The position numbers were made by a program, and so were the translations under genes. Source: Candidatus Methanoperedens sp. (GTDB lineage: Archaea > Halobacteriota > Methanosarcinia > Methanosarcinales > Methanoperedenaceae). From it: DNA of 62,162 nt. The stretch is taken from the NCBI GenBank assembly GCA_030650845.1, contig JAUSDC010000252.1, positions 1 through 62,162 of the forward strand, read 5' to 3'. The notes beneath the pieces were generated by a model. The model saw nothing but the letters and a program-made list of their open reading frames with translations. It made no database searches and was not told the DNA's origin. Every line of letters starts with the position of its first letter. Positions within the stretch are counted from its first letter, which is position 1. Shown here one piece after another: positions 1 through 62,162 of this stretch.

Positions 1-1
1 A

Positions 2-124
2 CTTGATCCCAGAAAAGCAACCGAAACTAAGTTGAAAAATGTTGCACATGATATCAGAAGGATTGGTTACATCAAAATTTTGTATGGCATAAAACCTAAA
101 TGGCTATGTAGGGGGTGTAGTTGA
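2..124 (+). CDS. C-terminal end of an unknown protein (partial)
   Basis: An open frame enters from the left edge of the window and runs 40 codons to a TGA. The encoded tail is basic, reads RRIGYIKILYGIKPKWLC and ends CRGCS. It resembles nothing I can name. It is on the same strand as purM but is separated from it by about 170 bases that contain a candidate small RNA with its own TATA box, so it is probably not in the purM transcript. Only the frame and its stop are directly seen; that it is a real gene is an inference. Confidence 0.35.
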   Translation, partial: LDPRKATETKLKNVAHDIRRIGYIKILYGIKPKWLCRGCS

Positions 125-155
125 ATATTGTCCCAAAGCCTATTTTACCAAAAGC

Positions 156-250
156 TTTAAATATCATTATGATAATCATAAGTATAGAGAGCAGGCGTTC
201 ATACGTTTTTTCAACGTCACTCCCACCTCCTATCCATTTGCCTGCTCCTA
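156..250 (+). ncRNA. Candidate small structured RNA with TATA box
   Basis: A TATA-like box (TTTAAATA, 156-163) is followed 33 bases later by an 8-bp closing stem, GAGCAGGC (189-196) pairing with GCCTGCTC (240-247). Inside are a hairpin ACGTT/AACGT (203-207 and 213-217) around a run of six T, then a C-rich stretch CACTCCCACCTCC (218-230) that resembles an anti-Shine-Dalgarno sequence. The layout (TATA, about 30 nt, closing stem, T6, AAC..CACT, C-rich loop) matches the two units at 43694-43930. It could instead be the purM leader or a DNA-level element. Seen: the stem, TATA and C-rich loop. Inferred: that it is transcribed as a separate RNA. Confidence 0.4.
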
Positions 251-295
251 TCCTAATCATAAAATCTTTATGCCATCAATCTTAATTAGTGGCGC

Positions 296-1288
296 ATGGC
301 TCTTACTTACGCAAAATCCGGGGTAGATATTGAGAAGGAGAACAAAGCTATCGCTGCGCTGGCAAAGCAGCTTACTTATAAACGCACTGGCATTGGCGCC
401 CCGTTGACTGACGTGGGGCATTATGCAGGTCTCATTGATTTTGGCGAGTATGCCCTGGCGCTTACCACGGATGGTGTGGGTTCAAAGGTCATCATTGCGA
501 ACGAAATGAAGCGATGGAACACCGTTGGAATAGACTGCATTGCCATGAACGTGAACGACCTTCTGGCTATGGGCATCGAACCTCTTGCTTTTGTGGATTA
601 TATTGCGATCAGTGAACCGAATAACGAGATAATGAGGCAGATCGGCGAGGGTCTGGCAAAGGGCGCAGAGATCTCAAGGATGACCATAGTGGGAGGAGAA
701 ACAGCGACGCTTCCAGATGTCATTAAAGGATTTGACCTGGCAGGAACATGCATGGGCATGGTAAAAAAGGACAGGATAATCACAGGTGAGCGCATCCAGA
801 TTGGCGACGCTATTGTGGGGCTTCCTTCATCAGGCGTGCATAGCAACGGATACTCGCTTGTTCGCAAGATCATTAATGATTCAGGATACTCCTATCCAAA
901 TCCATTCCCTTATAACACGGATACCACCATCGGGGATGAACTGCTTATCCCGACAATGATCTATATGGAGGTACTGGATGCTGTCAACCGTTTTGACATT
1001 CATGGTCTTGCGCACATAACTGGCAGCGGACTGATGAAGTTGCACCGCGTAACGAAATATGGTTTCGATATCAACGATCCGCTTCCTCCCCAGCCCATAT
1101 TCAGGTTCCTGCAGGAAGAAGGCGGGGTGGAGGATGTTGAGATGTATAAGACATTTAACATGGGAATGGGTTTTGTTGTGGTGCTTTCGCAGGATGAGGC
1201 TGATGAAGCTGCGAAAATGATGGGGGGGAAGATTGTAGGCGAAATTATTGAAGAGGGGATTTTTGTTAAAGGGCTGGAGATAAATTAA
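296..1288 (+). CDS. purM: Phosphoribosylformylglycinamidine cyclo-ligase
   Basis: AIR synthetase, the fifth step of purine synthesis: it closes formylglycinamidine ribonucleotide to aminoimidazole ribonucleotide using ATP in the cytosol. The 330-residue protein has the usual family length. It carries the PurM signatures near residues 57-65 (LTTDGVGSK), the MNVNDLLAMG segment near 84-93, the glycine-rich VGGETATLPD near 132-141, and GLPSSGVHSNGYSL near 175-188. The ATG at 296 is preceded by no strong ribosome binding site, but the family N-terminus (YAKSGVDIEKENKAI) begins just after it. The ModE-type regulator starts ten bases downstream, so the two could be co-transcribed. Confidence 0.95.
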   Translation: MALTYAKSGVDIEKENKAIAALAKQLTYKRTGIGAPLTDVGHYAGLIDFGEYALALTTDGVGSKVIIANEMKRWNTVGIDCIAMNVNDLLAMGIEPLAFVDYIAISEPNNEIMRQIGEGLAKGAEISRMTIVGGETATLPDVIKGFDLAGTCMGMVKKDRIITGERIQIGDAIVGLPSSGVHSNGYSLVRKIINDSGYSYPNPFPYNTDTTIGDELLIPTMIYMEVLDAVNRFDIHGLAHITGSGLMKLHRVTKYGFDINDPLPPQPIFRFLQEEGGVEDVEMYKTFNMGMGFVVVLSQDEADEAAKMMGGKIVGEIIEEGIFVKGLEIN

Positions 1289-1297
1289 GATCATCAG

Positions 1298-1843
1298 ATG
1301 ACAAGAACACAGGCTAAAGCAAAACTGTGGCTGGTAAACGAAAAGGATGAGCCTATAATGGGAGAAGGGAGAGTAGATCTCCTGAAGGCTATCAAAGAGG
1401 AGGGTTCCCTGAATAAGGCAAGTAAAAAAGTAAAAATTTCTTATAAACATGCGTGGCTGTTGCTAAATGAGGTAGAAAAGAGCCTGGGTGAGCCGGTAAT
1501 AATTAAAAAACGCGGCGGTAAGGGACAGGGTACGTTCCTGACCCAAAAAGCAATAAGTCTTCTTGAAGAATATAATACTTATCAGGACATACTTGCACAA
1601 ACAGTCTATGATAAAACATTCTGGGAGGTGATTGGTGTGAAAATATCTGCAAGGAATCAGATGAAAGGAAAGATAATTGATGTTGAAAAGGAAGGTCTCA
1701 TAGCCAAGGTAAAAATCGCTGTGGAGCCATCAACAATAACAGCGGTCATCACGAAAGAGGCTGCTGAAGCTCTTGGTCTCAAGAAGGATGATAAGGTAGT
1801 GGCTGTTGTGAAGGCAACGGAAGTAATGATAGGAAAGGAGTAA
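1298..1843 (+). CDS. ModE-family regulator with one molybdate-binding (TOBE) domain
   Basis: Predicted oxyanion-responsive transcription factor. Residues about 8-100 form a ModE/LysR-like winged helix: a GEGRVDLLKAIKEEGSLNKASK helix-turn-helix, then the SYKHAWLLLNEVE recognition segment and the GGKGQG wing. Residues about 112-181 are a single Mop/TOBE domain with the SARNQMKGKI signature. E. coli ModE has two TOBE domains, so this is the shorter archaeal type. It lies directly upstream of the tungstate/molybdate transporter tupABC, whose promoter holds a TTATGTT-N6-AACATAA palindrome, so autoregulated or oxyanion-controlled repression of that operon is likely. Whether it senses tungstate or molybdate cannot be told from sequence. 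Confidence 0.88.
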   Translation: MTRTQAKAKLWLVNEKDEPIMGEGRVDLLKAIKEEGSLNKASKKVKISYKHAWLLLNEVEKSLGEPVIIKKRGGKGQGTFLTQKAISLLEEYNTYQDILAQTVYDKTFWEVIGVKISARNQMKGKIIDVEKEGLIAKVKIAVEPSTITAVITKEAAEALGLKKDDKVVAVVKATEVMIGKE

Positions 1844-1856
1844 TCCTTTCCTGATT
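1831..1856 (+). terminator. Hairpin at the end of the ModE-type gene
   Basis: A perfect 9-bp stem, AGGAAAGGA (1831-1839) with TCCTTTCCT (1844-1852), encloses a four-base loop that contains the stop codon, and is followed by a T-rich stretch. It probably separates the regulator from the tup operon, whose own promoter follows. Confidence 0.55.
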
Positions 1857-1896
1857 TTACCTTTTCAGATCTATTAAAGCGAATTTTTTTCGAAAC

Positions 1897-1936
1897 TTTT
1901 ATTAACTTACGTTATGTTTGAGTGAACATAAGGTGA
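1897..1936 (+). promoter_or_regulatory. tup operon promoter with palindromic operator
   Basis: A TATA-like TTTTATTA (1897-1904) is followed by a perfect 7-bp inverted repeat, TTATGTT (1912-1918) and AACATAA (1925-1931), with a 6-base spacer. The palindrome covers the expected start of transcription, and its right arm overlaps the ribosome binding site AAGGTGA (1930-1936) of tupA. This is the natural binding site for the ModE-type regulator encoded just upstream. Arms and spacing are seen; the binding partner is inferred. Confidence 0.6.
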
Positions 1937-1940
1937 CAAA

Positions 1941-2825
1941 ATGAGGAATCTTTCTGTAAAAATACTATTTGTTTCGATTTTGATCTCAATATTTGCTGGC
2001 TGCGTCCAGCAGGCGCCGACAGGAAATACAACAACTCCGATACCAACGGCATCAGTTCCACTGGAACTGCGTCTGGCTACCACAACTTCTACCTGCGATA
2101 CGAAATTACTTGACGTCCTGAATAAAAAATTCGAGGAAACAAACAACGTAAAAATATTGACCGTGTGTGAGGGAACAGGGAAAGCCATAGCCACAGGAGA
2201 ACTTGGAGCTGTGGATGTGGTCATGGTGCATGCGGTCGATTCAGAACTGAAAGCTGTAGCAAATGGGAGTTTCATAAACCGCAGTTACATGATGTACAAT
2301 TATTTCGTGATAATCGGACCTGAGAATGATCCAGCTGGGATCAGGAATGCAAGCAATGCGACTGAAGTATTCAGCAAGATCGCATCAAAGCAGTCTGCGT
2401 TCATCTCCAGAGGAGATAGCTCAGGGACGCATATAATGGAAAAATCGATCTGGAAGGCTGCAAATATCACTCCTGCAGGAACATGGTATCAATCAAACGG
2501 GAAAGGTATGGGAGATACTATAATTACGGCTGATACAAAAGAAGGCTATACGCTTTCAGACAGGGGAACATATCTTTCAATGAAGGATAAAATAAAACTG
2601 AAGATCCTTTTCGAATCTGATCAGAAATATCTTTTCAACCCATACCATGTTATGTCAGCGAATCCTGTAAAGTTCCCGAATGTGAAATATGACCTTGCAA
2701 TGAAATACATAGGATATGTGTTATCCCCGCAGGGGCAGGACATAATCAGAAATTATGGCAAGGACAAATATGGAGAAGCACTTTTTGTGCCTGAGGAAGA
2801 TGCAGGTGATGTAACCGGTCCATGA
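1941..2825 (+). CDS. tupA: Tungstate/molybdate ABC transporter substrate-binding lipoprotein
   Basis: Extracytoplasmic binding protein that captures tungstate (or molybdate) and delivers it to the TupBC importer. Residues 1-20 are a lipoprotein signal ending in the lipobox IFAG|C21, followed by a Thr/Pro-rich linker. The mature part begins with LRLATTTSTCDTKLLD, which corresponds to the TupA oxyanion-binding signature TTTST.DSGLLD, and contains SRGDSSGTHIMEKSIW near residues 153-168. In many TupA proteins the cysteine position of TTTSTCD is occupied by another residue. It starts behind the palindromic promoter and its stop overlaps the start of tupB. Tungsten supply would suit formylmethanofuran or formate dehydrogenases. 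Confidence 0.88.
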   Translation: MRNLSVKILFVSILISIFAGCVQQAPTGNTTTPIPTASVPLELRLATTTSTCDTKLLDVLNKKFEETNNVKILTVCEGTGKAIATGELGAVDVVMVHAVDSELKAVANGSFINRSYMMYNYFVIIGPENDPAGIRNASNATEVFSKIASKQSAFISRGDSSGTHIMEKSIWKAANITPAGTWYQSNGKGMGDTIITADTKEGYTLSDRGTYLSMKDKIKLKILFESDQKYLFNPYHVMSANPVKFPNVKYDLAMKYIGYVLSPQGQDIIRNYGKDKYGEALFVPEEDAGDVTGP

Positions 2826-3556
2826 GCAGTATCGACTTTTTGTTCCAGGGAATTATAAAAGCATTCGAACTGATATTCAGTTTGAATCCTTATATTATTA
2901 GTATAACCGGAGTCTCCATAAGGGTTTCAGGTACTGCAACGATCCTTGCTACACTGACTGCGATACCTCTGGCATGTGGAATAACCTTCCTGAATTTCAA
3001 GGGTAAACAGGCTCTGATCACGCTCATAAATACAGGTATGGGGCTTCCTTCAGTTTTTGTGGGACTCTTTATTTTCCTGATGATCGTGCCTGCAGGTCCA
3101 TTTGGATTCCTGAAAATGTATTATACACAGGAAGCCATGATCCTGGCGCAGTATATACTTATCACGCCTGTAATATGCGGTATTTCGCTTGCTGCAATAA
3201 AAGCAGTCCCTCAACCAGTGATCGATACGGTTTATACGCTCGGGGGAAGCCGGAAAGATATTGTTATTACGATGTTAAGAGAAGCAAGATTCGGTCTTTT
3301 CACATCAGTTCTTGCCGGGCTTGGAAGAGCCCTAGCTGAGGTAGGTGCGATCCTCATAGTCGGAGGGAACATAGCGTATACAGGCAGTGTTGGAGGAATC
3401 GGCGAAGGGTTATCCTATACCCGATCTCTTACAACGGCAATAACTCTGGAAACAAGCAAAGGTGAGGTTTCAACATCTATTGCGCTCGGTATCATCCTCA
3501 TCTCACTTGTTCTCTCGATCAATATACTGGCAAACTTTTTCCAGAGGATGGAATGA
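2822..3556 (+). CDS. tupB: Tungstate ABC transporter permease
   Basis: Membrane channel subunit of the tungstate importer, 244 residues with about five to six hydrophobic segments. The cytoplasmic EAA-type loop that contacts the ATPase is visible around residues 141-160 (YTLGGSRKDIVITMLREARFG). The gene overlaps tupA by four bases (ATGA) and ends one base before the ATPase start, the pattern of a translationally coupled operon. The sequence is closer to the TupB/WtpB-like permeases than to CysW by gene context; the assignment rests mainly on the adjacent TupA. Confidence 0.87.
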   Translation: MSSIDFLFQGIIKAFELIFSLNPYIISITGVSIRVSGTATILATLTAIPLACGITFLNFKGKQALITLINTGMGLPSVFVGLFIFLMIVPAGPFGFLKMYYTQEAMILAQYILITPVICGISLAAIKAVPQPVIDTVYTLGGSRKDIVITMLREARFGLFTSVLAGLGRALAEVGAILIVGGNIAYTGSVGGIGEGLSYTRSLTTAITLETSKGEVSTSIALGIILISLVLSINILANFFQRME

Positions 3557-3557
3557 G

Positions 3558-4298
3558 ATGCACAGTGAATTAATAAGGGTGCAGGACCTCGGCAAATCTT
3601 TTGGGAAGAGGGTTGTATTGAAGAAGATCAATATCTCTATCAATGAAGGAGAGATATTTGCTTTGATGGGGCCAAGCGGTGTAGGGAAGACCACACTTTT
3701 CAGGATATTGAACCTGCTGGAAAAGCCATCTGAAGGAAGGCTTTTTTTCAGAGGGAGCGAATTAACTGGAGGTACGATCTGCGAAAATATCAATGCCAGG
3801 CGCAGCATGTCAATGCTTTTCCAGACTCCGTGCCTTCTTAACACAACGGTCTTTAATAATGTGGCATTCGGTCTTATGATCCGTAAAGTTGATAAAAATA
3901 CGATACGGGAAAAGGTAATGAATGCATTAATTATCGTCGGGCTTGAAGGAAATGAAGAACAAAAAGCCCGCACTCTCTCTGGCGGTGAGGCGCAGCGCAT
4001 GGCGTTCGCCCGGGCTATCGTTTACGACCCGGATATACTTCTCCTTGATGAGCCTACATCTAGCCTTGACCCTGCGAACGTGGCCATGATAGAGGAAATT
4101 ATCAAGCGGATAAGGCACGAACGGGGAACCACCATTGTTATTGCCACGCATAATATCTATCAGGTTAAACGCATCGCTGACAGGGGAGGTATTTTGCTCA
4201 ACGGTGAACTGATCGAGGTGAATAGCATCGAGAGGATATTCGAGGCGCCTGAGGATGCAAGGACTAAGGCGTTCATAAATGGGGAGATGATCTATTAA
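3558..4298 (+). CDS. tupC: Tungstate ABC transporter ATPase
   Basis: ATP-hydrolysing subunit of the importer. From the ATG at 3558 the protein is 246 residues. It shows Walker A GPSGVGKTT (residues 38-46), Q-loop (MLFQTPCLL), the ABC signature LSGGEAQR and Walker B ILLLDEPTS, with the switch histidine in VIATHN. An earlier in-frame ATG at 3462 would add 32 residues lying wholly inside tupB and is rejected: 3558 sits one base after the tupB stop and is followed by a typical ABC start (LIRVQDLGKSFGKR). No C-terminal TOBE regulatory domain is present, which is usual for TupC. Confidence 0.9.
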   Translation: MHSELIRVQDLGKSFGKRVVLKKINISINEGEIFALMGPSGVGKTTLFRILNLLEKPSEGRLFFRGSELTGGTICENINARRSMSMLFQTPCLLNTTVFNNVAFGLMIRKVDKNTIREKVMNALIIVGLEGNEEQKARTLSGGEAQRMAFARAIVYDPDILLLDEPTSSLDPANVAMIEEIIKRIRHERGTTIVIATHNIYQVKRIADRGGILLNGELIEVNSIERIFEAPEDARTKAFINGEMIY

Positions 4299-4352
4299 GA
4301 AACATTGCGAGACCATTATTGCCAGGAAGGAACAATTACATAATGGAGAATA

Positions 4353-4550
4353 ATGATGTCAATAAGGGAACTTGAAGAGGAAATCATAGAAATTCAAAAA
4401 GTGAAGGAACATTTCAAATCAGGCACCATTGAATGGAGCAACATTGAAGCCATAATCAATGATAAGAAAAAAGAACTCAACAGACTGAAAACACACAAAG
4501 ATGGTGAAGAAAATGATGTACCTATCGGTTGTGGAGGGGAGTGCGGATGA
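4353..4550 (+). CDS. Small coiled-coil protein with Cys-rich tail
   Basis: Unrecognised 65-residue protein. Most of it is a charged helix with heptad-like spacing (IRELEEEIIEIQKVKEHF and IIEAIINDKKKELNRLK-like segments), and it ends in a short glycine/cysteine tail, VPIGCGGECG, which could bind a metal or form a disulfide. It starts at either of two adjacent ATG codons. It lies 54 bases after tupC and 41 bases before the Lon-like protease gene, on the same strand, so it may be the last gene of the tup operon or a leader gene of the next one. Function is unknown. Confidence 0.6.
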   Translation: MMSIRELEEEIIEIQKVKEHFKSGTIEWSNIEAIINDKKKELNRLKTHKDGEENDVPIGCGGECG

Positions 4551-4591
4551 AGCCATAAGTTAATTATATTGAAGATCAATATTTGCATTGA

Positions 4592-6433
4592 ATGAAAAGT
4601 AGAATATTGAGTATTTTTTTAATATTGTTTATTATTGTAAACACTGCGAACGCCCTTGAAGACGGTGTAACTGTCCCTCTTGTAGCGGACAGCAGTACAA
4701 ATGACGGAGAACAGGGGATCCTTTTATTCGCCAGGGTGATAGCCACCAATGGCACAGGTCACGTTTTTGTAGATACTAGTCCTTACACGCAGGTCGATCT
4801 GCAGGGTTCAGCAAGACTAGCTGCCATGGTCGCATCAGACGTGCTCGGGATCGACCAGCGAGCATATGATTTTTATTATATCATTGATATCAGTTCTCCC
4901 ATCATAGGTGGTCCTTCAGCTGGCGGAGCTCTTACCATGGCAACTATTGCGGCTATCAACAACTGGACACTTGATCCCGATGTGGTGATGACAGGTATGA
5001 TAAACCCGGATGAGTCCATCGGACCTGTAGGCGGGATACCATACAAGCTTGAAGCTGCAGCTGAAAGGAATTATACTATTTTTCTCGTTCCTGAAGGACA
5101 GGGCACGGTCACATTAAAAAAACTTGTCACAAGAGCAAAGGGAACTGTGATCATTTCAAATGATGTGGAAGAGACCATTGACGTTTTAAAACTTGGAAAA
5201 GACCTGAACGTCACAGTAAAAGAAGTAGGTACGATCCAGGATGTAGTAAAGATATTTACTGGCCATGAACTGGTAAAACCGAAATTTAATGGCACTGTGC
5301 TCACTCCTGGATATATTGATCTTCTTGAACCCCTTGCCACGAACCTTAAGAAAGAAGCAGGTGATATGTTTAATGAGACCGAGGCACAAGCTGCGAAGAG
5401 TCCATACCTTGCTCAGGCAAAAGATATCATAGGCAGGGCCGATCAAATGTATGGTGAACAGAAATATTATGCCGCTACCTCACTATATTTTAATTCGATG
5501 ATCAATATTCGAACAGCCCGGTGGATTTACGATTTCAACAATGCGCAAGATAAAGAGAAATATATGGCTGATCTTATTGCAAAAGTTGAAAACCAGATAA
5601 ACCTCTCGGAGAGCGATCTCGATATATTCAAATCCGGGGGCGTGGATGACGTTGGTGCTGTGGGAGCTGCAGAGTCGCGCATCACTTCCTCAAAATTCAA
5701 ACTTGATGAGGCAATGAAACTCAATAATACGGACGAAAAGATAAATGCGCTTGCCTTCTCCCATGAAAGGGCGCGTACAGCGCGATGGTGGCTGACACTT
5801 TCGACACCGAATGGGAAAGTAGTTCCTGAAGATATTTTAAAAGACAGGGCAGGCTGGTACCTTAGCCAGGGGCAGTCGATCAGTACATACATGATGGAAC
5901 TTTTCTCTCAAAGCGGCGTTCATCCGTCTATAATAAGCGGTTCCCTGGATGATCTGACCCATGCACAGAAAGAAATGAAGCGCGGATATTATTCAGGGGC
6001 AATATTTGATTCATTACAGAGCTCGGTGAAATCCAGTACCCTGATCGGGTTCATGGGTATGCCTGATGTTCAAAAGAAAGTAGATCAGAGTGAAGGCGAT
6101 GCAAAGCTTGCCATTAATGAAGCGCGGATGGCTGGAATAGAACCTACACTTGCTGTTAGCGCATTTGAATATGCAGAAACAATGCCAGATCCATATGAAA
6201 AGATCAACCAGTATGCTTATGCAAAAATGGTCGCAAAGACTCTGATTGTTCTAAACACGCACACAGTGCCTTCGGATAAGATCACTATCAAGCCCACACT
6301 GACACCCTACACACCTGTAACGACATTGCCTGAAACTACTTCCACCCAGACACCTGCAGAAAAAGTTCCAGCGCTCGGAGCAGCTTCAGTCCTGATCGTT
6401 ATCCTGGTAATAAGACGATTAAATAGGAATTAA
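4592..6433 (+). CDS. Secreted, membrane-anchored Lon-like (S16) protease
   Basis: Predicted extracytoplasmic serine protease. Residues 1-21 are a signal peptide. Residues about 23-210 are an S16 (Lon-type) catalytic domain lacking any ATPase: the Ser-Lys dyad is visible as GGPSAGGAL (Ser109) and GGIPYKLEAA (Lys152). The central 250 residues are alpha-helical with no motif I know, then comes a Thr/Pro-rich linker and a C-terminal hydrophobic segment ending in Arg/Asn-rich residues, like archaeal surface-anchoring tails. ATP-free Lon-like proteins are known in archaea. Function in envelope protein turnover is inferred. It stands alone, with the PAP2 phosphatase 40 bases downstream. Confidence 0.82.
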   Translation: MKSRILSIFLILFIIVNTANALEDGVTVPLVADSSTNDGEQGILLFARVIATNGTGHVFVDTSPYTQVDLQGSARLAAMVASDVLGIDQRAYDFYYIIDISSPIIGGPSAGGALTMATIAAINNWTLDPDVVMTGMINPDESIGPVGGIPYKLEAAAERNYTIFLVPEGQGTVTLKKLVTRAKGTVIISNDVEETIDVLKLGKDLNVTVKEVGTIQDVVKIFTGHELVKPKFNGTVLTPGYIDLLEPLATNLKKEAGDMFNETEAQAAKSPYLAQAKDIIGRADQMYGEQKYYAATSLYFNSMINIRTARWIYDFNNAQDKEKYMADLIAKVENQINLSESDLDIFKSGGVDDVGAVGAAESRITSSKFKLDEAMKLNNTDEKINALAFSHERARTARWWLTLSTPNGKVVPEDILKDRAGWYLSQGQSISTYMMELFSQSGVHPSIISGSLDDLTHAQKEMKRGYYSGAIFDSLQSSVKSSTLIGFMGMPDVQKKVDQSEGDAKLAINEARMAGIEPTLAVSAFEYAETMPDPYEKINQYAYAKMVAKTLIVLNTHTVPSDKITIKPTLTPYTPVTTLPETTSTQTPAEKVPALGAASVLIVILVIRRLNRN

Positions 6434-6473
6434 AATGAAGACACTTAGATGAAACATCGGTGCCAGGGTGTAA

Positions 6474-7022
6474 ATGATCCTTGAATATCTTGAGTCTGTG
6501 GATACAGCAGTTTTCCTTGATATTAACCATAACTTCGCAAATCCATTATTTGATGCGGTTTTTCCTTCCTTGAGGGAACTTACGTATGTTTTCTGGTTTC
6601 TTCTTATCGTTTATTTCTGGATGAAGAATGAAAAGAAAATGGCGCTGCTCCTGACAGTAAGTATTGCTGCAGGGGCGCTTTTTACCTATCCGCTCAAATA
6701 CCTTATCGACAGGGCAAGACCGTATGAGACCATAGATTCTGCAAGGCTGCTGACACCTCATGAGTATGACCCTTCGTTCCCTTCAGGCCATGCAGAGATG
6801 AGCTTTCTTGCCTCAACAGTAATTTCGAGATTCCATCCTGAGTATGCAAAATATCTCTATGCGTTCTCGTTCATCGTGGCTTTAAGCAGGGTATATGTTG
6901 GTGTTCATTTTCCGGGGGATGTCCTGGGGGGTATCGTGGTTGGGGTCATTATCGGAAAAGTGATGATAATGGTGGCACAGAGGAAGAAGGATATTTTCTG
7001 GGAAGATTCGAAGAAACTATAA
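6474..7022 (+). CDS. PAP2-family membrane phosphatase
   Basis: Integral membrane phosphatase of 182 residues. The three PAP2 motifs are intact: K75-x6-R82-P83, PSGH (103-106) and SR-x5-H-x3-D (Ser138 to Asp149), with the catalytic histidines at 106 and 145. Five or more hydrophobic segments surround them. The family acts on polyprenyl diphosphates or phosphatidic acid-type lipids; in archaea a role in recycling the lipid carrier for glycosylation is plausible but not shown. It follows the Lon-like gene on the same strand by 40 bases. Confidence 0.85.
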   Translation: MILEYLESVDTAVFLDINHNFANPLFDAVFPSLRELTYVFWFLLIVYFWMKNEKKMALLLTVSIAAGALFTYPLKYLIDRARPYETIDSARLLTPHEYDPSFPSGHAEMSFLASTVISRFHPEYAKYLYAFSFIVALSRVYVGVHFPGDVLGGIVVGVIIGKVMIMVAQRKKDIFWEDSKKL

Positions 7023-7065
7023 ATAGGGCTTACGAAGTAGAAGAATCATATTTTGAGGAAATCTC

Positions 7066-7347
7066 TTGAATCTTAAAATACAACCTATCGGTGTGATAAA
7101 AAAATCCAGTTCTGGATTATCTGATATTCTTATATATTCTGATTTTGAGCAAGTTTTGGGCAGCATTATGGGGGATTTTGAGAAAGGGGCGAACCTGCTT
7201 ATCGTACATAAGAACCACATATCCCTGGATGGGCATCAGGTCAAGGTCTCAGATGCTGAACTGATAACCCGGAAAGGCAATCTTCTGACCGTTAGAGGGA
7301 TCGAAGCGGATGACGATTCTTTGATCGATGTAAGGTTGAAGAAATAA
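7066..7347 (+). CDS. Small TrmO-like protein (stand-alone, reduced)
   Basis: A 93-residue protein starting from TTG. Its first residues (LKIQPIGVIKKSS) and last residues (GNLLTVRGIEADDDSLIDVRLKK) resemble the start and a late strand of the TrmO/YaeB family, which methylates N6-threonylcarbamoyl-adenosine in tRNA. The central part of that family, including the SAM-binding segments, appears to be missing, so it is unlikely to be an active methyltransferase. It could be a reduced beta-barrel relative or a decayed copy. It lies 14 bases upstream of the FEN-1 gene. The homology call is mine by eye and is moderate. Confidence 0.5.
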   Translation: MNLKIQPIGVIKKSSSGLSDILIYSDFEQVLGSIMGDFEKGANLLIVHKNHISLDGHQVKVSDAELITRKGNLLTVRGIEADDDSLIDVRLKK

Positions 7348-7361
7348 GCTCAGGTATCATT

Positions 7362-8375
7362 ATGGGGGTTGACCTCGGAGACCTTTTTGATAAAAAAGAA
7401 ATAGAATTATCTGAACTTAAAGGTAAAGTAATAGCTATCGACGCATACAATACGCTTTACCAGTTCCTGAGCATAATCAGGCAGCGTGACGGGACTCCAC
7501 TCATCGATTCCCACGGGGAGATAACATCCCATCTTTCAGGCTTCCTGTACAGGACGACTAACCTGGTTGAAGAAGGTATCAAGCCGGTTTATGTTTTTGA
7601 CGGGGTGCCGCCTGAATTCAAGTTCGAGATCCTACAGGAGCGCAAAAAAACACGGATAGAAGCCATGTCAAAGTGGCAGGAAGCAAAAGCTGCAGGTGAC
7701 AGGGATGCTTTTAAGTATGCACAGGCTTCATCGCATATCAAAGGGAACATGGTGGAGGATGCAAAAACCCTGCTCGGGCTGATGGGCATCCCGGTCGTCA
7801 CTGCACCATCGGAAGGGGAGGCGCAGGCATCGTTCATGGCGCAAAATAAAGATGCTTATGCTGCAGGTTCGCAGGATTATGATGCTCTCCTCTTCGGCGC
7901 GCCGATTATAGTAAGGAACCTTGCAGTGACCGGGAAAAGGAAACTTCCGGGCAAGGGTGTTTATGTGGATGTGAATCCCGAAGTCATAGACCCTGTATCA
8001 GGTCTCCTGAAGCTTGGGATTTCCAGGGAACAGCTTGTGGATATTGCCATCCTTGTGGGAACGGATTACAATGAGGGGATAAAAGGGATCGGACCTAAAA
8101 AAGCCCTGAAGGCGATATTGAAGCATGGAAGTATCGAGGGCGTCCTTAAGGAGCTTACTATTGATATCAAATACCTTGCAGAAATAAGAGACCTGTTCCT
8201 TCATCCTGATGTTACTCCGGATTATGAACTCAAATGGAGAAAGCCTGATGCTTCTGCTATCATGGATTTCCTTTGTGAAGGGCACGACTTTTCCAGAGAG
8301 CGCGTTTCAAAGGCTGTTGAGCGGCTTCTTGAAGCCTCGGATAAAGGGCAGAAGACGCTGGACAAGTGGTTTTAG
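7362..8375 (+). CDS. fen: Flap endonuclease 1
   Basis: Structure-specific nuclease that removes 5' flaps during Okazaki fragment maturation and repair. At 337 residues it has normal archaeal FEN-1 length. The N-terminal nuclease region (MGVDLGDLF, IDAYNTLYQFL, YVFDGVPPEFK) and the internal region (APSEGEAQAS, GSQDYDALLFGAP, VGTDYNEGIKGIGPKKAL) carry the acidic metal ligands and the helix-two-turn-helix. It ends in the PCNA-interacting box QKTLDKWF (330-337). The gene converges with the DHH phosphoesterase gene across a repeat hairpin. Confidence 0.96.
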   Translation: MGVDLGDLFDKKEIELSELKGKVIAIDAYNTLYQFLSIIRQRDGTPLIDSHGEITSHLSGFLYRTTNLVEEGIKPVYVFDGVPPEFKFEILQERKKTRIEAMSKWQEAKAAGDRDAFKYAQASSHIKGNMVEDAKTLLGLMGIPVVTAPSEGEAQASFMAQNKDAYAAGSQDYDALLFGAPIIVRNLAVTGKRKLPGKGVYVDVNPEVIDPVSGLLKLGISREQLVDIAILVGTDYNEGIKGIGPKKALKAILKHGSIEGVLKELTIDIKYLAEIRDLFLHPDVTPDYELKWRKPDASAIMDFLCEGHDFSRERVSKAVERLLEASDKGQKTLDKWF

Positions 8376-8410
8376 ATCCGGATATGAGGTAGTGTCCTGA
8401 ATAAAATTTT

Positions 8411-8484
8411 TTAGACAGGATCGACAGGATTTACAGGATTTGCCACACAAATCGTATCCTGTCGATCCTGTAAATCCTGTCTAA
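8411..8484. repeat. Large inverted repeat built of 9-bp direct repeats
   Basis: Two 29-base arms (8411-8439 and 8456-8484) pair except at two dinucleotide positions, with a 16-base loop. Each arm is itself three ACAGGAT units spaced nine bases apart, with CG or TT linkers in swapped order. It sits between the convergent fen and DHH genes and could serve as a bidirectional terminator or a REP-like element. Confidence 0.75.
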
Positions 8485-8498
8485 AAGTTAAGTTAATA

Positions 8499-9437
8499 TC
8501 AGCCCAGCGCGTCATCCAGGGCAAATAAAAAAGCCTTCAGGTTTTTATCAGGGATGCGCGCACCACCTGCGAAAGGATGACCTCCACCGGTCCCGCCGTG
8601 CTCTGGTGCCACGCGGCGCAGTATCGTATTTAGGTCCACTCCGCCATTACGCAATCGTATGCTTATATCATACACGTGCTTATGTGCCCTGAGCTCGCAG
8701 GAGACTCCTACGAGTGCATTCCCGTAAGAAGCTGCGTATATTGCTGCTTTTGACATGAACCCATTGATATCGATAACATATGCAAGTTTCTTTAATTTCA
8801 CGACTTTTTCCCGTACATGAACCTTTAATTCTTCCTCTTTTCTGGACGCAATGAGAGCATATTCAAGAAGACCTGGTATCTGGGGGGGCGGTATATCTTC
8901 AGAAAGCGCATCAACTATCCTCCTCTTGAAATCGTAATCCCTCCCAGCGTTCGTAATTCCCTGTATCAATGTACCTGCGTAAAAATAAAGCGTCCTCTTA
9001 TCCCAGTCACGCATCCATTTCTTAATGACGGCAGACTCGTTGAAATCTCCCATTGCTCCGTATATTGCCACGCTTCTTACGTCGCGGTTCAGTTTTTTCT
9101 CAAAAATGCGGTATGCTTGCTCGGATGAAGAACAATCATCGTGGTAGAACCAGGAAGCTCTAAACCCCGCCATCGGGAGTGGATGATGATCCATATAAGT
9201 CACTTTCGAAACTTTTGAAAGATCATTCAACCTTTCCTTCAACAGCATGCAACTTTTCTCCTCGACAGCAATATCGCATATCACTATGTTTTCATGATTT
9301 TCGTTGAGGTTGTTCAATTCACCCAGAAGCCCAACCGGGCTTGTGAAAAATACGATCGACCCTGGAAGTGCAGTTTTGACTATAGCTCCTGCACATATAC
9401 CATCTGAATCACCGTGAGTAAAAATTATTGAGCTCAT
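8499..9437 (-). CDS. DHH-family phosphoesterase
   Basis: Predicted metal-dependent phosphoesterase of the RecJ/Orn/NrnA superfamily, 312 residues. Motifs seen: HGDSDGICAG (residues 8-17), ICDIAVEE (about 53-60), the DHH signature in YMDHHPLP (81-88), and a DHHA1-type C-terminus with GGTGGGHPFAGGARI near residue 290. Members cleave short oligonucleotides, cyclic dinucleotides or single-stranded DNA; I cannot tell which substrate applies. Its start overlaps by four bases the stop of the secreted protein gene transcribed ahead of it. Confidence 0.88.
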   Translation of the reverse strand: MSSIIFTHGDSDGICAGAIVKTALPGSIVFFTSPVGLLGELNNLNENHENIVICDIAVEEKSCMLLKERLNDLSKVSKVTYMDHHPLPMAGFRASWFYHDDCSSSEQAYRIFEKKLNRDVRSVAIYGAMGDFNESAVIKKWMRDWDKRTLYFYAGTLIQGITNAGRDYDFKRRIVDALSEDIPPPQIPGLLEYALIASRKEEELKVHVREKVVKLKKLAYVIDINGFMSKAAIYAASYGNALVGVSCELRAHKHVYDISIRLRNGGVDLNTILRRVAPEHGGTGGGHPFAGGARIPDKNLKAFLFALDDALG

Positions 9438-11143
9438 CTACGCCTGAAAGTAGCAGTTAAAATCAGCACCATCACCGTGAATGCAATATCAAAACCTGGT
9501 GTTATTGGCGTGGGAGTTGGATCAGCTGAGGACGATGTTGTCGTTGTCGATGGATCACCAAAAAGCTGCTGGAATCCTCCGGGTTTTTCCTGTGTTGAGG
9601 CAGGATCTCCCTGTGAAGTTGAGCCTGGATTTCCAGCCTGTGTCTGTGACGCTAGTTCTGTCGGAGTCGGGGTGGGCTTGTTCGGGTCAACAACCGTAAT
9701 GATGGGTCGTTCTGAACTTTTCACATCCCGGACAAAGCCCCTGTATTCCACATTTGTATAATTTGCGATAGCTGAAGGTAATTCATAAATTCCTTCTTTA
9801 TTCATGCGGATAATATAACTGAATCCCCATGGTTTGGCAGGTTCAGAATAATTCAGCTCAGAAAGCTGCCCGCTTACAAGGCTTACGTCATCAGGCAAAT
9901 AATCTTCCACATCAGTCTTGGTACCGATGTTCCCGATATTATTAACACTCACCGTTACTGTTACGTCTTCGCTTATGTTCACAACAGGTTTATCGACTGT
10001 TTTATTCAGCATAAGTCTTGGCCCGTTCACAACAACCGTTATTGTCGAAGATGATGCACTGTATGGTTTATTATTTACTGTGAAGGTTGCAGAAGAAGCA
10101 GGTATGATCCATCCGTTGATGTTCGCTTCTGTTGGTTTGATAGAGTAACCCGTACTCCATTCCTGTCCTGGCTTCAATAAGGGTATGTCCCATGCAAAGG
10201 GTATAGGAGATGAGGTTAGTACGAATTTGTCACTCATGTTATCTGTTACATGGATATTCTTTATATCATACATCCCGCCATTTGCTATTGTGATACTTAC
10301 AAAAGCGAAATTCTCCAGATACATGCGGTCTCTGACCGCTTTGTAGATACCAAAATAATTCTGTTTTGGTGAAACGGTCAGGGAAATCAAGGTGGAAGCA
10401 TTGTATCCAAGCTCTTTAACATCGTATCCTGTTGCCCTTGCGCTCAAATTGTAGGATTTCAGATCGATCAGATCTGGAACAACAAGTATTACATCAAAAC
10501 TCGTACTGCCTCCTTTTTCCAACCTGAGATAAGATCTGTGAAGCTGACTTGCATCACCGGATCTGAATTTCAAGTCTCCAATATTTAGAGTTGCTTCAAT
10601 GTTCTTTATAAAAGCATCTCCGGTATTCTTTACGTTGACGGTCGCTGTAATTATCTCAGCACTGTTAGAGGTGTATGTTGATTTATCTGTGGTTACAGTT
10701 ACTTCAAGTTTCGGGAGTGCCCTTTTCTGGATAGCAATAGTCGCCCAGGGATCATAATACTCAAGAACCCATTCTCTGGCGTTCTTTGCAAGAAATCCTG
10801 TAGTAGATACTTTTACTTCATAATCCGGGTCAATATAAGCTTCGCTCCCTATCGTCATGACAAATTCCTGTTTCAGGATACCGTTCTTATAAATTTCAAG
10901 GAATACCATGGGATCTACGTCAGTTTTAGGCACTATGTCGCCATTGATGTTCTTTATCCCCTGCACACCTCCAGGGAACTGCACAGCCTTGACCATATAT
11001 TCTCCATTGGTAAGCGTTCCACCTTTATGAAGAGTTCCAGAAACCGCAGATGCCCATTCTATGTCGTTGGGGCTGAAAAGTATGGCAGATGTCTGATCTA
11101 CAGCCAGTAAAATGATAAATAATATTACAAAGTACCTTCTCAT
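9434..11143 (-). CDS. Secreted repeat protein, CARDB/S-layer-like, C-terminally anchored
   Basis: A 569-residue surface protein. Residues 1-21 form a signal peptide. The body contains several beta-rich segments typical of CARDB-type adhesion folds (TVTTDKSTYTSNSAEIITATVNVKNTGD-like and LNKTVDKPVVNISEDVTVTVSVNNIGN-like repeats, written here only as landmarks at about residues 150-180 and 375-405). It ends in a Thr/Pro-rich spacer, then a hydrophobic segment and RRR, like archaeal PGF-CTERM tails. It is paralogous in layout to the protein at 20388-22043, sharing the beginning (signal, then LFSPND/ATDTLWTA region, YMVKA/YLVKA) and the end. A cell envelope or surface role is inferred. Confidence 0.7.
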   Translation of the reverse strand: MRRYFVILFIILLAVDQTSAILFSPNDIEWASAVSGTLHKGGTLTNGEYMVKAVQFPGGVQGIKNINGDIVPKTDVDPMVFLEIYKNGILKQEFVMTIGSEAYIDPDYEVKVSTTGFLAKNAREWVLEYYDPWATIAIQKRALPKLEVTVTTDKSTYTSNSAEIITATVNVKNTGDAFIKNIEATLNIGDLKFRSGDASQLHRSYLRLEKGGSTSFDVILVVPDLIDLKSYNLSARATGYDVKELGYNASTLISLTVSPKQNYFGIYKAVRDRMYLENFAFVSITIANGGMYDIKNIHVTDNMSDKFVLTSSPIPFAWDIPLLKPGQEWSTGYSIKPTEANINGWIIPASSATFTVNNKPYSASSSTITVVVNGPRLMLNKTVDKPVVNISEDVTVTVSVNNIGNIGTKTDVEDYLPDDVSLVSGQLSELNYSEPAKPWGFSYIIRMNKEGIYELPSAIANYTNVEYRGFVRDVKSSERPIITVVDPNKPTPTPTELASQTQAGNPGSTSQGDPASTQEKPGGFQQLFGDPSTTTTSSSADPTPTPITPGFDIAFTVMVLILTATFRRR

Positions 11144-11198
11144 ATCATCACTTATAATGATAATTATGAGAATACAATATATAGTTTACGTATGATTA

Positions 11199-12962
11199 TT
11201 ATTTTACACTATAATAATATTCCCCTTCTGCTTTCTGTGCCCGGTCAAGGCGTGAATCCGGTTTATTGACCCTTGGACGCTTTGTCTCTTCATCCCGCCT
11301 GAAGGTAATGCCGATATTTTTCAGGAAACGATTCATGCCATCCCGCATGTTAAAAGGACCGTGCACATCGCCTTTAATCATTGGCAGCCCTTCAAAAACA
11401 AGAAGTCTGTCGCTTAACATATCTATCATGTAAATATCATGGTCAACAACCATAGCTGTGACTTTATTGTTCTCCGCGAATCTTCTTATTACTTTGGTTG
11501 CAAGCACTCTTTGCTCCACATCAAGATGTGCAGAAGGTTCGTCTAAAATATACAGGTCTGCAGTGCGTGAAAGGCATGCCGCTATCGCAACGCGCTGGAG
11601 TTCTCCTCCTGAAAGATCGTTCACCTGCTGGTTAAGGAGTCTCTCAAGTTGTAAGGGTTTTAATATCTCACCCTGGTAAAAACTCGTATCGAATTGTTTT
11701 GTGATGGAACGTAAAAGTTCTGTTACGGTAACGGTTTCTTCGGCTTTTATATACTGCGGCTTGTAGGAAACTTTTATTTTCATATCAAGCTTTCCGGTGT
11801 CTGGTTCTATCTCACCTGCCAGTATCTTTACGAACGTGGATTTACCTATACCGTTAGGTCCAACGACACCAATAACTTCTCCTTTTCTGATGTTCCCTCC
11901 CTGTGCTTCTAGTTCAAATCCACCATCATACTTTTTCGAGAAGCTGTCAAATTCTAAAAGCGGGGAGACTTCCTTTGATATCTGCGGGGCATGTACCTCA
12001 AATTCAATAGCTTCAGTGCGGATCCTTACGTTTTCCTCACGCAGGAAACCTTTGAGATATTCATTTATCCCCAGTCGCACAACCTTTGGAAGAGTAATTA
12101 CACCAAAGCCACCGGGTGTGCCATATGCTATATGCACCATATCTGCGAGCAAATCAAGTATAGCAAGGTCATGCTCCACGACCATCACAGCTTTTGTTTC
12201 AGCTAGCTCCCTGATGATCTGGGCTGATTTTATGCGCTGGTAAATGTCAAGATACGGGCTTATCTCATCTATGAAATAGAAATCTGCTTCCCGCCCTATA
12301 CACGCTGCCAGGGCAACGCGCTGCAGTTCACCGCCGCTTAACTCTTCGATATTGCGGTCTATGATGCCTTCTATATCAAGCTTTTTAACCAGTTCGTTCA
12401 GTATGCCCCTTTCATCGGTCTTAGATAGGAGGTCCCTGACCTTGCCTTTGAATTTTTTAGGTATCATGTCCACATACTGCGGCTTTTGTGAGGTCTTTAT
12501 CTTTTTTTGTGATACTCCCTCCAGGTATTCATGAAATGTCGAGCCTGCATAGTAATCAAGGATCTCTTCCCAGCCAATCCTTCCCTTCCCCAGGTTTGGT
12601 TTCAGGGTTCCTGAAAGAATGTTTATTGCTGTGCTTTTCCCTATACCGTTTGGCCCCAGGATACCAGTGACTTTCCCGGTGGCAGGGACTGGTAAACCGT
12701 ACAATGCGAAACCGTTTTTTCCATAGCGGTGGGTTGGTTCTTCAAGTGCCTCCGGAAGCCCGATGATAATAATGGAATCAAACGGACAGCGTTTCACACA
12801 TATTCCGCATCCTGCACACAGCTCTTCTGAGATCACAGGTTTTCCATCATCACCCACGATTATGGTCTCATCTCCAGTGCGAACCCTCGGGCAGAACTTG
12901 ATGCACTGGAAGTCGCACAACCTGGGCTGGCATCTGTCGCGGTCTAGAACTGCAAGTCTCAT
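11199..12962 (-). CDS. Ribosome recycling ATPase ABCE1 (Rli1)
   Basis: Splits post-termination ribosomes into subunits. The 587-residue protein has the full ABCE1 order: an N-terminal iron-sulfur domain with cysteine ligands near 11, 16, 20 and 24 (RCQPRLCDFQCIKFCP) and 49-59 (LCAGCGICVKRC), then two ATPase domains each with Walker A GPNGIGKST (first at 103-111) and signature motifs LSGGELQRVA, plus Walker B YFIDEISPYLD and LYILDEPSAHLD. It is transcribed from its own start, with the membrane protein gene 13 bases upstream on the same strand, so argB, the membrane protein and ABCE1 may form one transcript. Confidence 0.96.
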   Translation of the reverse strand: MRLAVLDRDRCQPRLCDFQCIKFCPRVRTGDETIIVGDDGKPVISEELCAGCGICVKRCPFDSIIIIGLPEALEEPTHRYGKNGFALYGLPVPATGKVTGILGPNGIGKSTAINILSGTLKPNLGKGRIGWEEILDYYAGSTFHEYLEGVSQKKIKTSQKPQYVDMIPKKFKGKVRDLLSKTDERGILNELVKKLDIEGIIDRNIEELSGGELQRVALAACIGREADFYFIDEISPYLDIYQRIKSAQIIRELAETKAVMVVEHDLAILDLLADMVHIAYGTPGGFGVITLPKVVRLGINEYLKGFLREENVRIRTEAIEFEVHAPQISKEVSPLLEFDSFSKKYDGGFELEAQGGNIRKGEVIGVVGPNGIGKSTFVKILAGEIEPDTGKLDMKIKVSYKPQYIKAEETVTVTELLRSITKQFDTSFYQGEILKPLQLERLLNQQVNDLSGGELQRVAIAACLSRTADLYILDEPSAHLDVEQRVLATKVIRRFAENNKVTAMVVDHDIYMIDMLSDRLLVFEGLPMIKGDVHGPFNMRDGMNRFLKNIGITFRRDEETKRPRVNKPDSRLDRAQKAEGEYYYSVK

Positions 12963-12975
12963 AATGAACCAGGTC

Positions 12976-13608
12976 TCATTTTATTGCATTAATGGTTATA
13001 TTCGTGCTGTTGTGGATGTATCCGTTCTTTGTTGACACCAGGGTAAGATTCCCTGGACCTTTTGCTTTCACATTATAGAAATATGCAATACCATCAGACC
13101 CTGTAATATTGGTCATATTAACACCTGTGCCGCTTAAATAAACAGTTGCGCCCTCTATTATCAGGCTATTGCTGGTTACGCTTGCTATCACATTTTCAGG
13201 AGAATCCAATGTTATCGACACCGGAGTTACGGCCACGTCAAGTGTCCCTGTATTCAATAAAAGAGTCCAGGAAACAAGAAGGAAAATGATAGTCATTGCC
13301 TCCACATATAACCAGTCCTTGGTCTCAAATTCACTTACTTTGACACCAAGCAATGGGTAAACAAGTTTTTGAACATAATATGAAACCAAAACCACAAGCA
13401 AAAGGACATATAACCAGTGTTTATCCTGTGCATCATAAAAGTTCATGAAAAGCACAACTGCAAAAAATGCACCCATGAATGCGGGAACTGCGGTTTTCTT
13501 TATGCCCTCAATGAGGAGTCGTTTTCGTTCAGCAGGTGTTATTACCTTAACCACCGGCTCTGCTTCTATTTTATCAACCTTTTCTATTTTCTCTTTCATG
13601 AGCTTCAC
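12976..13608 (-). CDS. Membrane protein with C-terminal beta domain (EMC6-like?)
   Basis: A 210-residue protein with a charged N-terminus, three or four transmembrane segments between about residues 35 and 120 (AFMGAFFAVVLFMNF, WLYVLLLVVLVSYYV, WLYVEAMTIIFLLVSWTLLLN) and then a Thr/Asn-rich extracellular beta domain resembling carboxypeptidase regulatory folds. The hydrophobic part is reminiscent of archaeal EMC6-like proteins, but I hold this loosely. The GTG start at 13608 overlaps the argB stop by one base; an ATG three codons later (13599) is an equally good start. Function unknown. Confidence 0.65.
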   Translation of the reverse strand: MKLMKEKIEKVDKIEAEPVVKVITPAERKRLLIEGIKKTAVPAFMGAFFAVVLFMNFYDAQDKHWLYVLLLVVLVSYYVQKLVYPLLGVKVSEFETKDWLYVEAMTIIFLLVSWTLLLNTGTLDVAVTPVSITLDSPENVIASVTSNSLIIEGATVYLSGTGVNMTNITGSDGIAYFYNVKAKGPGNLTLVSTKNGYIHNSTNITINAIK

Positions 13609-14489
13609 TATTTCCTGTATATCATTGTTCCTATGCCATCGTGCGTGAACAGCTCAAGCAACAGGGAATGCGGCATGCTCCCATCGATGATATGCACCTG
13701 TCCCACGCCGCCTGAAATTGCCACTGCACTTGATTTTACCTTGGGTATCATCCCGCCTGTAATGACCTTATCTGCTATAAGCGTTTCAATATCTTCGAAA
13801 GCTATCCTTGAGATGCGCGTCCGTGAGTCTTTCGGGTCGCGAAGTATCCCTGGAACATCGGTCAGGGATATGAGTTTCATTGCTTTCAGGGATGCCGCGA
13901 TATCCCCGGCAACAGTATCAGCGTTGACGTTCAGGTCGTTGCCTTTATCATCTGTTGCAATTGGGGATATGACAGGTATGTAATCCTTTTCAGCAAGAGT
14001 GAGTAGAATTTCAGGATTGATCTCTTCAGTCTCCCCGACCCAGCCAAGGTCGACTTCTGTCTCGACCCCATCAACGGTCAGGCGCTGTGGGGCGATTTTT
14101 CGCGCCACGATCATCTTACCGTCGCTCCCAGAAAGTCCAACGCCCTTTCCACCATGCATGCTTATCAGCGAAACGATCTTGCTGTTGACATTGCCGACAA
14201 GCACCATCCTTGCTATCTCCAGTGTTTCATCATCCGTGACACGCAGGCCGGACACGAACTCTGGTTTCTTCCCCATACGTTCCATCTTTTCCGTGATCTC
14301 AGGACCTCCACCGTGCACGATTATGGGGCGAATGCCCACGAACTTCAGTAATACTATATCCTGTACTATCTGGTCCATTATTTCAGGATTTACGATGGCA
14401 TGCCCCCCCATCTTGATCACCATTATGGAGGTGTGGAACTTGCGGATGTAAGGAAGGGCTTCAATAAGTATATTCTCGCGCTTTAGCAT
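13608..14489 (-). CDS. argB: Acetylglutamate kinase
   Basis: Phosphorylates N-acetylglutamate in arginine biosynthesis. At 293 residues it has the family length. Features: the N-terminal VIKMGGHAIV glycine-rich segment, VHGGGPEI near residues 58-65, GSDGKM (substrate/ATP region), the NVNADTVAGDIAASLKA signature near 187-203 and GGMIPKVKSS near 241-250, which carries the conserved lysine. An N-terminal helix (LKRENILIEALPYIRKF) is present, as in arginine-inhibited hexameric enzymes, so feedback inhibition by arginine is plausible. The other arginine genes are not in this window. Confidence 0.95.
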   Translation of the reverse strand: MLKRENILIEALPYIRKFHTSIMVIKMGGHAIVNPEIMDQIVQDIVLLKFVGIRPIIVHGGGPEITEKMERMGKKPEFVSGLRVTDDETLEIARMVLVGNVNSKIVSLISMHGGKGVGLSGSDGKMIVARKIAPQRLTVDGVETEVDLGWVGETEEINPEILLTLAEKDYIPVISPIATDDKGNDLNVNADTVAGDIAASLKAMKLISLTDVPGILRDPKDSRTRISRIAFEDIETLIADKVITGGMIPKVKSSAVAISGGVGQVHIIDGSMPHSLLLELFTHDGIGTMIYRK

Positions 14490-14548
14490 CGGGGGTAAAT
14501 GGAGAGCGTGTGTATTAAATGTTATTCTTGGAGTTTTTTAAAGAGCAG

Positions 14549-14716
14549 TCATTTGGACTTTTTTGTAGGGACGCGGTAATAACTATATACTGAATATTTG
14601 TGTTTACCAGCAACTTTTTTGCAGACACTTTCTATATATCGCTCTGCTTCAAGTTTTGAACTAAATCCAGTTATTTTTCCCCCGTCCCATTCAACAGCGA
14701 AAATAGTTTCTTGCAT
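14549..14716 (-). CDS. Small basic protein, 55 residues
   Basis: Unrecognised short gene. It reads MQETIFAVEWDGGKITGFSS, continues with KLEAERYIESVCKK and ends in the basic tail RVPTKKSK. The fold looks like a compact beta-alpha unit: a strand, a glycine turn, a helix and a Tyr-rich strand (YSVYSYYRV). It lies ten bases after the stop of the small membrane protein gene on the same strand, and between that gene and argB. The ATG is followed by a clean frame ending in TGA, with composition like neighbouring genes. No function is suggested. Confidence 0.5.
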   Translation of the reverse strand: MQETIFAVEWDGGKITGFSSKLEAERYIESVCKKVAGKHKYSVYSYYRVPTKKSK

Positions 14717-14726
14717 AAAAAGCCAC

Positions 14727-14933
14727 TCAATAAGCTGTGTCCAATAAATTCAGAACGTCCTTATTCAGATACAGGAACAAGAACGATATTCCTGTGATAA
14801 ATAATCCTATCAAAGCAAATGCAGCCTTTTCTTCAATTGATTTACTCAGCAGAATAGATGAAATCATTATACCTACGCCGGCCGCCATTATGCCGACCAC
14901 GAACAACAACCTGGTAATATATTGGAACCACAT
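14727..14933 (-). CDS. Small membrane protein with two transmembrane segments
   Basis: A 68-residue hydrophobic protein. The segments at about residues 7-29 (TRLLFVVGIMAAGVGIMISSILL) and 36-55 (EKAAFALIGLFITGISFLFLYL, boundaries approximate) are transmembrane, separated by the polar hinge SKSIEEK. It lies between the FKBP-type isomerase gene region and the 55-residue small gene, on the minus strand. No family is recognised. It is probably expressed together with the 55-residue gene that follows ten bases on. Confidence 0.55.
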   Translation of the reverse strand: MWFQYITRLLFVVGIMAAGVGIMISSILLSKSIEEKAAFALIGLFITGISFLFLYLNKDVLNLLDTAY

Positions 14934-15077
14934 AATTATTCACTTCCTGTTTATAAGTTTTCGACTTCCTACACTTTAAGATAGAATCGTATACTTATAT
15001 ATTTATTCATTTAAATAATTATGGTTGTGATTATAATGATGAACTCTGGTTGCTATGTATGTGATGTCCAATGAATT

Positions 15078-15938
15078 CTATGAGGATATTGATCTCAGGG
15101 TCACATTAAAGATTAATGTCTTCCCTGCCAGCTTATTATTTTCATCCATTATTATTGAAGTTTCGTTGAAATGAACTTTTATGGGTGGACCGAACATAGA
15201 CTGGATCTCAGTATCTGGAATGGCATTATGTCTCAGAGTTATATTCATGCTTGTAATCTCGATCACTGTAGTATTCCAGGGGGTCTTCTGGAACTGATCC
15301 ATCTGGAACTGGGCTGTTTCATTCTTTTTCACATTATGTGCAACTGTAACATTCTTGTTATCAATTGCTATAACAGTCACATTCCATGGATATCCAACAG
15401 GCACTTTATCCCCGATCTTGAAGTTCAAAGACAATGAAACATTATTGGTAATATTCTGGATGGTCGCATTAATAGGGGTATTTGGAAGGTTAACTATATC
15501 ACCTATTTTATGCTCTACACCAAATGTTCGCTCAAATTCACTGATCGGAAATTCAATTATCCTTGGAAATATTGAAGGGGCTACCTGTATTCTTGGATAA
15601 ACATAGATCATTGAAGGAAGGACCGGGCCGTAAGCCTTTTCAGGTGGGATAGTCAAAGTCTTTGTTTCCCCGACCTTCATACCAATTACGCCTTCGCTCA
15701 ATCCTTTAATAATTCCGTGAGATCCTACTGAAAAATTAAGTGGAGAATAAACTCTTTCTGGAGAATATAAATTATTAGTTTTTGCTACACTTTCAATTGA
15801 GGTATCAAAAACACTTCCATCCTGGAGGCTGCCGATATAATCTACCGAAACATTATCACCAGTTTTTACAGTCTTTTGACTTACGCACCCGCTCAGTAAA
15901 AGAATAGCAGTTAAAACAATAATTAGAAATTTCTTCAT
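15078..15938 (-). CDS. Lipoprotein FKBP-type peptidyl-prolyl isomerase
   Basis: Predicted extracytoplasmic folding factor. Residues 1-18 are a lipoprotein signal with lipobox LLSG|C18. The FKBP domain follows: GDNVSVDYIGSLQDGSVFDTS near residue 27 onwards, GIIKGLSEGVIGMKVGETKTLTIPPEKAYG near 75-105. A long insert and an extra beta-rich region (about 110-260) correspond to the SlyD-like insert-in-flap domain and an archaeal C-terminal domain; two TPWNTTVI-type repeats are seen near residues 180 and 215. It would catalyse prolyl isomerisation of secreted proteins outside the membrane. Confidence 0.88.
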   Translation of the reverse strand: MKKFLIIVLTAILLLSGCVSQKTVKTGDNVSVDYIGSLQDGSVFDTSIESVAKTNNLYSPERVYSPLNFSVGSHGIIKGLSEGVIGMKVGETKTLTIPPEKAYGPVLPSMIYVYPRIQVAPSIFPRIIEFPISEFERTFGVEHKIGDIVNLPNTPINATIQNITNNVSLSLNFKIGDKVPVGYPWNVTVIAIDNKNVTVAHNVKKNETAQFQMDQFQKTPWNTTVIEITSMNITLRHNAIPDTEIQSMFGPPIKVHFNETSIIMDENNKLAGKTLIFNVTLRSISS

Positions 15939-15966
15939 AATATTTCCAGAAAAAAGGAAGAAAAAG

Positions 15967-16407
15967 CTATTTGCGCTTTCTTTCCTTGGTTTTCTTCTCT
16001 TCCGGGGCTTCCCCTTCCTTCACTTCTTTCTTGGGGAATATCTCAGCAAGAGGTTTCTGTCCATATTCTACGACAACTGTGTTTATCTGTGTGACTTCGG
16101 ATGATATCTCGCGTCCGCGCATGGATTTACGTCTTCTTTCGCCATCATGTGTCGGATGAAAACCTACTCCACCTGCAACAAGGATCTTTCTTCGTGCCGG
16201 GCCGGGTAGATCGGGTCTAATAGGGAAACCGTCCTTATCAGTACCGCCTGTCAGCTTGAGGGTATATCCTGCCAAACCTGCCAGGTCCCCGCTAACGGTA
16301 TCTCCGATGTTCTTTCCTATGATCTTATTTGCCGCTGCACCTGTAACTGTTACCTGGTATGCCTGGGCGGTCTTGCTATCCGAAACAACTACTCTAAAAT
16401 CTGCCAT
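15967..16407 (-). CDS. rps6e: 30S ribosomal protein S6e
   Basis: Small-subunit ribosomal protein found only in archaea and eukaryotes. The 146-residue protein carries the conserved S6e core: KIIGKNIGDTVSGDLAGLAGY and LTGGTDKDGFPIRPDLPGPARR, then GVGFHPTHDGERRRKSMRG near residues 80-98. The tail is rich in Lys and Glu, as in archaeal S6e. It is the gene upstream of the FKBP-type lipoprotein on the same strand, about 28 bases away. Confidence 0.97.
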   Translation of the reverse strand: MADFRVVVSDSKTAQAYQVTVTGAAANKIIGKNIGDTVSGDLAGLAGYTLKLTGGTDKDGFPIRPDLPGPARRKILVAGGVGFHPTHDGERRRKSMRGREISSEVTQINTVVVEYGQKPLAEIFPKKEVKEGEAPEEKKTKERKRK

Positions 16408-16537
16408 TCAAATGCTCCTGTTAATAATCATATATTCCATTGTAATTCTGACCTAACTTGCATTAAAGATACTTAAACGTTTTTATGAGAAAATTCTGCA
16501 TTTTTGGTATTTTCAAGCTCTGATTCCAGTTCAGCTC

Positions 16538-17695
16538 TTATTCCAGTTCCCGAATGAACTCTGTCAGCCTGCCGCAAGTGACCTTTTTCTTGGCGTCACC
16601 ACATTTTTTGACTTTATCAAGGAGGGTGCACATCTGGTCGTGCGATAGATCATATCCCATTTTCTCAACAACACCCTTGAGAGCCTTACTGCCAGTGTGC
16701 TTGCCAATGATGATCTCCCGCTTTCCCCCAACCATCTCAGGTGAGAACAGTTCATACGTCATCGGGTTTTCAAGGACTGCTGCAACATGTATCCCTGATT
16801 CATGAGCAAAAGCATTTGTGCCCACTATTGGTTTTGTGGGATGGATCGGGATCTCAGAATATTTCTCAACCAGTTTTGATAGCTCCGTAAGCTTGCTGAC
16901 ATCGTATCTATCAATGCCATATTGAACCCGCAGGCTCATCAGAAGTTCTTCAAGCGAGGCATTCCCGCATCTTTCGCCTATCCCATTAACGGTCGTATGG
17001 AGCTGGAAGGCTCCTGCTTCAGCCCCGCTCAGTGTGTTAGCAACTGCCATGCCAAGATCATTGTGGCAGTGGATGCATACCTTTGTTTTCACAACTTTTT
17101 TGATCTCTTTTACAATATATGACGCAGTGCTCGGGTTCAGTATTCCAACTGTGTCTGCTATGCTGACATAGTCAGCACCGTGGTCTTCCGCCGCTTTGAA
17201 GATGGATTTCAGGACATTGATATCGGTTCGCGTGGCATCTTCTGCCGCAAATCTCACTGTCAGACCGTGATCTTTTGCATAGTCAAGCACATCAAGAGCA
17301 CATGATTCCGCCTCTTCGAAGGTCTTATGATACTTATATTTAAGATGAAGGTCTGAAGTGGCGATAAAAATGCTCACGAAATCCACATCGCAGCGCAGTG
17401 CTACATCAATATCCCTTGCGACTGATCTTGCAAGGCAGCATACCCTTGCTTTGAGCCCCATGTGTGCTATCTCTTTTACAATGGCTTCCTCACCCTTTGA
17501 CACCACCGGGAAGCCTGCTTCTATTACCTCCACACCTATACTATCGAGTTTTTCTGCTATGGCTATTTTTTCTTCCCTTGTGAAGACTACCCCCGGTGTC
17601 TGCTCTCCATCCCTTAACGTAACATCGCATATCTCGATATCCTGCGGTTTTGGATTAATGAACTGCATCAGGTCGTTTCTTGAGTATTCGATCAT
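16538..17695 (-). CDS. aksA: Homocitrate synthase, AksA type
   Basis: Condenses 2-oxoacids with acetyl-CoA; in methanogens AksA starts the chain elongation that makes the 7-carbon arm of coenzyme B. The 385-residue protein contains the catalytic start DVTLRDGEQTPG (residues 24-35), the metal-ligand motif HCHNDLGMAVANT near 210-222, and GERCGNASLEELL near 240-252. It has only the short C-terminal extension and not the LeuA regulatory domain of 2-isopropylmalate synthase (about 500 residues), which supports AksA or NifV over LeuA. Coenzyme B use fits a methanogen or methane-oxidising archaeon. The distinction from NifV rests on lineage. Confidence 0.85.
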   Translation of the reverse strand: MIEYSRNDLMQFINPKPQDIEICDVTLRDGEQTPGVVFTREEKIAIAEKLDSIGVEVIEAGFPVVSKGEEAIVKEIAHMGLKARVCCLARSVARDIDVALRCDVDFVSIFIATSDLHLKYKYHKTFEEAESCALDVLDYAKDHGLTVRFAAEDATRTDINVLKSIFKAAEDHGADYVSIADTVGILNPSTASYIVKEIKKVVKTKVCIHCHNDLGMAVANTLSGAEAGAFQLHTTVNGIGERCGNASLEELLMSLRVQYGIDRYDVSKLTELSKLVEKYSEIPIHPTKPIVGTNAFAHESGIHVAAVLENPMTYELFSPEMVGGKREIIIGKHTGSKALKGVVEKMGYDLSHDQMCTLLDKVKKCGDAKKKVTCGRLTEFIRELE

Positions 17696-17882
17696 GGTTT
17701 AATGATTAATAATTGTATATTTGACATTGCTCTCATGCGGTTGGGCTTTAAAATGATTTCGTATTTGTTTCATAAGTAGAGGAAGGATTATCAAGTTCAA
17801 TCCAACGGTTTATTGATGGTATAGACCTATAAAATTCTGCAACATATAATATATAAGTATCATTAAGCTAATATTGAGTCCT

Positions 17883-18515
17883 ATGAGATTTCTTGCACTA
17901 GCAGACCTTCACGGCGATTATTCCCATGTTGAAGCGATATGCGAAGGGGCAGGGGATTTTGATGCAGTATTGATAGCAGGGGATCTAACTGACTTCGGTC
18001 CTGATGAAAAAGCGCTGGAATTGCTTGGGATGTTCAGCAAACCGATACTTGCAGTACCCGGAAATTGCGATAATGTATCGATCTTAAAAATATTGGATGA
18101 AAAAACTATCAGCCTTCATAATTCATTTTATAAATTTGGAGAACTTACGTTCATTGGCCTGGGTGGTTCAAATCCCACTCCATTTAATACCCCCTTTGAA
18201 TTGTCAGAAAAAAGGATCGGTGAATATATAGGGACGTTATTAAGTAAATTAAATACCTGTAAAAAAATTATATTATTATCACATTTTCCGCCTAAAAATA
18301 CAACTGACCGGTTGCCAGTGGGGAATGTTGGCAGCGTTGCCCTGGAGCGTTTCCTGGGACGCTTTGACCTCATTGTATGCGGGCACATCCACGAGGCTCG
18401 CGGTTTAGTACGGGTGAACGGGACGAAGGTAGTAAATCCAGGCCAGGCGTCAAAAGGGCAGGCTGCAATGATAACAATAAACGATGAAATAACAGTCGAG
18501 TTCATAGATGCATGA
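17883..18515 (+). CDS. Calcineurin-like metallophosphoesterase
   Basis: Predicted metal-dependent phosphoesterase, 211 residues. Motifs: DLHGDYSH near residues 8-15, AGDLTDFG near 37-44, GNCDN near 62-66, LLSHFPP near 138-144 and CGHIHEARG near 165-173; together these are the usual two-metal ligands. The family ranges from phosphodiesterases to nucleases, so the substrate is open. I use the ATG at 17883, since the fold begins at once (MRFLALADLHGD); a TTG three codons earlier is the alternative. Its stop overlaps by four bases the start of the CooC-like gene. Confidence 0.86.
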   Translation: MRFLALADLHGDYSHVEAICEGAGDFDAVLIAGDLTDFGPDEKALELLGMFSKPILAVPGNCDNVSILKILDEKTISLHNSFYKFGELTFIGLGGSNPTPFNTPFELSEKRIGEYIGTLLSKLNTCKKIILLSHFPPKNTTDRLPVGNVGSVALERFLGRFDLIVCGHIHEARGLVRVNGTKVVNPGQASKGQAAMITINDEITVEFIDA

Positions 18516-19270
18516 TAAAAATTGCGATTTCTGGTAAAGGGGGCGTCGGGAAGACGACGCTATCTGGCACTCTGGCACGGCTTCTTGCGCGTCGTGGATA
18601 TCAGGTACTTGCAATTGATGCTGACCCGAGCATGAACCTTGCTTCAGCCCTCGGGATAAAAAATCCACCCAGACCCCTGACCGAATTTACTGAACTTATT
18701 GATGAAAGAGCAGGCGGACCTGCAGGTGTTTTCAAATTAAATCCAAAGGTTGATGACATTGTAGAAAAGTTCGGCGTAACTGGTCCTGATAACGTAAAGC
18801 TTCTCGTCCTGGGCACGGTAGAGCGCGGCGGAAGCGGCTGCATGTGTCCAGCAAGCTCTTTTTTGAAAGCGCTTATGCGCCATGTGCTCCTGAAAACCAA
18901 CAGCGTGGTAATTCTTGACATGGAAGCAGGAGTGGAGCATCTTGGGAGGGGCACGACCCGGGGAATAGATATCATGCTTATAGTGGTTGAACCAGGAGCA
19001 AGGTCTATCGAAACTGCAGGAAGGATAGTTGAACTTGCGCGCCAGATCGATATCAAGAAATTCGGGGCTGTGATCAATAAGGCAGGGGGAGAGGTAAAAG
19101 ATATCGAAGATAAACTCAAAAGTTATGGCATAGAGGTGTTTGGCATAATACCATATGATATTTCACTTGTTCAAGCTGACATGGAGAACATGGCTCCGAT
19201 AGATAAGGGCGGACCTGCAGTAGAGGCAATAAAAAATATCTGTGAAAGGGTAACTATGGCACAGGAGTGA
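18512..19270 (+). CDS. cooC: CooC-like nickel-insertion ATPase
   Basis: MinD/ParA-superfamily ATPase that resembles CooC, which supplies nickel to carbon monoxide dehydrogenase. The deviant P-loop GKGGVGKTT is at residues 8-16, with DADPS at 37-41. A CMC metal-binding pair (Cys110, Cys112, in GSGCMCPASS) matches the CXC motif of CooC. VILDMEAGVEHLGRGT is the switch region. At 252 residues it has the expected length. CODH/acetyl-CoA synthase itself is not in the window. The gene is coupled upstream to the phosphoesterase and downstream to radB by four-base overlaps. Confidence 0.85.
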   Translation: MIKIAISGKGGVGKTTLSGTLARLLARRGYQVLAIDADPSMNLASALGIKNPPRPLTEFTELIDERAGGPAGVFKLNPKVDDIVEKFGVTGPDNVKLLVLGTVERGGSGCMCPASSFLKALMRHVLLKTNSVVILDMEAGVEHLGRGTTRGIDIMLIVVEPGARSIETAGRIVELARQIDIKKFGAVINKAGGEVKDIEDKLKSYGIEVFGIIPYDISLVQADMENMAPIDKGGPAVEAIKNICERVTMAQE

Positions 19271-19959
19271 CATACATTCAGAAACAGGAAAGGATGCCCT
19301 GCGAATGCAAATGCATTGACGACCTCCTTGGCGGTGGATTTGAACGGGGTATAGTCACCCAGGTATACGGGGCATCAGGCACAGGAAAGACCAATATCTG
19401 CATCCAGCTTGCTGTATCCACAGTTCAAAGCGGGAAAAAAGTCGTTTTCATTGACACTGAAGGGTTCTCTGCTGAGCGGTTCAGGCAAATAGCAGGAGAG
19501 GATGCCAAAAAGATTGCCGGAGAAATTATCATATATGAACCAGCAAGCCTTGACCAGCAGTATTCTGCCGTACTTGAGCTTGAAAAAATAATGAACGAAA
19601 AGATCGGGCTCATAATCCTTGACTCAGCAGCGCTTTTTTACAGGCTTGGATTATCATCGGATGATTCGAACGATGAGAACATGGCGCTTCGAAGGGAACT
19701 TGTGAACCAGATCGGGCTGCTTCACGGATTAGCCCGGAAATACAATATTTCTGTGGTTATCACAAATCAGGTCTTTAAAGATGTATCTACAGGAGAACTC
19801 TGCCCCATAGGGGGGAACGCACTTGAACATCTCTCAAAGACCATCATCCTTCTTGAAAAGATAGGACCCTCAAAACGAAAAGCAACGCTGCGAAAACACA
19901 GGTCAAAGTGTGAAGGAACGAATTGCGATTTTCTGCTGACTGAAAAAGGCGCAGAATAG
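19267..19959 (+). CDS. radB: DNA repair and recombination protein RadB
   Basis: Archaeal RecA/Rad51 paralogue thought to assist RadA in recombination. It starts from GTG, overlapping the preceding stop. The 230-residue protein has the single RecA core with Walker A GASGTGKT (35-42), VVFIDTEGFSAERF and Walker B LIILDSAALFYRLG, but no N-terminal helix-hairpin-helix domain, which distinguishes RadB from RadA. Its C-terminus (GAE) lies five bases from the converging membrane protein gene. Confidence 0.93.
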   Translation: MTYIQKQERMPCECKCIDDLLGGGFERGIVTQVYGASGTGKTNICIQLAVSTVQSGKKVVFIDTEGFSAERFRQIAGEDAKKIAGEIIIYEPASLDQQYSAVLELEKIMNEKIGLIILDSAALFYRLGLSSDDSNDENMALRRELVNQIGLLHGLARKYNISVVITNQVFKDVSTGELCPIGGNALEHLSKTIILLEKIGPSKRKATLRKHRSKCEGTNCDFLLTEKGAE

Positions 19960-19963
19960 ATTT

Positions 19964-20386
19964 TTACTTTCCACCGCTCATCATTTTTCCAAGGCTTAAA
20001 AGTACGTCCTCTATTTTTTTCTTTAAGGTCTTTGGCGCTTCTTCAGGTTCTATCTGGTCGGTTGATGATATCTCTTTTGAACCTTCAGTGTTGTCTTCGT
20101 CAGTTTTATCCATTAACAGATACCAGGATAAAAGCTCGGAATAGATTATTATCCCAAGAAGTGCAGACCAGAGCATGAGCATCAAATGGATATTATTTAC
20201 TGGCACACCCATATATGAGAACTGAAGAATGGAAAGGAATTGTGATACCGGGTCTGGAAATATAAGGGCAATAACTAGAGGCAGAATTATCATTACAATG
20301 GCGGAGATAATTGGTGATATGTATATTAAAAGTATCAAAATGACCATTGCGTATATGAAAAATAGCAGAAATGAAAGAATATCCAT
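19964..20386 (-). CDS. Membrane protein of unknown function
   Basis: A 140-residue protein with three hydrophobic segments in residues 1-95 and then a charged, Glu/Lys-rich cytoplasmic tail with an amphipathic helix (APKTLKKKIEDVLLSLGKMM). No family recognised. The gene follows the secreted CARD-like gene by one base on the minus strand, so the two are likely expressed together and may act together in the envelope. Its stop converges with radB. Confidence 0.55.
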   Translation of the reverse strand: MDILSFLLFFIYAMVILILLIYISPIISAIVMIILPLVIALIFPDPVSQFLSILQFSYMGVPVNNIHLMLMLWSALLGIIIYSELLSWYLLMDKTDEDNTEGSKEISSTDQIEPEEAPKTLKKKIEDVLLSLGKMMSGGK

Positions 20387-20387
20387 G

Positions 20388-22043
20388 TTACCTCAAAGTC
20401 TTTGTAATTAAATATGCAATAAGAGCTGCACCCGTTACAATACCTGCTATTGCGACAAATGATGATATCATAAACAACACTAAATCAGACGACGCAACAT
20501 TTAAAGGTTTTGTACTTTCACTCGTTTCTTGTTGTGTTCTCTCAACGCTCTTCCCGAATTCAATGGTATTTGATAGTGTTTGCCTTGTGACACCGCGAAT
20601 ATCCAGGTATGAAGCTTGCGCAGCAGGGAGGTTCTCGATCTCTCCCTGTAAATAGTAACTGATCTCAACATTTTCACCGTTCTCAAGCTTTCCCGAAAAT
20701 GTCGTTTCACCGCTTAATACATTATTCCCTGAAGGAATATTATCCCATATCCTGACCTGTGAAGGCCTGTCACCGATATTGGTCGTTACAACTTTGACAA
20801 TAGTATTGCTTTCATTATACTCGATTGATTTTGCCATGGTCAGATAAGGCATATGCATGGTCATTTTTACCCTTTTTGAGGCTGTTGTTCCGTTGTCCGT
20901 TTTGGCAGTGGCAGATGGAAGGAAATAAAGTCCTGGTCTTGAGGGTGTCAAATTATATTCAAGAGTTCTGGAGTTTTTAGGTCCGATATCCAGTTCCCAT
21001 TCAAACGATTTTGCGATCAACTCTTCTGGTATCATATCGCGTATGCTCACGGATCTATTGCTCAGCCCTGAATTGTAAATATACAATTGCACAGGCACAA
21101 TTTCATCATCTGTATCTGCTGGAACGCGCTTTATTATTGCTATTTCAGGGGTTATGGAAACGTCTTTACTCACATCTATAACATGGGAATTACCAGAATA
21201 ATCCCTGACATCAAGCCTGGCATTGATAGTCAATGTAGAATTCATGGGCTGCTGGGTTATTATTGTTTCAAATGTCCTCTTCCCGGAAAAGTCTGTTATA
21301 GAGAAGTTGTCTTGTGATACTTCTGCATTTGGGTTTGTCTCCACCGTTATTCCTATTAAGTTCAATGTAAGATCACTTGTTGCAGTTATTGAAACTTTAA
21401 TCGGTTCATCAGGAAAGTATTCATCCTTATCTGTGTAGATCTGCGCTTTCACATTAGGAAATACCTCTGTTTTGTAATCAGGGAGTTTATTTGTGAAAAA
21501 ATCAATATCTATAAAGCCAGTTCTATTGATATTTGTTAGCCTCATCTTGAAAGTTTCAAAATATCTTTCGTCTCCGGCAAAAAACTCTTCTGTTTTAGTT
21601 CCTGTTTTGTTTGAGATCGTCAGGTTTACCGAGTCCCTGCCGATCGTGTTTATCATAAAAGAATAATTATCGATCGAATAGGATTCACCCCATTTCAACT
21701 GTGCACTTTTTAGGGATCTCCAGAACTCTTTATTTTCAAATTTACTTATAGATATCCATGAATTCCTGCCCCTGATACCGAGGAGGGTTATGCTTATGTT
21801 AGTATATATTTTTATATCGTTCATCCCGAAATTACTGGTTTCTAAAAGCACATTGTTCTCATAGACACTTATCGAGGAAACAGTACCATCCAGGACAGTG
21901 GCTTTAACAAGGTAATTCTCATATGACAGGGATTCATTAAAACCGATAAATCCCGACGACTTTGCAGTCCAGAGAGTATCAGTAGCAGAGGATGAAGGGA
22001 TTAAACATATTAATATTAAACATATTACAATTTTTATATCCAT
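20388..22043 (-). CDS. Secreted repeat protein, CARDB/S-layer-like (paralogue)
   Basis: A 551-residue surface protein of the same design as the one at 9434-11143: a signal peptide (residues 1-20), an N-terminal domain describing an ATDTLWTAKSSGFIGFNES start, several CARD-like beta repeats (around residues 190-290, 300-360 and 395-470), a short linker, and a C-terminal membrane segment with basic end (TGAALIAYLITKTLR). Such proteins decorate or anchor to the archaeal S-layer. It is divergently transcribed from the flaC/D/E-type gene 182 bases away. Function inferred from architecture only. Confidence 0.7.
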   Translation of the reverse strand: MDIKIVICLILICLIPSSSATDTLWTAKSSGFIGFNESLSYENYLVKATVLDGTVSSISVYENNVLLETSNFGMNDIKIYTNISITLLGIRGRNSWISISKFENKEFWRSLKSAQLKWGESYSIDNYSFMINTIGRDSVNLTISNKTGTKTEEFFAGDERYFETFKMRLTNINRTGFIDIDFFTNKLPDYKTEVFPNVKAQIYTDKDEYFPDEPIKVSITATSDLTLNLIGITVETNPNAEVSQDNFSITDFSGKRTFETIITQQPMNSTLTINARLDVRDYSGNSHVIDVSKDVSITPEIAIIKRVPADTDDEIVPVQLYIYNSGLSNRSVSIRDMIPEELIAKSFEWELDIGPKNSRTLEYNLTPSRPGLYFLPSATAKTDNGTTASKRVKMTMHMPYLTMAKSIEYNESNTIVKVVTTNIGDRPSQVRIWDNIPSGNNVLSGETTFSGKLENGENVEISYYLQGEIENLPAAQASYLDIRGVTRQTLSNTIEFGKSVERTQQETSESTKPLNVASSDLVLFMISSFVAIAGIVTGAALIAYLITKTLR

Positions 22044-22225
22044 TATACATTAAATTGAATTCTAATGGTTTAAGCTTTTTCTTGTTTCTCATCATGAGCA
22101 TGAATGACCAGCTATTCCAAATTTATATTATAATAATACACAAATATAATGAAAAATCTCAGAAAGCAGCAAGAATATATATACTTCCAGTAAATATATA
22201 ATAAAACTGTACTAAAGGAGAAAGC

Positions 22226-23422
22226 ATGTTTGAAGATTTGTCAGGTAAATTTGGAAAACTGAAGATGCCTGAAGGTTCACTTATAAAGAAGCTTGAGAGA
22301 ATTAAAAAGAGCTCTGAAACGTCTTATGGAAAGGGGAGCTCACCTACATTATTTCCTGATGTTATAGAACAGCTAAGAAGAGCACCTGAAGAGATATCAA
22401 AAAAGATAGAAGAGGTCGTGAGTGCCAAAACAGAGGCGATTAAAGCCAATTCAGAAGCCGTAAAAAACCTTGAATCCCAGATAAATAAAATAGACCAATC
22501 GATCGGCTCTTCAAAAAAGGATACAGAAGGTTTTAAAAATAGGCTGGATAAGATCGATGAGACTGTCCTGGAACTTTTGTCATTATATGAAGTGGTCTCA
22601 AGTACCGTAAACCCGTTTATCGGTGACAAGAACAACCCGATGAATGAAAAAATTGCAGAGATCGAAAAGAAGATGAATGAGCTTGGTACTAAAAATCCGG
22701 AATTACCTCTTCATCTGATAGAGGATATGGAAAATAAATTCAAAGGTCTTGAGAACAACATAAAGGAGCTTAAAAAGATAGTCGAGTCAAAACCCATAGA
22801 TGAGAATGCCCTTGTTGAAAAAGTTGCTTTAATGGTCTTTGAACAGCTAAAACCGCAGTCAAGACAGAGACCGATATATGGGGGAATGCCGCAGCAGTCA
22901 TACCAGGTACAACAACCCAATCAGGTCCAACAAGCATACCAGGTACAGCAGCCCACACAACAAGCATCCCAGGTACAACAACAGTCACTCCGGGCTCAAC
23001 AACCTCCTTATTATGGAACTGCACAACAGGCCGCTCCCCAGTACTCCGAAGAAGAAGAGGGACAGGGTGTCAGGCTGTCATATCTTGATACCAGACCTGA
23101 AACATCCATAATCCTTCTTAACTGGATAGAGTTCCTTATGGAAAAAGTGGGGCGAAATAATCTGTTCGACGTCCTGGAATATTATATGGAAATTGGGTGG
23201 ATCAGCGAGGATGTAAGCTCCAAGATGATGGCGTACGCAAGCGGGATAGACTATTTTGTGGAAAGACCTTCATGGAAACTTTTGCCTGAAGACCATACAA
23301 AATCCCTTTTATTCATAGAACAGCTCAGGGGAAGGAAAGTCGATAAAATGCTGTTCTCAAGGCTTGAGAGAGATGTTGATAAGATCATCCGCAGCAGCGC
23401 GAGTGAAGTTACAGTACACTGA
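22226..23422 (+). CDS. Archaellum accessory protein, FlaC/FlaD/FlaE type (ArlCDE)
   Basis: Cytoplasmic archaellum component that links the motor to the chemotaxis signal in euryarchaeotes. The first 200 residues are coiled coil, the middle (about 210-275) is a Gln/Pro-rich low-complexity linker with repeated QVQQ units, and residues about 275-398 form the conserved FlaD/E domain (YLDTRPETSIILLNWIEFL and WISEDVSSKMMAYA). The ATG has a clear GGAG ribosome binding site. The gene converges with flaJ rather than being inside the fla operon, which is unusual since FlaC/D/E genes normally precede flaF or flaG. Confidence 0.85.
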   Translation: MFEDLSGKFGKLKMPEGSLIKKLERIKKSSETSYGKGSSPTLFPDVIEQLRRAPEEISKKIEEVVSAKTEAIKANSEAVKNLESQINKIDQSIGSSKKDTEGFKNRLDKIDETVLELLSLYEVVSSTVNPFIGDKNNPMNEKIAEIEKKMNELGTKNPELPLHLIEDMENKFKGLENNIKELKKIVESKPIDENALVEKVALMVFEQLKPQSRQRPIYGGMPQQSYQVQQPNQVQQAYQVQQPTQQASQVQQQSLRAQQPPYYGTAQQAAPQYSEEEEGQGVRLSYLDTRPETSIILLNWIEFLMEKVGRNNLFDVLEYYMEIGWISEDVSSKMMAYASGIDYFVERPSWKLLPEDHTKSLLFIEQLRGRKVDKMLFSRLERDVDKIIRSSASEVTVH

Positions 23423-23438
23423 TATCTTTTTTACATAT

Positions 23439-23493
23439 ATTACTATCATAACCGCTAAAATTACATTATTATTACTAACATAACCGCTAAAAT
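23439..23493. repeat. 23-bp direct repeat between flaC/D/E-type gene and flaJ
   Basis: ATTACTATCATAACCGCTAA (start of copy 1, 23439-23461) is repeated 32 bases on (23471-23493) with one mismatch; ATAACCGCTAAAAT is common to both. It lies in the 73-base gap between converging genes. I see no stem-loop in it. A terminator-related or protein-binding role is possible. Confidence 0.7.
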
Positions 23494-23495
23494 GA

Positions 23496-25139
23496 TCAAG
23501 TCATGCTTGTCATTACAACAAAGGATACCTCTGCCAGAATTGCTGATAGCCAGACCATACCTACAAAGTGAATATAGCAATTGAACAGGCTTCCACCGTC
23601 CACTGCCCTCAAAAGCAGGGATGAAAGTAAAGAGTGACCCACCATCATCGCCATAAGCAGTAATGCCAGGAAATTTATGTCCATTACAGAGCTCAGGGAA
23701 ATGATCGAGGACATTCCAGCCGGAATATCTGCACCCTGAAATATGTTCGTTAGCATCTTGACTATTGCCAGAGTAAGGAACATGGTAAAAGCAATACCCC
23801 CAGTTAACCCGTAAACTTCTCCCAGGAGGCTAGTTGCAAGAGAGTAACGCAGTTTTCTCAATGATACTATGCGCATGAAGTTATCCCCAACTATATCGCC
23901 TATGGCTTCCGGTTTTCCTCCCTTGTCTATTCCCTCAGCGAATATGGTGCCGAACCTTTCGATAAGGTTACTGCCAGTACCTGCCGCGAAATAGTTCCAG
24001 GACATTATCTTATTTATCCTTGTCTCAAGACGCTTGTAAAGTTCATTGATATCAGGTGTCAGGGGACCAAAATCATGATAAGTCAGATTACGAAGAGAAT
24101 CCCTTATAATGCCTCCACGGGCACCTGCAGTGGATCCGAGCGCGCGAACGAATGCTGCGAAATTATCATCCTTTCTCTTTATTAATTCTTCTTCTTTTCT
24201 TGCTAAATAGCCAGTTAATGCAAATGGGGTGAGAGCTACTGCGATCTTTATCGTGATAGGGAGCGGCCCAGCCCATAGCATCAGAACGATCGAAATGAGA
24301 ATAACCCCTATTATCGAAACAGGAAATGACATACGTATTTTCCTGTCAGCCTCGGTTTCAATGCTCAGGGTATGCCATATCTTATCTTTTGGAGACTTGG
24401 ATTTCATGACATAAACAAGGATACCTTCTGCCCCAAGGAAAGTAATAATAGAACCAGCCATCAGGGGACCGGGGTCCATGCCAGTGATTATAGGCATTAT
24501 CAGGGATATCGAAGTAAGAAATATCAGAGCCGTCATCATGGCTACGAATATCTCCTTTGTCATTGAGATCTCTCCAAGTGATTTCTTGTACATGGTGTCG
24601 AATTCGTTCATTACTACCTTCTGCTCTGTCCAGATGAATTGTTCAAAGGGTTCACCCGCCTCGGAAGAGTGCGCAAGCCTGTCAAGAAAATCAGCAAAAA
24701 TCGGGGACGGTGTCCTCTTTGAAATGAACCTGCACGCCTGGGAAAGACTGAAATTCCAGTCGTCCATCAATGAATATATCTTTCCGGTCTCTATTGCAAG
24801 ATAACCATATGCAGCGTTCAATGAAAGCTGGCGGATGACCTCTTTTCGCGCCATGTTCGAGGTTGCAAGAACACCCATATGCGTGATATAATAATGCATG
24901 TTCACTTCTATCTGGCTTCTCTTTGCCCCCATCACGGTCGTTGGATAGAATATTGCCAGTCCAATGAAGAGTACAGGCACAAGTAAAAGCACGTATGTGA
25001 AAACTCCAGTAATAAGGTTCGGGACAAGGAGGAACAGGATGATGGGGAAGAAAATACCCATGAATACGAGAGGGATGGCAAACTTGATGACGTATTGCCG
25101 CTGTGTCATTTCCATGCATTCAAAAGCTTTCTTGAACAT
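23496..25139 (-). CDS. flaJ: Archaellum platform protein FlaJ (ArlJ)
   Basis: Polytopic membrane anchor of the archaellum motor on which the FlaI ATPase acts. The 547-residue protein has about nine hydrophobic segments arranged in the FlaJ/TadC pattern (two near the N-terminus, a cytoplasmic domain, three in the middle, a second cytoplasmic domain with the ARGGIIRDSLRNLTYHDFGP region, then a final membrane cluster). It is the last gene of the fla operon, seven bases after the first flaI-type gene. Confidence 0.93.
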   Translation of the reverse strand: MFKKAFECMEMTQRQYVIKFAIPLVFMGIFFPIILFLLVPNLITGVFTYVLLLVPVLFIGLAIFYPTTVMGAKRSQIEVNMHYYITHMGVLATSNMARKEVIRQLSLNAAYGYLAIETGKIYSLMDDWNFSLSQACRFISKRTPSPIFADFLDRLAHSSEAGEPFEQFIWTEQKVVMNEFDTMYKKSLGEISMTKEIFVAMMTALIFLTSISLIMPIITGMDPGPLMAGSIITFLGAEGILVYVMKSKSPKDKIWHTLSIETEADRKIRMSFPVSIIGVILISIVLMLWAGPLPITIKIAVALTPFALTGYLARKEEELIKRKDDNFAAFVRALGSTAGARGGIIRDSLRNLTYHDFGPLTPDINELYKRLETRINKIMSWNYFAAGTGSNLIERFGTIFAEGIDKGGKPEAIGDIVGDNFMRIVSLRKLRYSLATSLLGEVYGLTGGIAFTMFLTLAIVKMLTNIFQGADIPAGMSSIISLSSVMDINFLALLLMAMMVGHSLLSSLLLRAVDGGSLFNCYIHFVGMVWLSAILAEVSFVVMTSMT

Positions 25140-25146
25140 ATTTCAC

Positions 25147-26742
25147 CTAAACATTGAACGGAAGTCCCTCAATACCATTTCTCTCGAAAGCCCATATAAC
25201 ATCTTTTACTTTATAATAATCAACAATATTCTGTTCTACCATTCTTTGAAGTATTTTTGCACGCAGTTCAAGCTCTGCATAGATCTTTTTTTTATCTGCA
25301 TAACCGAGTTTATTTGCGATCACATTTTCAAGGATATAACTGTTGTTCAATCCCCTGAAATGATGCTTATCATTGAGAGCGTCCCACTGGAATACGGCTC
25401 TGGTAATAACACCTTTTGATTCTTCCATATAACCCTCGATCTCTTCTATAGAAACGCATCTGCGCAGGAATACACCCTGCCTGTAGACTGCCTGTAATAT
25501 CATGACAACATTAAGGTTGTCTATGAATGTAACCGGGACCTTGATGGGGTCACCTGTTATCCTCTGGATGAGTTTCTTTACTGACGATGCATGGAATGTA
25601 GCCATGACAGAATTACCAGCCTGCATTGCCTGGAATGCCACAGCGCCTTCAACGCCCCGTATCTCACCAACGATCACGTACGTGGGACGAGAGCGTAGCG
25701 CAAGTTTCAGCAGGCTGAACATATCTACCTGAGAATCCTTCGGACCTGTCTCGCGCGTGATCATCTGTTGCCATACTTCCTGCGGGGCTGTTACTTCAGC
25801 TGTATCCTCGACACTGTAAATTTTCCCCTTTGAATTTACAAACGGCATTATCGAGTTTAGAGCTGTCGTTTTCCCGCTTGCTGTTTCCCCACTCACGAAT
25901 ACGTTCATGCCGTTCTCAAGGCAAAGCCAGAGGTAAGCTCCTTCCTCAGCGCTTATGCTGCCCCATTTTATGAGCTGTGTGACACTTGTTGGTATGGCTG
26001 CGAATTTCCTGAGCGTAAAAGAACTGCCGCGCTTGCTAACTTCACGGCTGTAAATAATATTTATACGAGAACCATCCGGGAGCGCGCCGTCTGCTATTGG
26101 CCTGAAATCACTCACCGGTCTTCCAATTCGTTCGCTCATCACCCTCATCCAGTCATCGATCTGTTCATCTGATGAAAAATGGACATTGGTTTCAAGCATG
26201 CCAAGGATCTTATGGATAACGAAAATATTGTGTTTCCCGATATCGTGAATATCTTCAAGATACGGATCTCTTATGAGAGGTTCGATTATGCCGTGACTCA
26301 CAATATTGCGGTCTATGAAATATTTTATTTTCCTGAACTCATCTTCTTTGAGCGAAACTTTCTCCTTGTTCTTCGTGGTCTTTCCTATGACTGTCACTTT
26401 TTCAAGGATCTTGTTAAAATGTTCCCTGAGTTTATCAGGCGTGTCTGCTGCCAGTTCTTCAGGTGTACGTTTTAGTACAATTCCAAGAAGTTCCAGATAC
26501 TTTTCCTGCTCATAAGGCGTCAATTCAGGTTCGATCGCGTAATATTTCAGTCCGACCTTCGGTGTCCCGTATAAATGTATGAAAAGCGGATCACCTACTG
26601 GATAAATGACATTTACGTTCTTTTTATCCATGTCCCTTGAAAGCTGGGGAAGGAACTTAGGTAGAACTCCGGTCTGTTCCTGGAATTTCTTAAGGTAAAT
26701 TCCAAGATGTGGATTGTTCTTAATAGCTTCTTCAAGTTCCAT
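25147..26742 (-). CDS. flaI: Archaellum motor ATPase FlaI (ArlI), copy next to flaJ
   Basis: Hexameric secretion-type ATPase that powers archaellum assembly and rotation. All catalytic motifs are intact in the 531-residue protein: Walker A GETASGKT (285-292), Asp box VEDTAE near 311-316, Walker B YVIVGEIRG (355-363) and His box TFHASS (382-387). A second FlaI lies directly upstream (26749-28362) separated by six bases. The two are about half identical overall by eye, and their conserved blocks align without gaps. This copy keeps GKTT in the P-loop, as in typical FlaI. Which copy rotates and which assembles, or whether they form mixed rings, cannot be told. Confidence 0.93.
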   Translation of the reverse strand: MELEEAIKNNPHLGIYLKKFQEQTGVLPKFLPQLSRDMDKKNVNVIYPVGDPLFIHLYGTPKVGLKYYAIEPELTPYEQEKYLELLGIVLKRTPEELAADTPDKLREHFNKILEKVTVIGKTTKNKEKVSLKEDEFRKIKYFIDRNIVSHGIIEPLIRDPYLEDIHDIGKHNIFVIHKILGMLETNVHFSSDEQIDDWMRVMSERIGRPVSDFRPIADGALPDGSRINIIYSREVSKRGSSFTLRKFAAIPTSVTQLIKWGSISAEEGAYLWLCLENGMNVFVSGETASGKTTALNSIMPFVNSKGKIYSVEDTAEVTAPQEVWQQMITRETGPKDSQVDMFSLLKLALRSRPTYVIVGEIRGVEGAVAFQAMQAGNSVMATFHASSVKKLIQRITGDPIKVPVTFIDNLNVVMILQAVYRQGVFLRRCVSIEEIEGYMEESKGVITRAVFQWDALNDKHHFRGLNNSYILENVIANKLGYADKKKIYAELELRAKILQRMVEQNIVDYYKVKDVIWAFERNGIEGLPFNV

Positions 26743-26748
26743 TGTACC

Positions 26749-28362
26749 TCAAACCGGGAAGGGAAGCCCCTCCAGCCCGTATTCCCTGTATGCCTGTACT
26801 ACTTCGAAAGTCTTCGTAAAATCGAATATCTCGTGCTCCACCATCGCATTAAGTACCTTCGCCCTTATTCTGAGTTCATCGTATATCTTTCTTTTATCCT
26901 TGTATCCCTGTCTTGCTGCTATCTTTTCTTCCAGGATATAGCTGTTATTCATTCCTCTGAACTCATGTTTATCTTCTGCGGCATTTAACTGGAAAACAGC
27001 CCGCGTAACCACGCCTCCTGCTTCCTCAAAATACCCTTCAAGCTCTTCTATGGCAATTACCCTCCTTATGAGGATGCCTTCCCTGTAATATGCATGAAGC
27101 ACAACACAGACGTTCAGGTTATCGATGAATGTTACAGGGACGCTTATCGGGGCGCCGACGAACCTCTGTATCATCTTCTTTACGGATGATGCATGGAACG
27201 TGGAAATTACCGGATGTCCGGTCTGCATTGCCTGGAAGGCTACAGCACCTTCAACACCACGTATCTCACCCACGATGATATAATTAGGGCGTGAACGCAG
27301 GGCGGCTTTCAGCAGGGTGAACATGTGCACCTGCGATTCTTCCGCGCCTTCTTCTTTTGTCGCAAGCTGCTGCCATACATCATGGGGGGGTGTGACCTCA
27401 GTGGCGTCCTCTGCGCTGAATATCTTGGCTTTCGGATCGATAAATACAAGCGTTGCGTTCAAGGCAGCTGTTTTGCCGCATGCTGTTTCCCCGCAAAGGA
27501 AAATGCTCATCCCGTTCTCAAGGCACAGCCAGAGATATGCTGCTTCTTCTGCGCTCATAGTCCCGAATTTTATGAGCTGAGTTATGCTCAATGGTGTTTT
27601 TGTGAATTTCCTTATCGTGAATGAGCTTCCGCGGCGGCTGATATCGTCGCTGTATGCGATCGCAATACGAGAACCGCTGGGAAGTGTGCCTCCTGCTATC
27701 GGATTTGCATCACCTATAGGGCGACCTATGCGTTCACTCATGGTTCGCAGCCAGTTATCAAGCGACATTTTTGAATCGAACTTGATATTGGTCTTGATAT
27801 TTCCGAATATTTTATGGACAAGATATATATTATTCAATCCCACACAGTGGATATCCTCAAGATACGGATCCTGTAACATTGGTTCCACAGGGCCTGAATC
27901 AAAAATATCTCTAATTATGAAATATCTCAATTTATCATATTCTTCTTGAGTGACTTTGATTATTAAAGATTCCAGAGACCGTTTTGCCGGGTCTCCCACC
28001 TTGACAGTCTCATCTATAATTTTTAAAACAGTTTCCCGTAAATCTTCTTTTGAGGTGGATCTCATCCCTTTCTCAAGCACCCGGTCAAAAATGGTGGCAT
28101 ATAACTCTTTTTCTTCCTTCTTGAGCTGAGGTTCGATGACCAGGTAATCAATATCCTTGAACGGCTCTCCATATATGTGAATGAATACCGGGTCTCCGAC
28201 AGGATATATAATGTTCGGGGTTTTTTCAAGTGACATCTCCCGTGGGATACTGGTAATAAATTTCGGGAGATTTGTGTGTTCTTTCTGGAAATTGAGGAGA
28301 TAATCTGAAAGATGCTTGTTTTTTTTAATAGCAACTTCAAATTCATGTTCCATATTCATCAC
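26749..28362 (-). CDS. flaI: Second archaellum ATPase FlaI paralogue
   Basis: A second, complete FlaI-type ATPase of 537 residues. Its Walker A reads GETACGKTAA (291-300), Asp box AEDATE, Walker B YIIVGEIRG and His box TFHASS; the only departure at the catalytic core is Ala after GKT instead of Thr. The N-terminal domain is more different from its neighbour than the ATPase core. Start options are GTG 28362, ATG 28359 and ATG 28353; the first overlaps the flaH end by four bases. Duplication of flaI inside one operon is unusual and it could be an ATPase for a pilus-like or specialised machine using the same platform. Confidence 0.88.
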   Translation of the reverse strand: MMNMEHEFEVAIKKNKHLSDYLLNFQKEHTNLPKFITSIPREMSLEKTPNIIYPVGDPVFIHIYGEPFKDIDYLVIEPQLKKEEKELYATIFDRVLEKGMRSTSKEDLRETVLKIIDETVKVGDPAKRSLESLIIKVTQEEYDKLRYFIIRDIFDSGPVEPMLQDPYLEDIHCVGLNNIYLVHKIFGNIKTNIKFDSKMSLDNWLRTMSERIGRPIGDANPIAGGTLPSGSRIAIAYSDDISRRGSSFTIRKFTKTPLSITQLIKFGTMSAEEAAYLWLCLENGMSIFLCGETACGKTAALNATLVFIDPKAKIFSAEDATEVTPPHDVWQQLATKEEGAEESQVHMFTLLKAALRSRPNYIIVGEIRGVEGAVAFQAMQTGHPVISTFHASSVKKMIQRFVGAPISVPVTFIDNLNVCVVLHAYYREGILIRRVIAIEELEGYFEEAGGVVTRAVFQLNAAEDKHEFRGMNNSYILEEKIAARQGYKDKRKIYDELRIRAKVLNAMVEHEIFDFTKTFEVVQAYREYGLEGLPFPV

Positions 28363-29066
28363 GACACGGATGCAATTTCAACCACAAGTCCGATGTTCGA
28401 TTCTATCCTGAATCCGATCATGCTCTCGACAGAAGCAGATGCACCTGTAAATTTGTTTACGATGATGGTTCTCTTGATGGTGCTGCCTAGAGTGCTTATT
28501 TTAAGGGTCAGGTTAATGTCAGCAGATGAGAAGAACTCAGTATGGATGTGGTTTTCGAGTTCTGAAGGTTCAATTGAAAGAATAATTGTTTTACTTATAC
28601 CCGTCAGCCTCTTAAAAAAAGATATCAGTTCAAGACCTTTCTCCATGTTCACACTGTGTTTGATAAGAGATGAGATGGTGTCGATAATAATTACATCATT
28701 CTTAAAAAGAGCTTCGGCTCCTCTTAGCTTTTCAATGAAATCCAGTCTTGGAGCAGCATGATCCATCAGTGAAAGGACAGGGATATAGAGAAGCTGCTTC
28801 TTTAATAGGAAACTGCCGATATTGTAGTTGAGCGAATGCATCTGGTTGATGAAGCCCTTGGTGGTAAGCTGGGTTGAAATGTATGTCACTGTGGAACCGT
28901 TCTCCATGAGCCCGTAGGCAAGACGCTGGCATACTGTGCTTTTCCCGCTGCCGCTGCCGCCTTCTATAACGACTATGGAGCCGGGAGGAAAACCGCCGCC
29001 AAGTTTCCTGCACAGTTCGTCGCGAGCAAGATCAAAGGAACGTATGCCGGTTATCACGGATATCAA
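28359..29066 (-). CDS. flaH: Archaellum protein FlaH (ArlH)
   Basis: RecA/KaiC-like ATP-binding protein that forms a ring at the motor and regulates FlaI. The 235-residue protein carries Walker A EGGSGSGKST (35-44) and a Walker B-like VIIIDTISSL, but has no second catalytic set, as in other FlaH. Its start overlaps the FlaG stop by four bases and its stop overlaps the second flaI start, so translation is coupled. Confidence 0.93.
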   Translation of the reverse strand: MISVITGIRSFDLARDELCRKLGGGFPPGSIVVIEGGSGSGKSTVCQRLAYGLMENGSTVTYISTQLTTKGFINQMHSLNYNIGSFLLKKQLLYIPVLSLMDHAAPRLDFIEKLRGAEALFKNDVIIIDTISSLIKHSVNMEKGLELISFFKRLTGISKTIILSIEPSELENHIHTEFFSSADINLTLKISTLGSTIKRTIIVNKFTGASASVESMIGFRIESNIGLVVEIASVS

Positions 29067-29515
29067 ATCCTGAAAGCCATTGTATCGAAGACGCCGTTTC
29101 CCACTACGACGCGCACGTTATGGTCTCCAGGCGGTAGGGTTGGGTTCTTTCCTGCTGAGTAGGTATAGTTCAGCACAAGGACAGAGGGGGGGGACCATTG
29201 AGTAACGTCTATAACACTGTATGTGAGGTTTCGGGTGTAATTCCCGTCTACGAACATATTGACTTCATCGGGGTTAAGTTTGGTGTTCCCAGTGTTTTTT
29301 ACATAGAAACTATAATTCCAAGATGAATTAGGTATCTTCGCAGGGTCATTGATGATTGTTATGTCGGTCTTTAATTGGTCTGCAAGAGTTTTGCTATTCA
29401 TTCCGTATGAGGCTGAGATACTTTGCACATTGGTCGTGACAACGCCGATTACACCTACGGCTATTATTATCGCGCCTATGAAGAATATGAGATGAGATAT
29501 TGATTCGCCTGGCAT
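29063..29515 (-). CDS. flaG: Archaellum stator protein FlaG (ArlG)
   Basis: Pseudo-periplasmic stator component that binds FlaF and the S-layer. The 150-residue protein has the N-terminal membrane segment SHLIFFIGAIIIAVGVIGVV (FlaG signature) and a beta-sandwich domain with ITIINDPAKIPNS and FYVKNTGNTKLNPDEVNMFVDG, very similar to archaellin-like folds. It sits between the FN3-like protein gene (18 bases) and flaH (overlap). Confidence 0.9.
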   Translation of the reverse strand: MPGESISHLIFFIGAIIIAVGVIGVVTTNVQSISASYGMNSKTLADQLKTDITIINDPAKIPNSSWNYSFYVKNTGNTKLNPDEVNMFVDGNYTRNLTYSVIDVTQWSPPSVLVLNYTYSAGKNPTLPPGDHNVRVVVGNGVFDTMAFRI

Positions 29516-29533
29516 GATTTTTTCCTAAGATTT

Positions 29534-30364
29534 TTATCCTGTATTACAATTGACATTACCTGGTCCTGATCCCGTTGCAATACACGTATTTGACGGGGGG
29601 CCTTCATTTCCATGTATATCGGTCGCTGATATCCAGATATAAAACTTTGGGTTGCCCCCTTTCGGAAAGGCCTGACCAATGTGATAATTTCTGTATGGGT
29701 CGGTTGTAAAAGCAATAGCAACATCATTTTTATCATATACTAAATTAATGTTTGTTGTATTCATATAATACAGGGTGTAATGATCAATAGGCCACATTTC
29801 ACCGTATGAAGGCAACCAGGTCATGTCCAGAGACCACCAGTTGTTTCGATCATCGGGATTAGGATAAATGGTCAAGTTATTCTTATCGATTAATGGCGAT
29901 GTTGGAGTAATTGTCTTGATACCATTCCCTGCAGTTACTGTTAGTGAAATGGATTTCATTGGGGAGGTATCTGGAGTAACTTCAAGATTGAGAGATGAGA
30001 TGATGGAGCTATTTAAAGGTGTTGTAATATTATCTGAAGTTGAAACTATCCTTGTCCATGACCCATTAAATATTATTGAGTAATCTCGAGGGTAATGTAC
30101 AATACTGCCATTGTTCTTTATTGTTAAATATAAATTCAATAAGTTAGGGGTTCCTGTAACAGATGTGTATTTGGCTGTTCCATTGATCTTGGTGGCAGTA
30201 ACTACTAAATCCGTCTGCATCTTCCCCCCATCCCTCTCAGCATAAGCATTCTCAGCCAATAGCTGCGCCTCCTGGGAATCTTTCGACACCCCGTAATTAG
30301 AAGAAAGCGCTATCGAAACTGCCAACAACAGCAAAATCACAAACATGATCACAGCATATCCCAT
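29534..30364 (-). CDS. FlaF/FlaG-like archaellum protein with FN3-like C-terminal domain
   Basis: A 276-residue protein unique to this operon among the components I know. Residues 4-22 form a single N-terminal membrane segment; residues about 35-150 resemble the FlaF/FlaG beta-sandwich (LYLTIKNNGSIVHYPRDYSIIFNGSW). From about 160 there is an extra domain rich in Trp, Tyr and Asn with the FN3-like pattern ending in ISATDIHGNEGPPS near residues 245-260. It lies nine bases after flaF and 18 before flaG, inside the operon. It may be an elongated stator or an adhesive cap. Domain calls after residue 160 are by eye. Confidence 0.75.
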   Translation of the reverse strand: MGYAVIMFVILLLLAVSIALSSNYGVSKDSQEAQLLAENAYAERDGGKMQTDLVVTATKINGTAKYTSVTGTPNLLNLYLTIKNNGSIVHYPRDYSIIFNGSWTRIVSTSDNITTPLNSSIISSLNLEVTPDTSPMKSISLTVTAGNGIKTITPTSPLIDKNNLTIYPNPDDRNNWWSLDMTWLPSYGEMWPIDHYTLYYMNTTNINLVYDKNDVAIAFTTDPYRNYHIGQAFPKGGNPKFYIWISATDIHGNEGPPSNTCIATGSGPGNVNCNTG

Positions 30365-30372
30365 TTTATCAC

Positions 30373-30783
30373 CTATCGGAGAAGATAATCCGACACCCCA
30401 TTCTCAGTTGTGATCTTGATCCTGTCACCAACACTGACTGACCTTGTGATTGTTATTTTGGTTTGGTTTTGCGGCACCCACACTTTTCCTTCCGAGGTGA
30501 CATCGTAATTGTATGGAATCCCATTTATCAACACGTTCATTGCACTTGCGTTTAGCGTGGTTTTTCCGGTGTTCTTGATAGTAAGGTTCAGGAGTGTTGC
30601 GCTGTTTGTGATATTGATTATCGTAATGTCTGTCTGTATCTTTGCTTTTTTCATGGTATCCTGTTCATATTTTGCATTTTGTACTAGACTATTTGAGTAT
30701 TCATACGATGCGTAAATGGTTGACCCTATAGTTAGAAACCCTATAAAGATCAAAGCGATTACAACAGATGTTTCCGCAGCCAT
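30373..30783 (-). CDS. flaF: Archaellum stator protein FlaF (ArlF)
   Basis: Stator component that anchors the motor to the S-layer. The 136-residue protein begins with one membrane segment (SVVIALIFIGFLTIGSTIYASYEY) and continues with the FlaF beta-sandwich (ITIINITNSATLLNLTIKNTGKTTLNASAMNVLINGIPY). It is preceded by a 110-base gap after flaB2 that has its own box CTCATTATAAGTAT, exact match to part of the flaB1 promoter palindrome, so flaF and downstream genes may have a separate promoter. Confidence 0.9.
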   Translation of the reverse strand: MAAETSVVIALIFIGFLTIGSTIYASYEYSNSLVQNAKYEQDTMKKAKIQTDITIINITNSATLLNLTIKNTGKTTLNASAMNVLINGIPYNYDVTSEGKVWVPQNQTKITITRSVSVGDRIKITTENGVSDYLLR

Positions 30784-30809
30784 TATCTGAATCCTCTCTA
30801 ATACACATA

Positions 30810-30823
30810 CTCATTATAAGTAT
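30810..30823 (-). promoter_or_regulatory. Box shared with the archaellin promoter
   Basis: The 14-mer CTCATTATAAGTAT here is the exact reverse complement of ATACTTATAATGAG at 32180-32193 in the flaB1 palindrome. It lies 27-40 bases upstream of the flaF start, where it may act as a TATA element (TTATAAT on the minus strand) or as a regulator binding site. Confidence 0.45.
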
Positions 30824-30893
30824 AATAATGTATATGCATTGACTTAAAGATTGCTATAAAAAAAATAAGAAAAAGAAAAAAATGCGATATACT

Positions 30894-31493
30894 TTATGGG
30901 TATATCGAGATTTTTGTGGTTGAGGAGCTTAGTGCAGGAATTATTAATGGCAATATCGTGGTTGCACCTTTTTCTGGAGTCAGCGATATCGTCACTGCTT
31001 TCCTCGATGTAAGCTCGGATAAGCCTGCAACATTAACATCAATTCTTGCTAATGCACCAAGCTTTAGCGTTGGATTTGTTGCTTCAGTCCAGTCATTAAT
31101 CACTGATCCTGTACCGTTTTCTGGATCCCTGACCGAATATATTCTAAATACGGTCGATCCAATTCCGGTGGTACTGTAATTAAAGTTCTCTGATTTGACC
31201 TTCAGCAATACTTTGCTCAAGTCAATATCTGTACCTCCTGATGCGAGTCTTACTGATATATTAAGCGCGACTACATTCGTACCATTGGAAACTCCTTCCA
31301 CAGATTCAATTACAATATTTTCAGTAACTGCAGCTGCAGCTTCTTTCGTGGTCGTCGAACTCTTGGATTGCATCACGCCTGATGTCTGAATAAGCACAGC
31401 AGCAGCGACCGCAGCTACAAGCACCATTGCTATAAATATAATGAGGGTGCCAACACCTGCCTGTGCCTGCTCATTATTTACTATTTTTTTCAT
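30894..31493 (-). CDS. flaB: Archaellin FlaB2
   Basis: Filament protein of the archaellum, about 199 residues from the ATG at 31493 (an earlier ATG at 31505 adds only four residues). The class III signal is the short basic KKIVNNEQAQ stretch, cut by the preflagellin peptidase before AGVGTLIIFIAMVLVAAVAAAV. The rest is a beta domain with several Asn-X-Ser/Thr sites for N-glycosylation. It is strongly similar to flaB1 at 31549-32148, sharing nearly all of the first 60 and many C-terminal residues, so the two arose by tandem duplication. Confidence 0.93.
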   Translation of the reverse strand: MKKIVNNEQAQAGVGTLIIFIAMVLVAAVAAAVLIQTSGVMQSKSSTTTKEAAAAVTENIVIESVEGVSNGTNVVALNISVRLASGGTDIDLSKVLLKVKSENFNYSTTGIGSTVFRIYSVRDPENGTGSVINDWTEATNPTLKLGALARIDVNVAGLSELTSRKAVTISLTPEKGATTILPLIIPALSSSTTKISIYP

Positions 31494-31548
31494 AAATATC
31501 TCCAATTTTTCGCTTTTATTAAATTAAAAATAAAAAAAGCGATATACT

Positions 31549-32148
31549 TTAGGGGTATATCGCAAGATCGGTTTTCACTGTGGAAATCGAGGGAAGTGTC
31601 AATGGTAAGCTATAGGTTGAACCTTTTTCTGGAGTTAACGATATAGTTATTGGCTTCCTCGATGTAAGCTCGGATAAGCCTGAAACATTAACATCAATTC
31701 TTGCTAATGCGCCTGCCTTAAGTGTTGGATTTGCTGATGAAGTCCAGTCATTAATCACTGATCCTGTACCGTTTTCTGGATCCCTGATCGTATATATTCT
31801 AAATACGTTCGATCCATTTCCGGTGGTACTGTAATTGAAGTTCGTTGATTTAACCTTCAGCAATAATTTGCTTAAGTCAATATCAGAACCACCTGCAGCG
31901 ATCTTTACTGTAATATTGAGCGCTGTCAAAGATGTACTGCTGGTAACTCCATCTATTGCTTCAATAAGTATATTTTCAGATATTGCAGAAGCAGCTTCTT
32001 TCGTGGTCGTCGAACTCTTTGATTGCATCACACCTGATGTCTGGATGAGCACAGCAGCCGCAACAGCAGCCACAAGTACCATTGCAATGAATATGATAAG
32101 TGTGCCGACGCCTGCCTGTGCATGTTCGTTCTTTATTATTGTTTTCAT
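31549..32148 (-). CDS. flaB: Archaellin FlaB1
   Basis: First filament gene of the operon, 199 residues. The signal peptide KTIIKNEHAQ precedes the same mature N-terminus AGVGTLIIFIAMVLVAAVAAAV as flaB2. Divergence from flaB2 is concentrated in the middle and at the C-terminus (STVKTDLAIYP against TTKISIYP). It has a good GGAGG ribosome binding site (32154-32158) and the strongest promoter signals of the region, fitting its role as the main filament subunit. No prepilin peptidase gene is in the window. Confidence 0.94.
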   Translation of the reverse strand: MKTIIKNEHAQAGVGTLIIFIAMVLVAAVAAAVLIQTSGVMQSKSSTTTKEAASAISENILIEAIDGVTSSTSLTALNITVKIAAGGSDIDLSKLLLKVKSTNFNYSTTGNGSNVFRIYTIRDPENGTGSVINDWTSSANPTLKAGALARIDVNVSGLSELTSRKPITISLTPEKGSTYSLPLTLPSISTVKTDLAIYP

Positions 32149-32153
32149 ATTAG

Positions 32154-32225
32154 GCCTCCGTTATGGTCATACTATGCTCATACTTATAATGAGCATATTA
32201 CTCTATAAACATTAATATATTTATA
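32154..32225 (-). promoter_or_regulatory. Archaellum operon promoter with 9-bp palindrome
   Basis: On the minus strand a TATA box TATAAATATA (32216-32225) is followed 19 bases downstream by an inverted repeat TATGCTCAT (32173-32181) / ATGAGCATA (32189-32197) with a 7-base spacer, covering the expected transcription start. A ribosome binding site follows at 32154-32158. The palindrome looks like an operator for an archaellum regulator, which I cannot name. Confidence 0.65.
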
Positions 32226-32337
32226 GTTACTGGTTGTAAATTCTCAACCACGAACAAAATTACATAAAAATAAGACATTTAAATTAGATAGAGCTGGAAA
32301 ACATGTTTTTCCTTAATAAAGGGGTCAATGTATGAAG

Positions 32338-32700
32338 TTAAGAAGGTATCCTTTTTATTATATGCTCAAGGTCTTTCACCTTTTTAAAATATACAGATGT
32401 AGATTTGATAAAATCAGCAGCGATCAGACCTTTATGCGTGATAATATAATCCCCATGACCGATCTTGAGCGCCAGTCCCTCAAGCTGGAACACGGATTTC
32501 ATTTTTCCGCCGATACTTCCACGGTCAGCTATTTTATCAGTGTATTCCCTTATCTCAGAGAATCGTGTTACTGCATCTTCCCCGTTCCTGGCAAGTACCA
32601 GCAGTATTAACCTGTACTGTATATCCCCAGGACCTGTGGTTATCCCCATGGATAGATAGAATCTTGCCACTTCCTGCTCAAATTCGATATCAATTTCCAT
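32338..32700 (-). CDS. Unknown protein upstream of the archaellum operon
   Basis: A 120-residue soluble protein. The middle part may be a winged-helix-like fold (FSEIREYTDKIADRGSIGGKMKSVFQLEGLALKIGHGDYIITHKG; boundary about residues 47-90, landmarks only) and the C-terminus is basic (YFKKVKDLEHIIKRIPS). It starts six bases after the stop of a 7TM protein, and both point toward the fla operon. A regulatory role for motility is possible but the only evidence is position and the wing-like fold. Confidence 0.55.
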   Translation of the reverse strand: MEIDIEFEQEVARFYLSMGITTGPGDIQYRLILLVLARNGEDAVTRFSEIREYTDKIADRGSIGGKMKSVFQLEGLALKIGHGDYIITHKGLIAADFIKSTSVYFKKVKDLEHIIKRIPS

Positions 32701-32706
32701 GTATCC

Positions 32707-33486
32707 TCACTGGTCTTCATTTTCAAAATCCTCAAGTTCTGTCTGCGAAACGCCAAGCCTGTTATCCATCATCTCAAGCTTCTTGTCAAATGATTCTGAA
32801 AAGTAGGAGAAATAACCCAGCACAACACCTATGAATATGAATATCCTGGCAGCCATCTGGGTAGCGCCTGACGGAGCTATGTTATCAAGAAGCATAAAAT
32901 CAAATATAAGTGAGATCGCAACCAGGGAAAAAGCAATTCTATTTTGTACTCGCTTCGGAACGCGCTGGAGCAATATCAGAAGCATAAGACCCAGTATCAT
33001 ACTTGTTGGGATGATGAACAATCCTGAAAGATATACGTTTATGGCAAGATCACTATTGATCTCAAATGTGGAGCCCCATTCTTCGGTGAAGGGGCCGATT
33101 ATCCCGAAACCGAAAAGTGCAATGAGGTATATCGAACCAAATATCAGGAATACTGTTGATACCCCTATACTGACCCGGTGGTCGCCGAGAATTATGTATA
33201 TAATAAAATAGACAAGAGGGACTGTGATAAATGCAAAGGGGATCGAACCAAAATAATACAGGGCTGTTTCAACTTCTATGAAATTACCATAGGCTGCAAG
33301 CGTTCTTAAACCAGCAAATAAAAAAAACATCCCGACAAGTGACCAGAATATTATCAGTGCATTCAAGGTAGGAATGCTCTCCCCTTTCTGCCGGTTTTTG
33401 TTCTGATGAAGGGTAACTGCAAAAGCGAAAGTGGCAAGCACAATTGCAAAACAAATGATCGCATTCAGTATAAGACCAAAACTCAT
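32707..33486 (-). CDS. Membrane protein with about seven transmembrane segments
   Basis: A 259-residue protein whose first 215 residues have seven hydrophobic helices (LNAIICFAIVLATFAFAV, LIIFWSLVGMFFLFAGL and others) and a short cytoplasmic C-terminal coiled segment with Glu/Asp-rich end. The layout is like the 7TM sensor domains seen in archaeal signalling proteins, but no kinase follows. It is translated together with the 120-residue protein that follows by six bases and may sense a signal passed to it. This is inference. Confidence 0.6.
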   Translation of the reverse strand: MSFGLILNAIICFAIVLATFAFAVTLHQNKNRQKGESIPTLNALIIFWSLVGMFFLFAGLRTLAAYGNFIEVETALYYFGSIPFAFITVPLVYFIIYIILGDHRVSIGVSTVFLIFGSIYLIALFGFGIIGPFTEEWGSTFEINSDLAINVYLSGLFIIPTSMILGLMLLILLQRVPKRVQNRIAFSLVAISLIFDFMLLDNIAPSGATQMAARIFIFIGVVLGYFSYFSESFDKKLEMMDNRLGVSQTELEDFENEDQ

Positions 33487-33629
33487 TTACTCATCCTCTG
33501 CATTTTGCCCTCAGCATCTAAATTTCGCCTTAATGAATTTATTACATTTATATATTTACTGTTAAGTATTTATACTTTTTCTGGAATATCAAAAGGATTA
33601 TAAAACCAAACAGGTTATAGTAGTAAATT

Positions 33630-34208
33630 ATGAGCGACAAAGGGCAAACATCTTCAAAACACCAGAAATCAACTGGTGAAAAGAAAAAACGAAAAAGTGG
33701 TTGGATATCAAAGAACAGCAGTGGTGTTAATAGGAATCTATCAAAAGTCGAAGATACCACAATATATGAAAGAAGACCAGATGAAACATATGAGAGATCA
33801 ATAATGAAGGAAAAAATAGGAATACTTGCACTCGGGCACGGGAGCAGACACCCCCATAACAAAGATGTTGTCAACGGAGTTGCCAACCTGATAGCTAAAA
33901 AATACGATAATGTGGTCGTTCGCATCGGATTTATGAACATGAACACGCCTACTATGAAAGAAGGTCTTGAGGCATTCAAAGGCACAGGTGTTTCAACTAT
34001 TGTTGCGGTTCCCATCTTCCTTGCGCATGGCGTGCATACTATGGAAGATATACCCCAGATACTGGGCATCAGCCGCGACTCAAGAAAGACCATGGTGAAC
34101 ATTGATGGCAAAAATATCCCGCTCATTTATTCAGAACCCCTTGGGATAGACGAACTTGTCGCAGAACTGGCATTTAAGAGGGCGCAGGAAGCCCTTGCAT
34201 CGAATTGA
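33630..34208 (+). CDS. cfbA: Sirohydrochlorin (nickel/cobalt) chelatase, CbiX-small type
   Basis: Inserts nickel into sirohydrochlorin in the first step of F430 synthesis (or cobalt for B12). From the ATG at 33804 the protein is 134 residues, the usual size of archaeal CbiX-S, with catalytic histidines in ALGHGSRHPHN and FLAHGVHTMED. An in-frame ATG at 33630 adds 58 basic, Ser/Lys/Asn-rich residues of low complexity with no obvious homologue; TATA-like boxes near 33557 and 33566 would make transcripts that include them, so the longer form is listed as an upper limit. The adjacent cfbE favours CfbA over a cobalt role. Confidence 0.88.
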   Translation: MSDKGQTSSKHQKSTGEKKKRKSGWISKNSSGVNRNLSKVEDTTIYERRPDETYERSIMKEKIGILALGHGSRHPHNKDVVNGVANLIAKKYDNVVVRIGFMNMNTPTMKEGLEAFKGTGVSTIVAVPIFLAHGVHTMEDIPQILGISRDSRKTMVNIDGKNIPLIYSEPLGIDELVAELAFKRAQEALASN

Positions 34209-35572
34209 CACTCAGGAATACCCGGGCTGCTGTACTTGATTTGACTCACGGCGGCACTGTTATCGCAAGAAAGCTTACGAAAATCGCTGCCTCAATTACC
34301 GGGATCGATGTTTATCAAACGCTTCGCTCTGAAGAGCTTGAGGCTCTGGAACAAGAGGGCATAAAGACATCACAGACACCGCAAAATGTCACTGATTTCG
34401 AAATAATTATCTCGCCCATCCATCTTGATCCCAGCTATCCCATGCTAGTTGAGGCAGCAAAAAATAATATCCCTGTTATATCGCATCATACCGCTGTCGG
34501 CGAGATAATAAGGGGTGCTCTTAAGGGCTGTACCGTTATCGAAATAACAGGTACAAGGGCAAAAACAAGCACTTCTGTCCTTCTGGCAGAGATACTATCA
34601 AGAAATAAAAAAGTTATATCCCATACTAGCAGGGGACTTGAAGACTGGAGCAAAAGACACATTATTAAAAACGGGTTGAGCATTACTCCTGCTAGCATAC
34701 TGCGCGCTATAGACGTGGTGGAGGAAGCTGGAATAAAGCTAGATGTATTCATATTTGAAATATCACTCGGCGGCACTGGCAGCTCTGATATCGGTGTAAT
34801 TACAACGATAGCAGATGATTATAAGATCGCAAATAACACGAAGCTTGCAAGCGAAGCCAAGCGCATGATGATACTTGATGCAAAACCTGGGAGTACGCTT
34901 GTTATTAATCACGATGCTCTGAGGTACTTTGGGGCATGCAGGAGAGACGTCAATATCATTTCAGTCTCTGATTCTGTGAACGCTGCAGCAAACGTGTATT
35001 ATGAGAACATAAGCAGCGATGGAGGAACCATTGCCTATTTTATTGGCGGAAGGAAAGGTAAGATAAACCTTCGTGGAACCCGGGATTATGACCTGCTCTC
35101 GTATAAAACCGCCTTCGTATGCGCATCCGCAGTCGCTCTTGCTATGGATATCGAACCTGATCAGATCGAGCGCTCAATGCAGGAATTCAAAGGCGCACAG
35201 GGACGCATGAGAAAAATCAAACTTAATGGAAGGACGCTTATAGATAATTCAAACTCAGGCATGGATATAAAGGGTGCTGAAAAGGCGCTTGAATATGCCA
35301 AGACCGAAGAGGGACGAATTGTCATGGTGCTGGGAGAAGAGGCAAAAGAAGTATGTGAAGGGCTTGACCCTTCCGGAGCTCGGCGGTTCATTGAAAAGCA
35401 TCTTGATGAAATTTATTCTCTTGTCCTTGTGGGTGAAAGGATGAAACCGCTTGTTAGTAAGAATCTTAATAAGATATATCATGCAGAGAATCTATTTATA
35501 GGAATAGAATTTGCATTGCAACTCACACGAGAGAAGGATATAATAATATCCTGCGTGAAGTGCTTCAGATGA
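34205..35572 (+). CDS. cfbE: Coenzyme F430 synthetase (Mur ligase-like)
   Basis: Predicted to catalyse the ATP-dependent final cyclisation step in F430 synthesis. The 455-residue protein looks like a Mur ligase: an N-terminal Rossmann-like part, the nucleotide loop IEITGTRAKTSTSVLLAEIL (about 116-135, GTRAKTST), a central domain and a C-terminal ligase domain (VMVLGEEAKEVCEG, near 375-388). It overlaps cfbA by four bases, a strong sign of functional linkage; in methanogens CfbE is a Mur ligase homologue. Production of F430 implies methyl-coenzyme M reductase in this organism. Confidence 0.87.
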   Translation: MTLRNTRAAVLDLTHGGTVIARKLTKIAASITGIDVYQTLRSEELEALEQEGIKTSQTPQNVTDFEIIISPIHLDPSYPMLVEAAKNNIPVISHHTAVGEIIRGALKGCTVIEITGTRAKTSTSVLLAEILSRNKKVISHTSRGLEDWSKRHIIKNGLSITPASILRAIDVVEEAGIKLDVFIFEISLGGTGSSDIGVITTIADDYKIANNTKLASEAKRMMILDAKPGSTLVINHDALRYFGACRRDVNIISVSDSVNAAANVYYENISSDGGTIAYFIGGRKGKINLRGTRDYDLLSYKTAFVCASAVALAMDIEPDQIERSMQEFKGAQGRMRKIKLNGRTLIDNSNSGMDIKGAEKALEYAKTEEGRIVMVLGEEAKEVCEGLDPSGARRFIEKHLDEIYSLVLVGERMKPLVSKNLNKIYHAENLFIGIEFALQLTREKDIIISCVKCFR

Positions 35573-36498
35573 TTATGGAAACACTGGATAGACCTATCAG
35601 ACATGCTAAGATAGCTAAGAATATGACCGTGAGTGAGCTTGTTAGATCACTTGAAGGTACAGCTTTCGGGGCAGGAAGATTATGCGAGGCCGTGGACATA
35701 TACAGGGAGATGGTGAGTGACAGGGAATGCACCAAGTTCTTCGGGCTTGCGGGAGCCATGGTACCTGCGGGTATGAGGCAGATTGTTAGCGATATGATAA
35801 GAGATGAGGATATCGATATCCTTGTGAGTACAGGTGCGAATCTTGTTCACGACATCATTGAATCGATCGGGCTTCACCATTACAAGGGAACTGATACGGT
35901 TGATGACGTGGAGTTAAAACATTGCTCAATTAATCGCATCTACGATGTGTTCCTGCCAGAGCAACATTTCGCAGGGCTTGAGGAAAAACTCCAGCCAATT
36001 TTCAGGGAGCTTCCTGATAAACTTTCGATAAGTGAGTTCCTCTCGCACATCGGGAGTAAACTGGATGATGATAATTCCATACTGAAAAGCGCATACGACA
36101 TGGGCATACCGGTCTACTGCCCTGCGATACAGGATTCAATAATAGGCTTGCAGGCATGGCTTTACAGGCAGACCAATCCTCTCAACGTAGATGTCTTTGC
36201 AGACATGAAAGGACTGATCGACAGATGTTATGAAGCAAAGCGCTCCGGAGTATTCATAGTGGGCGGGGGTGTGCCCAAGAACTTTATACTCCAGTCCATG
36301 CTCGTTACACCGAAATCATTCGATTACGCGATACAGCTTACCATGGATAGACCCGAGACCGGCGGCCTCTCGGGAGCAACACTTGACGAGGCGCGCTCAT
36401 GGGGTAAGGTCGGGGAAAATGCACGTTCTGTGACCGTGTATTCTGATGCGACAATCACGCTCCCCATTATCGTGGCTGCGGCAAAGGGCATGAGGTAG
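35560..36498 (+). CDS. dys: Deoxyhypusine synthase
   Basis: Transfers the aminobutyl group of spermidine to a lysine of aIF5A. The 312-residue protein has the family features [27 protein letters not shown] and EHHYKG-like [14 protein letters not shown], and the C-terminal NAD and catalytic region [38 protein letters not shown]. Start could be GTG 35560, ATG 35569 or ATG 35575, each slightly overlapping or touching cfbE. Modification of aIF5A is universal in archaea. Next gene is pyrF two bases after its stop. Confidence 0.95.
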
Positions 36499-36500
36499 GT

Positions 36501-37148
36501 ATGCGAAAGAAGACAAGGCTGATCGCTGCTCTTGATGTTACAGATAAGAACAAAGCGCTCTCGATATCAAAAGAAATTGAATATTTTGTGGATGCCATTA
36601 AAGTTGGTTATCCTCTAGTGCTCGAATCAGGATTGGGGATAATCGGCATGATTGCAGAATTTGCGCCTGTGATAGCGGATTTTAAGGTAGCTGACATCCC
36701 GAACACGGACAGGCTCATATGTGCATCAGCTTTTGAAGCAGGAGCAAGCGCTGTCATTGTTCACGGATTCACAGGGCGTGATAGCCTGATGGAATGTGTG
36801 AACTCAGGGAGTGAGCATCATGGGGAAATCTATGTTGTAACTGAAATGAGCCACCCTGGAGCACTTGATTTCCTTGCGCCTGTGGCACATAAACTTGCAC
36901 ATCTTGCTGTTGAGTGCGGTGCTTCTGGCATTGTTGCACCTGCGACGCGGCCTGAAAGTGTAAGAGATCTGCGTAAGATCGTGGGGGATATGTCGATAAT
37001 TTCACCGGGCGTAGGAGCTCAGGGGGGAAGTGCTGCCGAAGCCATTAGAGCCGGGGCGGATCATGTTATTGTGGGACGCACTATTTATAATTCGAAGTCT
37101 CCTGGAAAGGAAGCTGATAAGATCGTCCGCGAGATCGAAAATGTCTGA
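36501..37148 (+). CDS. pyrF: Orotidine 5'-phosphate decarboxylase
   Basis: Last step of UMP synthesis. The 215-residue protein shows the characteristic LIAALDV start, the catalytic network [14 protein letters not shown] (residues about 57-70, Asp-x-Lys-x-x-Asp), EMSHPGA, and the phosphate-binding [10 protein letters not shown] and [14 protein letters not shown]. It is closest to the archaeal type I enzyme. It follows deoxyhypusine synthase by two bases and ends before the AbiE module, with no sign of horizontal transfer in itself. Confidence 0.95.
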
Positions 37149-37170
37149 GAGTAGATTCCAGAGGCTTAAT

Positions 37171-37224
37171 CTACTAATTTTAGTAATAACTAAATTAATT
37201 TACTATAAATAGTAATATTTATAT
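37171..37224 (+). promoter_or_regulatory. AbiE promoter with paired TACTA-N4-TAGTA operators
   Basis: Two copies of TACTA-N4-TAGTA occur at 37172-37185 and 37201-37214 (the second extends to TTACTA-TAAA-TAGTAA, 37200-37215), 29 bases apart, i.e. on nearly the same face over three helical turns. The second overlaps the upstream edge of a TATA box ATATTTATAT (37215-37224). The start codon is 24 bases after the TATA box, giving a short or absent leader. Paired palindromes at an AbiEi-type promoter fit autorepression. Confidence 0.65.
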
Positions 37225-37247
37225 GGTATGAAATCCTGTATTCACTC

Positions 37248-38120
37248 ATGCTTGAATTGCTACTTGGCACGAGGACCAAGGTAAGATTGTTAAAAGTACT
37301 CGCTGCATCAGGGAACCCTTTGACACGGAACGAGCTTGCCCGCACGACCCATTCTGGCACAAGGAGCACCTATGAGCAGATCGAGGAACTCATAGCCATT
37401 GGTGTTCTTAAAGAAATTGAGAATGGACGCAGCAGATTGGCACTTGATCCTGAATTCCCTTATTATGAAAGCATCCGCGACCTGTTCCTATCAGGCATGG
37501 ATTATCCAGGTATCCCGCAGGACGTTCTCAAACTTATAGACCGGATATGCGGTGACAACTATTATATTGGCGCTTTCACAGCAGCCAGACAGAGGATAAC
37601 ACCAGTGGATTACGACCCTCAGATATATATGGTCCATATATTGAAGAAGCGTTATCCGGAGTTATCTCCCAGGGTAATGGTGCTTGGTAAACTCTCAGGG
37701 GTCAGGGTATATGATCAGACGGGACAGGCCGGAGAGATGACCATCATTGCTAATGCATGTGAAAACATACCGCCTGATGTTAAGAGGATCGATTATCTCA
37801 ATGCGGAAATCTGGATGGCATCTGTTGAACGAGGCATCATCGAATGTTTGACTGGAAAGACGCCATTTATTTTATATGGTGCATACCTGGCGCTGCTTCA
37901 GAACAGACTTGATAATGTTATGGACCTGGAATATTTCAGAAAGCTTGCTATTGAAGAGAATTGTTTACCTCGTGTTTTGGCTGTCATGTCAGAGTTCAAT
38001 GAAGTCTCAGGTAAGGAGATCTTTCCGATGACAGAAAAGGAGAGAAGCATAACAAGAAAAGCCATGGCAACAGTGGATAAAAAAGAGATCAAACATGCGA
38101 TCAACACGGTGATGGGATGA
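37248..38120 (+). CDS. AbiEi-like antitoxin / transcriptional regulator
   Basis: First gene of a type IV toxin-antitoxin pair. The 290-residue protein starts with a winged-helix domain (LELLLGTRTKVRLLKVLAASGNPLTRNELA ... TYEQIEELIAIGVLKEI; residues 1-60) and has a long unknown C-terminal region with beta and helical parts, as AbiEi proteins do. It overlaps the toxin gene start by four bases (ATGA). Repeat operators in its promoter match negative autoregulation. The family role is to counter a nucleotidyltransferase toxin; here this is inferred from pairing. Confidence 0.75.
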   Translation: MLELLLGTRTKVRLLKVLAASGNPLTRNELARTTHSGTRSTYEQIEELIAIGVLKEIENGRSRLALDPEFPYYESIRDLFLSGMDYPGIPQDVLKLIDRICGDNYYIGAFTAARQRITPVDYDPQIYMVHILKKRYPELSPRVMVLGKLSGVRVYDQTGQAGEMTIIANACENIPPDVKRIDYLNAEIWMASVERGIIECLTGKTPFILYGAYLALLQNRLDNVMDLEYFRKLAIEENCLPRVLAVMSEFNEVSGKEIFPMTEKERSITRKAMATVDKKEIKHAINTVMG

Positions 38121-39061
38121 AGATAACCTTTAGCGTTGAGGAAAAGATCAAAATTCTATCCACGATACAGGTCTGGAAGCGCGAACAGCTCACCCAGGAA
38201 GTGTTCAGAAAACTTCAGATTAAATACGGTATTCCGGCATATCTTATTGAGACCCTGTTCTGGCACCTTGAGATACTGAACAGATTACTGCCAATGAGTG
38301 AGTTCCTTATGTTCAAGGGCGGGACATGCGTGCAGAGCTACATTGACCCGATGTTTCAGAGGGCATCCAATGACCTGGACTTCAATACGACCATAGAGAA
38401 CCCAAACGCTCTTATGCAGAAGATCGAGGACATGAACAAACTGTTAAAAGATAATAGGATATATATTGAGGTGCAGGGGGTTCAGTACGGCATTTTCGAA
38501 TATGAGTCTAACGATGCAGCATCAGGTACTCTTAACTACAGGCATAGAATGCCCTCCAGGTTCGGAGAGTATGAGCGCGTGTCGGGCAAGGATGTTCAGG
38601 CAAAATCAATAAGGGTACAGATGAACTATAAACATTCATGGCTTCCGGCGATAAAGAAGGTCATGAAACCTGTGGACTTTTTTATTACTGAAGTCGCACC
38701 AGTGAATGAGGTTATCTTCCCTCATGAGAGCATCGAGGATTTGATCGTTGATAAACTTCTTGCCACGAACGAGCATACTGGCAGGGAGAGGTTCAAGGAC
38801 GTTTATGACCTTATGATACTTTTGGATCTTGTCTACGACAAGACTCTGATCAATAATAAACTGGCATTGATAGGTGTAAGGTCAAAGAGAGATGCTGTTG
38901 AACTGATTCGGTCAAGTGCCGCAACAGTAATGACATTCGGGGAACGAGCAGATGAGGCGAGAGGATTTGCCAGCATGGTCGCAAGGGGTGGTAAAGAAAT
39001 TATCAGGGAATGGGAGATCGGATGTGAGAAAACAGCAATGAAGATATTGAGGCTTGTGTGA
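38117..39061 (+). CDS. AbiEii-like nucleotidyltransferase toxin
   Basis: Predicted nucleotidyltransferase toxin of 314 residues. The core motif MFKGGTCVQSYID (65-77) and the metal-binding DLD within FQRASNDLDFN (80-90) match AbiEii/DUF1814 proteins; a further conserved block RFKDVYDLMILLDL is near residues 221-234. AbiEii toxins modify tRNA or related substrates and can block phage growth. Gene order (antitoxin first, four-base overlap) matches the family. The active residues are present, so the toxin is probably functional. Confidence 0.82.
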   Translation: MKITFSVEEKIKILSTIQVWKREQLTQEVFRKLQIKYGIPAYLIETLFWHLEILNRLLPMSEFLMFKGGTCVQSYIDPMFQRASNDLDFNTTIENPNALMQKIEDMNKLLKDNRIYIEVQGVQYGIFEYESNDAASGTLNYRHRMPSRFGEYERVSGKDVQAKSIRVQMNYKHSWLPAIKKVMKPVDFFITEVAPVNEVIFPHESIEDLIVDKLLATNEHTGRERFKDVYDLMILLDLVYDKTLINNKLALIGVRSKRDAVELIRSSAATVMTFGERADEARGFASMVARGGKEIIREWEIGCEKTAMKILRLV

Positions 39062-39111
39062 ATTTTACGATACCACACCACCCCAACCCGCTTGGTCCGA
39101 TCCACCACACA

Positions 39112-39135
39112 GTGAACAGGATTAACAGGTTTAAA
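39112..39135. repeat. Short-period repeat between toxin and enolase
   Basis: An AACAGGATTAACAGGTTTAA segment (39116-39135) shows the same 9-base AACAGG period as the large hairpin at 8411. It sits in the gap between the converging toxin and enolase genes. Confidence 0.4.
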
Positions 39136-39203
39136 TGTTTTATCCCAAACTTTACCCTACAAATTGTGACTTATAACTTCCTTTAATTCTGTTGAGCGTT
39201 AAT

Positions 39204-40451
39204 TCATAGTCTCATATACCGCGCTGTTTTTCCCAGTTCTTCCTCGATCCTGAGCAATTGGTTGTACTTCGCGTTTCGTTCGCTTCTTGCAGGCGCGCCA
39301 GTTTTTATCAGTTCTGCGCCGATAGCTACCGCGATGTCCGAGATGGTGGTATCTTCGGTCTCTGCAGAGCGATGGCTAACAATAACTTTGTATCTATTCT
39401 TCTGAGCAAGTGCAGCAGCGTCAAGAGCCTCAGATAGCGTGCCTATCTGGTTCACCTTCAGTAAAAGCGCATTTCCTGCTTTCATCTTTATACCCTTCTC
39501 AAGCCGCGCAACATTGGTCACGAAAAGGTCGTCGCCAATGATTATAGTGTCTTTGAGTTTTCCTGTCAGGGCAGCAAAATCTTCGAACGCCTCCTCTTCG
39601 AATGGATCTTCAATGGAGAGGATGGGATATGTCTTAACAAGGTCAGCATAGAGATCGATCATGTCGCCTGCAGAGTGTGCTTTTCCATCGATATGGTATT
39701 TGCCTTTCTTATAGAACTCTGAGGCTGCCGAATCAAGCCCGATGCTTATCTTTTTGCTGTATCCAGCTTCATCTATTGCATCGGTGAGTGCATCAAGTGC
39801 ATCAGTCGTATTCGCAAGAGGCGGGGCATAGCCGCCCTCGTAACCCACATTCACCGCAGAATTGCCGTACTTTTTCGCAAGTATGGCGCCAAGCGTGTGG
39901 TATGTTTCTGCTCCCATGCGAAGCGCATCTGAAAAGGTTTTTGCTCCCTTTGGCTGTATCATGAACTCCTGTATCGCAAGCTCATTGCCTGCATGCTTTC
40001 CTCCGTTTATGACATTCATGGTCGGAACTGGAAGCGTAAATGCATTGGTACCTCCAAGATAGCGAAAAAGCGATATTCCAAGTGAATCCGCAGCTGCGTG
40101 GGCAACTGCCAGCGATACGCCCAGAATAGCATTTGCTCCAAGCCTTGATTTGGTGGGCGTGCCGTCAAGTTCCAGCATCATCATATCAAGTTCCCGCTGG
40201 TCGCACACGTCCATGCCGGTGAGAGCTTCTTTTATCTCGGTATTTACATTCTTTACAGCCTTTGCCACGCCTTTTCCAAGATACCGTTTATCTTTATCCC
40301 TGAGTTCTAATGCTTCATATGTACCTGTGGATGCGCCCGAGGGGACGCTGGCTCTACCAGAGCCGTTTTCTGTAAAAACATCAACTTCTACCGTTGGGTT
40401 GCCTCGAGAATCAAGTATTTCTCTTGCATGGATATGCTCTATCGTAAACAA
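39204..40451 (-). CDS. eno: Enolase
   Basis: Converts 2-phosphoglycerate to phosphoenolpyruvate. The 415-residue protein carries [55 protein letters not shown] and the catalytic [14 protein letters not shown], with normal length. It begins from ATG at 40451 and stands alone, converging with the AbiE toxin. It is a core glycolysis and gluconeogenesis enzyme; the nearby triosephosphate isomerase is from the same pathway but not in the same transcript. Confidence 0.97.
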
Positions 40452-40486
40452 TGTTTCACCTGGGGACTAAATGGTCACAGTTATAC

Positions 40487-41365
40487 TTAATTTTTCTCAG
40501 GCAAATACTTCCCGATCAGATCATACAGCTTCCTCTTTGTTTCCACCGGTATCTTATCAGGCGCCGTGAGTATCGCTCCATTGAGTGCATTAGCGCACAC
40601 GCACTTCCTGTCAAGTGAGATCTTCGTGATAGCTTCTTTGATGATATTTCGCACAGCTTCTTCGTTCTTCATGGCGTTCTGTATCACAATATCAATGGTC
40701 ACATCTTCCTCGTGCCAGACATCATAATCAGTAACAGTAGCTATAATACTCAGACACATCTCAGCTTCACGAGCAAGCTTTGCCTCAGGAAGAGCAGTCA
40801 TCCCGATAATATCGAACCCGAGCTTCTGGTACACTTTTGACTCAGCGCGTGTAGAGAACTGCGGACCTTCCATACAGACATAAGTTCCCCTGGTGTGCAC
40901 CCTGTAGCCGAGCTTCTTGGTGATCCCTGCCAGCATTATATTCATCTCAGGGCAGAACGGATCGGCAAAACCGGTGTGAACGACAATACCCTCATCAAAG
41001 AAGGTGCTTTCTCGAAGGCGCGTCCTGTCAAATATCTGGTCAGGGATAACAATATCAAGAGGCTTGAGTTCAGGCTTCAGGCTGCCAACTGCGGAAGCGG
41101 ATAGTATCCTTGTTACACCGAGTTTCTTTAGAGCCAGGATGTTGGCGCGGGAGTTAAGTTTGCTCGGAGAGATCCTGTGCCCTTTGCCATGCCTGGGGAG
41201 AAAAGCCACGCTCAAATCTCCAAAAGACCCTATAGTGATGGCATCTGACGGTTTACCGAATGGTGTATCAATTTCAATTTCCTTCACATTATCAAGCATC
41301 GACGCATCATACACGCCGCTGCCGCCTATTATTGCAATATCAGCCTTCATTTTTTTAGACTCCAC
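40487..41365 (-). CDS. mtnP: S-methyl-5'-thioadenosine phosphorylase
   Basis: Purine nucleoside phosphorylase-family enzyme that cleaves methylthioadenosine (or methylthioinosine) from polyamine synthesis. Evidence: IIGGSGVYDASML start, PRHGKGHRISPSKLNSRANI (phosphate site), SASAVGSLKPELKP, the catalytic block CMEGPQFSTRAES and TVTDYDVW near residue 213, where the Asp instead of Asn marks the adenosine-type substrate. A second ATG (41350) is as good a start. The start overlaps the end of the phosphoribosyltransferase gene by 11 bases, so a purine salvage operon is likely. Confidence 0.9.
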   Translation of the reverse strand: MESKKMKADIAIIGGSGVYDASMLDNVKEIEIDTPFGKPSDAITIGSFGDLSVAFLPRHGKGHRISPSKLNSRANILALKKLGVTRILSASAVGSLKPELKPLDIVIPDQIFDRTRLRESTFFDEGIVVHTGFADPFCPEMNIMLAGITKKLGYRVHTRGTYVCMEGPQFSTRAESKVYQKLGFDIIGMTALPEAKLAREAEMCLSIIATVTDYDVWHEEDVTIDIVIQNAMKNEEAVRNIIKEAITKISLDRKCVCANALNGAILTAPDKIPVETKRKLYDLIGKYLPEKN

Positions 41366-42059
41366 TGTATTTCCAGGTTTTATTTCCAGACAGATTTCTT
41401 GTTGAAACTATTTTTCTCCTGACCATCTCTTCGAGAATCTCATCCAATCTGTCAGGCTGGGCTATCTCAAAATTGATAGGATCAATATTATGGTATTTCA
41501 ATAATCCAGACCTTATCTTCGGTATAGTCCATTCATCCAGTTTCTCTTTTGCCATGAGACGTGAAATAATATCTATCAGATCTTCGATAAAATTCCAGGG
41601 ATATACTATCCATCCCCATTCCTCCACTACCTCGCCTATGTAATCTGGCTTTACCTCTGAAGTATAGAGATATTGCAGCACAGCTGTCCTGACCTCGGTG
41701 GGATTCTGTTTCAAGACATACTCTTTTGAATGGACGAGACTCTTTCCCGTATCACATATATCGTCAACGATAAGCACTTTCTTGCCTGCCACTGCGTTGT
41801 CTGCAAGCGGGTACCTGATGGCAGGTCCTCCGCCCGCGTTCGCAGTGCCCACGTAATGCTCGATCTTCAGGCTGGTTAGGTCATTAAGACCAAGGAAATC
41901 GCACAGCACCCTGCCTGCGAACCAGCCCCCGCGAGCAAGAGCAATAATTGTATCGGGTTTGTATCCTGACTTCTTTACGTCGTTCGCTACATGCCTGCAC
42001 AGGTCATAAATATAATCCCAGTTCGTTATGACGCATCTGAATTTATCCGGTAGTACCAT
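41355..42059 (-). CDS. Purine phosphoribosyltransferase
   Basis: Salvages a purine base with PRPP. The 234-residue protein has the PRPP loop VLIVDDICDTGKSL near residues 95-108, and the conserved TIIALARGGWFAGRV N-terminal segment. The C-terminal 90 residues (EWTIPKIRSGLLKYHNIDP) are an extra domain of unknown use. Substrate could be hypoxanthine, guanine or xanthine; the coupling to mtnP suggests salvage of the hypoxanthine or adenine it frees. The exact base cannot be read off. Confidence 0.8.
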   Translation of the reverse strand: MVLPDKFRCVITNWDYIYDLCRHVANDVKKSGYKPDTIIALARGGWFAGRVLCDFLGLNDLTSLKIEHYVGTANAGGGPAIRYPLADNAVAGKKVLIVDDICDTGKSLVHSKEYVLKQNPTEVRTAVLQYLYTSEVKPDYIGEVVEEWGWIVYPWNFIEDLIDIISRLMAKEKLDEWTIPKIRSGLLKYHNIDPINFEIAQPDRLDEILEEMVRRKIVSTRNLSGNKTWKYSGV

Positions 42060-42189
42060 AAAAACACCCGACTCAAAAAGGAATTACGTTGATATATATG
42101 TTTTTAATCTATTTTTCATAATGATTATCAATATGATAAACAAAATATATCTATCAGTAATACAATATTAACAGAAAAGGTGTTTATTA

Positions 42190-42960
42190 ATGTCGGATAA
42201 AAAGCAAACTAAATCTGAATCAAGTTCTATACAGCGCGTACCAACAGGAATTCCAGGGTTTGACGAACTGTGTAGCGGTGGGATACTTAGAAATCGGTCA
42301 TATCTTCTATCAGGAACAGCAGGCGCGGGTAAAACCATATTCGGGCTGCAATATCTTTATAATGGTATCACAAAATACGGGGAAAACGGTATCTATATCG
42401 CCACTGAAGAGCGTCCTGAACAGGTCAGAGAGAACGTAAAACAGTTCGGGTGGGACTTTGAGGCGCTGGAAGAAGAAGGCAAATTAGCAATTCTGGATGC
42501 ATGTTCAACAAAGATCGGAATTCCTTCACATGAGAAATACGTGGATGTAAGACCCTTTGATATGCGTTCCATGCTTGATCAGATAATAGCTATCCAGGAG
42601 GACATAGATGCAAAGCGCGCTCTTGTAGACGGCACCACATCTATCGGTTTTTATCTCGGAGATCCTGCAAAGATAAGAGTAGAGCTCCTGAAATTAAGCA
42701 CAACACTTGAGATACTGGGATTGACTTCCCTGCTGACATGTGAAATAATTGATGAGAACAATGCATCCCGTTTTGGCGTGGAGACATTTGTCACTGAAGG
42801 TACGATCGTACTTTACTACAAACGCAAGGAAACCGTAAGAGTAAGAAGCGTTGAGATCTTCAAGATGAGAGGCTCAACACACAGCCAGAGTGTCCATCCA
42901 TATGAAATAACAACGAGCGGCATAACTGTTCATCCAAAAGAAGAAGTATATCTGGATTAA
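42190..42960 (+). CDS. KaiC-like RecA-family ATPase
   Basis: A single-domain RAD55/KaiC-type ATPase of 256 residues. Motifs: RVPTGIPGFDELCSGGI, Walker A GTAGAGKT (42-49), YIATEERPEQVREN and Walker B-like RALVDGTTSIGFY. Archaeal single-domain KaiC-like proteins regulate signalling or gene expression, often by phosphorylation, but the substrate here is unknown. The promoter has a TATA-like AAAATATATC about 40 bases upstream. The tpiA gene follows by 13 bases. Confidence 0.84.
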   Translation: MSDKKQTKSESSSIQRVPTGIPGFDELCSGGILRNRSYLLSGTAGAGKTIFGLQYLYNGITKYGENGIYIATEERPEQVRENVKQFGWDFEALEEEGKLAILDACSTKIGIPSHEKYVDVRPFDMRSMLDQIIAIQEDIDAKRALVDGTTSIGFYLGDPAKIRVELLKLSTTLEILGLTSLLTCEIIDENNASRFGVETFVTEGTIVLYYKRKETVRVRSVEIFKMRGSTHSQSVHPYEITTSGITVHPKEEVYLD

Positions 42961-42973
42961 TTTTTTTTTCGGT

Positions 42974-43651
42974 ATGCACTCGATGAAGAAGCCCCTTATA
43001 GTAGTTAATTTTAAAACGTATGCCGAAAGCACGGGAGAAAAAGCGGTAAGGATAGCCAAGTATTGCGAGGAAGTAAGCCAGGACCACGGCGTATGCATAG
43101 TTGCAGTCCCTCAAATACCTGATATATTCAGAGTGGCGTCTTCGGTAAAGATACCAGTGTTCGCGCAGCATATAGACGGTGCAGGAGCAGGCAGCTTCAC
43201 AGGTCATATCACAGCAGAGTGTATCAAAGAAGCAGGAGCGTGCGGGACACTGATAAACCATTCAGAACGCCGTCTATTATTATCAGATATAGATTCAGCC
43301 GTGAGAGCCGCAAAAATAGCTGGACTGACAACGATAATTTGTACGAATAATATCGCTGTCACCTCAGCTGCGGCAGCGCTATCTCCTGATTATGTAGCGA
43401 TCGAACCACCTGAGCTTATCGGTTCAGGAATTCCAGTATCTAAGGCAGACCCAGAAATAGTCAGAGGGTCAGTTGCAGCAGTAAAAAAAATCGATCATAA
43501 GGTGAAGGTACTGTGCGGGGCAGGGATATCTAAAGGAGAGGACGTTGTTGCAGCACTTGAACTTGGAGTGGAAGGCGTTCTTCTTGCATCAGGTGTCATC
43601 AAGGCAAAAGATCCCATGGCAGCACTTCTTGACCTTGTGGGAAAAATATGA
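42974..43651 (+). CDS. tpiA: Triosephosphate isomerase
   Basis: Interconverts the two triose phosphates. The archaeal short form (225 residues) has the catalytic set Asn12-Lys14 (NFKTY), His96 (NHSERR) and Glu144 (IEPPELIG) and the phosphate loop GAGISKGEDV. An ATG at 42983 is an alternative start. Gene converges with infB, with 316 bases between, holding the tandem small-RNA-like units. Confidence 0.95.
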   Translation: MHSMKKPLIVVNFKTYAESTGEKAVRIAKYCEEVSQDHGVCIVAVPQIPDIFRVASSVKIPVFAQHIDGAGAGSFTGHITAECIKEAGACGTLINHSERRLLLSDIDSAVRAAKIAGLTTIICTNNIAVTSAAAALSPDYVAIEPPELIGSGIPVSKADPEIVRGSVAAVKKIDHKVKVLCGAGISKGEDVVAALELGVEGVLLASGVIKAKDPMAALLDLVGKI

Positions 43652-43693
43652 TTTATTGAATGGATTTTTTTTTCAAATTTAATATTAGTAAGT

Positions 43694-43790
43694 TTTATAT
43701 ACCATTAAATTGTGTAATGAAATTGTGGGCAGGACATCTTTTTTAACACACTAACCCCACTCCCCAACCTGCCCACATTCATTTATTTAG
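43694..43790 (+). ncRNA. Tandem structured element 1 (candidate small RNA)
   Basis: TATA box TTTATATA (43694-43701), then exactly 30 bases from its start a 10-bp closing stem TGTGGGCAGG (43724-43733) with CCTGCCCACA (43768-43777). The 34-base interior has T6, AACACACT and a C-rich part AACCCCACTCCCCAA. A T-rich tail follows. The next unit shares the interior with one extra C, while its stem differs at three pairs, all compensatory, which suggests selection on the stem. On the minus strand the element is G-rich (GGG, GG, GGGG, GGGG). No known family matches in my memory. Confidence 0.55.
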
Positions 43791-43814
43791 GATAACTAAT
43801 TTAATATTTGATTA

Positions 43815-43842
43815 ATAAATATTGCAATCCCGCAATATTTAT
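43815..43842 (+). promoter_or_regulatory. 11-bp palindrome overlapping the TATA of element 2
   Basis: ATAAATATTGC (43815-43825) and GCAATATTTAT (43832-43842) form a perfect 11-bp inverted repeat with a 6-base spacer, and the right arm overlaps the TATA box at 43838-43845. Element 1 has no such palindrome, so the two units could be regulated differently. It could instead be the terminator hairpin of element 1. Confidence 0.55.
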
Positions 43843-43930
43843 ATATGATGTAATTGTGTTAGGTTTCGATGGGCGGGACATCTTTTTTAACACACTAACC
43901 CCCACTCCCCAACCCGCCCATCTTTCTTTT
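43838..43930 (+). ncRNA. Tandem structured element 2 (candidate small RNA)
   Basis: Second unit with identical layout: TATA TTTATATA (43838-43845), exactly 30 bases to a perfect 10-bp stem GATGGGCGGG (43868-43877) and CCCGCCCATC (43913-43922), interior of 35 bases that equals that of element 1 plus one C, then TTTCTTTT. On the minus strand the run GGGCGGGTTGGGGAGTGGGG fits the canonical G-quadruplex pattern. It lies 38 bases beyond the infB stop region on its 3' side, so a terminator or G4 role for infB is an alternative to a plus-strand RNA. Confidence 0.58.
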
Positions 43931-43967
43931 AATAAAAATTATGAGACAATAGATGTAATCGCAGTTT

Positions 43968-45731
43968 TTATTTTCCCCAGAACGGATGTCCTCTGCGCCT
44001 TATTTCCATATACGCCATTACTGACTCTTTATCTTCGATCTTCATCGCCTCGAAAAGTTCCTGTTCAACTATTTTCGCATGCTTCTCAGGAACATCGATG
44101 TAAAGGATATCTCCTTCTTTGATCTGTCTGCCCACTGTTGGTCCGTCTATTGCCACAGCTACTTCCTTTCCGGCTGTCGCCTCACTGATATTTTCGTTAT
44201 GTTCCTGGATGCCTTTTATCTTCCCGACGATCGATCCATCCTCTTTCATCACTTCCAGGCTGGTCTTAATTATACCACCCATTACACGAACACCGACAAC
44301 TGCAGGTTTGCTCTGCCTGAATGTACAATCTGGAAGTATTATGAACCTTCCAGGCTTGATAATGGTCTCATAACGCTTTTTCTCGATAATTGCTTTTTGT
44401 TCCACCACCCATTTCTTGTAATCTTCAATAAGTTTGTAAATGACATTGTTCATGAACACCTTAATATCAGAACCCGTAATCTCTTCCTTTGCATCAGGAA
44501 GGATATCAACATCAAATCCCACAATTACTGACAACAAAGGGTCTTTTACTGTCTTTGCTTCAGCGATATCCCTTTTTGAAATATCCCCTATGTCCGCTCG
44601 TCGTATGGGAATATTTTCTTTCTTCAATTCATTGACAAGAGCTTCAAGTGAGCCTATCGTATCCGCTTTTAGTAATATACCACTTGATTGTGTCTCGATC
44701 CTGACAGCATCGATCTCGGATTTTATCTGGGCAGCTATTTCATTGATATCTCCTGAAGCTACCCGTATCAGAGAACCTGCAAGAGCCCCTTCAAGGTCAG
44801 GTGCTGCAATTTTGATCCCTGAAGCTGCGACAACCTTTTTCACCTGTTTGAACTTCTCTTCTGAGCGGATCTCGGAAAGTGGACGCGGCTTTAGAAGAGC
44901 CCTGATCTTTGTCACAATAGGTTCACCCAGGCTTCCGACCACCACAGTATCCCCGACATTTAATTCTCCATCGTACAGTATCACATCAAGCGTGGTGCCA
45001 AGTCCTATCTCTTCCTTCACCTCAAGGACAGTACCTGTCCCTGGTCCTACAGCCCTGTATTCAAGATCTTTTTCAAGGAACTTCTGTGCAAGCCCCATAA
45101 GGATCATAAGAAGATCGGGTATCCCCTCTCCGGTCTTTGCGCTAACTGGTATTACCCCGATGTTTTTCTGGAACTCTCGAACGCGGTCATACCTGTCTGA
45201 GCTGAAACCCATTTCATATAACTTTCCAATTATGATGTATATCTTTTCATCAAGGGCATTCTTCACATGTTCTGCCTGTTCTGGAAATGAAATGATAAAC
45301 GGTTTACCCTGCATGGGATTCCAGCCTGATAACCGATCGATCTTATTTGCTGCCACCACGAATGGCGTTTTGAATCTTTTCAGTATTTCTACAGCTTCTA
45401 TTGTCTGGGGCTGGAATCCTTCGTTAACATCAACCACCAGTACTGCAAGGTCAGCAAGCGCCCCGCCCCGTGCCCGAAGCGTCGTGAACGCCCTGTGTCC
45501 AGGAGTATCGATGAAAAGCAATCCTGGTACTTTAGTATCCCCTTTGAATACAGTCCCGCACACCCTTTTAACAACGTCCAGCGGCACTTCAGTAGCACCT
45601 ATATGTTGCGTGATGAGACCAGCTTCACGCTCTGCTATTGTGGTACCTCTTATCCTGTCAAGCAGAGAAGTCTTGCCATGATCCACATGCCCCATGACAC
45701 ACACTATAGGGGTGCGCAGATTTTGAACCAT
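43968..45731 (-). CDS. infB: Translation initiation factor aIF5B (IF-2)
   Basis: GTPase that joins ribosomal subunits at initiation. The 587-residue archaeal form carries G1 GHVDHGKT (14-21), DTPGHRAF, and NKID motifs in an N-terminal GTPase, then the beta-barrel domains 2 and 4. Length is that of archaeal aIF5B, shorter than eukaryotic eIF5B. It is the last gene of the rpl7ae-rps28e-rpl24e-ndk-infB series; a 71-base gap separates it from ndk. Confidence 0.97.
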   Translation of the reverse strand: MVQNLRTPIVCVMGHVDHGKTSLLDRIRGTTIAEREAGLITQHIGATEVPLDVVKRVCGTVFKGDTKVPGLLFIDTPGHRAFTTLRARGGALADLAVLVVDVNEGFQPQTIEAVEILKRFKTPFVVAANKIDRLSGWNPMQGKPFIISFPEQAEHVKNALDEKIYIIIGKLYEMGFSSDRYDRVREFQKNIGVIPVSAKTGEGIPDLLMILMGLAQKFLEKDLEYRAVGPGTGTVLEVKEEIGLGTTLDVILYDGELNVGDTVVVGSLGEPIVTKIRALLKPRPLSEIRSEEKFKQVKKVVAASGIKIAAPDLEGALAGSLIRVASGDINEIAAQIKSEIDAVRIETQSSGILLKADTIGSLEALVNELKKENIPIRRADIGDISKRDIAEAKTVKDPLLSVIVGFDVDILPDAKEEITGSDIKVFMNNVIYKLIEDYKKWVVEQKAIIEKKRYETIIKPGRFIILPDCTFRQSKPAVVGVRVMGGIIKTSLEVMKEDGSIVGKIKGIQEHNENISEATAGKEVAVAIDGPTVGRQIKEGDILYIDVPEKHAKIVEQELFEAMKIEDKESVMAYMEIRRRGHPFWGK

Positions 45732-45802
45732 GATTGTTAGATTATACTAAAAGTATATAAGTTCTCAAGATGCGCTGCTTAAAAAAGCGTTTTTCAGCAG
45801 GC

Positions 45803-46252
45803 TTATTCGTAAATACAGATCTCGTCGATCCGAGAATATTCTGATATTTCCGCATCCTTGAAATGAATACTTATCTCTCTTGATGCGGATTCCGGTGAAT
45901 CGCTTGCATGTACGACATTGCGTCCTGTATCAAGAGCAAGATCTCCGCGGATGCTTCCTGTTGATGCATTGACCGGGTTGGTGGCGCCATTTATTGCACG
46001 CATCACAGCGACTGCGTTTTTTCCCTCTACTACCATTGAAACAGAAGGACCGGATGTGATAAAATCGATAAGTGACTTAAAAAACGGTTTCTGGACGTGT
46101 TCAGCATAGTGTTTTTTTGCCTGATCCTGAGATATCGTGTTCATCCGCAGCGCGATTATCTTAAGACCGCGCCGCTCGATCCTGCCAATTACCTCACCGA
46201 CCAGACCGCGCTGTACACCGTCCGGTTTTACCATAACATAGGTGCGCTCCAC
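45803..46252 (-). CDS. ndk: Nucleoside diphosphate kinase
   Basis: Transfers phosphate between nucleotides via a phosphohistidine. The 149-residue protein has [20 protein letters not shown] and the active-site region NVVHASDS with the catalytic His, in a fully conserved framework ([16 protein letters not shown]-like [19 protein letters not shown]). It starts nine bases after the L24e stop, and this ribosomal protein-ndk-infB order is typical of archaea. Confidence 0.97.
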
Positions 46253-46261
46253 GCTCTCACC

Positions 46262-46453
46262 TTAATTCGTTTTGCCTCTTGCTTTTCTTCCAGCCTCAGT
46301 CCATCTGACCTTTCTTGGTATCCTGCCAAGGTTCAGGTTCCCCTGACATTTAGATGAACAAAAATAGTACACAGTCCCGTCTTTGCGAGCATACAGCTTA
46401 CCTGTTCCGGGCTCTATAGCACCGCCGCAGAAAGAGCATTTCCTTTTTTCCAT
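46262..46453 (-). CDS. rpl24e: 50S ribosomal protein L24e
   Basis: Zinc-ribbon ribosomal protein of 63 residues. [16 protein letters not shown] and [10 protein letters not shown] supply the Cys-x2-Cys and Cys-x3-Cys metal ligands. It is in the L7Ae-S28e-L24e-Ndk-IF2 operon, four bases after rps28e. Confidence 0.96.
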
Positions 46454-46457
46454 GACT

Positions 46458-46673
46458 TCACCTTGAACTCATTTTCTTGGCTTCGCGTGAGGTCTCAAGC
46501 AGAATAAGGATATCACCATTTTTTATTGGGCCGACCACATTGCGCGTGATTATTCTTCCCTTATCCCTGCCATCGAGTATCCTGCACTGTACCTGCATGG
46601 CTTCACCATGCATTCCTGTCTTTCCGATCACTTCAATGACTTCGGCAGGATATCCGCTTTCTTCTTCAGCCAT
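46458..46673 (-). CDS. rps28e: 30S ribosomal protein S28e
   Basis: Small OB-fold ribosomal protein of 71 residues: [47 protein letters not shown] is the typical conserved body (landmarks near residues 10-50), with the [14 protein letters not shown] end. It follows rpl7ae by four bases and precedes rpl24e by four. Confidence 0.96.
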
Positions 46674-46677
46674 ATTC

Positions 46678-47046
46678 TCACTTCTTTAGCGCCTGAACCT
46701 TCTGCGCCACGTCGTCAACCATTTCCTTGGCTTTTCCAGGTTCAACAATTGCTGCCGCGCCGCTGCCAACTGACAGACCGCAGGCTGCCCCAAGCTCTAC
46801 CTGTTTTTTGACAAATATATAAGGTGTGTTCTTTTCATCACAAAGCGCCGGAATGTGGGCCACTATTTCTGGTGGATTCACGTCTTCTCCAATTATCACA
46901 AGTTTTGCGATACCGCGTTCGATAGCTTTTGTGGCTTCGTTCGTTCCTTTCTTTATCTTCCCAGTATCCCTTGCTAATTCAAGAGCGCTGAGCGCCTTGT
47001 TTGCAAGCTCTGCTGGAACTTCAAATTTTGCGTATGTTTGTGCCAT
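46678..47046 (-). CDS. rpl7ae: 50S ribosomal protein L7Ae
   Basis: Kink-turn-binding protein of the large subunit; in archaea it also joins C/D and H/ACA RNPs and RNase P. The 122-residue protein has the conserved core [36 protein letters not shown] and the [15 protein letters not shown] end. It is the first gene of the operon. The RNase P RNA at about 55053-55386 is another RNA it could bind. Confidence 0.97.
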
Positions 47047-47139
47047 ATTAATTACTTCCTTCAGGACTATTGTCCTTCATCATTCACTTGATTAAAAGTA
47101 TCGGCTTTCCTACAGCATGATGTGGTATATATTTTACGC

Positions 47140-48012
47140 TCAGTTTACCTCTTCTATTAAAACTGCGTACATGTCCTGACCTGAGACTTTAACTATAGTA
47201 TAGTTCCCGGTCTTTGTGATGTTGTACTGTGAAAATACCGTGCTGTTGGTTTTTAGTTGATTCAACTTCTTCATGACGCTTGAATTAACATCAAGATAAC
47301 CTGTGGTTCGCTCGTAACTATTATTATTCTGATCCACACCCATATAGAATTGCTTTGCAAACGTGACATTTGAAGTTATTGTCTGGAAAGGCGCGGAAGG
47401 TACGAGATTTAGCATACCTTTGTACCGGTCATAAGATGTGACTGTTTGATTCAGGCTCGTTGTAATGTCAAGAACATCGATCACAGTCCGCGGTGGAGCA
47501 AGTATAACTGGTGTCCCCATTACATTATAAAATCCTTGCAAACCTCCTTCCTGCCTTACAAGCAGGGGATGATCATAATATGAATCAGTGAACATGTACT
47601 GAAAATCATTCCTCAGGGGATCCATTGTACTGAGCAGCAGGAAAGTAAAGTTCTCACCGTATTTAATGTCAGAGTAGTACATTTTTGTTGTGGTTGAATT
47701 ATATATTGTATCTACTTCATTAAGTACCGGCTGTGCCTGGCGTGCCCACGCCGCCATTTGAGGTGCCATTTTTTCAAGGTCAACAAAGCTTGCAGATTCC
47801 GCGCCTGGCGGCGTGATGTTCAACGCGTCTGATATCGAATCGAAAGGCTGGTCGAATGTCCAGAACTCAGGGTCATAGTAAGTCTGTGTTTGATCTTCTG
47901 TTTGCTGTTGGGTATTATCTTGGGGATTTATGAAAATATATGCAAATATCGAAAATATCATTGTGAAAACCAGAAAAAATGCCAGTATTTTATACATGTC
48001 CTGCTGTTTCAT
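47140..48012 (-). CDS. Membrane-anchored protein of unknown function
   Basis: A 290-residue protein with one N-terminal transmembrane segment (ILAFFLVFTMIFSIFAYIFI), a Gln/Thr-rich linker, and then an extracytoplasmic domain rich in Asn-X-Thr/Ser sites with no recognised motif. It stands alone between rpl7ae and the trp operon, divergently transcribed from trpD. It may be a surface protein restricted to this lineage. Confidence 0.6.
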   Translation of the reverse strand: MKQQDMYKILAFFLVFTMIFSIFAYIFINPQDNTQQQTEDQTQTYYDPEFWTFDQPFDSISDALNITPPGAESASFVDLEKMAPQMAAWARQAQPVLNEVDTIYNSTTTKMYYSDIKYGENFTFLLLSTMDPLRNDFQYMFTDSYYDHPLLVRQEGGLQGFYNVMGTPVILAPPRTVIDVLDITTSLNQTVTSYDRYKGMLNLVPSAPFQTITSNVTFAKQFYMGVDQNNNSYERTTGYLDVNSSVMKKLNQLKTNSTVFSQYNITKTGNYTIVKVSGQDMYAVLIEEVN

Positions 48013-48074
48013 GCCCCTTCATATCACCTGCATAATAATAAACTATATGGTACTAATTTTCAAGATAAAGTAAC

Positions 48075-48122
48075 TTTTATATACAATGTACGCATTTAGA
48101 CATTAATGTACAAGTATGTACA
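48075..48122 (+). promoter_or_regulatory. trp operon promoter with TRP boxes
   Basis: TATA box TTTTATATA (48075-48083). Downstream are TGTACG (48087-48092), TGTACA (48107-48112) and TGTACA (48117-48122), the last two ten bases apart, one helical turn, over the expected start of transcription. TGTACA is the TRP box recognised by TrpY in Methanothermobacter. A TrpY-like repressor is therefore likely elsewhere in the genome. The box sequences are seen; the regulator is inferred. Confidence 0.65.
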
Positions 48123-48131
48123 GTGATAATT

Positions 48132-49160
48132 ATGAAAGAATATATCCTAAAACTTATAGAGAACAAGTCTCTCACATCTGAAGAAGCAGAAATTGCAATT
48201 TCAAAAATATTCACCGATGCGACAGATTCACAGATAGCCGCTTTTTTAACAGCACTGAAGCTCAAAGGCGAAACTCCGGCAGAGATCGCAGGACTTGCCC
48301 GCGGAATGAAAAAGGCTGCGAACATGATCAGACCCAATGTAAAAGGTACGCTTGTGGATACATGCGGGACAGGCGGGGACTCTACAGGTACAATAAATGT
48401 CAGCACAGGCGCAGCGATCGTTGCAGCCGGGGCTGGAGTGCCGATAGCTAAACATGGAAATTATTCCATAACCTCAAAATCTGGAAGCGCAGATGTGCTG
48501 CATGAACTCGGAATTAGGATTGACATGTCGCCGCAGGAAGTTGAAAAGACCATAGAGAACGTGGGCATTGGCTTCATGCTCGCTCCTGTTTTTCATCCTT
48601 CCATGAAACGAGTGGGGCAGATAAGGCGCGACCTGGGATTCCGAACAGTATTCAATATCCTGGGACCTCTCACTAACCCGGCAGGTGCACAGGCGCAGGT
48701 GATGGGTGTTTTCGATGGCTCGATGTGTGAAACTTTGGCAAATGTACTCAAGATCCTTGGAACAAAGAGGGCTCTTGTTGTACATGGCAGCGGTATGGAT
48801 GAAATATCCAACATTGGTGAGACACAAATTGTCGAACTGAATAATGGAAAGATCACAAAATACACAGTGACCCCTGAAAAGCTTGGTATAAAACATGCTT
48901 CTGTTAGCGAGATACTGGGAGGATCTCCAGAAGAGAATGCAAGGGATATCGTAGAGATATTAAAAGGTAAAAAGGGAGCAAAACGCGATATTATTGTAAT
49001 CAATGCAGGCGCAGCATTACTTGTTGGTGGGAAGGCAGATAGTCTTGCTGCGGGAATAAAAATGGCAGCCCAGACAATTGATAATGGCAAAGCCTTAGAG
49101 AAGCTCAAAGATTTCGTAAAGGCTGCAGGGGACTCTGCAAAACTTGAAAGATTCCTGTAA
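48132..49160 (+). CDS. trpD: Anthranilate phosphoribosyltransferase
   Basis: Second step of tryptophan synthesis. The 342-residue protein (from ATG 48132, three codons after a GTG) contains the GTGGDSTGTINVST phosphate site, KHGNYSITSKSGSADVLHELG and the VHGSGMDEISNIGET catalytic region. It is the first gene of trpD-F-E-G behind a TATA box and TGTACA boxes. The trpC, trpB and trpA genes are not in the window. Confidence 0.95.
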   Translation: MKEYILKLIENKSLTSEEAEIAISKIFTDATDSQIAAFLTALKLKGETPAEIAGLARGMKKAANMIRPNVKGTLVDTCGTGGDSTGTINVSTGAAIVAAGAGVPIAKHGNYSITSKSGSADVLHELGIRIDMSPQEVEKTIENVGIGFMLAPVFHPSMKRVGQIRRDLGFRTVFNILGPLTNPAGAQAQVMGVFDGSMCETLANVLKILGTKRALVVHGSGMDEISNIGETQIVELNNGKITKYTVTPEKLGIKHASVSEILGGSPEENARDIVEILKGKKGAKRDIIVINAGAALLVGGKADSLAAGIKMAAQTIDNGKALEKLKDFVKAAGDSAKLERFL

Positions 49161-49195
49161 TGCGGATACGATAGAGATATAATTAGAGATATTAG

Positions 49196-49846
49196 ATGAA
49201 AGTTAAAATTTGCGGAATAAAGACCGAACATGACCTTGTAGTGGCGATAAATGCAGGAGCTGATGCTGTAGGATTCATTACTGATGTGTCTGTGGATTCT
49301 CCCCGTAAGATCACACTGGCGGAAGCAACGCATTTGATCTCGAAAGTCCCGGTTTTTGTGACCACGGTGCTTGTTATCATGCCGGAAAACGCTAGAGAAG
49401 CGCTGCGAATGATCCAGGTGGCAAGACCTGCAGCAATGCAGATCCATAATGATCTTGCGTTGTCTGAACTCAAGAAGATCAGAGAAACAGGTGTGAAACT
49501 CATCAAGACCCTCCCGGTGTCTCAGGATACACAGGCGGATACATTGATAAACCAGATACTGGAACTTTCCGGGGTGGCTGATGCAGTCCTTCTTGATACT
49601 GCAGGGGATGGAAAAACAGGCGGAACAGGTATACCGCACAACTGGGAAATAAGTTCAAAGGTTGTCATGAACGCAGGTATCCCTGTTATTCTGGCTGGCG
49701 GGCTGAAGCCTGATAATGTCAGGGATGCAGTGAAGTGTGTCCATCCGTATGCTGTTGATACAGCATCTGGCGTCGAGACTGAAGGCAAGAAAGATGAAAC
49801 GAAAGTGATGGATTTTATTAACAATGCGAGGATGCATGAAATTTGA
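49196..49846 (+). CDS. trpF: Phosphoribosylanthranilate isomerase
   Basis: Third step of tryptophan synthesis. The 216-residue TIM barrel has the catalytic Cys in VKICGIK and Asp in LLDTAGDGKTGGTG, and the phosphate loop GGLKPDNVRDAV, VDTASGVETEGKKDETKV. It starts 35 bases after trpD, and its end overlaps the trpE start by 11 bases. Confidence 0.95.
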   Translation: MKVKICGIKTEHDLVVAINAGADAVGFITDVSVDSPRKITLAEATHLISKVPVFVTTVLVIMPENAREALRMIQVARPAAMQIHNDLALSELKKIRETGVKLIKTLPVSQDTQADTLINQILELSGVADAVLLDTAGDGKTGGTGIPHNWEISSKVVMNAGIPVILAGGLKPDNVRDAVKCVHPYAVDTASGVETEGKKDETKVMDFINNARMHEI

Positions 49847-51350
49847 TATCAGTGAAAAGGAATTCATCCGCCTTGCTGAAGATAAACCTGTTATCATCCA
49901 GTTGATGGCAGAAGTAAAAACTACGTGCACTCCTCTTGATCTGTATGCTTCGCTTGATAAGAAATGTGCATATCTTCTTGAATCTGTTGAAAAAGAGAAA
50001 CGCCATGCCCGTTTCTCCTTTGTGGGTGCGCAACCAGATGCTGTCGTAACAGTAAAAGACCGCAGAGTTACTCTTGATTACCCGACAAGGACTGGTTTGA
50101 TAGATTTCATTGAGTCTTCACTTTCAAAGATATGCGATCTTGGTAAGGAAGGAATGCTGATAGTAGGATTTGACACAATGGATGCTTTAAGGAATGCTTT
50201 TGCGATGACAGGAGTAAAATTCATCGGCAAAGGTTTTGACAGACAGACATTTCTTGGAGGGGCTATTGGATATTGCGCTTATGACATGGTATATGACTGC
50301 TGGCTTGACATTCCTGCAAAAAAGAGCAATATTCCTGATGCACAATTCGCGCTCACAACAAAGACGGTTGTGTTTGATCACCTGACAGAAAAAACGTATA
50401 TTGTCATGACACCTTTTGTCTTTGATGATGCAAAAGATGCATACAGGGCTGCTCTGGAAGAAGCCAGGAAACTTGAAACTATCATTAAAGCAGCAAGACC
50501 GATCTATGTGAAACAAAATAAGCCTTCACGGATAACACCCAATATAAAAAAAAGCGAATATGAAGATGCTGTAAGGGTCGCAAAGAAACACATAATAGAT
50601 GGCGATATTTTCCAGGTCGTTCTCTCAAGGCGCTATGAAGTGACCACAGACCAGACCCCGCTTGAGCTATATACCGAATTGCGAAGCGTTAATCCAAGTC
50701 CTTACATGTACCTCTTTGAGTTCAACGGCACAGGTATAATAGGGGCAAGTCCTGAGACGCTGCTCTCAGTACACAAGCGTAAAGTCATAATAAATCCCAT
50801 CGCAGGCACCTGCCCGCGCGGAACAACGTCTGATGAGGATGAAAAATTCGCAATAGAGATGCTTGAAAGCGACAAGGAGCGCGCCGAGCATGTGATGCTT
50901 GTTGATCTTGGCCGCAATGATGTGCGGATGGTTTCAAAAGGCGGCACTGTGAAGGTGGATGATTTCATGTCAGTGCTAAAATACTCGCACGTCCAGCATA
51001 TCGAAAGCACGGTGTCTGGTATGCTGCGGGACGAGTGCGACCAGTTCGATGCCATACGCGCCATATTCCCGGCAGGTACGCTTTCGGGCGCGCCAAAGAT
51101 ACGCGCTATGGAGATAATACACCAGCTTGAGAAAGAAGCTCGCGGAATTTACGGTGGAGGTGTGGGGTACTATTCCTGGAATGGGGATGCGGATTTCGCT
51201 ATCGTGATACGGACGATCATCAAGAACGGCAGAAAAGCGATAGTGCAGGCTGGAGCCGGAATTGTGGCTGATTCTGATCCAGAGTATGAATACAATGAGA
51301 CAGAGCGCAAGATGGCTGCGATGATAAAGGCGATAGGAGGAGTGACATGA
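49836..51350 (+). CDS. trpE: Anthranilate synthase component I
   Basis: Makes anthranilate from chorismate with ammonia from TrpG. I start at the ATG 49836 (MKFDISEKEF), inside the trpF end; an ATG four codons earlier is the alternative. The C-terminal half has the chorismate-binding block (GDIFQVVLSRRYE, NPSPYMYLFEF, GTCPRGTTSDED, LVDLGRNDVRMV, FPAGTLSGAPKIRAMEII). The tryptophan feedback site LLES is near residue 45 (AYLLESVEKEKRHARFSFVGAQ-like; boundaries approximate), so the enzyme is likely feedback-inhibited. Confidence 0.95.
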   Translation: MKFDISEKEFIRLAEDKPVIIQLMAEVKTTCTPLDLYASLDKKCAYLLESVEKEKRHARFSFVGAQPDAVVTVKDRRVTLDYPTRTGLIDFIESSLSKICDLGKEGMLIVGFDTMDALRNAFAMTGVKFIGKGFDRQTFLGGAIGYCAYDMVYDCWLDIPAKKSNIPDAQFALTTKTVVFDHLTEKTYIVMTPFVFDDAKDAYRAALEEARKLETIIKAARPIYVKQNKPSRITPNIKKSEYEDAVRVAKKHIIDGDIFQVVLSRRYEVTTDQTPLELYTELRSVNPSPYMYLFEFNGTGIIGASPETLLSVHKRKVIINPIAGTCPRGTTSDEDEKFAIEMLESDKERAEHVMLVDLGRNDVRMVSKGGTVKVDDFMSVLKYSHVQHIESTVSGMLRDECDQFDAIRAIFPAGTLSGAPKIRAMEIIHQLEKEARGIYGGGVGYYSWNGDADFAIVIRTIIKNGRKAIVQAGAGIVADSDPEYEYNETERKMAAMIKAIGGVT

Positions 51351-51419
51351 GGATTTCTATTGGGAAGGAACCGCAGAAGAAAGCGCCCAGAGTCACGCCT
51401 AGCGATTTAATTAATTCAC

Positions 51420-51577
51420 CGCAAAGAGCGCAAAGTTCGCAAAGATTTTTCATTCATACTGTTGATCCGTGCATATCCGTACAATCCGTGTTCCATCACA
51501 TTAGCCATCTATTTTCATTACCTTTTAATGCTTATGTCAATTGTGTATCTGCGTTTATCTGCGTTCATCTGCGGTTA
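51420..51577. repeat. Three tracts of 9-10 bp direct repeats inside the trp operon
   Basis: In the 247-base gap between trpE and trpG lie three separate short-period tracts: CGCAAAG units at nine-base period (about 51420-51446), ATCCGT units at nine-base period (about 51465-51492) and ATCTGCG units at ten-base period (about 51545-51575). They are not coding in a credible way. Tracts of this general kind occur in many unrelated genomes; their function is unknown to me. Confidence 0.7.
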
Positions 51578-51597
51578 AATAGGGATAGTGGAGGGGT

Positions 51598-52209
51598 ATG
51601 AAAGTATTATTTGTGAACAACAAAGATTCCTTTGTCTGGAATCTTGTGGACTATGTTTCGATATTCGAACCCGATACAGTTGTGGTACCGAACACCATTT
51701 CTCTGGAAGAAGTGGAAACGATCAATCCCGACGCCATCGTAATTTCACCCGGTCCAGGGCATCCCGCGAACCCGAAGGATATAGGGACATGCCTTGATAT
51801 TATAAGAAATTCAGACGTTCCCCTCCTTGGAATATGCCTTGGCCACCAGGCAATAGCAGTGGCTTTTGGCGGAGAGGTGAGCCATTCTCCGTCAGGACCT
51901 CTGCACGGAAAGACATCGCTCATCCATCACAACGGCAACGGCATTTATCAGGGGCTGCCGGATCCTCTTGTTGGGGGGCGGTACCACTCACTTGCTATTA
52001 CGAAGCTGCCGCAGGAGCTTGAGGTGACAGCGAGGACTGAGGATGGGATAATCATGGGAATTAAACATAAGCAGAGACCGATTTACGGATTGCAGTTCCA
52101 TCCTGAGTCTGTGCTAACGCCTGATGGTTTGAAGATAGTGGAGAATTTTTTGAGGATACAAAACCTTGATATGCAGCAAGCATCATTCAGGGCGCAGGTG
52201 ATAATATGA
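51598..52209 (+). CDS. trpG: Anthranilate synthase component II (glutamine amidotransferase)
   Basis: Supplies ammonia to TrpE from glutamine. The 203-residue protein has the class I amidotransferase triad: Cys in LLGICLGHQAIA, and the His-x-Glu in LQFHPESVLT, plus the oxyanion segment SPGPGHP. The protein starts at ATG 51598 after the repeat tracts, 247 bases past trpE, unusually far for an enzyme pair normally adjacent or fused. Its stop overlaps the next gene start by four bases. Confidence 0.94.
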   Translation: MKVLFVNNKDSFVWNLVDYVSIFEPDTVVVPNTISLEEVETINPDAIVISPGPGHPANPKDIGTCLDIIRNSDVPLLGICLGHQAIAVAFGGEVSHSPSGPLHGKTSLIHHNGNGIYQGLPDPLVGGRYHSLAITKLPQELEVTARTEDGIIMGIKHKQRPIYGLQFHPESVLTPDGLKIVENFLRIQNLDMQQASFRAQVII

Positions 52210-52448
52210 ATGAATGTTTCCTTTGTAAGACCGCCATAGAGCCGGTCAATGATTCTGAAATAGAGGGCACAGACCTGTGCACCGACTGTTGTGATAATTT
52301 GGATGCTGTGGTAAGGGATTACCTGACATCAAGTCCCGGAGGCTTAGATCTTGTTCTTGATATCCTTGTGGACGACCTTTCAAGTGCCGAGAGCAGGCTG
52401 AAAGAACCGCTTATGGATATTATAAGAGAAGTAGTGACTGAGGAGTAA
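52206..52448 (+). CDS. Small zinc-ribbon-like protein
   Basis: An 80-residue protein with two Cys-x2-Cys pairs (CFLCK at residues 4-8 and DLCTDCC at about 24-30), a likely zinc ribbon, followed by an acidic alpha-helical tail (LVLDILVDDLSSAESRLKEPLMDIIREVVTEE; shown only as a position, 48-80). It overlaps trpG by four bases and is the last gene of the operon. It is not a known trp enzyme and may be an accessory. Function unknown. Confidence 0.6.
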   Translation: MNECFLCKTAIEPVNDSEIEGTDLCTDCCDNLDAVVRDYLTSSPGGLDLVLDILVDDLSSAESRLKEPLMDIIREVVTEE

Positions 52449-52460
52449 TACTCCTCTTTT
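52440..52460 (+). terminator. Hairpin terminator after the trp operon
   Basis: Perfect 7-bp stem GAGGAGT/ACTCCTC (52440-52446 and 52450-52456) with an AAT loop, followed by TTTT. It overlaps the stop of the zinc-ribbon gene. Confidence 0.65.
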
Positions 52461-52567
52461 CAAGTTGTGTAGAACATCTTGCCAACAAGCATTACTATTA
52501 AGAATAGAATTAAAATGAGTAATGCTATAATTATATCATCCTTGTCAAGATTCATTTTTCCGTTCAT
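52460..52567 (-). CDS. Short single-transmembrane protein, 35 residues
   Basis: A short gene on the minus strand with a ribosome binding site GGAG eight bases before the ATG. It starts MNGKMNLDKDD and continues with a single hydrophobic helix of about 18 residues (IIIALLILILFLIVMLV) and a short basic end (GKMFYTT). It faces the trp terminator. Upstream is a pair of 18-base direct repeats (52583-52600 and 52603-52620). No known family. The frame, binding site and hydrophobic pattern are seen; expression is inferred. Confidence 0.5.
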   Translation of the reverse strand: MNGKMNLDKDDIIIALLILILFLIVMLVGKMFYTT

Positions 52568-52582
52568 TTTTCTTTCTCCTGT

Positions 52583-52620
52583 AATTATACAATAACAATA
52601 TCAATTATACAATAACAATA
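52583..52620. repeat. 18-bp direct repeat in promoter region
   Basis: AATTATACAATAACAATA occurs twice, 20 bases apart, directly upstream of the 35-residue minus-strand gene. The period of 20 is two helical turns, so a protein-binding site is possible. Confidence 0.7.
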
Positions 52621-52686
52621 ACTTTTTGAAGGTATATAAATCCATCCAAAAAATCACGCGATGCTTTTTCCGCGCACGGATCTTAT

Positions 52687-54480
52687 TTATTTTCTATACC
52701 TTCCAGATGCAACGCTCACCATATCCCTAGGGATGGAGTGCTTGTTAAGTATCAGGTAATTTTCAATTATAGTCAGTTCATTCTGGTATTCAGATGCAAT
52801 CAATTCAGCATATTCAACTCCATCGCTTGTCAGGACATACTCATATCTCTGCTTCCACCTGCCGTTCTTCTCAAAATAGCGTAGATCTTCATCCACCATC
52901 CCCATTGCCACAAGAAGCTGGATATCTTCAAAAAGCTTATCGCAGTACGGGAATCCATAGCGGTTATGGAACCTGTAATCAAGCAGGTTGTGAAGTTTCT
53001 CTACCTTTCCGAGTTCCCTTACCAGATAATATATTTTTGCGATATTGCGAAGCCTGGGCATGGCGATCTTTCCTTCTGCTTCATTGCAAAATAGTCTGTG
53101 GGCGCTGTAAAATATGAGAAGAAGACCTTCGATAGGCAGATAATTATCATTCCTGATAAAATGCAACAGTGAAGGAGACAGGTTCTCTATCCCAAGCAGG
53201 AAATCATTGGACGCATGTGAAAGCGTAGAATTGTCCTCTGTTTTTGAAAAAACGCACAGGGATATCTGACGTGAGATGGCTCTTACAAGACCGTTCGCAA
53301 GGGAAGACTCATCATAGAAAAATCCTTCTTCATCTTCCATCTTGACTCGAGTGCTCTTCGGGATGCCGCTTGCCACATCAAGATCAACCAGAACGGATGC
53401 ACCGTATTTTTTCCCAAACCGTTTTGCAAGCTCGTCCTCGAACATCTTTTTGGCCACGCCATTTCTTGCAATTGTAGAGAGCGCCATGCGTGTCCGGGGA
53501 TTCAGGTTCTTATGCGTGAAGCGGGATACTGCATTGCAGATGCTGCTGTTCCTGATATTCAATATAAGTTTTTTTGCGCTCGCATCGCCATTGGCTTCTA
53601 TGAAGTTCAAAAGGTCGTTATCATTGTATGATGTGAAAAATGAAAAGACAATGGATTTAACATCATTTCCTGAAGCTTCATAGCGTGATAGGGCATTTTC
53701 AAGGGCATGAAGCAGCATCACTCTTGCCCCCTGTGTCCTTGGATTGTGGATTATTGCTGAATAATGGTGCGCTCTGGCTATTAACATGGACTCAGCCGCA
53801 GTAATTGCCATGTCTTCTTCGTATCCGTCTCTTCCCCCAAGCACAAGCCTTCCGTCGAACAATGACAGGCTTCCCACTATCTGGTCAACATCCACAAGTC
53901 CGAGTGAAACACCGGTATGGTATGAGTCGCGAAGCAGGAAATCTATCCTGTCTGCATCAATATCGTTTGATATTATCTGCGTAAGATAAGGCACCGGGAG
54001 AGCATCAATGTCGCCCGTTGCCATTTTTGAAATTTCGCTGAAAAAAGACAGATCATTTTCAGTGCGCTGTGCAATTTCCTTTATTATATGGAATGAATTC
54101 GATATTATATACCTTGAGAACATCTCATGGTTCACGAATTTTTTTCCGTTCATTACAGGTTGATATGACGGATTTCGTTTCAGCACGCTCTCAACTACAT
54201 GTGAGAAGGCGCTGTGACCGATGTCGTGAAGCAGTGCGGCGAGTCTGACCTTTACGATCTCCTGCTCTGAAAGACACAACGCTCTTGCAATCTTATCTGC
54301 AATAAAAAGCGTTCCAACACTGTGCTCAAAACGGGTATGGTTCGCGCCCGGGAAGGCAAGGTCTGCAAGACCAAGTTGCTGGATGCGGCGCAAGCGCGCC
54401 ATCTCTGGTGTGTTGATAATGATATGCTCAAGTTCAGTAAGGTCAACACGACCATAGATGGGATCGATGATAAAGGGCAT
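52687..54480 (-). CDS. HD-domain phosphohydrolase (SAMHD1/dNTPase-like)
   Basis: A 597-residue enzyme whose N-terminal half is an HD domain of the dNTP triphosphohydrolase type: HTRFEHSVGT (His at about 53), LLHDIGHSAFSH (HD at 85-86) and SNDIDADRIDFLLRDS near residue 170. The C-terminal half has no motif I can name. Family members cleave dNTPs to deoxynucleosides and triphosphate, or act on other nucleotides, sometimes in antiviral defence. It stands alone at the start of the accessory stretch. Confidence 0.82.
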   Translation of the reverse strand: MPFIIDPIYGRVDLTELEHIIINTPEMARLRRIQQLGLADLAFPGANHTRFEHSVGTLFIADKIARALCLSEQEIVKVRLAALLHDIGHSAFSHVVESVLKRNPSYQPVMNGKKFVNHEMFSRYIISNSFHIIKEIAQRTENDLSFFSEISKMATGDIDALPVPYLTQIISNDIDADRIDFLLRDSYHTGVSLGLVDVDQIVGSLSLFDGRLVLGGRDGYEEDMAITAAESMLIARAHHYSAIIHNPRTQGARVMLLHALENALSRYEASGNDVKSIVFSFFTSYNDNDLLNFIEANGDASAKKLILNIRNSSICNAVSRFTHKNLNPRTRMALSTIARNGVAKKMFEDELAKRFGKKYGASVLVDLDVASGIPKSTRVKMEDEEGFFYDESSLANGLVRAISRQISLCVFSKTEDNSTLSHASNDFLLGIENLSPSLLHFIRNDNYLPIEGLLLIFYSAHRLFCNEAEGKIAMPRLRNIAKIYYLVRELGKVEKLHNLLDYRFHNRYGFPYCDKLFEDIQLLVAMGMVDEDLRYFEKNGRWKQRYEYVLTSDGVEYAELIASEYQNELTIIENYLILNKHSIPRDMVSVASGRYRK

Positions 54481-54567
54481 TATAGATTATATGGTGTGGA
54501 TGAGGTATTAAAATGAATCTTCTTTGTTTTCTATTTTTTGCTGACTGTAAGAGTTGAATTCAATCCA

Positions 54568-54768
54568 TTAAAAGTTATGGCATATTTGTCTGTTAACAGC
54601 TATGGAATCTGAACCTGTATCAACATAGGCTAAAACATCTTTTTCATGGCCAGATGAAGGATTTTTCAGTTTTATTGCAATTAAAGGATCGTTATCAATA
54701 TAAGGAAAAATACTGTCGGACAAATTTTCACTCTCGTAAAACACGGGCAACGGTTGGATTATCGCCAA
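54568..54768 (-). pseudogene. Truncated retropepsin-like aspartyl protease
   Basis: A 66-residue frame holding the aspartyl protease active-site segment LAYVDTGSDSIAVN (Asp-Thr-Gly), but it stops about 20 residues later, whereas clan AA proteases need about 100-120 residues. It overlaps the end of the 80-residue gene upstream. Most likely a remnant, or a protein truncated at its C-terminus. Confidence 0.5.
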
Positions 54769-54970
54769 CTCTTCTTACAAGCACCTTATGGTCCGGGCAT
54801 AATCTGTCTACTGATTTATCCACTTCAAAAAGCGAATCTGCAACAGCAATGAGTTTTTCAGCATCCAAATCGATAGCTATCACTTTACCATAGTATTTAC
54901 TTTCCCAATCATTCTTATTTTTGTCGTATATTTTTTTCGCTTTTCCTTCGAATTCGGATTTTCTTAACAT
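54728..54970 (-). CDS. Small protein upstream of the protease remnant
   Basis: An 80-residue protein with a basic N-terminus and a compact alpha/beta core (KVIAIDLDAEKLIAVADSLFEVDK, landmark residues about 29-52) then a short arginine-rich end. In several archaea and cyanobacteria such a protein precedes an aspartyl protease-like gene, which fits its overlap with the remnant here. Antitoxin-like behaviour is possible but unproven. Confidence 0.5.
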   Translation of the reverse strand: MLRKSEFEGKAKKIYDKNKNDWESKYYGKVIAIDLDAEKLIAVADSLFEVDKSVDRLCPDHKVLVRRVGDNPTVARVLRE

Positions 54971-55052
54971 ATATCCCTACTTTGATCTACAATCTGACTT
55001 TAATTATTATTAAGCTTTTCATTTATTAGTATTTTCCATTAATAAATAAGTT

Positions 55053-55386
55053 TGAGTGAGGAGAGTAAGCCCCTTTATGTTTGGCGCAAGGAGCGAGTGC
55101 CCCTGTAGCGCCCATGCGGCATTCAGCTATGCGCCGTACTCGGACAGGTCTGGACTGCCCTGTGTGTCCTGTTTCGGCTTGCACCCGCGGGGATTCGCCG
55201 TTCCATCCACACGCGCATGACCTCATTCTTTCGAAATCATCGCATTACTGCGCAGCGGTATCGTTTCTGTTCCAGAGCCAGGACTCTCGCCCTACGCACT
55301 TGAGTGCATCCGCGGTCCAGATGGTGAGGGGACTTTCCTCAGCAGCAATATTGCTACCGGCAGCCGCCCTTCCTCTCTCATTCCAC
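55053..55386 (-). ncRNA. rnpB: RNase P RNA (archaeal type)
   Basis: Catalytic RNA that matures tRNA 5' ends. On the minus strand the 5' part contains GCTGAGGAAAGTCCCC (the CR I GAGGAAAGUC signature), the middle GGGTGCAAGCCGAA and the 3' part ACATAAAGGGGCTTACTC, equivalent to CR V (the ACAUAA...GGCUUAC pairing region). The ends GGAATGAG (about 55384 down) and CTCACTC (about 55054 up) can form P1 with one mismatch. A TATA-like AATTATAAG is about 20-30 bases upstream. Exact ends are approximate to a few bases. No other RNA gene was found in the window. Confidence 0.92.
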
Positions 55387-55464
55387 CTTATGACCATACA
55401 TAACTTATAATTACCGATAGTTTGATAATGCAAAATGCATTTAAGGAGTATAGGTGCAAACAAA

Positions 55465-55647
55465 ATGAAAAGAGATCTTATGGATATCCTGTGCTGCCCG
55501 ATGTGCAAGGGCGACCTCGTGCTTGAAGTTACAGAAGAGAATGAGAAAGAGATCGTGAAAGGAACGCTATATTGCGGGAAATGCAAGGAGTATTATCCAA
55601 TTGATGACGGTATTCCCAATATGCTGCCGCCTGAGTTAAGGGAATAA
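55465..55647 (+). CDS. Trm112-like zinc protein
   Basis: Activator subunit for several methyltransferases that modify tRNA, rRNA or release factors. From ATG 55465 the protein is 60 residues (an ATG ten codons earlier is less likely): MKRDLMDILCCPMCKGDLVL and GTLYCGKCKEYYPIDDGIPNMLP match the family, with a Cys-x2-Cys pair at each end for zinc. It lies 79 bases from the divergently transcribed RNase P RNA gene. Confidence 0.86.
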   Translation: MKRDLMDILCCPMCKGDLVLEVTEENEKEIVKGTLYCGKCKEYYPIDDGIPNMLPPELRE

Positions 55648-55839
55648 TTTTCTTTCCCTCAACTTTCTTATTTTTTCAATCCCGCCTTCAGTTTTAGAAA
55701 GGCGCTCATAGAAATTGTTTGCTATTATTATCTGTGAATCTATGAGAGGTTTCACTTCTTTGATCCAGACTGAACGCGGATGCTTTTTCACATATTCTGC
55801 CCATCGTATAACCTGTTCTGAATGCGACTGATCCCTCAT
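55636..55839 (-). CDS. Small partner protein of the nucleotidyltransferase
   Basis: A 67-residue basic helical protein that overlaps by four bases the end of the nucleotidyltransferase gene, so it is translated after it. It is likely the second part of a two-gene toxin-antitoxin-like pair. Its sequence (HPRSVWIKEVKPLIDSQI) is not one I can place. Its end overlaps the Trm112 gene in the opposite direction. Confidence 0.6.
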   Translation of the reverse strand: MRDQSHSEQVIRWAEYVKKHPRSVWIKEVKPLIDSQIIIANNFYERLSKTEGGIEKIRKLRERKLFP

Positions 55840-56399
55840 GATAATCGCAACCTGAGGATCTTCTCTTTTATTTTTTCAATCTCAATTTCATCAAGCACAT
55901 CTGAATATATGATACGCAAATGCTTTGCATCTTCAAGATCCTTTTCTGAAGTGAGAAGTTCTTCCTTAAAAGCAATGTTCATTTCAATGCTTGAAAAATA
56001 TATATCCAGCCCTGTAAGAGGCAATTTTTTTCGCGTTCTGATCTGGTAATCATCCAGTTCATCTCTGGCTAATTTTAATTCCATTTCTGGGAGGAAATGT
56101 CCTTTTCTGACATATCTGACGCTGGTCTTATCTTTCAAATAATCCTCATAGATCGCGTCTGGATCTTCTGACTGTATGCATTCAAAACCTGCCACTATGA
56201 GCTCATCATGCATTTTCTTGAATGCGTCTTTTCCAATCCTTTCAATGATCAGATCAACATCTTCCGTCCCTCTGCTTCTTCCATGAGCAATTGCCACAAA
56301 TCCTGAAACAATGATGTATTTTGCATGCTTCTCAACAACATCAACAAAGTCCTTGGCAAAGGTATCAAGAATAGTCCGTTCTTTTATTTCTCTCTTCAT
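55836..56399 (-). CDS. Nucleotidyltransferase-fold protein
   Basis: A 187-residue protein of the nucleotidyltransferase fold: VSGFVAIAHGRSRGTEDVDLII near residues 31-52 holds the GxAxxxHG and the two-Asp DVD metal motif. The rest has no catalytic motif I recognise. It pairs with a small basic protein by four-base overlap. Families of this form (MNT/DUF6036-like) act in toxin-antitoxin pairs or as tRNA modifiers. Toxin or antitoxin role is inferred. Confidence 0.72.
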   Translation of the reverse strand: MKREIKERTILDTFAKDFVDVVEKHAKYIIVSGFVAIAHGRSRGTEDVDLIIERIGKDAFKKMHDELIVAGFECIQSEDPDAIYEDYLKDKTSVRYVRKGHFLPEMELKLARDELDDYQIRTRKKLPLTGLDIYFSSIEMNIAFKEELLTSEKDLEDAKHLRIIYSDVLDEIEIEKIKEKILRLRLS

Positions 56400-56483
56400 T
56401 CAATTTATTCAATATATTTGTGAGATAATATGCCTTTCCACATGAATAGTGCAGCGTATACCGTGATTGAAGGCGAGAGAAAA

Positions 56484-57602
56484 CTATACATCATCTATCG
56501 TAATCACCCTATCTGCGTCAGGTTCTATTAAATTCCATGCTGCTTCTTCTGCTTTCTCATTTCTGCCATCAAGCATACTAAAGACCACTCCACTTAAACC
56601 TCTATTTTTGCCTTGCACCGATTTCAATATATACAAAGCCTGGTCTTTGCGGGAAGATAACTTGTTTGCTTCTTGATATATTATTATTGCATCAGCAATG
56701 ACTTTATTTTTGGATCGCTGTAATTCGGATTCCGTCTTTTTCACCCATTGATAGAACTCATCTGGAACTATGTTGAGCAAGCTATCTAATGTTTTGCCTT
56801 GTTTCAATGCTTCCCAAACATCTTTAGAGGAAAATCCAGTAATGATTTTATGAAGCCTCCTGTAATCATCTGATTTAAGTTTTAGACGTAATCCATTAGA
56901 ATATCGACATACGAAACCTTCCTGGTTTATTCCTTGCATCGTGGAAAGATACTTTTCAGCTTGAGTAACCTCGTCAAATTGAAATTCATTGGCATAAGAA
57001 ATGCCTAATTCGTCTGCTTCTTTGATATGATTAAGCTCATGTTTGTCCTCATTGCTCAATACTGCAAGCAATACAAGCTCTGATCGACCTTTATAATCAA
57101 CTACGATACGACTCCCAGGGTAAATAATTTCAAAACAATAGGTATATCCACTCTTAAAATCTTCAAATGAATATCCTTTTTTCCTTATCCAATCTGTCGC
57201 CCATATTGCGAATTCTGAATCAAATGAACCTCTGGATGCGATGGCTGCTTTATCTTTTTCAGGGTAAAGTACCCCAAGAACACCGTCTAACTTTTCAGTA
57301 ATTAAGGGTACTTCGACTGGAAGGTTTGATATTGTGGTTTCGGGCGTTTCATTGAGATTGAAAAACTTTGAGAACGGTTTAGATAAGATATTATGTTCGT
57401 AATCTAAAATAAGTCCTCTACTCATGAGGGTATAAGCATCCCACAATTTATCATACTGGGTTTTTGGGGTGTAGTTGCAGATTTCCAGATCCAAAACAGG
57501 ATGCTTTCGTATATTGATAAGTCCAGCATCCTTTCGTTTAATTAATTCCTGATATATGTTGAGAATATTATAATTTCCCCATCTTTTTAAGCAGTTCAGC
57601 AT
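56484..57602 (-). CDS. T4 Rnl1-like RNA ligase
   Basis: An RNA ligase of 372 residues, close to the 374 of T4 Rnl1. Motifs: the upstream Arg in MSRGLIL (about 60-66), motif I EKLDGVLG with Lys104 as the adenylation site, motif III YCFEIIYPGSRIVVDY near residue 155, motif IV QEGFVCRY and motif V RLKLKS. It starts inside the end of asd (35-base overlap), an odd and rather long overlap. In phages Rnl1 repairs tRNA cut by anticodon nucleases, so a repair role beside nucleotidyltransferases is attractive but unproven. Confidence 0.8.
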   Translation of the reverse strand: MLNCLKRWGNYNILNIYQELIKRKDAGLINIRKHPVLDLEICNYTPKTQYDKLWDAYTLMSRGLILDYEHNILSKPFSKFFNLNETPETTISNLPVEVPLITEKLDGVLGVLYPEKDKAAIASRGSFDSEFAIWATDWIRKKGYSFEDFKSGYTYCFEIIYPGSRIVVDYKGRSELVLLAVLSNEDKHELNHIKEADELGISYANEFQFDEVTQAEKYLSTMQGINQEGFVCRYSNGLRLKLKSDDYRRLHKIITGFSSKDVWEALKQGKTLDSLLNIVPDEFYQWVKKTESELQRSKNKVIADAIIIYQEANKLSSRKDQALYILKSVQGKNRGLSGVVFSMLDGRNEKAEEAAWNLIEPDADRVITIDDV

Positions 57603-58596
57603 TCAGCACACTTGCTCCTGCCGCGCCCCTGATCGTGTTGTGTCCCATGCAGATATAGCGTATCCCCGGGCGTATGCGCCCCACTGAAACTGTCATCCCA
57701 CCGCCGATATTCCTGTCCATGCGCGGTTGCGGTCTGTCTTTTTCTTCCTTTACCTCGATAACTGGTGTGGGTTCAGTGGGCAGGTCTGATAGTCCTGGAT
57801 CAAAATCAAGGAACGCCTGTTTGACTTCGTCTGTGGATGGGTTATCAGCCATCTCGACCCAGAGCGCTTCTGTGTGCCCGTCCATTACCATTACGCGGTT
57901 GCAGCTTGCGCTGACCCCAAAAGGAGCATCGATTATTTCGCTGCCGTTGAATTCACCGAGGAGTTTCTTTGTTTCGGTCTCAACTTTTTCCTCTTCTTTT
58001 TCAATATAAGGGATCACATTATCAAGTATCGCCATCGAAGCGACGCCATCGTAACCTGCACCTGAAATAGCCTGCATCGAAGCAAGGTATATTTTCTCGA
58101 TACCGAATTTCATGAGAGGTTTGAGCGTAACTGTACTCATTATAGTTGTACAGTTGGGATTTGTCACGATATAGCCATCCCATTTGCGGTTGTCCTGCTG
58201 TACGTCGATAAGTCCGAGATGCTCTGCATTCACTTCAGGAATGACAAGAGGTATGTCTTTCACCATGCGCATGGCTGCAGCGTTACTTGCAACAGCAAAA
58301 CCTGCTTTTGCAAAATCAGGTTCTATGGTTTTTGCAAGGTCGGTGGGAAGAGCTGAAAATACGATATCTGCTTTGACTTTTTTAGGATCGACCGGTACAA
58401 TTTCAAGGTCAATGACTTCTTCAGGGATCTTGCTCTCAAGTCTCCAGTTCGCGGCATCTCCATATCTTTTTCCTGCGCTCCTGTCAGAAGCTGCAAGTGA
58501 GGTTATCTCGAACCAGGGATGCTTGCTCAATCTCTCAATGAATCTCTGACCTACGTTACCTGTTGCACCAAGTACTCCTGCTCTTATTTTTGCCAT
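57568..58596 (-). CDS. asd: Aspartate-semialdehyde dehydrogenase
   Basis: Second step of the aspartate pathway to lysine, threonine and methionine. The 342-residue archaeal-type enzyme has GATGNVGQRFI at residues 10-20, the catalytic Cys in NPNCTTI, QAISGAGYDGV and the GHTEALWVE segment. The gene stop lies within the RNA ligase gene start. It starts 44 bases after the ferredoxin stop on the same strand. Confidence 0.95.
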   Translation of the reverse strand: MAKIRAGVLGATGNVGQRFIERLSKHPWFEITSLAASDRSAGKRYGDAANWRLESKIPEEVIDLEIVPVDPKKVKADIVFSALPTDLAKTIEPDFAKAGFAVASNAAAMRMVKDIPLVIPEVNAEHLGLIDVQQDNRKWDGYIVTNPNCTTIMSTVTLKPLMKFGIEKIYLASMQAISGAGYDGVASMAILDNVIPYIEKEEEKVETETKKLLGEFNGSEIIDAPFGVSASCNRVMVMDGHTEALWVEMADNPSTDEVKQAFLDFDPGLSDLPTEPTPVIEVKEEKDRPQPRMDRNIGGGMTVSVGRIRPGIRYICMGHNTIRGAAGASVLNAELLKKMGKL

Positions 58597-58640
58597 GACT
58601 GACCTTACGTTATTATAATATTTTTTTTATTATCGGATTT

Positions 58641-58814
58641 TTATTCCAGTGAAATCGCAGTGTTCGGGCATGAATCAACACATGTGCCGCAATCAGTGCA
58701 TTCTTTTTCATCAATGTGCGCCTTCTCGTTTTTCAGTTCTATAGCTGTTGCAGGACATTCATCAACACATATTCCACAACCTGTACATTCATCATTGTTT
58801 ACTTTTGCTGCCAT
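58641..58814 (-). CDS. Small 2[4Fe-4S] ferredoxin
   Basis: A 57-residue ferredoxin. Two cluster motifs [12 protein letters not shown] (residues 10-21) and [12 protein letters not shown] (39-50) each give Cys-x2-Cys-x2-Cys-x3-CysPro. The ATG at 58814 is followed by a clean frame. It lies 44 bases upstream of asd on the same strand. It carries electrons at low potential, suited to methanogen-type metabolism; its partner enzymes are not shown by context. Confidence 0.9.
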
Positions 58815-58912
58815 TTAGGTCACCTTTGCACTCCCATTGAATAAGTCTAATATAAAATTAACGGTTTACATCATGGAAGTCTAAATATATCCCATGAGCT
58901 TTTTATGGCGCT

Positions 58913-59101
58913 ATGTTATCCAGAAGAGTTGATCATTTCGTAGAGTCAGTGATCCGCGACATGACACGGTTATCGATAAAACACGATGCCATCAACCTTG
59001 CACAGGGATTCCCGGATTTCCCGGCACCTCTTGAACTCAAGCAGGCTGCGGCTGATGCTATCATGGGTGATTTTAATCAATACTCCCAAAACTATGAGTG
59101 A
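58913..59101 (+). pseudogene. N-terminal fragment of an aminotransferase (inverted partial duplicate)
   Basis: A 62-residue frame beginning MLSRRVDHFVESVIRDMTRL is nearly the same as the first 59 residues of the complete aminotransferase at 59295-60440 on the opposite strand, then diverges after FNQYS and stops. It is a non-functional remnant. The inverted arrangement suggests an inverted duplication or an inversion event between these positions. Confidence 0.75.
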
Positions 59102-59294
59102 TTAGTGGAAAATCAGAGCATTTATAAAATTTAAAATTTTAAATTTATAAATACTAAATGACAAATCGTGATAAATTAATATACTTGGAGGATTTCGATG
59201 GAAGAACGAATAAAAGAGAATATCCAGAAATCGAGGTTTTCTCATCATACACAAGTTACCATTGACAGAGGCAATATTACATAATTTTCACTTT

Positions 59295-60440
59295 TCACGC
59301 GTTAAGATGCGCAAGCCGCTTTGCTGCTTCCTGCAATGTCTCATCCTTCTTCGAGAAAGTGAACCGAAGCTTATGTTTTCCTTCTTCGCTCTTATAGAAG
59401 CTGCTCCCCGGCACAGCCGCAACTCCTACTTCACTTACCATGTATTTTGCAAAAGCCATGTCATCCATCCCTGTCCCCTCAGGTATATCCGCCAATACAT
59501 AATATGCGCCTTCGGGCATCTTGCACTTGAATCCTGATTTTATTAATGCTCTGTGGAGGAATCTTCGTTTCCCGTCGTACATACTTGCAAGTTCCCTGTA
59601 ATAGGAATCAGGAAATTTCAATGCAGTAACGCATGCATGCTGTAGCGGTGCAGGCGCGCCGACTGTGAGGAAGTCATGCACCTTTCGTATTGCAGAAGTC
59701 AGGTTCTTTTCTGCCAGCGCGTAGCCGATACGCCATCCTATAACACTGTAAGTCTTTGAGAATCCGCTTATTGTTATAGTCCTTTCCTTCATATCATCAA
59801 GTGAGCCTATGCTGATATGTTTTTTATTGTCGTACAGGATATATTCATAAATCTCATCAGTAACTGCAATGACATCATTGTCAACACAAAGGTCAGCTAT
59901 CATTTTCAACTCCCTTCTTGTAAAAACCTTACCGCATGGGTTATTGGGCGTATTGAGGATAATGACACGCGTTTTTCTGTTGAAAGCAGATTCAAGAGTA
60001 TCTTCATCGATACTATTATCATCATTAAGAGGGACAAAACTTGGAACAGCTCCGGAAACTGCAGCATCAGGCCCGTAGTTCTCATAGAATGGCTCAAATA
60101 CAACGACCTCATCCCCCTCGTTTATTAAAGCGAGCATGGAAGCCATCATTGCTTCGGTCGAGCCGCATGTCACAGTGATCTCCGTCTCGGGGTCAGCCTC
60201 GATATGATTATATTCCCGCGCTTTTCGCGATATCTCATCCCGCAGGTCTTTTGCACCCCATGTTATAGAATATTGATTAAAATTTTCCATGATAGCATTG
60301 GCTGCTGCTTGCTTTAACAAGAGAGGAGCAGGAAAATCAGGGAATCCCTGCGCAAGATTAATTGCATTATGTTTTAATGAAAGGCGTGTCATATCTCGAA
60401 TGACCGATTCAACAAAATGACCTGTTCTCCGGGCTAACAT
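59295..60440 (-). CDS. PLP-dependent class I aminotransferase
   Basis: A 381-residue aminotransferase. I use the ATG at 60440 (MLARRTGHFVESVIRDMTRLS), which matches the copy fragment start; 23 more in-frame residues upstream are not supported. PLP motifs: NLAQGFPDFPAP, NTPNNPCGKVF, TDEIYEYI and the Schiff-base Lys in ISGFSKTYSVIGWRIGY. The family covers aspartate/tyrosine/kynurenine aminotransferases; substrate not known. An inverted fragment of its N-terminus lies at 58913-59101. Confidence 0.88.
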   Translation of the reverse strand: MLARRTGHFVESVIRDMTRLSLKHNAINLAQGFPDFPAPLLLKQAAANAIMENFNQYSITWGAKDLRDEISRKAREYNHIEADPETEITVTCGSTEAMMASMLALINEGDEVVVFEPFYENYGPDAAVSGAVPSFVPLNDDNSIDEDTLESAFNRKTRVIILNTPNNPCGKVFTRRELKMIADLCVDNDVIAVTDEIYEYILYDNKKHISIGSLDDMKERTITISGFSKTYSVIGWRIGYALAEKNLTSAIRKVHDFLTVGAPAPLQHACVTALKFPDSYYRELASMYDGKRRFLHRALIKSGFKCKMPEGAYYVLADIPEGTGMDDMAFAKYMVSEVGVAAVPGSSFYKSEEGKHKLRFTFSKKDETLQEAAKRLAHLNA

Positions 60441-60587
60441 ACACCTCTCAAAAAGACATTGGTGTATATTTAGACTTTCCCTTGAGGTAATCAAGGCCAA
60501 GAGAGACAATAACTAAGGCATCTGAACAATTTGTTGGACGCGTGGACTTGGTGTGCTCACGAAATGGAGAAATGCAACTTAAAAAGG

Positions 60588-60764
60588 TCAGTCTAAAATG
60601 AGATCGATGAATTCTTTCAGTGACCTCCCCGGCACATGCGGCGGCCAAGCTGCTGGCGCTGTCGACCTGTTGTAACGGTTTTTGAAATTATCTACTCCGA
60701 GACCACCACTTCTATATTTATTTTTGATTTTGCATCTCTTCCTATTTTTCGCCATCCTGCCCAT
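60588..60764 (-). CDS. Small basic protein, 58 residues
   Basis: A short frame with a strong ribosome binding site GGGGAGGT seven bases before the ATG. It starts MGRMAKNRKRCKIKNKYRSG, is rich in Arg and Lys, and ends PGRSLKEFIDLILD with an acidic helix. It lies just beyond the hel308 remnant. It is not in a family I know. The good binding site and clean frame support it; no known function. Confidence 0.45.
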   Translation of the reverse strand: MGRMAKNRKRCKIKNKYRSGGLGVDNFKNRYNRSTAPAAWPPHVPGRSLKEFIDLILD

Positions 60765-60768
60765 TAGA

Positions 60769-61024
60769 TTACCTCCCCGCCTGCACGCCTTTTAGCCATC
60801 CTGCTTTGTTTCTAATAAACTTTGTAGTGTTCAGTATGGATTTTAACATTGCAAGTTCTGCAAGTAGTGTTTTACCAGATGCCGTCGATATTGCCACCAC
60901 CATATTTTTGTTTTTAAGCAGTCCTGCCCTGATAACATCGCTTTGGGGAGGATAAAGATCGACAATGTCTTTTAATATAAAAGTCTTTAACAGTATCTGG
61001 TAAAGGCAATTGTTTTATGTTCAT
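60769..61024 (-). pseudogene. Frameshifted N-terminal remnant of a Hel308 helicase
   Basis: The start [18 protein letters not shown] is a typical Hel308 N-terminus. After it the frame shifts: an extra base in a run (60970-60973) breaks the frame, and in the other frame [19 protein letters not shown] and the Walker [16 protein letters not shown] follow, which is clearly Hel308/Ski2-type. The homology stops at about 60840 and no helicase body is present. So it is an inactive fragment of about 80 of some 700 residues. Confidence 0.8.
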
Positions 61025-61219
61025 AATAGGGCTATTATGGAACCCTGAATCTTTCGTTACTTCTGCACTTTTCATCTTGTCCTGCAACTCCCTGATTATC
61101 TCCTTAATCATCCTGATCCTGTCGCACGGGCTCTTTGATATATCCAGTTTGCCCGTAGCGGGATCAATCATTACCTTAAATGACTCCCCATTTCCAGTCA
61201 CGAAAAGCATTCGAGACAT
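61025..61219 (-). CDS. Unknown small protein in the degenerate region
   Basis: A frame from ATG at 61219 (MSRMLFVTGNGESFKVMIDP) that runs on without stop into the hel308 remnant. The protein is helical and charged near its end (IKEIIRELQDKMKSAEV). No family recognised. It overlaps the end of the HicB-like frame. It may be a genuine gene fused by decay to the helicase remnant, or simply part of the decay. Confidence 0.3.
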
Positions 61220-61466
61220 AGATGTGAGCAGCCTCCTTGGTAATCGGACTTCCTGCTTTTTCACATCTCGCTGAAATCTCAGCCTCAAACATCTCTTTAA
61301 CGTTATACGGCTCGCTGGGAGGAGATATGCAGTACCATTCCTGGCGGATCTGTGAGAGTATGCCGGCTTTATCGATGCCTCCCTGCCCGATCACAACACC
61401 GTTTAAGCCGAGAGGATACGCCACATACCCTTCATGCTTTTCGACCACTATCTTCACGGGCTTCAT
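61176..61466 (-). CDS. Possible HicB-like protein
   Basis: A 96-residue protein. The first 30 residues, VEKHEGYVAYPLGLNGVVIGQGG, look like the start of a HicB-type antitoxin (strand, then GxVxQG loop), but the rest (YCISPPSEPYNVKEMFEAEISARCEKAGS) does not follow that family. No HicA toxin is adjacent. Its start sits inside another small frame. Weak call. Confidence 0.35.
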   Translation of the reverse strand: MKPVKIVVEKHEGYVAYPLGLNGVVIGQGGIDKAGILSQIRQEWYCISPPSEPYNVKEMFEAEISARCEKAGSPITKEAAHIYVSNAFRDWKWGVI

Positions 61467-61602
61467 GCTCCAACTCCTCGCTTTTCTTTATGATCAACTG
61501 CCTGTTCTCAGGATCAATCTTAACTATTACATCATCCCCATGCTTGAAGGGAAAAATGTTATCCCTCGCCTCTTCGCTGGGAACATAAACAAAATATATA
61601 TG
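61432..61602 (-). pseudogene. Start-less small frame, AbrB-like
   Basis: A 56-codon open frame between stops with protein-like sequence (GDDVIVKIDPENRQLIIKK resembles the AbrB/SpoVT DNA-binding strand pattern) but without ATG, GTG or TTG start. It overlaps the HicB-like start. Probably a decayed antitoxin-type gene. From 61603 to 61900 I see no gene. Confidence 0.3.
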
Positions 61603-61929
61603 TTAAAACCCGTATAACTAATTGGGTCCGGTATGCAGACGCTGACACTCTCAATCTCAGATACCCTCGTAAGTATCATCAGAGTTGCCAGATATGCCGC
61701 AGGACCCTGATTTTATTTTAATACCTCTGGGCAACTGCTGTTTTAATGACTTTTACATTATTTTCTTTATTATTAAAGTCATCAAAATGAAATAGAAGTG
61801 TTATGAACGACTTAGTACTATTTGGGGTGATGTCGTACCTTAAAAATAATATTGTACAGTAAGTATATTTATGCTCTAAAAAATTCAATCAAGTTATAAC
61901 GGCAAAATGCCGATACATAAGGTGAAATT

Positions 61930-62162
61930 ATGAAGATGAGACATAAAACTACAGCAGGTATAATCCTGTTAGTGCTAGCCTTTACTATAGGTGTAGCTGG
62001 TGCCAATGAGACACCAACAGTAAACATAACCGGAACTCCAACTGAAACATTAACTGCAACTGCAACAGCAACCAGTACAGCAGTTGCAGGAACGGCAGAA
62101 GAAGACGACTACAAGCCGGATAAAGGTCTAATCGGCCCTGGAAATGCGCTATACGGATTACG
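61930..62162 (+). CDS. Secreted protein, DUF5667-like (partial at window end)
   Basis: The start of a gene cut by the window end. It has a GGTGA ribosome binding site, a signal peptide (residues 1-24, ITAGIILLVLAFTIGVAGA-like), a Thr/Ala-rich linker (TLTATATATSTAVAGT) and then LIGPGNALYGLR, resembling the GP.NPLYGLK motif that opens DUF5667 domains. About 78 residues are visible. Likely an extracytoplasmic protein; function unknown. Confidence 0.65.
   Translation, partial: MKMRHKTTAGIILLVLAFTIGVAGANETPTVNITGTPTETLTATATATSTAVAGTAEEDDYKPDKGLIGPGNALYGL

Follow-up and report, generated by a model that had tools for sequence, protein, structure and literature searches.

Several bacterial sibling small RNAs, such as Listeria LhrC, staphylococcal RsaE/RoxS and the rhizobial 'cuckoo' RNAs, use C-rich single-stranded loops to pair with Shine-Dalgarno (SD) regions. 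Several of them are multicopy within a genome, they have bacterial promoters and terminators, and their targets have been shown. Among the archaea, Methanosarcina mazei has the intergenic sRNA154, which uses an anti-RBS sequence in its loop 2 to mask the ribosome-binding site (RBS) of glnA2 and also affects nif mRNAs, and sRNA41 (RF02905), which is reported to mask RBSs in ACDS mRNAs (PMC5867862). The sRNA154 gene is located between MM3337 and MM3338 and has a potential NrpR operator, GGTA-N6-TACC (PMC3177094). The M. mazei pair sRNA162/sRNA171 (191 nt, three stem loops) has BLAST homologues reported in Methanosarcina only, and sRNA162 targets an RBS (PMC3510493). Nine conserved, cold-induced intergenic sRNAs are reported from Methanolobus psychrophilus (PMC5378194).

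The window, that is, the whole 62,162-nt stretch of Candidatus Methanoperedens DNA that we analysed, contains two tandem hairpin units on the + strand. They follow a triosephosphate isomerase gene (42974-43651, +) and precede a convergent gene for a translation initiation factor, aIF5B/infB (43968-45731, -; Pfam GTP_EFTU and IF-2), whose 3' end faces the units and whose stop codon is 43 nt from the end of unit 2. Unit 1 has a TATA box, TTTATATA, at 43694-43701 and stem arms TGTGGGCAGG (43724-43733) and CCTGCCCACA (43768-43777), which enclose a 34-nt loop with a T6 tract (43739-43744) and the motif CCCACTCCCC (43756-43765). Unit 2 has the same TATA box, TTTATATA, at 43838-43845, arms GATGGGCGGG (43868-43877) and CCCGCCCATC (43913-43922), and a 35-nt loop with a T6 tract (43883-43888) and CCCACTCCCC (43901-43910). 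The two units have a common promoter offset, with 30 nt from the start of the TATA box to the start of the stem, and near-identical loops; both stems are perfect over 10 bp and differ from each other at three pairs (T-A/G-C, G-C/A-T and A-T/G-C), all of them compensated. The original prediction had described the TATA boxes, their offset, the stems, the loop lengths, the T6 tracts and the three compensated differences, and direct reading shows each of these to be exact, base for base.

Folded as RNA, each unit forms one hairpin, with z-scores of -5.1 (unit 1) and -5.7 (unit 2), and no shuffle out of 200 reached the same stability. Perfect inverted repeats of 10 bp or more with a comparable spacer are few within the 62 kb, and the arms of both units are among them. 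The predicted small RNA of unit 1 would be about 58-68 nt long (43723-43790, +), both ends being predicted and the 3' end uncertain; that of unit 2 would span 43867-43932 (+), with both ends likewise predicted. A T-rich stretch past stem 1 (43778-43790) and TTTCTTTT past stem 2 (43923-43930) are possible termination zones. We note that a perfect 11-nt inverted repeat with a 6-nt spacer, ATAAATATTGC/GCAATATTTAT, is located at 43815-43842 and overlaps the TATA box of unit 2; it is possibly an operator, or a terminator of unit 1. Elsewhere in the window, a long perfect inverted repeat of ACAGGAT units (GACAGGATCGACAGGATTTACAGGAT, 8415-8481) has the look of a dispersed, palindromic repeat element.

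A DNA search of the genome to which the window belongs found six more places besides the window. A search with the loop only, ignoring the stem, turned up additional copies, in which the sequences on either side of the loop pair into stems that differ in sequence. We built a covariance model (R1) from eight copies. At E<=0.001, R1 found 12 copies in this genome, including the window pair, which it matched at 43723-43779 (+, 76.3 bits) and 43867-43924 (+, 73.8 bits); these two scores come from a model built partly from the same two units. The ten further copies elsewhere in the genome exclude chance as the origin of the two units. Copies were present in all 34 sampled genomes of the Methanoperedenaceae, with 1-17 in each, and R1 matched 147 of 150 genomes across the order and 216 of 238 across the class. 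A broader model (R2), applied to genomes sampled across the phylum, matched 94 of 95 from the class, including Methanosarcina, Methanolobus, ANME-2 and Methanoperedens, versus none of the 298 others; most genera in this sample had one or a few copies. An exact motif occurred in 74 stretches among database records with named species, of which 71 were titled as members of the Methanosarcinales and three just as 'Euryarchaeota archaeon'. The genera and groups represented were Methanosarcina, Methanolobus, Methanococcoides, Methanomethylovorans, Methanohalobium, Methanosalsum, Methanohalophilus, ANME-2 and Methanoperedenaceae.

Copies adjoin many different, unrelated genes, and some neighbours are common to several species (riboflavin/lumazine synthase-like, infB and others). 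Some copies are recent duplicates, for example L002 and L003. The two units are very probably members of a multicopy small-RNA gene family found in nearly every sampled genome of the class, judging by sequence. The original prediction had proposed a covariance-model search of relatives, and that search has turned up further copies with conserved TATA spacing class-wide. We also observed one copy (L020, G000:C72:3688-3747) in which the outer stem is shifted (ACGAGCGGG/CCCGCTCGT) and CACTCCC is doubled in the loop, a Methanolobus-like form.

We aligned 97 distinct copies to assess the stem. The alignment was fitted to the structure, so its counts lean toward pairing, and with that lean 91% of stem cells were paired and 11 of 12 pairs had changed on both sides; the discovery of copies by loop only was independent of the stem. 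Compensatory cells numbered 210 in the 97 copies, versus 82±14 after shuffling and no more than 29 in any slid control, and pairing fell to 34-47% when partners were slid by 1-3 columns. A covarying RNA secondary structure, as in an archaeal TATA-driven small-RNA gene, is thus found. The ten core pairs contained 35 G·U wobbles versus 5 A·C mismatches. Because an A·C mismatch on the TATA strand corresponds to a wobble on the opposite strand, the excess of G·U indicates selection on RNA from the TATA strand, pointing to that RNA as the selected molecule.

A TATA box around positions -30 to -24 is the main signal upstream of the hairpin. It was in the predicted place, at the offset seen in unit 1 and unit 2, in 85 of 96 distinct copies, versus 13.8 expected from shuffled upstream sequence. 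The BRE/TATA element thus stands at a fixed distance when measured from the base of the stem, and the usual archaeal TATA spacing would put the RNA start at that base. Together with the 11 covarying pairs of 12, this placement bears out the predicted view of the units as putative TATA-driven small RNAs with a selected stem. T-rich runs past the stem followed 65 of 96 copies, versus 35 expected. The U tract within the loop could end transcription early, as the original prediction had noted. However, the loop U tracts are kept (TTTT lies within the match in 96/96 copies) together with a covarying 3' arm, which argues that the full hairpin is under selection. A conserved start codon for a short ORF inside the hairpin was not seen among the homologues.

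Almost every loop contains CCCACUCCC together with a U tract. The CCCACTCCCC motif was found in 88 of 96 homologues and CCCACTCCC in 91 of 96, and 1.7% of loop bases are G, versus 15.8% in the flanks. Relatives in Methanolobus and Methanosarcina have a longer loop with a second C-rich motif. Methanoperedens also has a second, separate TATA-driven hairpin family, with promoter CAAAAAGTCTWTATA and stem ACCTTTGCAG/CTGCAAAGGT, whose loop reads C-rich first, ACCACCACTCCCCAACCCACC and then a U tract. The C-rich loop motif CCACTCCCC is common to both families. Two full copies of the second family occur in the genome of the window (L017/L248, G000:C200:4181-4371; G000:C146:2953-3097), the one on contig C146 being separated by about 140 nt from a first-family copy. 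The second family, with further relatives L249-L277, also has a conserved downstream element, TTTTTCCCAAACTTTACCC. One loop motif on two different hairpins suggests that the loop, and not the stem, is the working part. We read both families, from their sequences, as putative sibling trans-acting small RNAs.

We hypothesize that the units are independent small-RNA genes whose products act as trans-acting siblings, presenting a constant loop to a shared partner; we give this explanation as a whole a probability of about 0.5. A BRE/TATA promoter would start transcription about the base of the stem, giving a hairpin RNA some 58-80 nt long. The stem would be free to vary while it stays paired, and its role would be to keep open a constant and almost G-free loop, in which (A)CCCC(C)ACUCCCC comes after a U tract. 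All copies would then act in trans on one common partner, which may be a G-rich sequence at or near mRNA ribosome-binding sites (the loop complement is GGGGAGUGG), and the U tract would be a possible site for an Sm-like (SmAP/Lsm) protein. The family, its stem, strand, promoter position and conserved loop were computed; transcription, the transcript ends, trans action, the anti-RBS partner and SmAP binding are what we infer from them. That the family is a trans-acting regulator is probable. Trans action is likelier than cis action because the genes that neighbour the copies are many and unrelated, some of them being common to several species. Pairing of the loop with ribosome-binding regions is the leading but unproven mechanism, to which we give somewhat less than even odds; it is favoured because GGGGAGUGG resembles a G-rich ribosome-binding sequence and because characterised Methanosarcina sRNAs mask RBSs (PMC5867862, PMC3510493).

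We computed target statistics in two samples of about 400 kb each, drawn from two genomes of the class other than that of the window. In the RBS windows of these samples, the loop paired no better than mononucleotide-shuffled loops, and RBS windows in the Methanoperedens sample paired slightly worse with the loop than with shuffled loops. An excess of loop-complement k-mers at gene starts was set aside, as it reflects SD-biased start choice and the reversed control was as high at 6-mers. A GGGGAGTGGG site before the start codon (ATG) identified no gene shared across the class. In 11 genomes, GGGGAGTG before ATG was about twice as frequent as in the reversed control, a ratio to be expected from SD sequences; apart from nifE, no relation linked the genes concerned, and transposase copies explain one repeated site. 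The translational control by pairing with GGGGAGTG that had been proposed at the outset thus found no backing in the RBS windows and no class-wide target. A match of 10 nt between the unit 1 loop and 16S rRNA, whose reverse complement holds AACCCCACTC, was judged to be chance, because five Cs in most homologues break it.

The one candidate target is a nifE-like gene (nitrogenase-component-1-type, Pfam Oxidored_nitro), which has GGGGAGTG directly before its start in four Methanosarcina genomes only. Duplexes of its start region with the loop are predicted at -18.5 to -21.4 kcal/mol in these four genomes. The site is found in congeners only, among which the entire upstream stretch is conserved, and could reflect ordinary conservation among close relatives; in three searched genomes that carry the RNA, the nifE-like gene itself had no match. 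We also note that an RNA copy lies 20-32 kb from the nifE-like gene with GGGGAGTG in three Methanosarcina genomes (G147, about 716-737 kb; G133, about 4.772-4.794 Mb; G132, about 3.538-3.570 Mb), but not in G117.

The main rival to mRNA pairing is a protein partner. The constant U/C-rich loop would be recognised by an SmAP/Lsm, cold-shock-domain or KH protein, which the RNAs would titrate or modulate; the identity of the stem would be irrelevant and copy number would set the dose, on the model of bacterial CsrB/RsmZ. This would account for a stem that varies freely, for a copy number that ranges from 1 to 17, for two motif copies in one loop in some relatives, and for a loop motif far better conserved than any predicted mRNA complement. 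However, a short protein site would not need loop positions outside the motif to vary as little within the genus as they do, and no partner protein was identified. We hold this reading only tentatively.

Two further explanations do without a trans-acting RNA. A cis element, be it a hairpin that serves as a terminator or within a 3'-UTR, or RNA antisense to the convergent aIF5B/infB gene, would fit the closeness of unit 2 to the infB stop codon and the tandem copies that adjoin infB in three relatives. It is improbable, given that every copy is preceded by an in-register TATA box of its own, that other copies adjoin unrelated genes, and that termination does not call for a conserved motif in an open loop of 34 nt. 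More improbable still is that the hairpin acts as DNA, in a mobile or single-strand DNA element (REP/MITE-like): although the copies are short and dispersed and include the recent duplicates L002 and L003, the bias of G·U over A·C favours one strand, the TATA offset is fixed, gene neighbours are common to several species, most genera have only one or a few copies, and searches of viral contigs and plasmids for the family gave no match. Returning to trans-acting sibling RNAs, their widest form would be a class-wide Methanosarcinia RNA regulon, in which two independent, genome-expanded hairpin families show one G-free U/C-rich loop to a shared partner as a global post-transcriptional regulator, uncatalogued in Rfam, of archaea that produce or oxidise methane. 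We offer this extension as speculative.

Within the window, the sole match to Rfam 15 was an archaeal RNase P RNA elsewhere (55054-55379, -; 199.7 bits). The hairpin region and 12 homologous loci, scanned at gathering and permissive thresholds, gave no credible match to the hairpin. Hence the original statement that the family was not a recognised one holds for Rfam 15, and we use 'new family' to mean one not recognised as a family in the sources searched; published lists of sRNA candidates from M. mazei and M. psychrophilus may already include some homologues under no family name. The M. psychrophilus sRNAs resemble the present family in being conserved and intergenic and in having promoters of their own, and they occur in a genus where the family is found (PMC5378194). 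It is unlikely that all nine are members, as Methanolobus-like genomes give 2-4 copies each, but overlap is possible. A C/D or H/ACA guide RNA was rejected, with no credible Rfam guide-RNA match and one uninterrupted stem with an open loop, as was sRNA41 (RF02905), a chance-level match (17.1 bits versus a cut-off of 45) on the opposite strand and outside the hairpin core.

The host class spans genetically tractable Methanosarcina and uncultured methane oxidisers, and Rfam is without a model for the family. With our model and alignment, expression of the family can be looked for directly in RNA-seq data that already exist, and the constant loop is a defined bait for the partner. Like sRNA154, the family is intergenic and archaeal, but it is multicopy and has a single hairpin, and GGTA-N6-TACC is not upstream of either window unit, a promoter difference that excludes sRNA154. 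It shares with sRNA162/sRNA171 the character of a duplicated archaeal sRNA, but differs in being a single short hairpin found class-wide rather than three stem loops, an architecture that excludes sRNA162. Archaeal small RNAs have seldom been traced outside a single genus, and this family is kept in almost every sampled genome of its class. We liken it to the bacterial C-rich sibling sRNAs by its loop and its copy number, and claim no relation in sequence.
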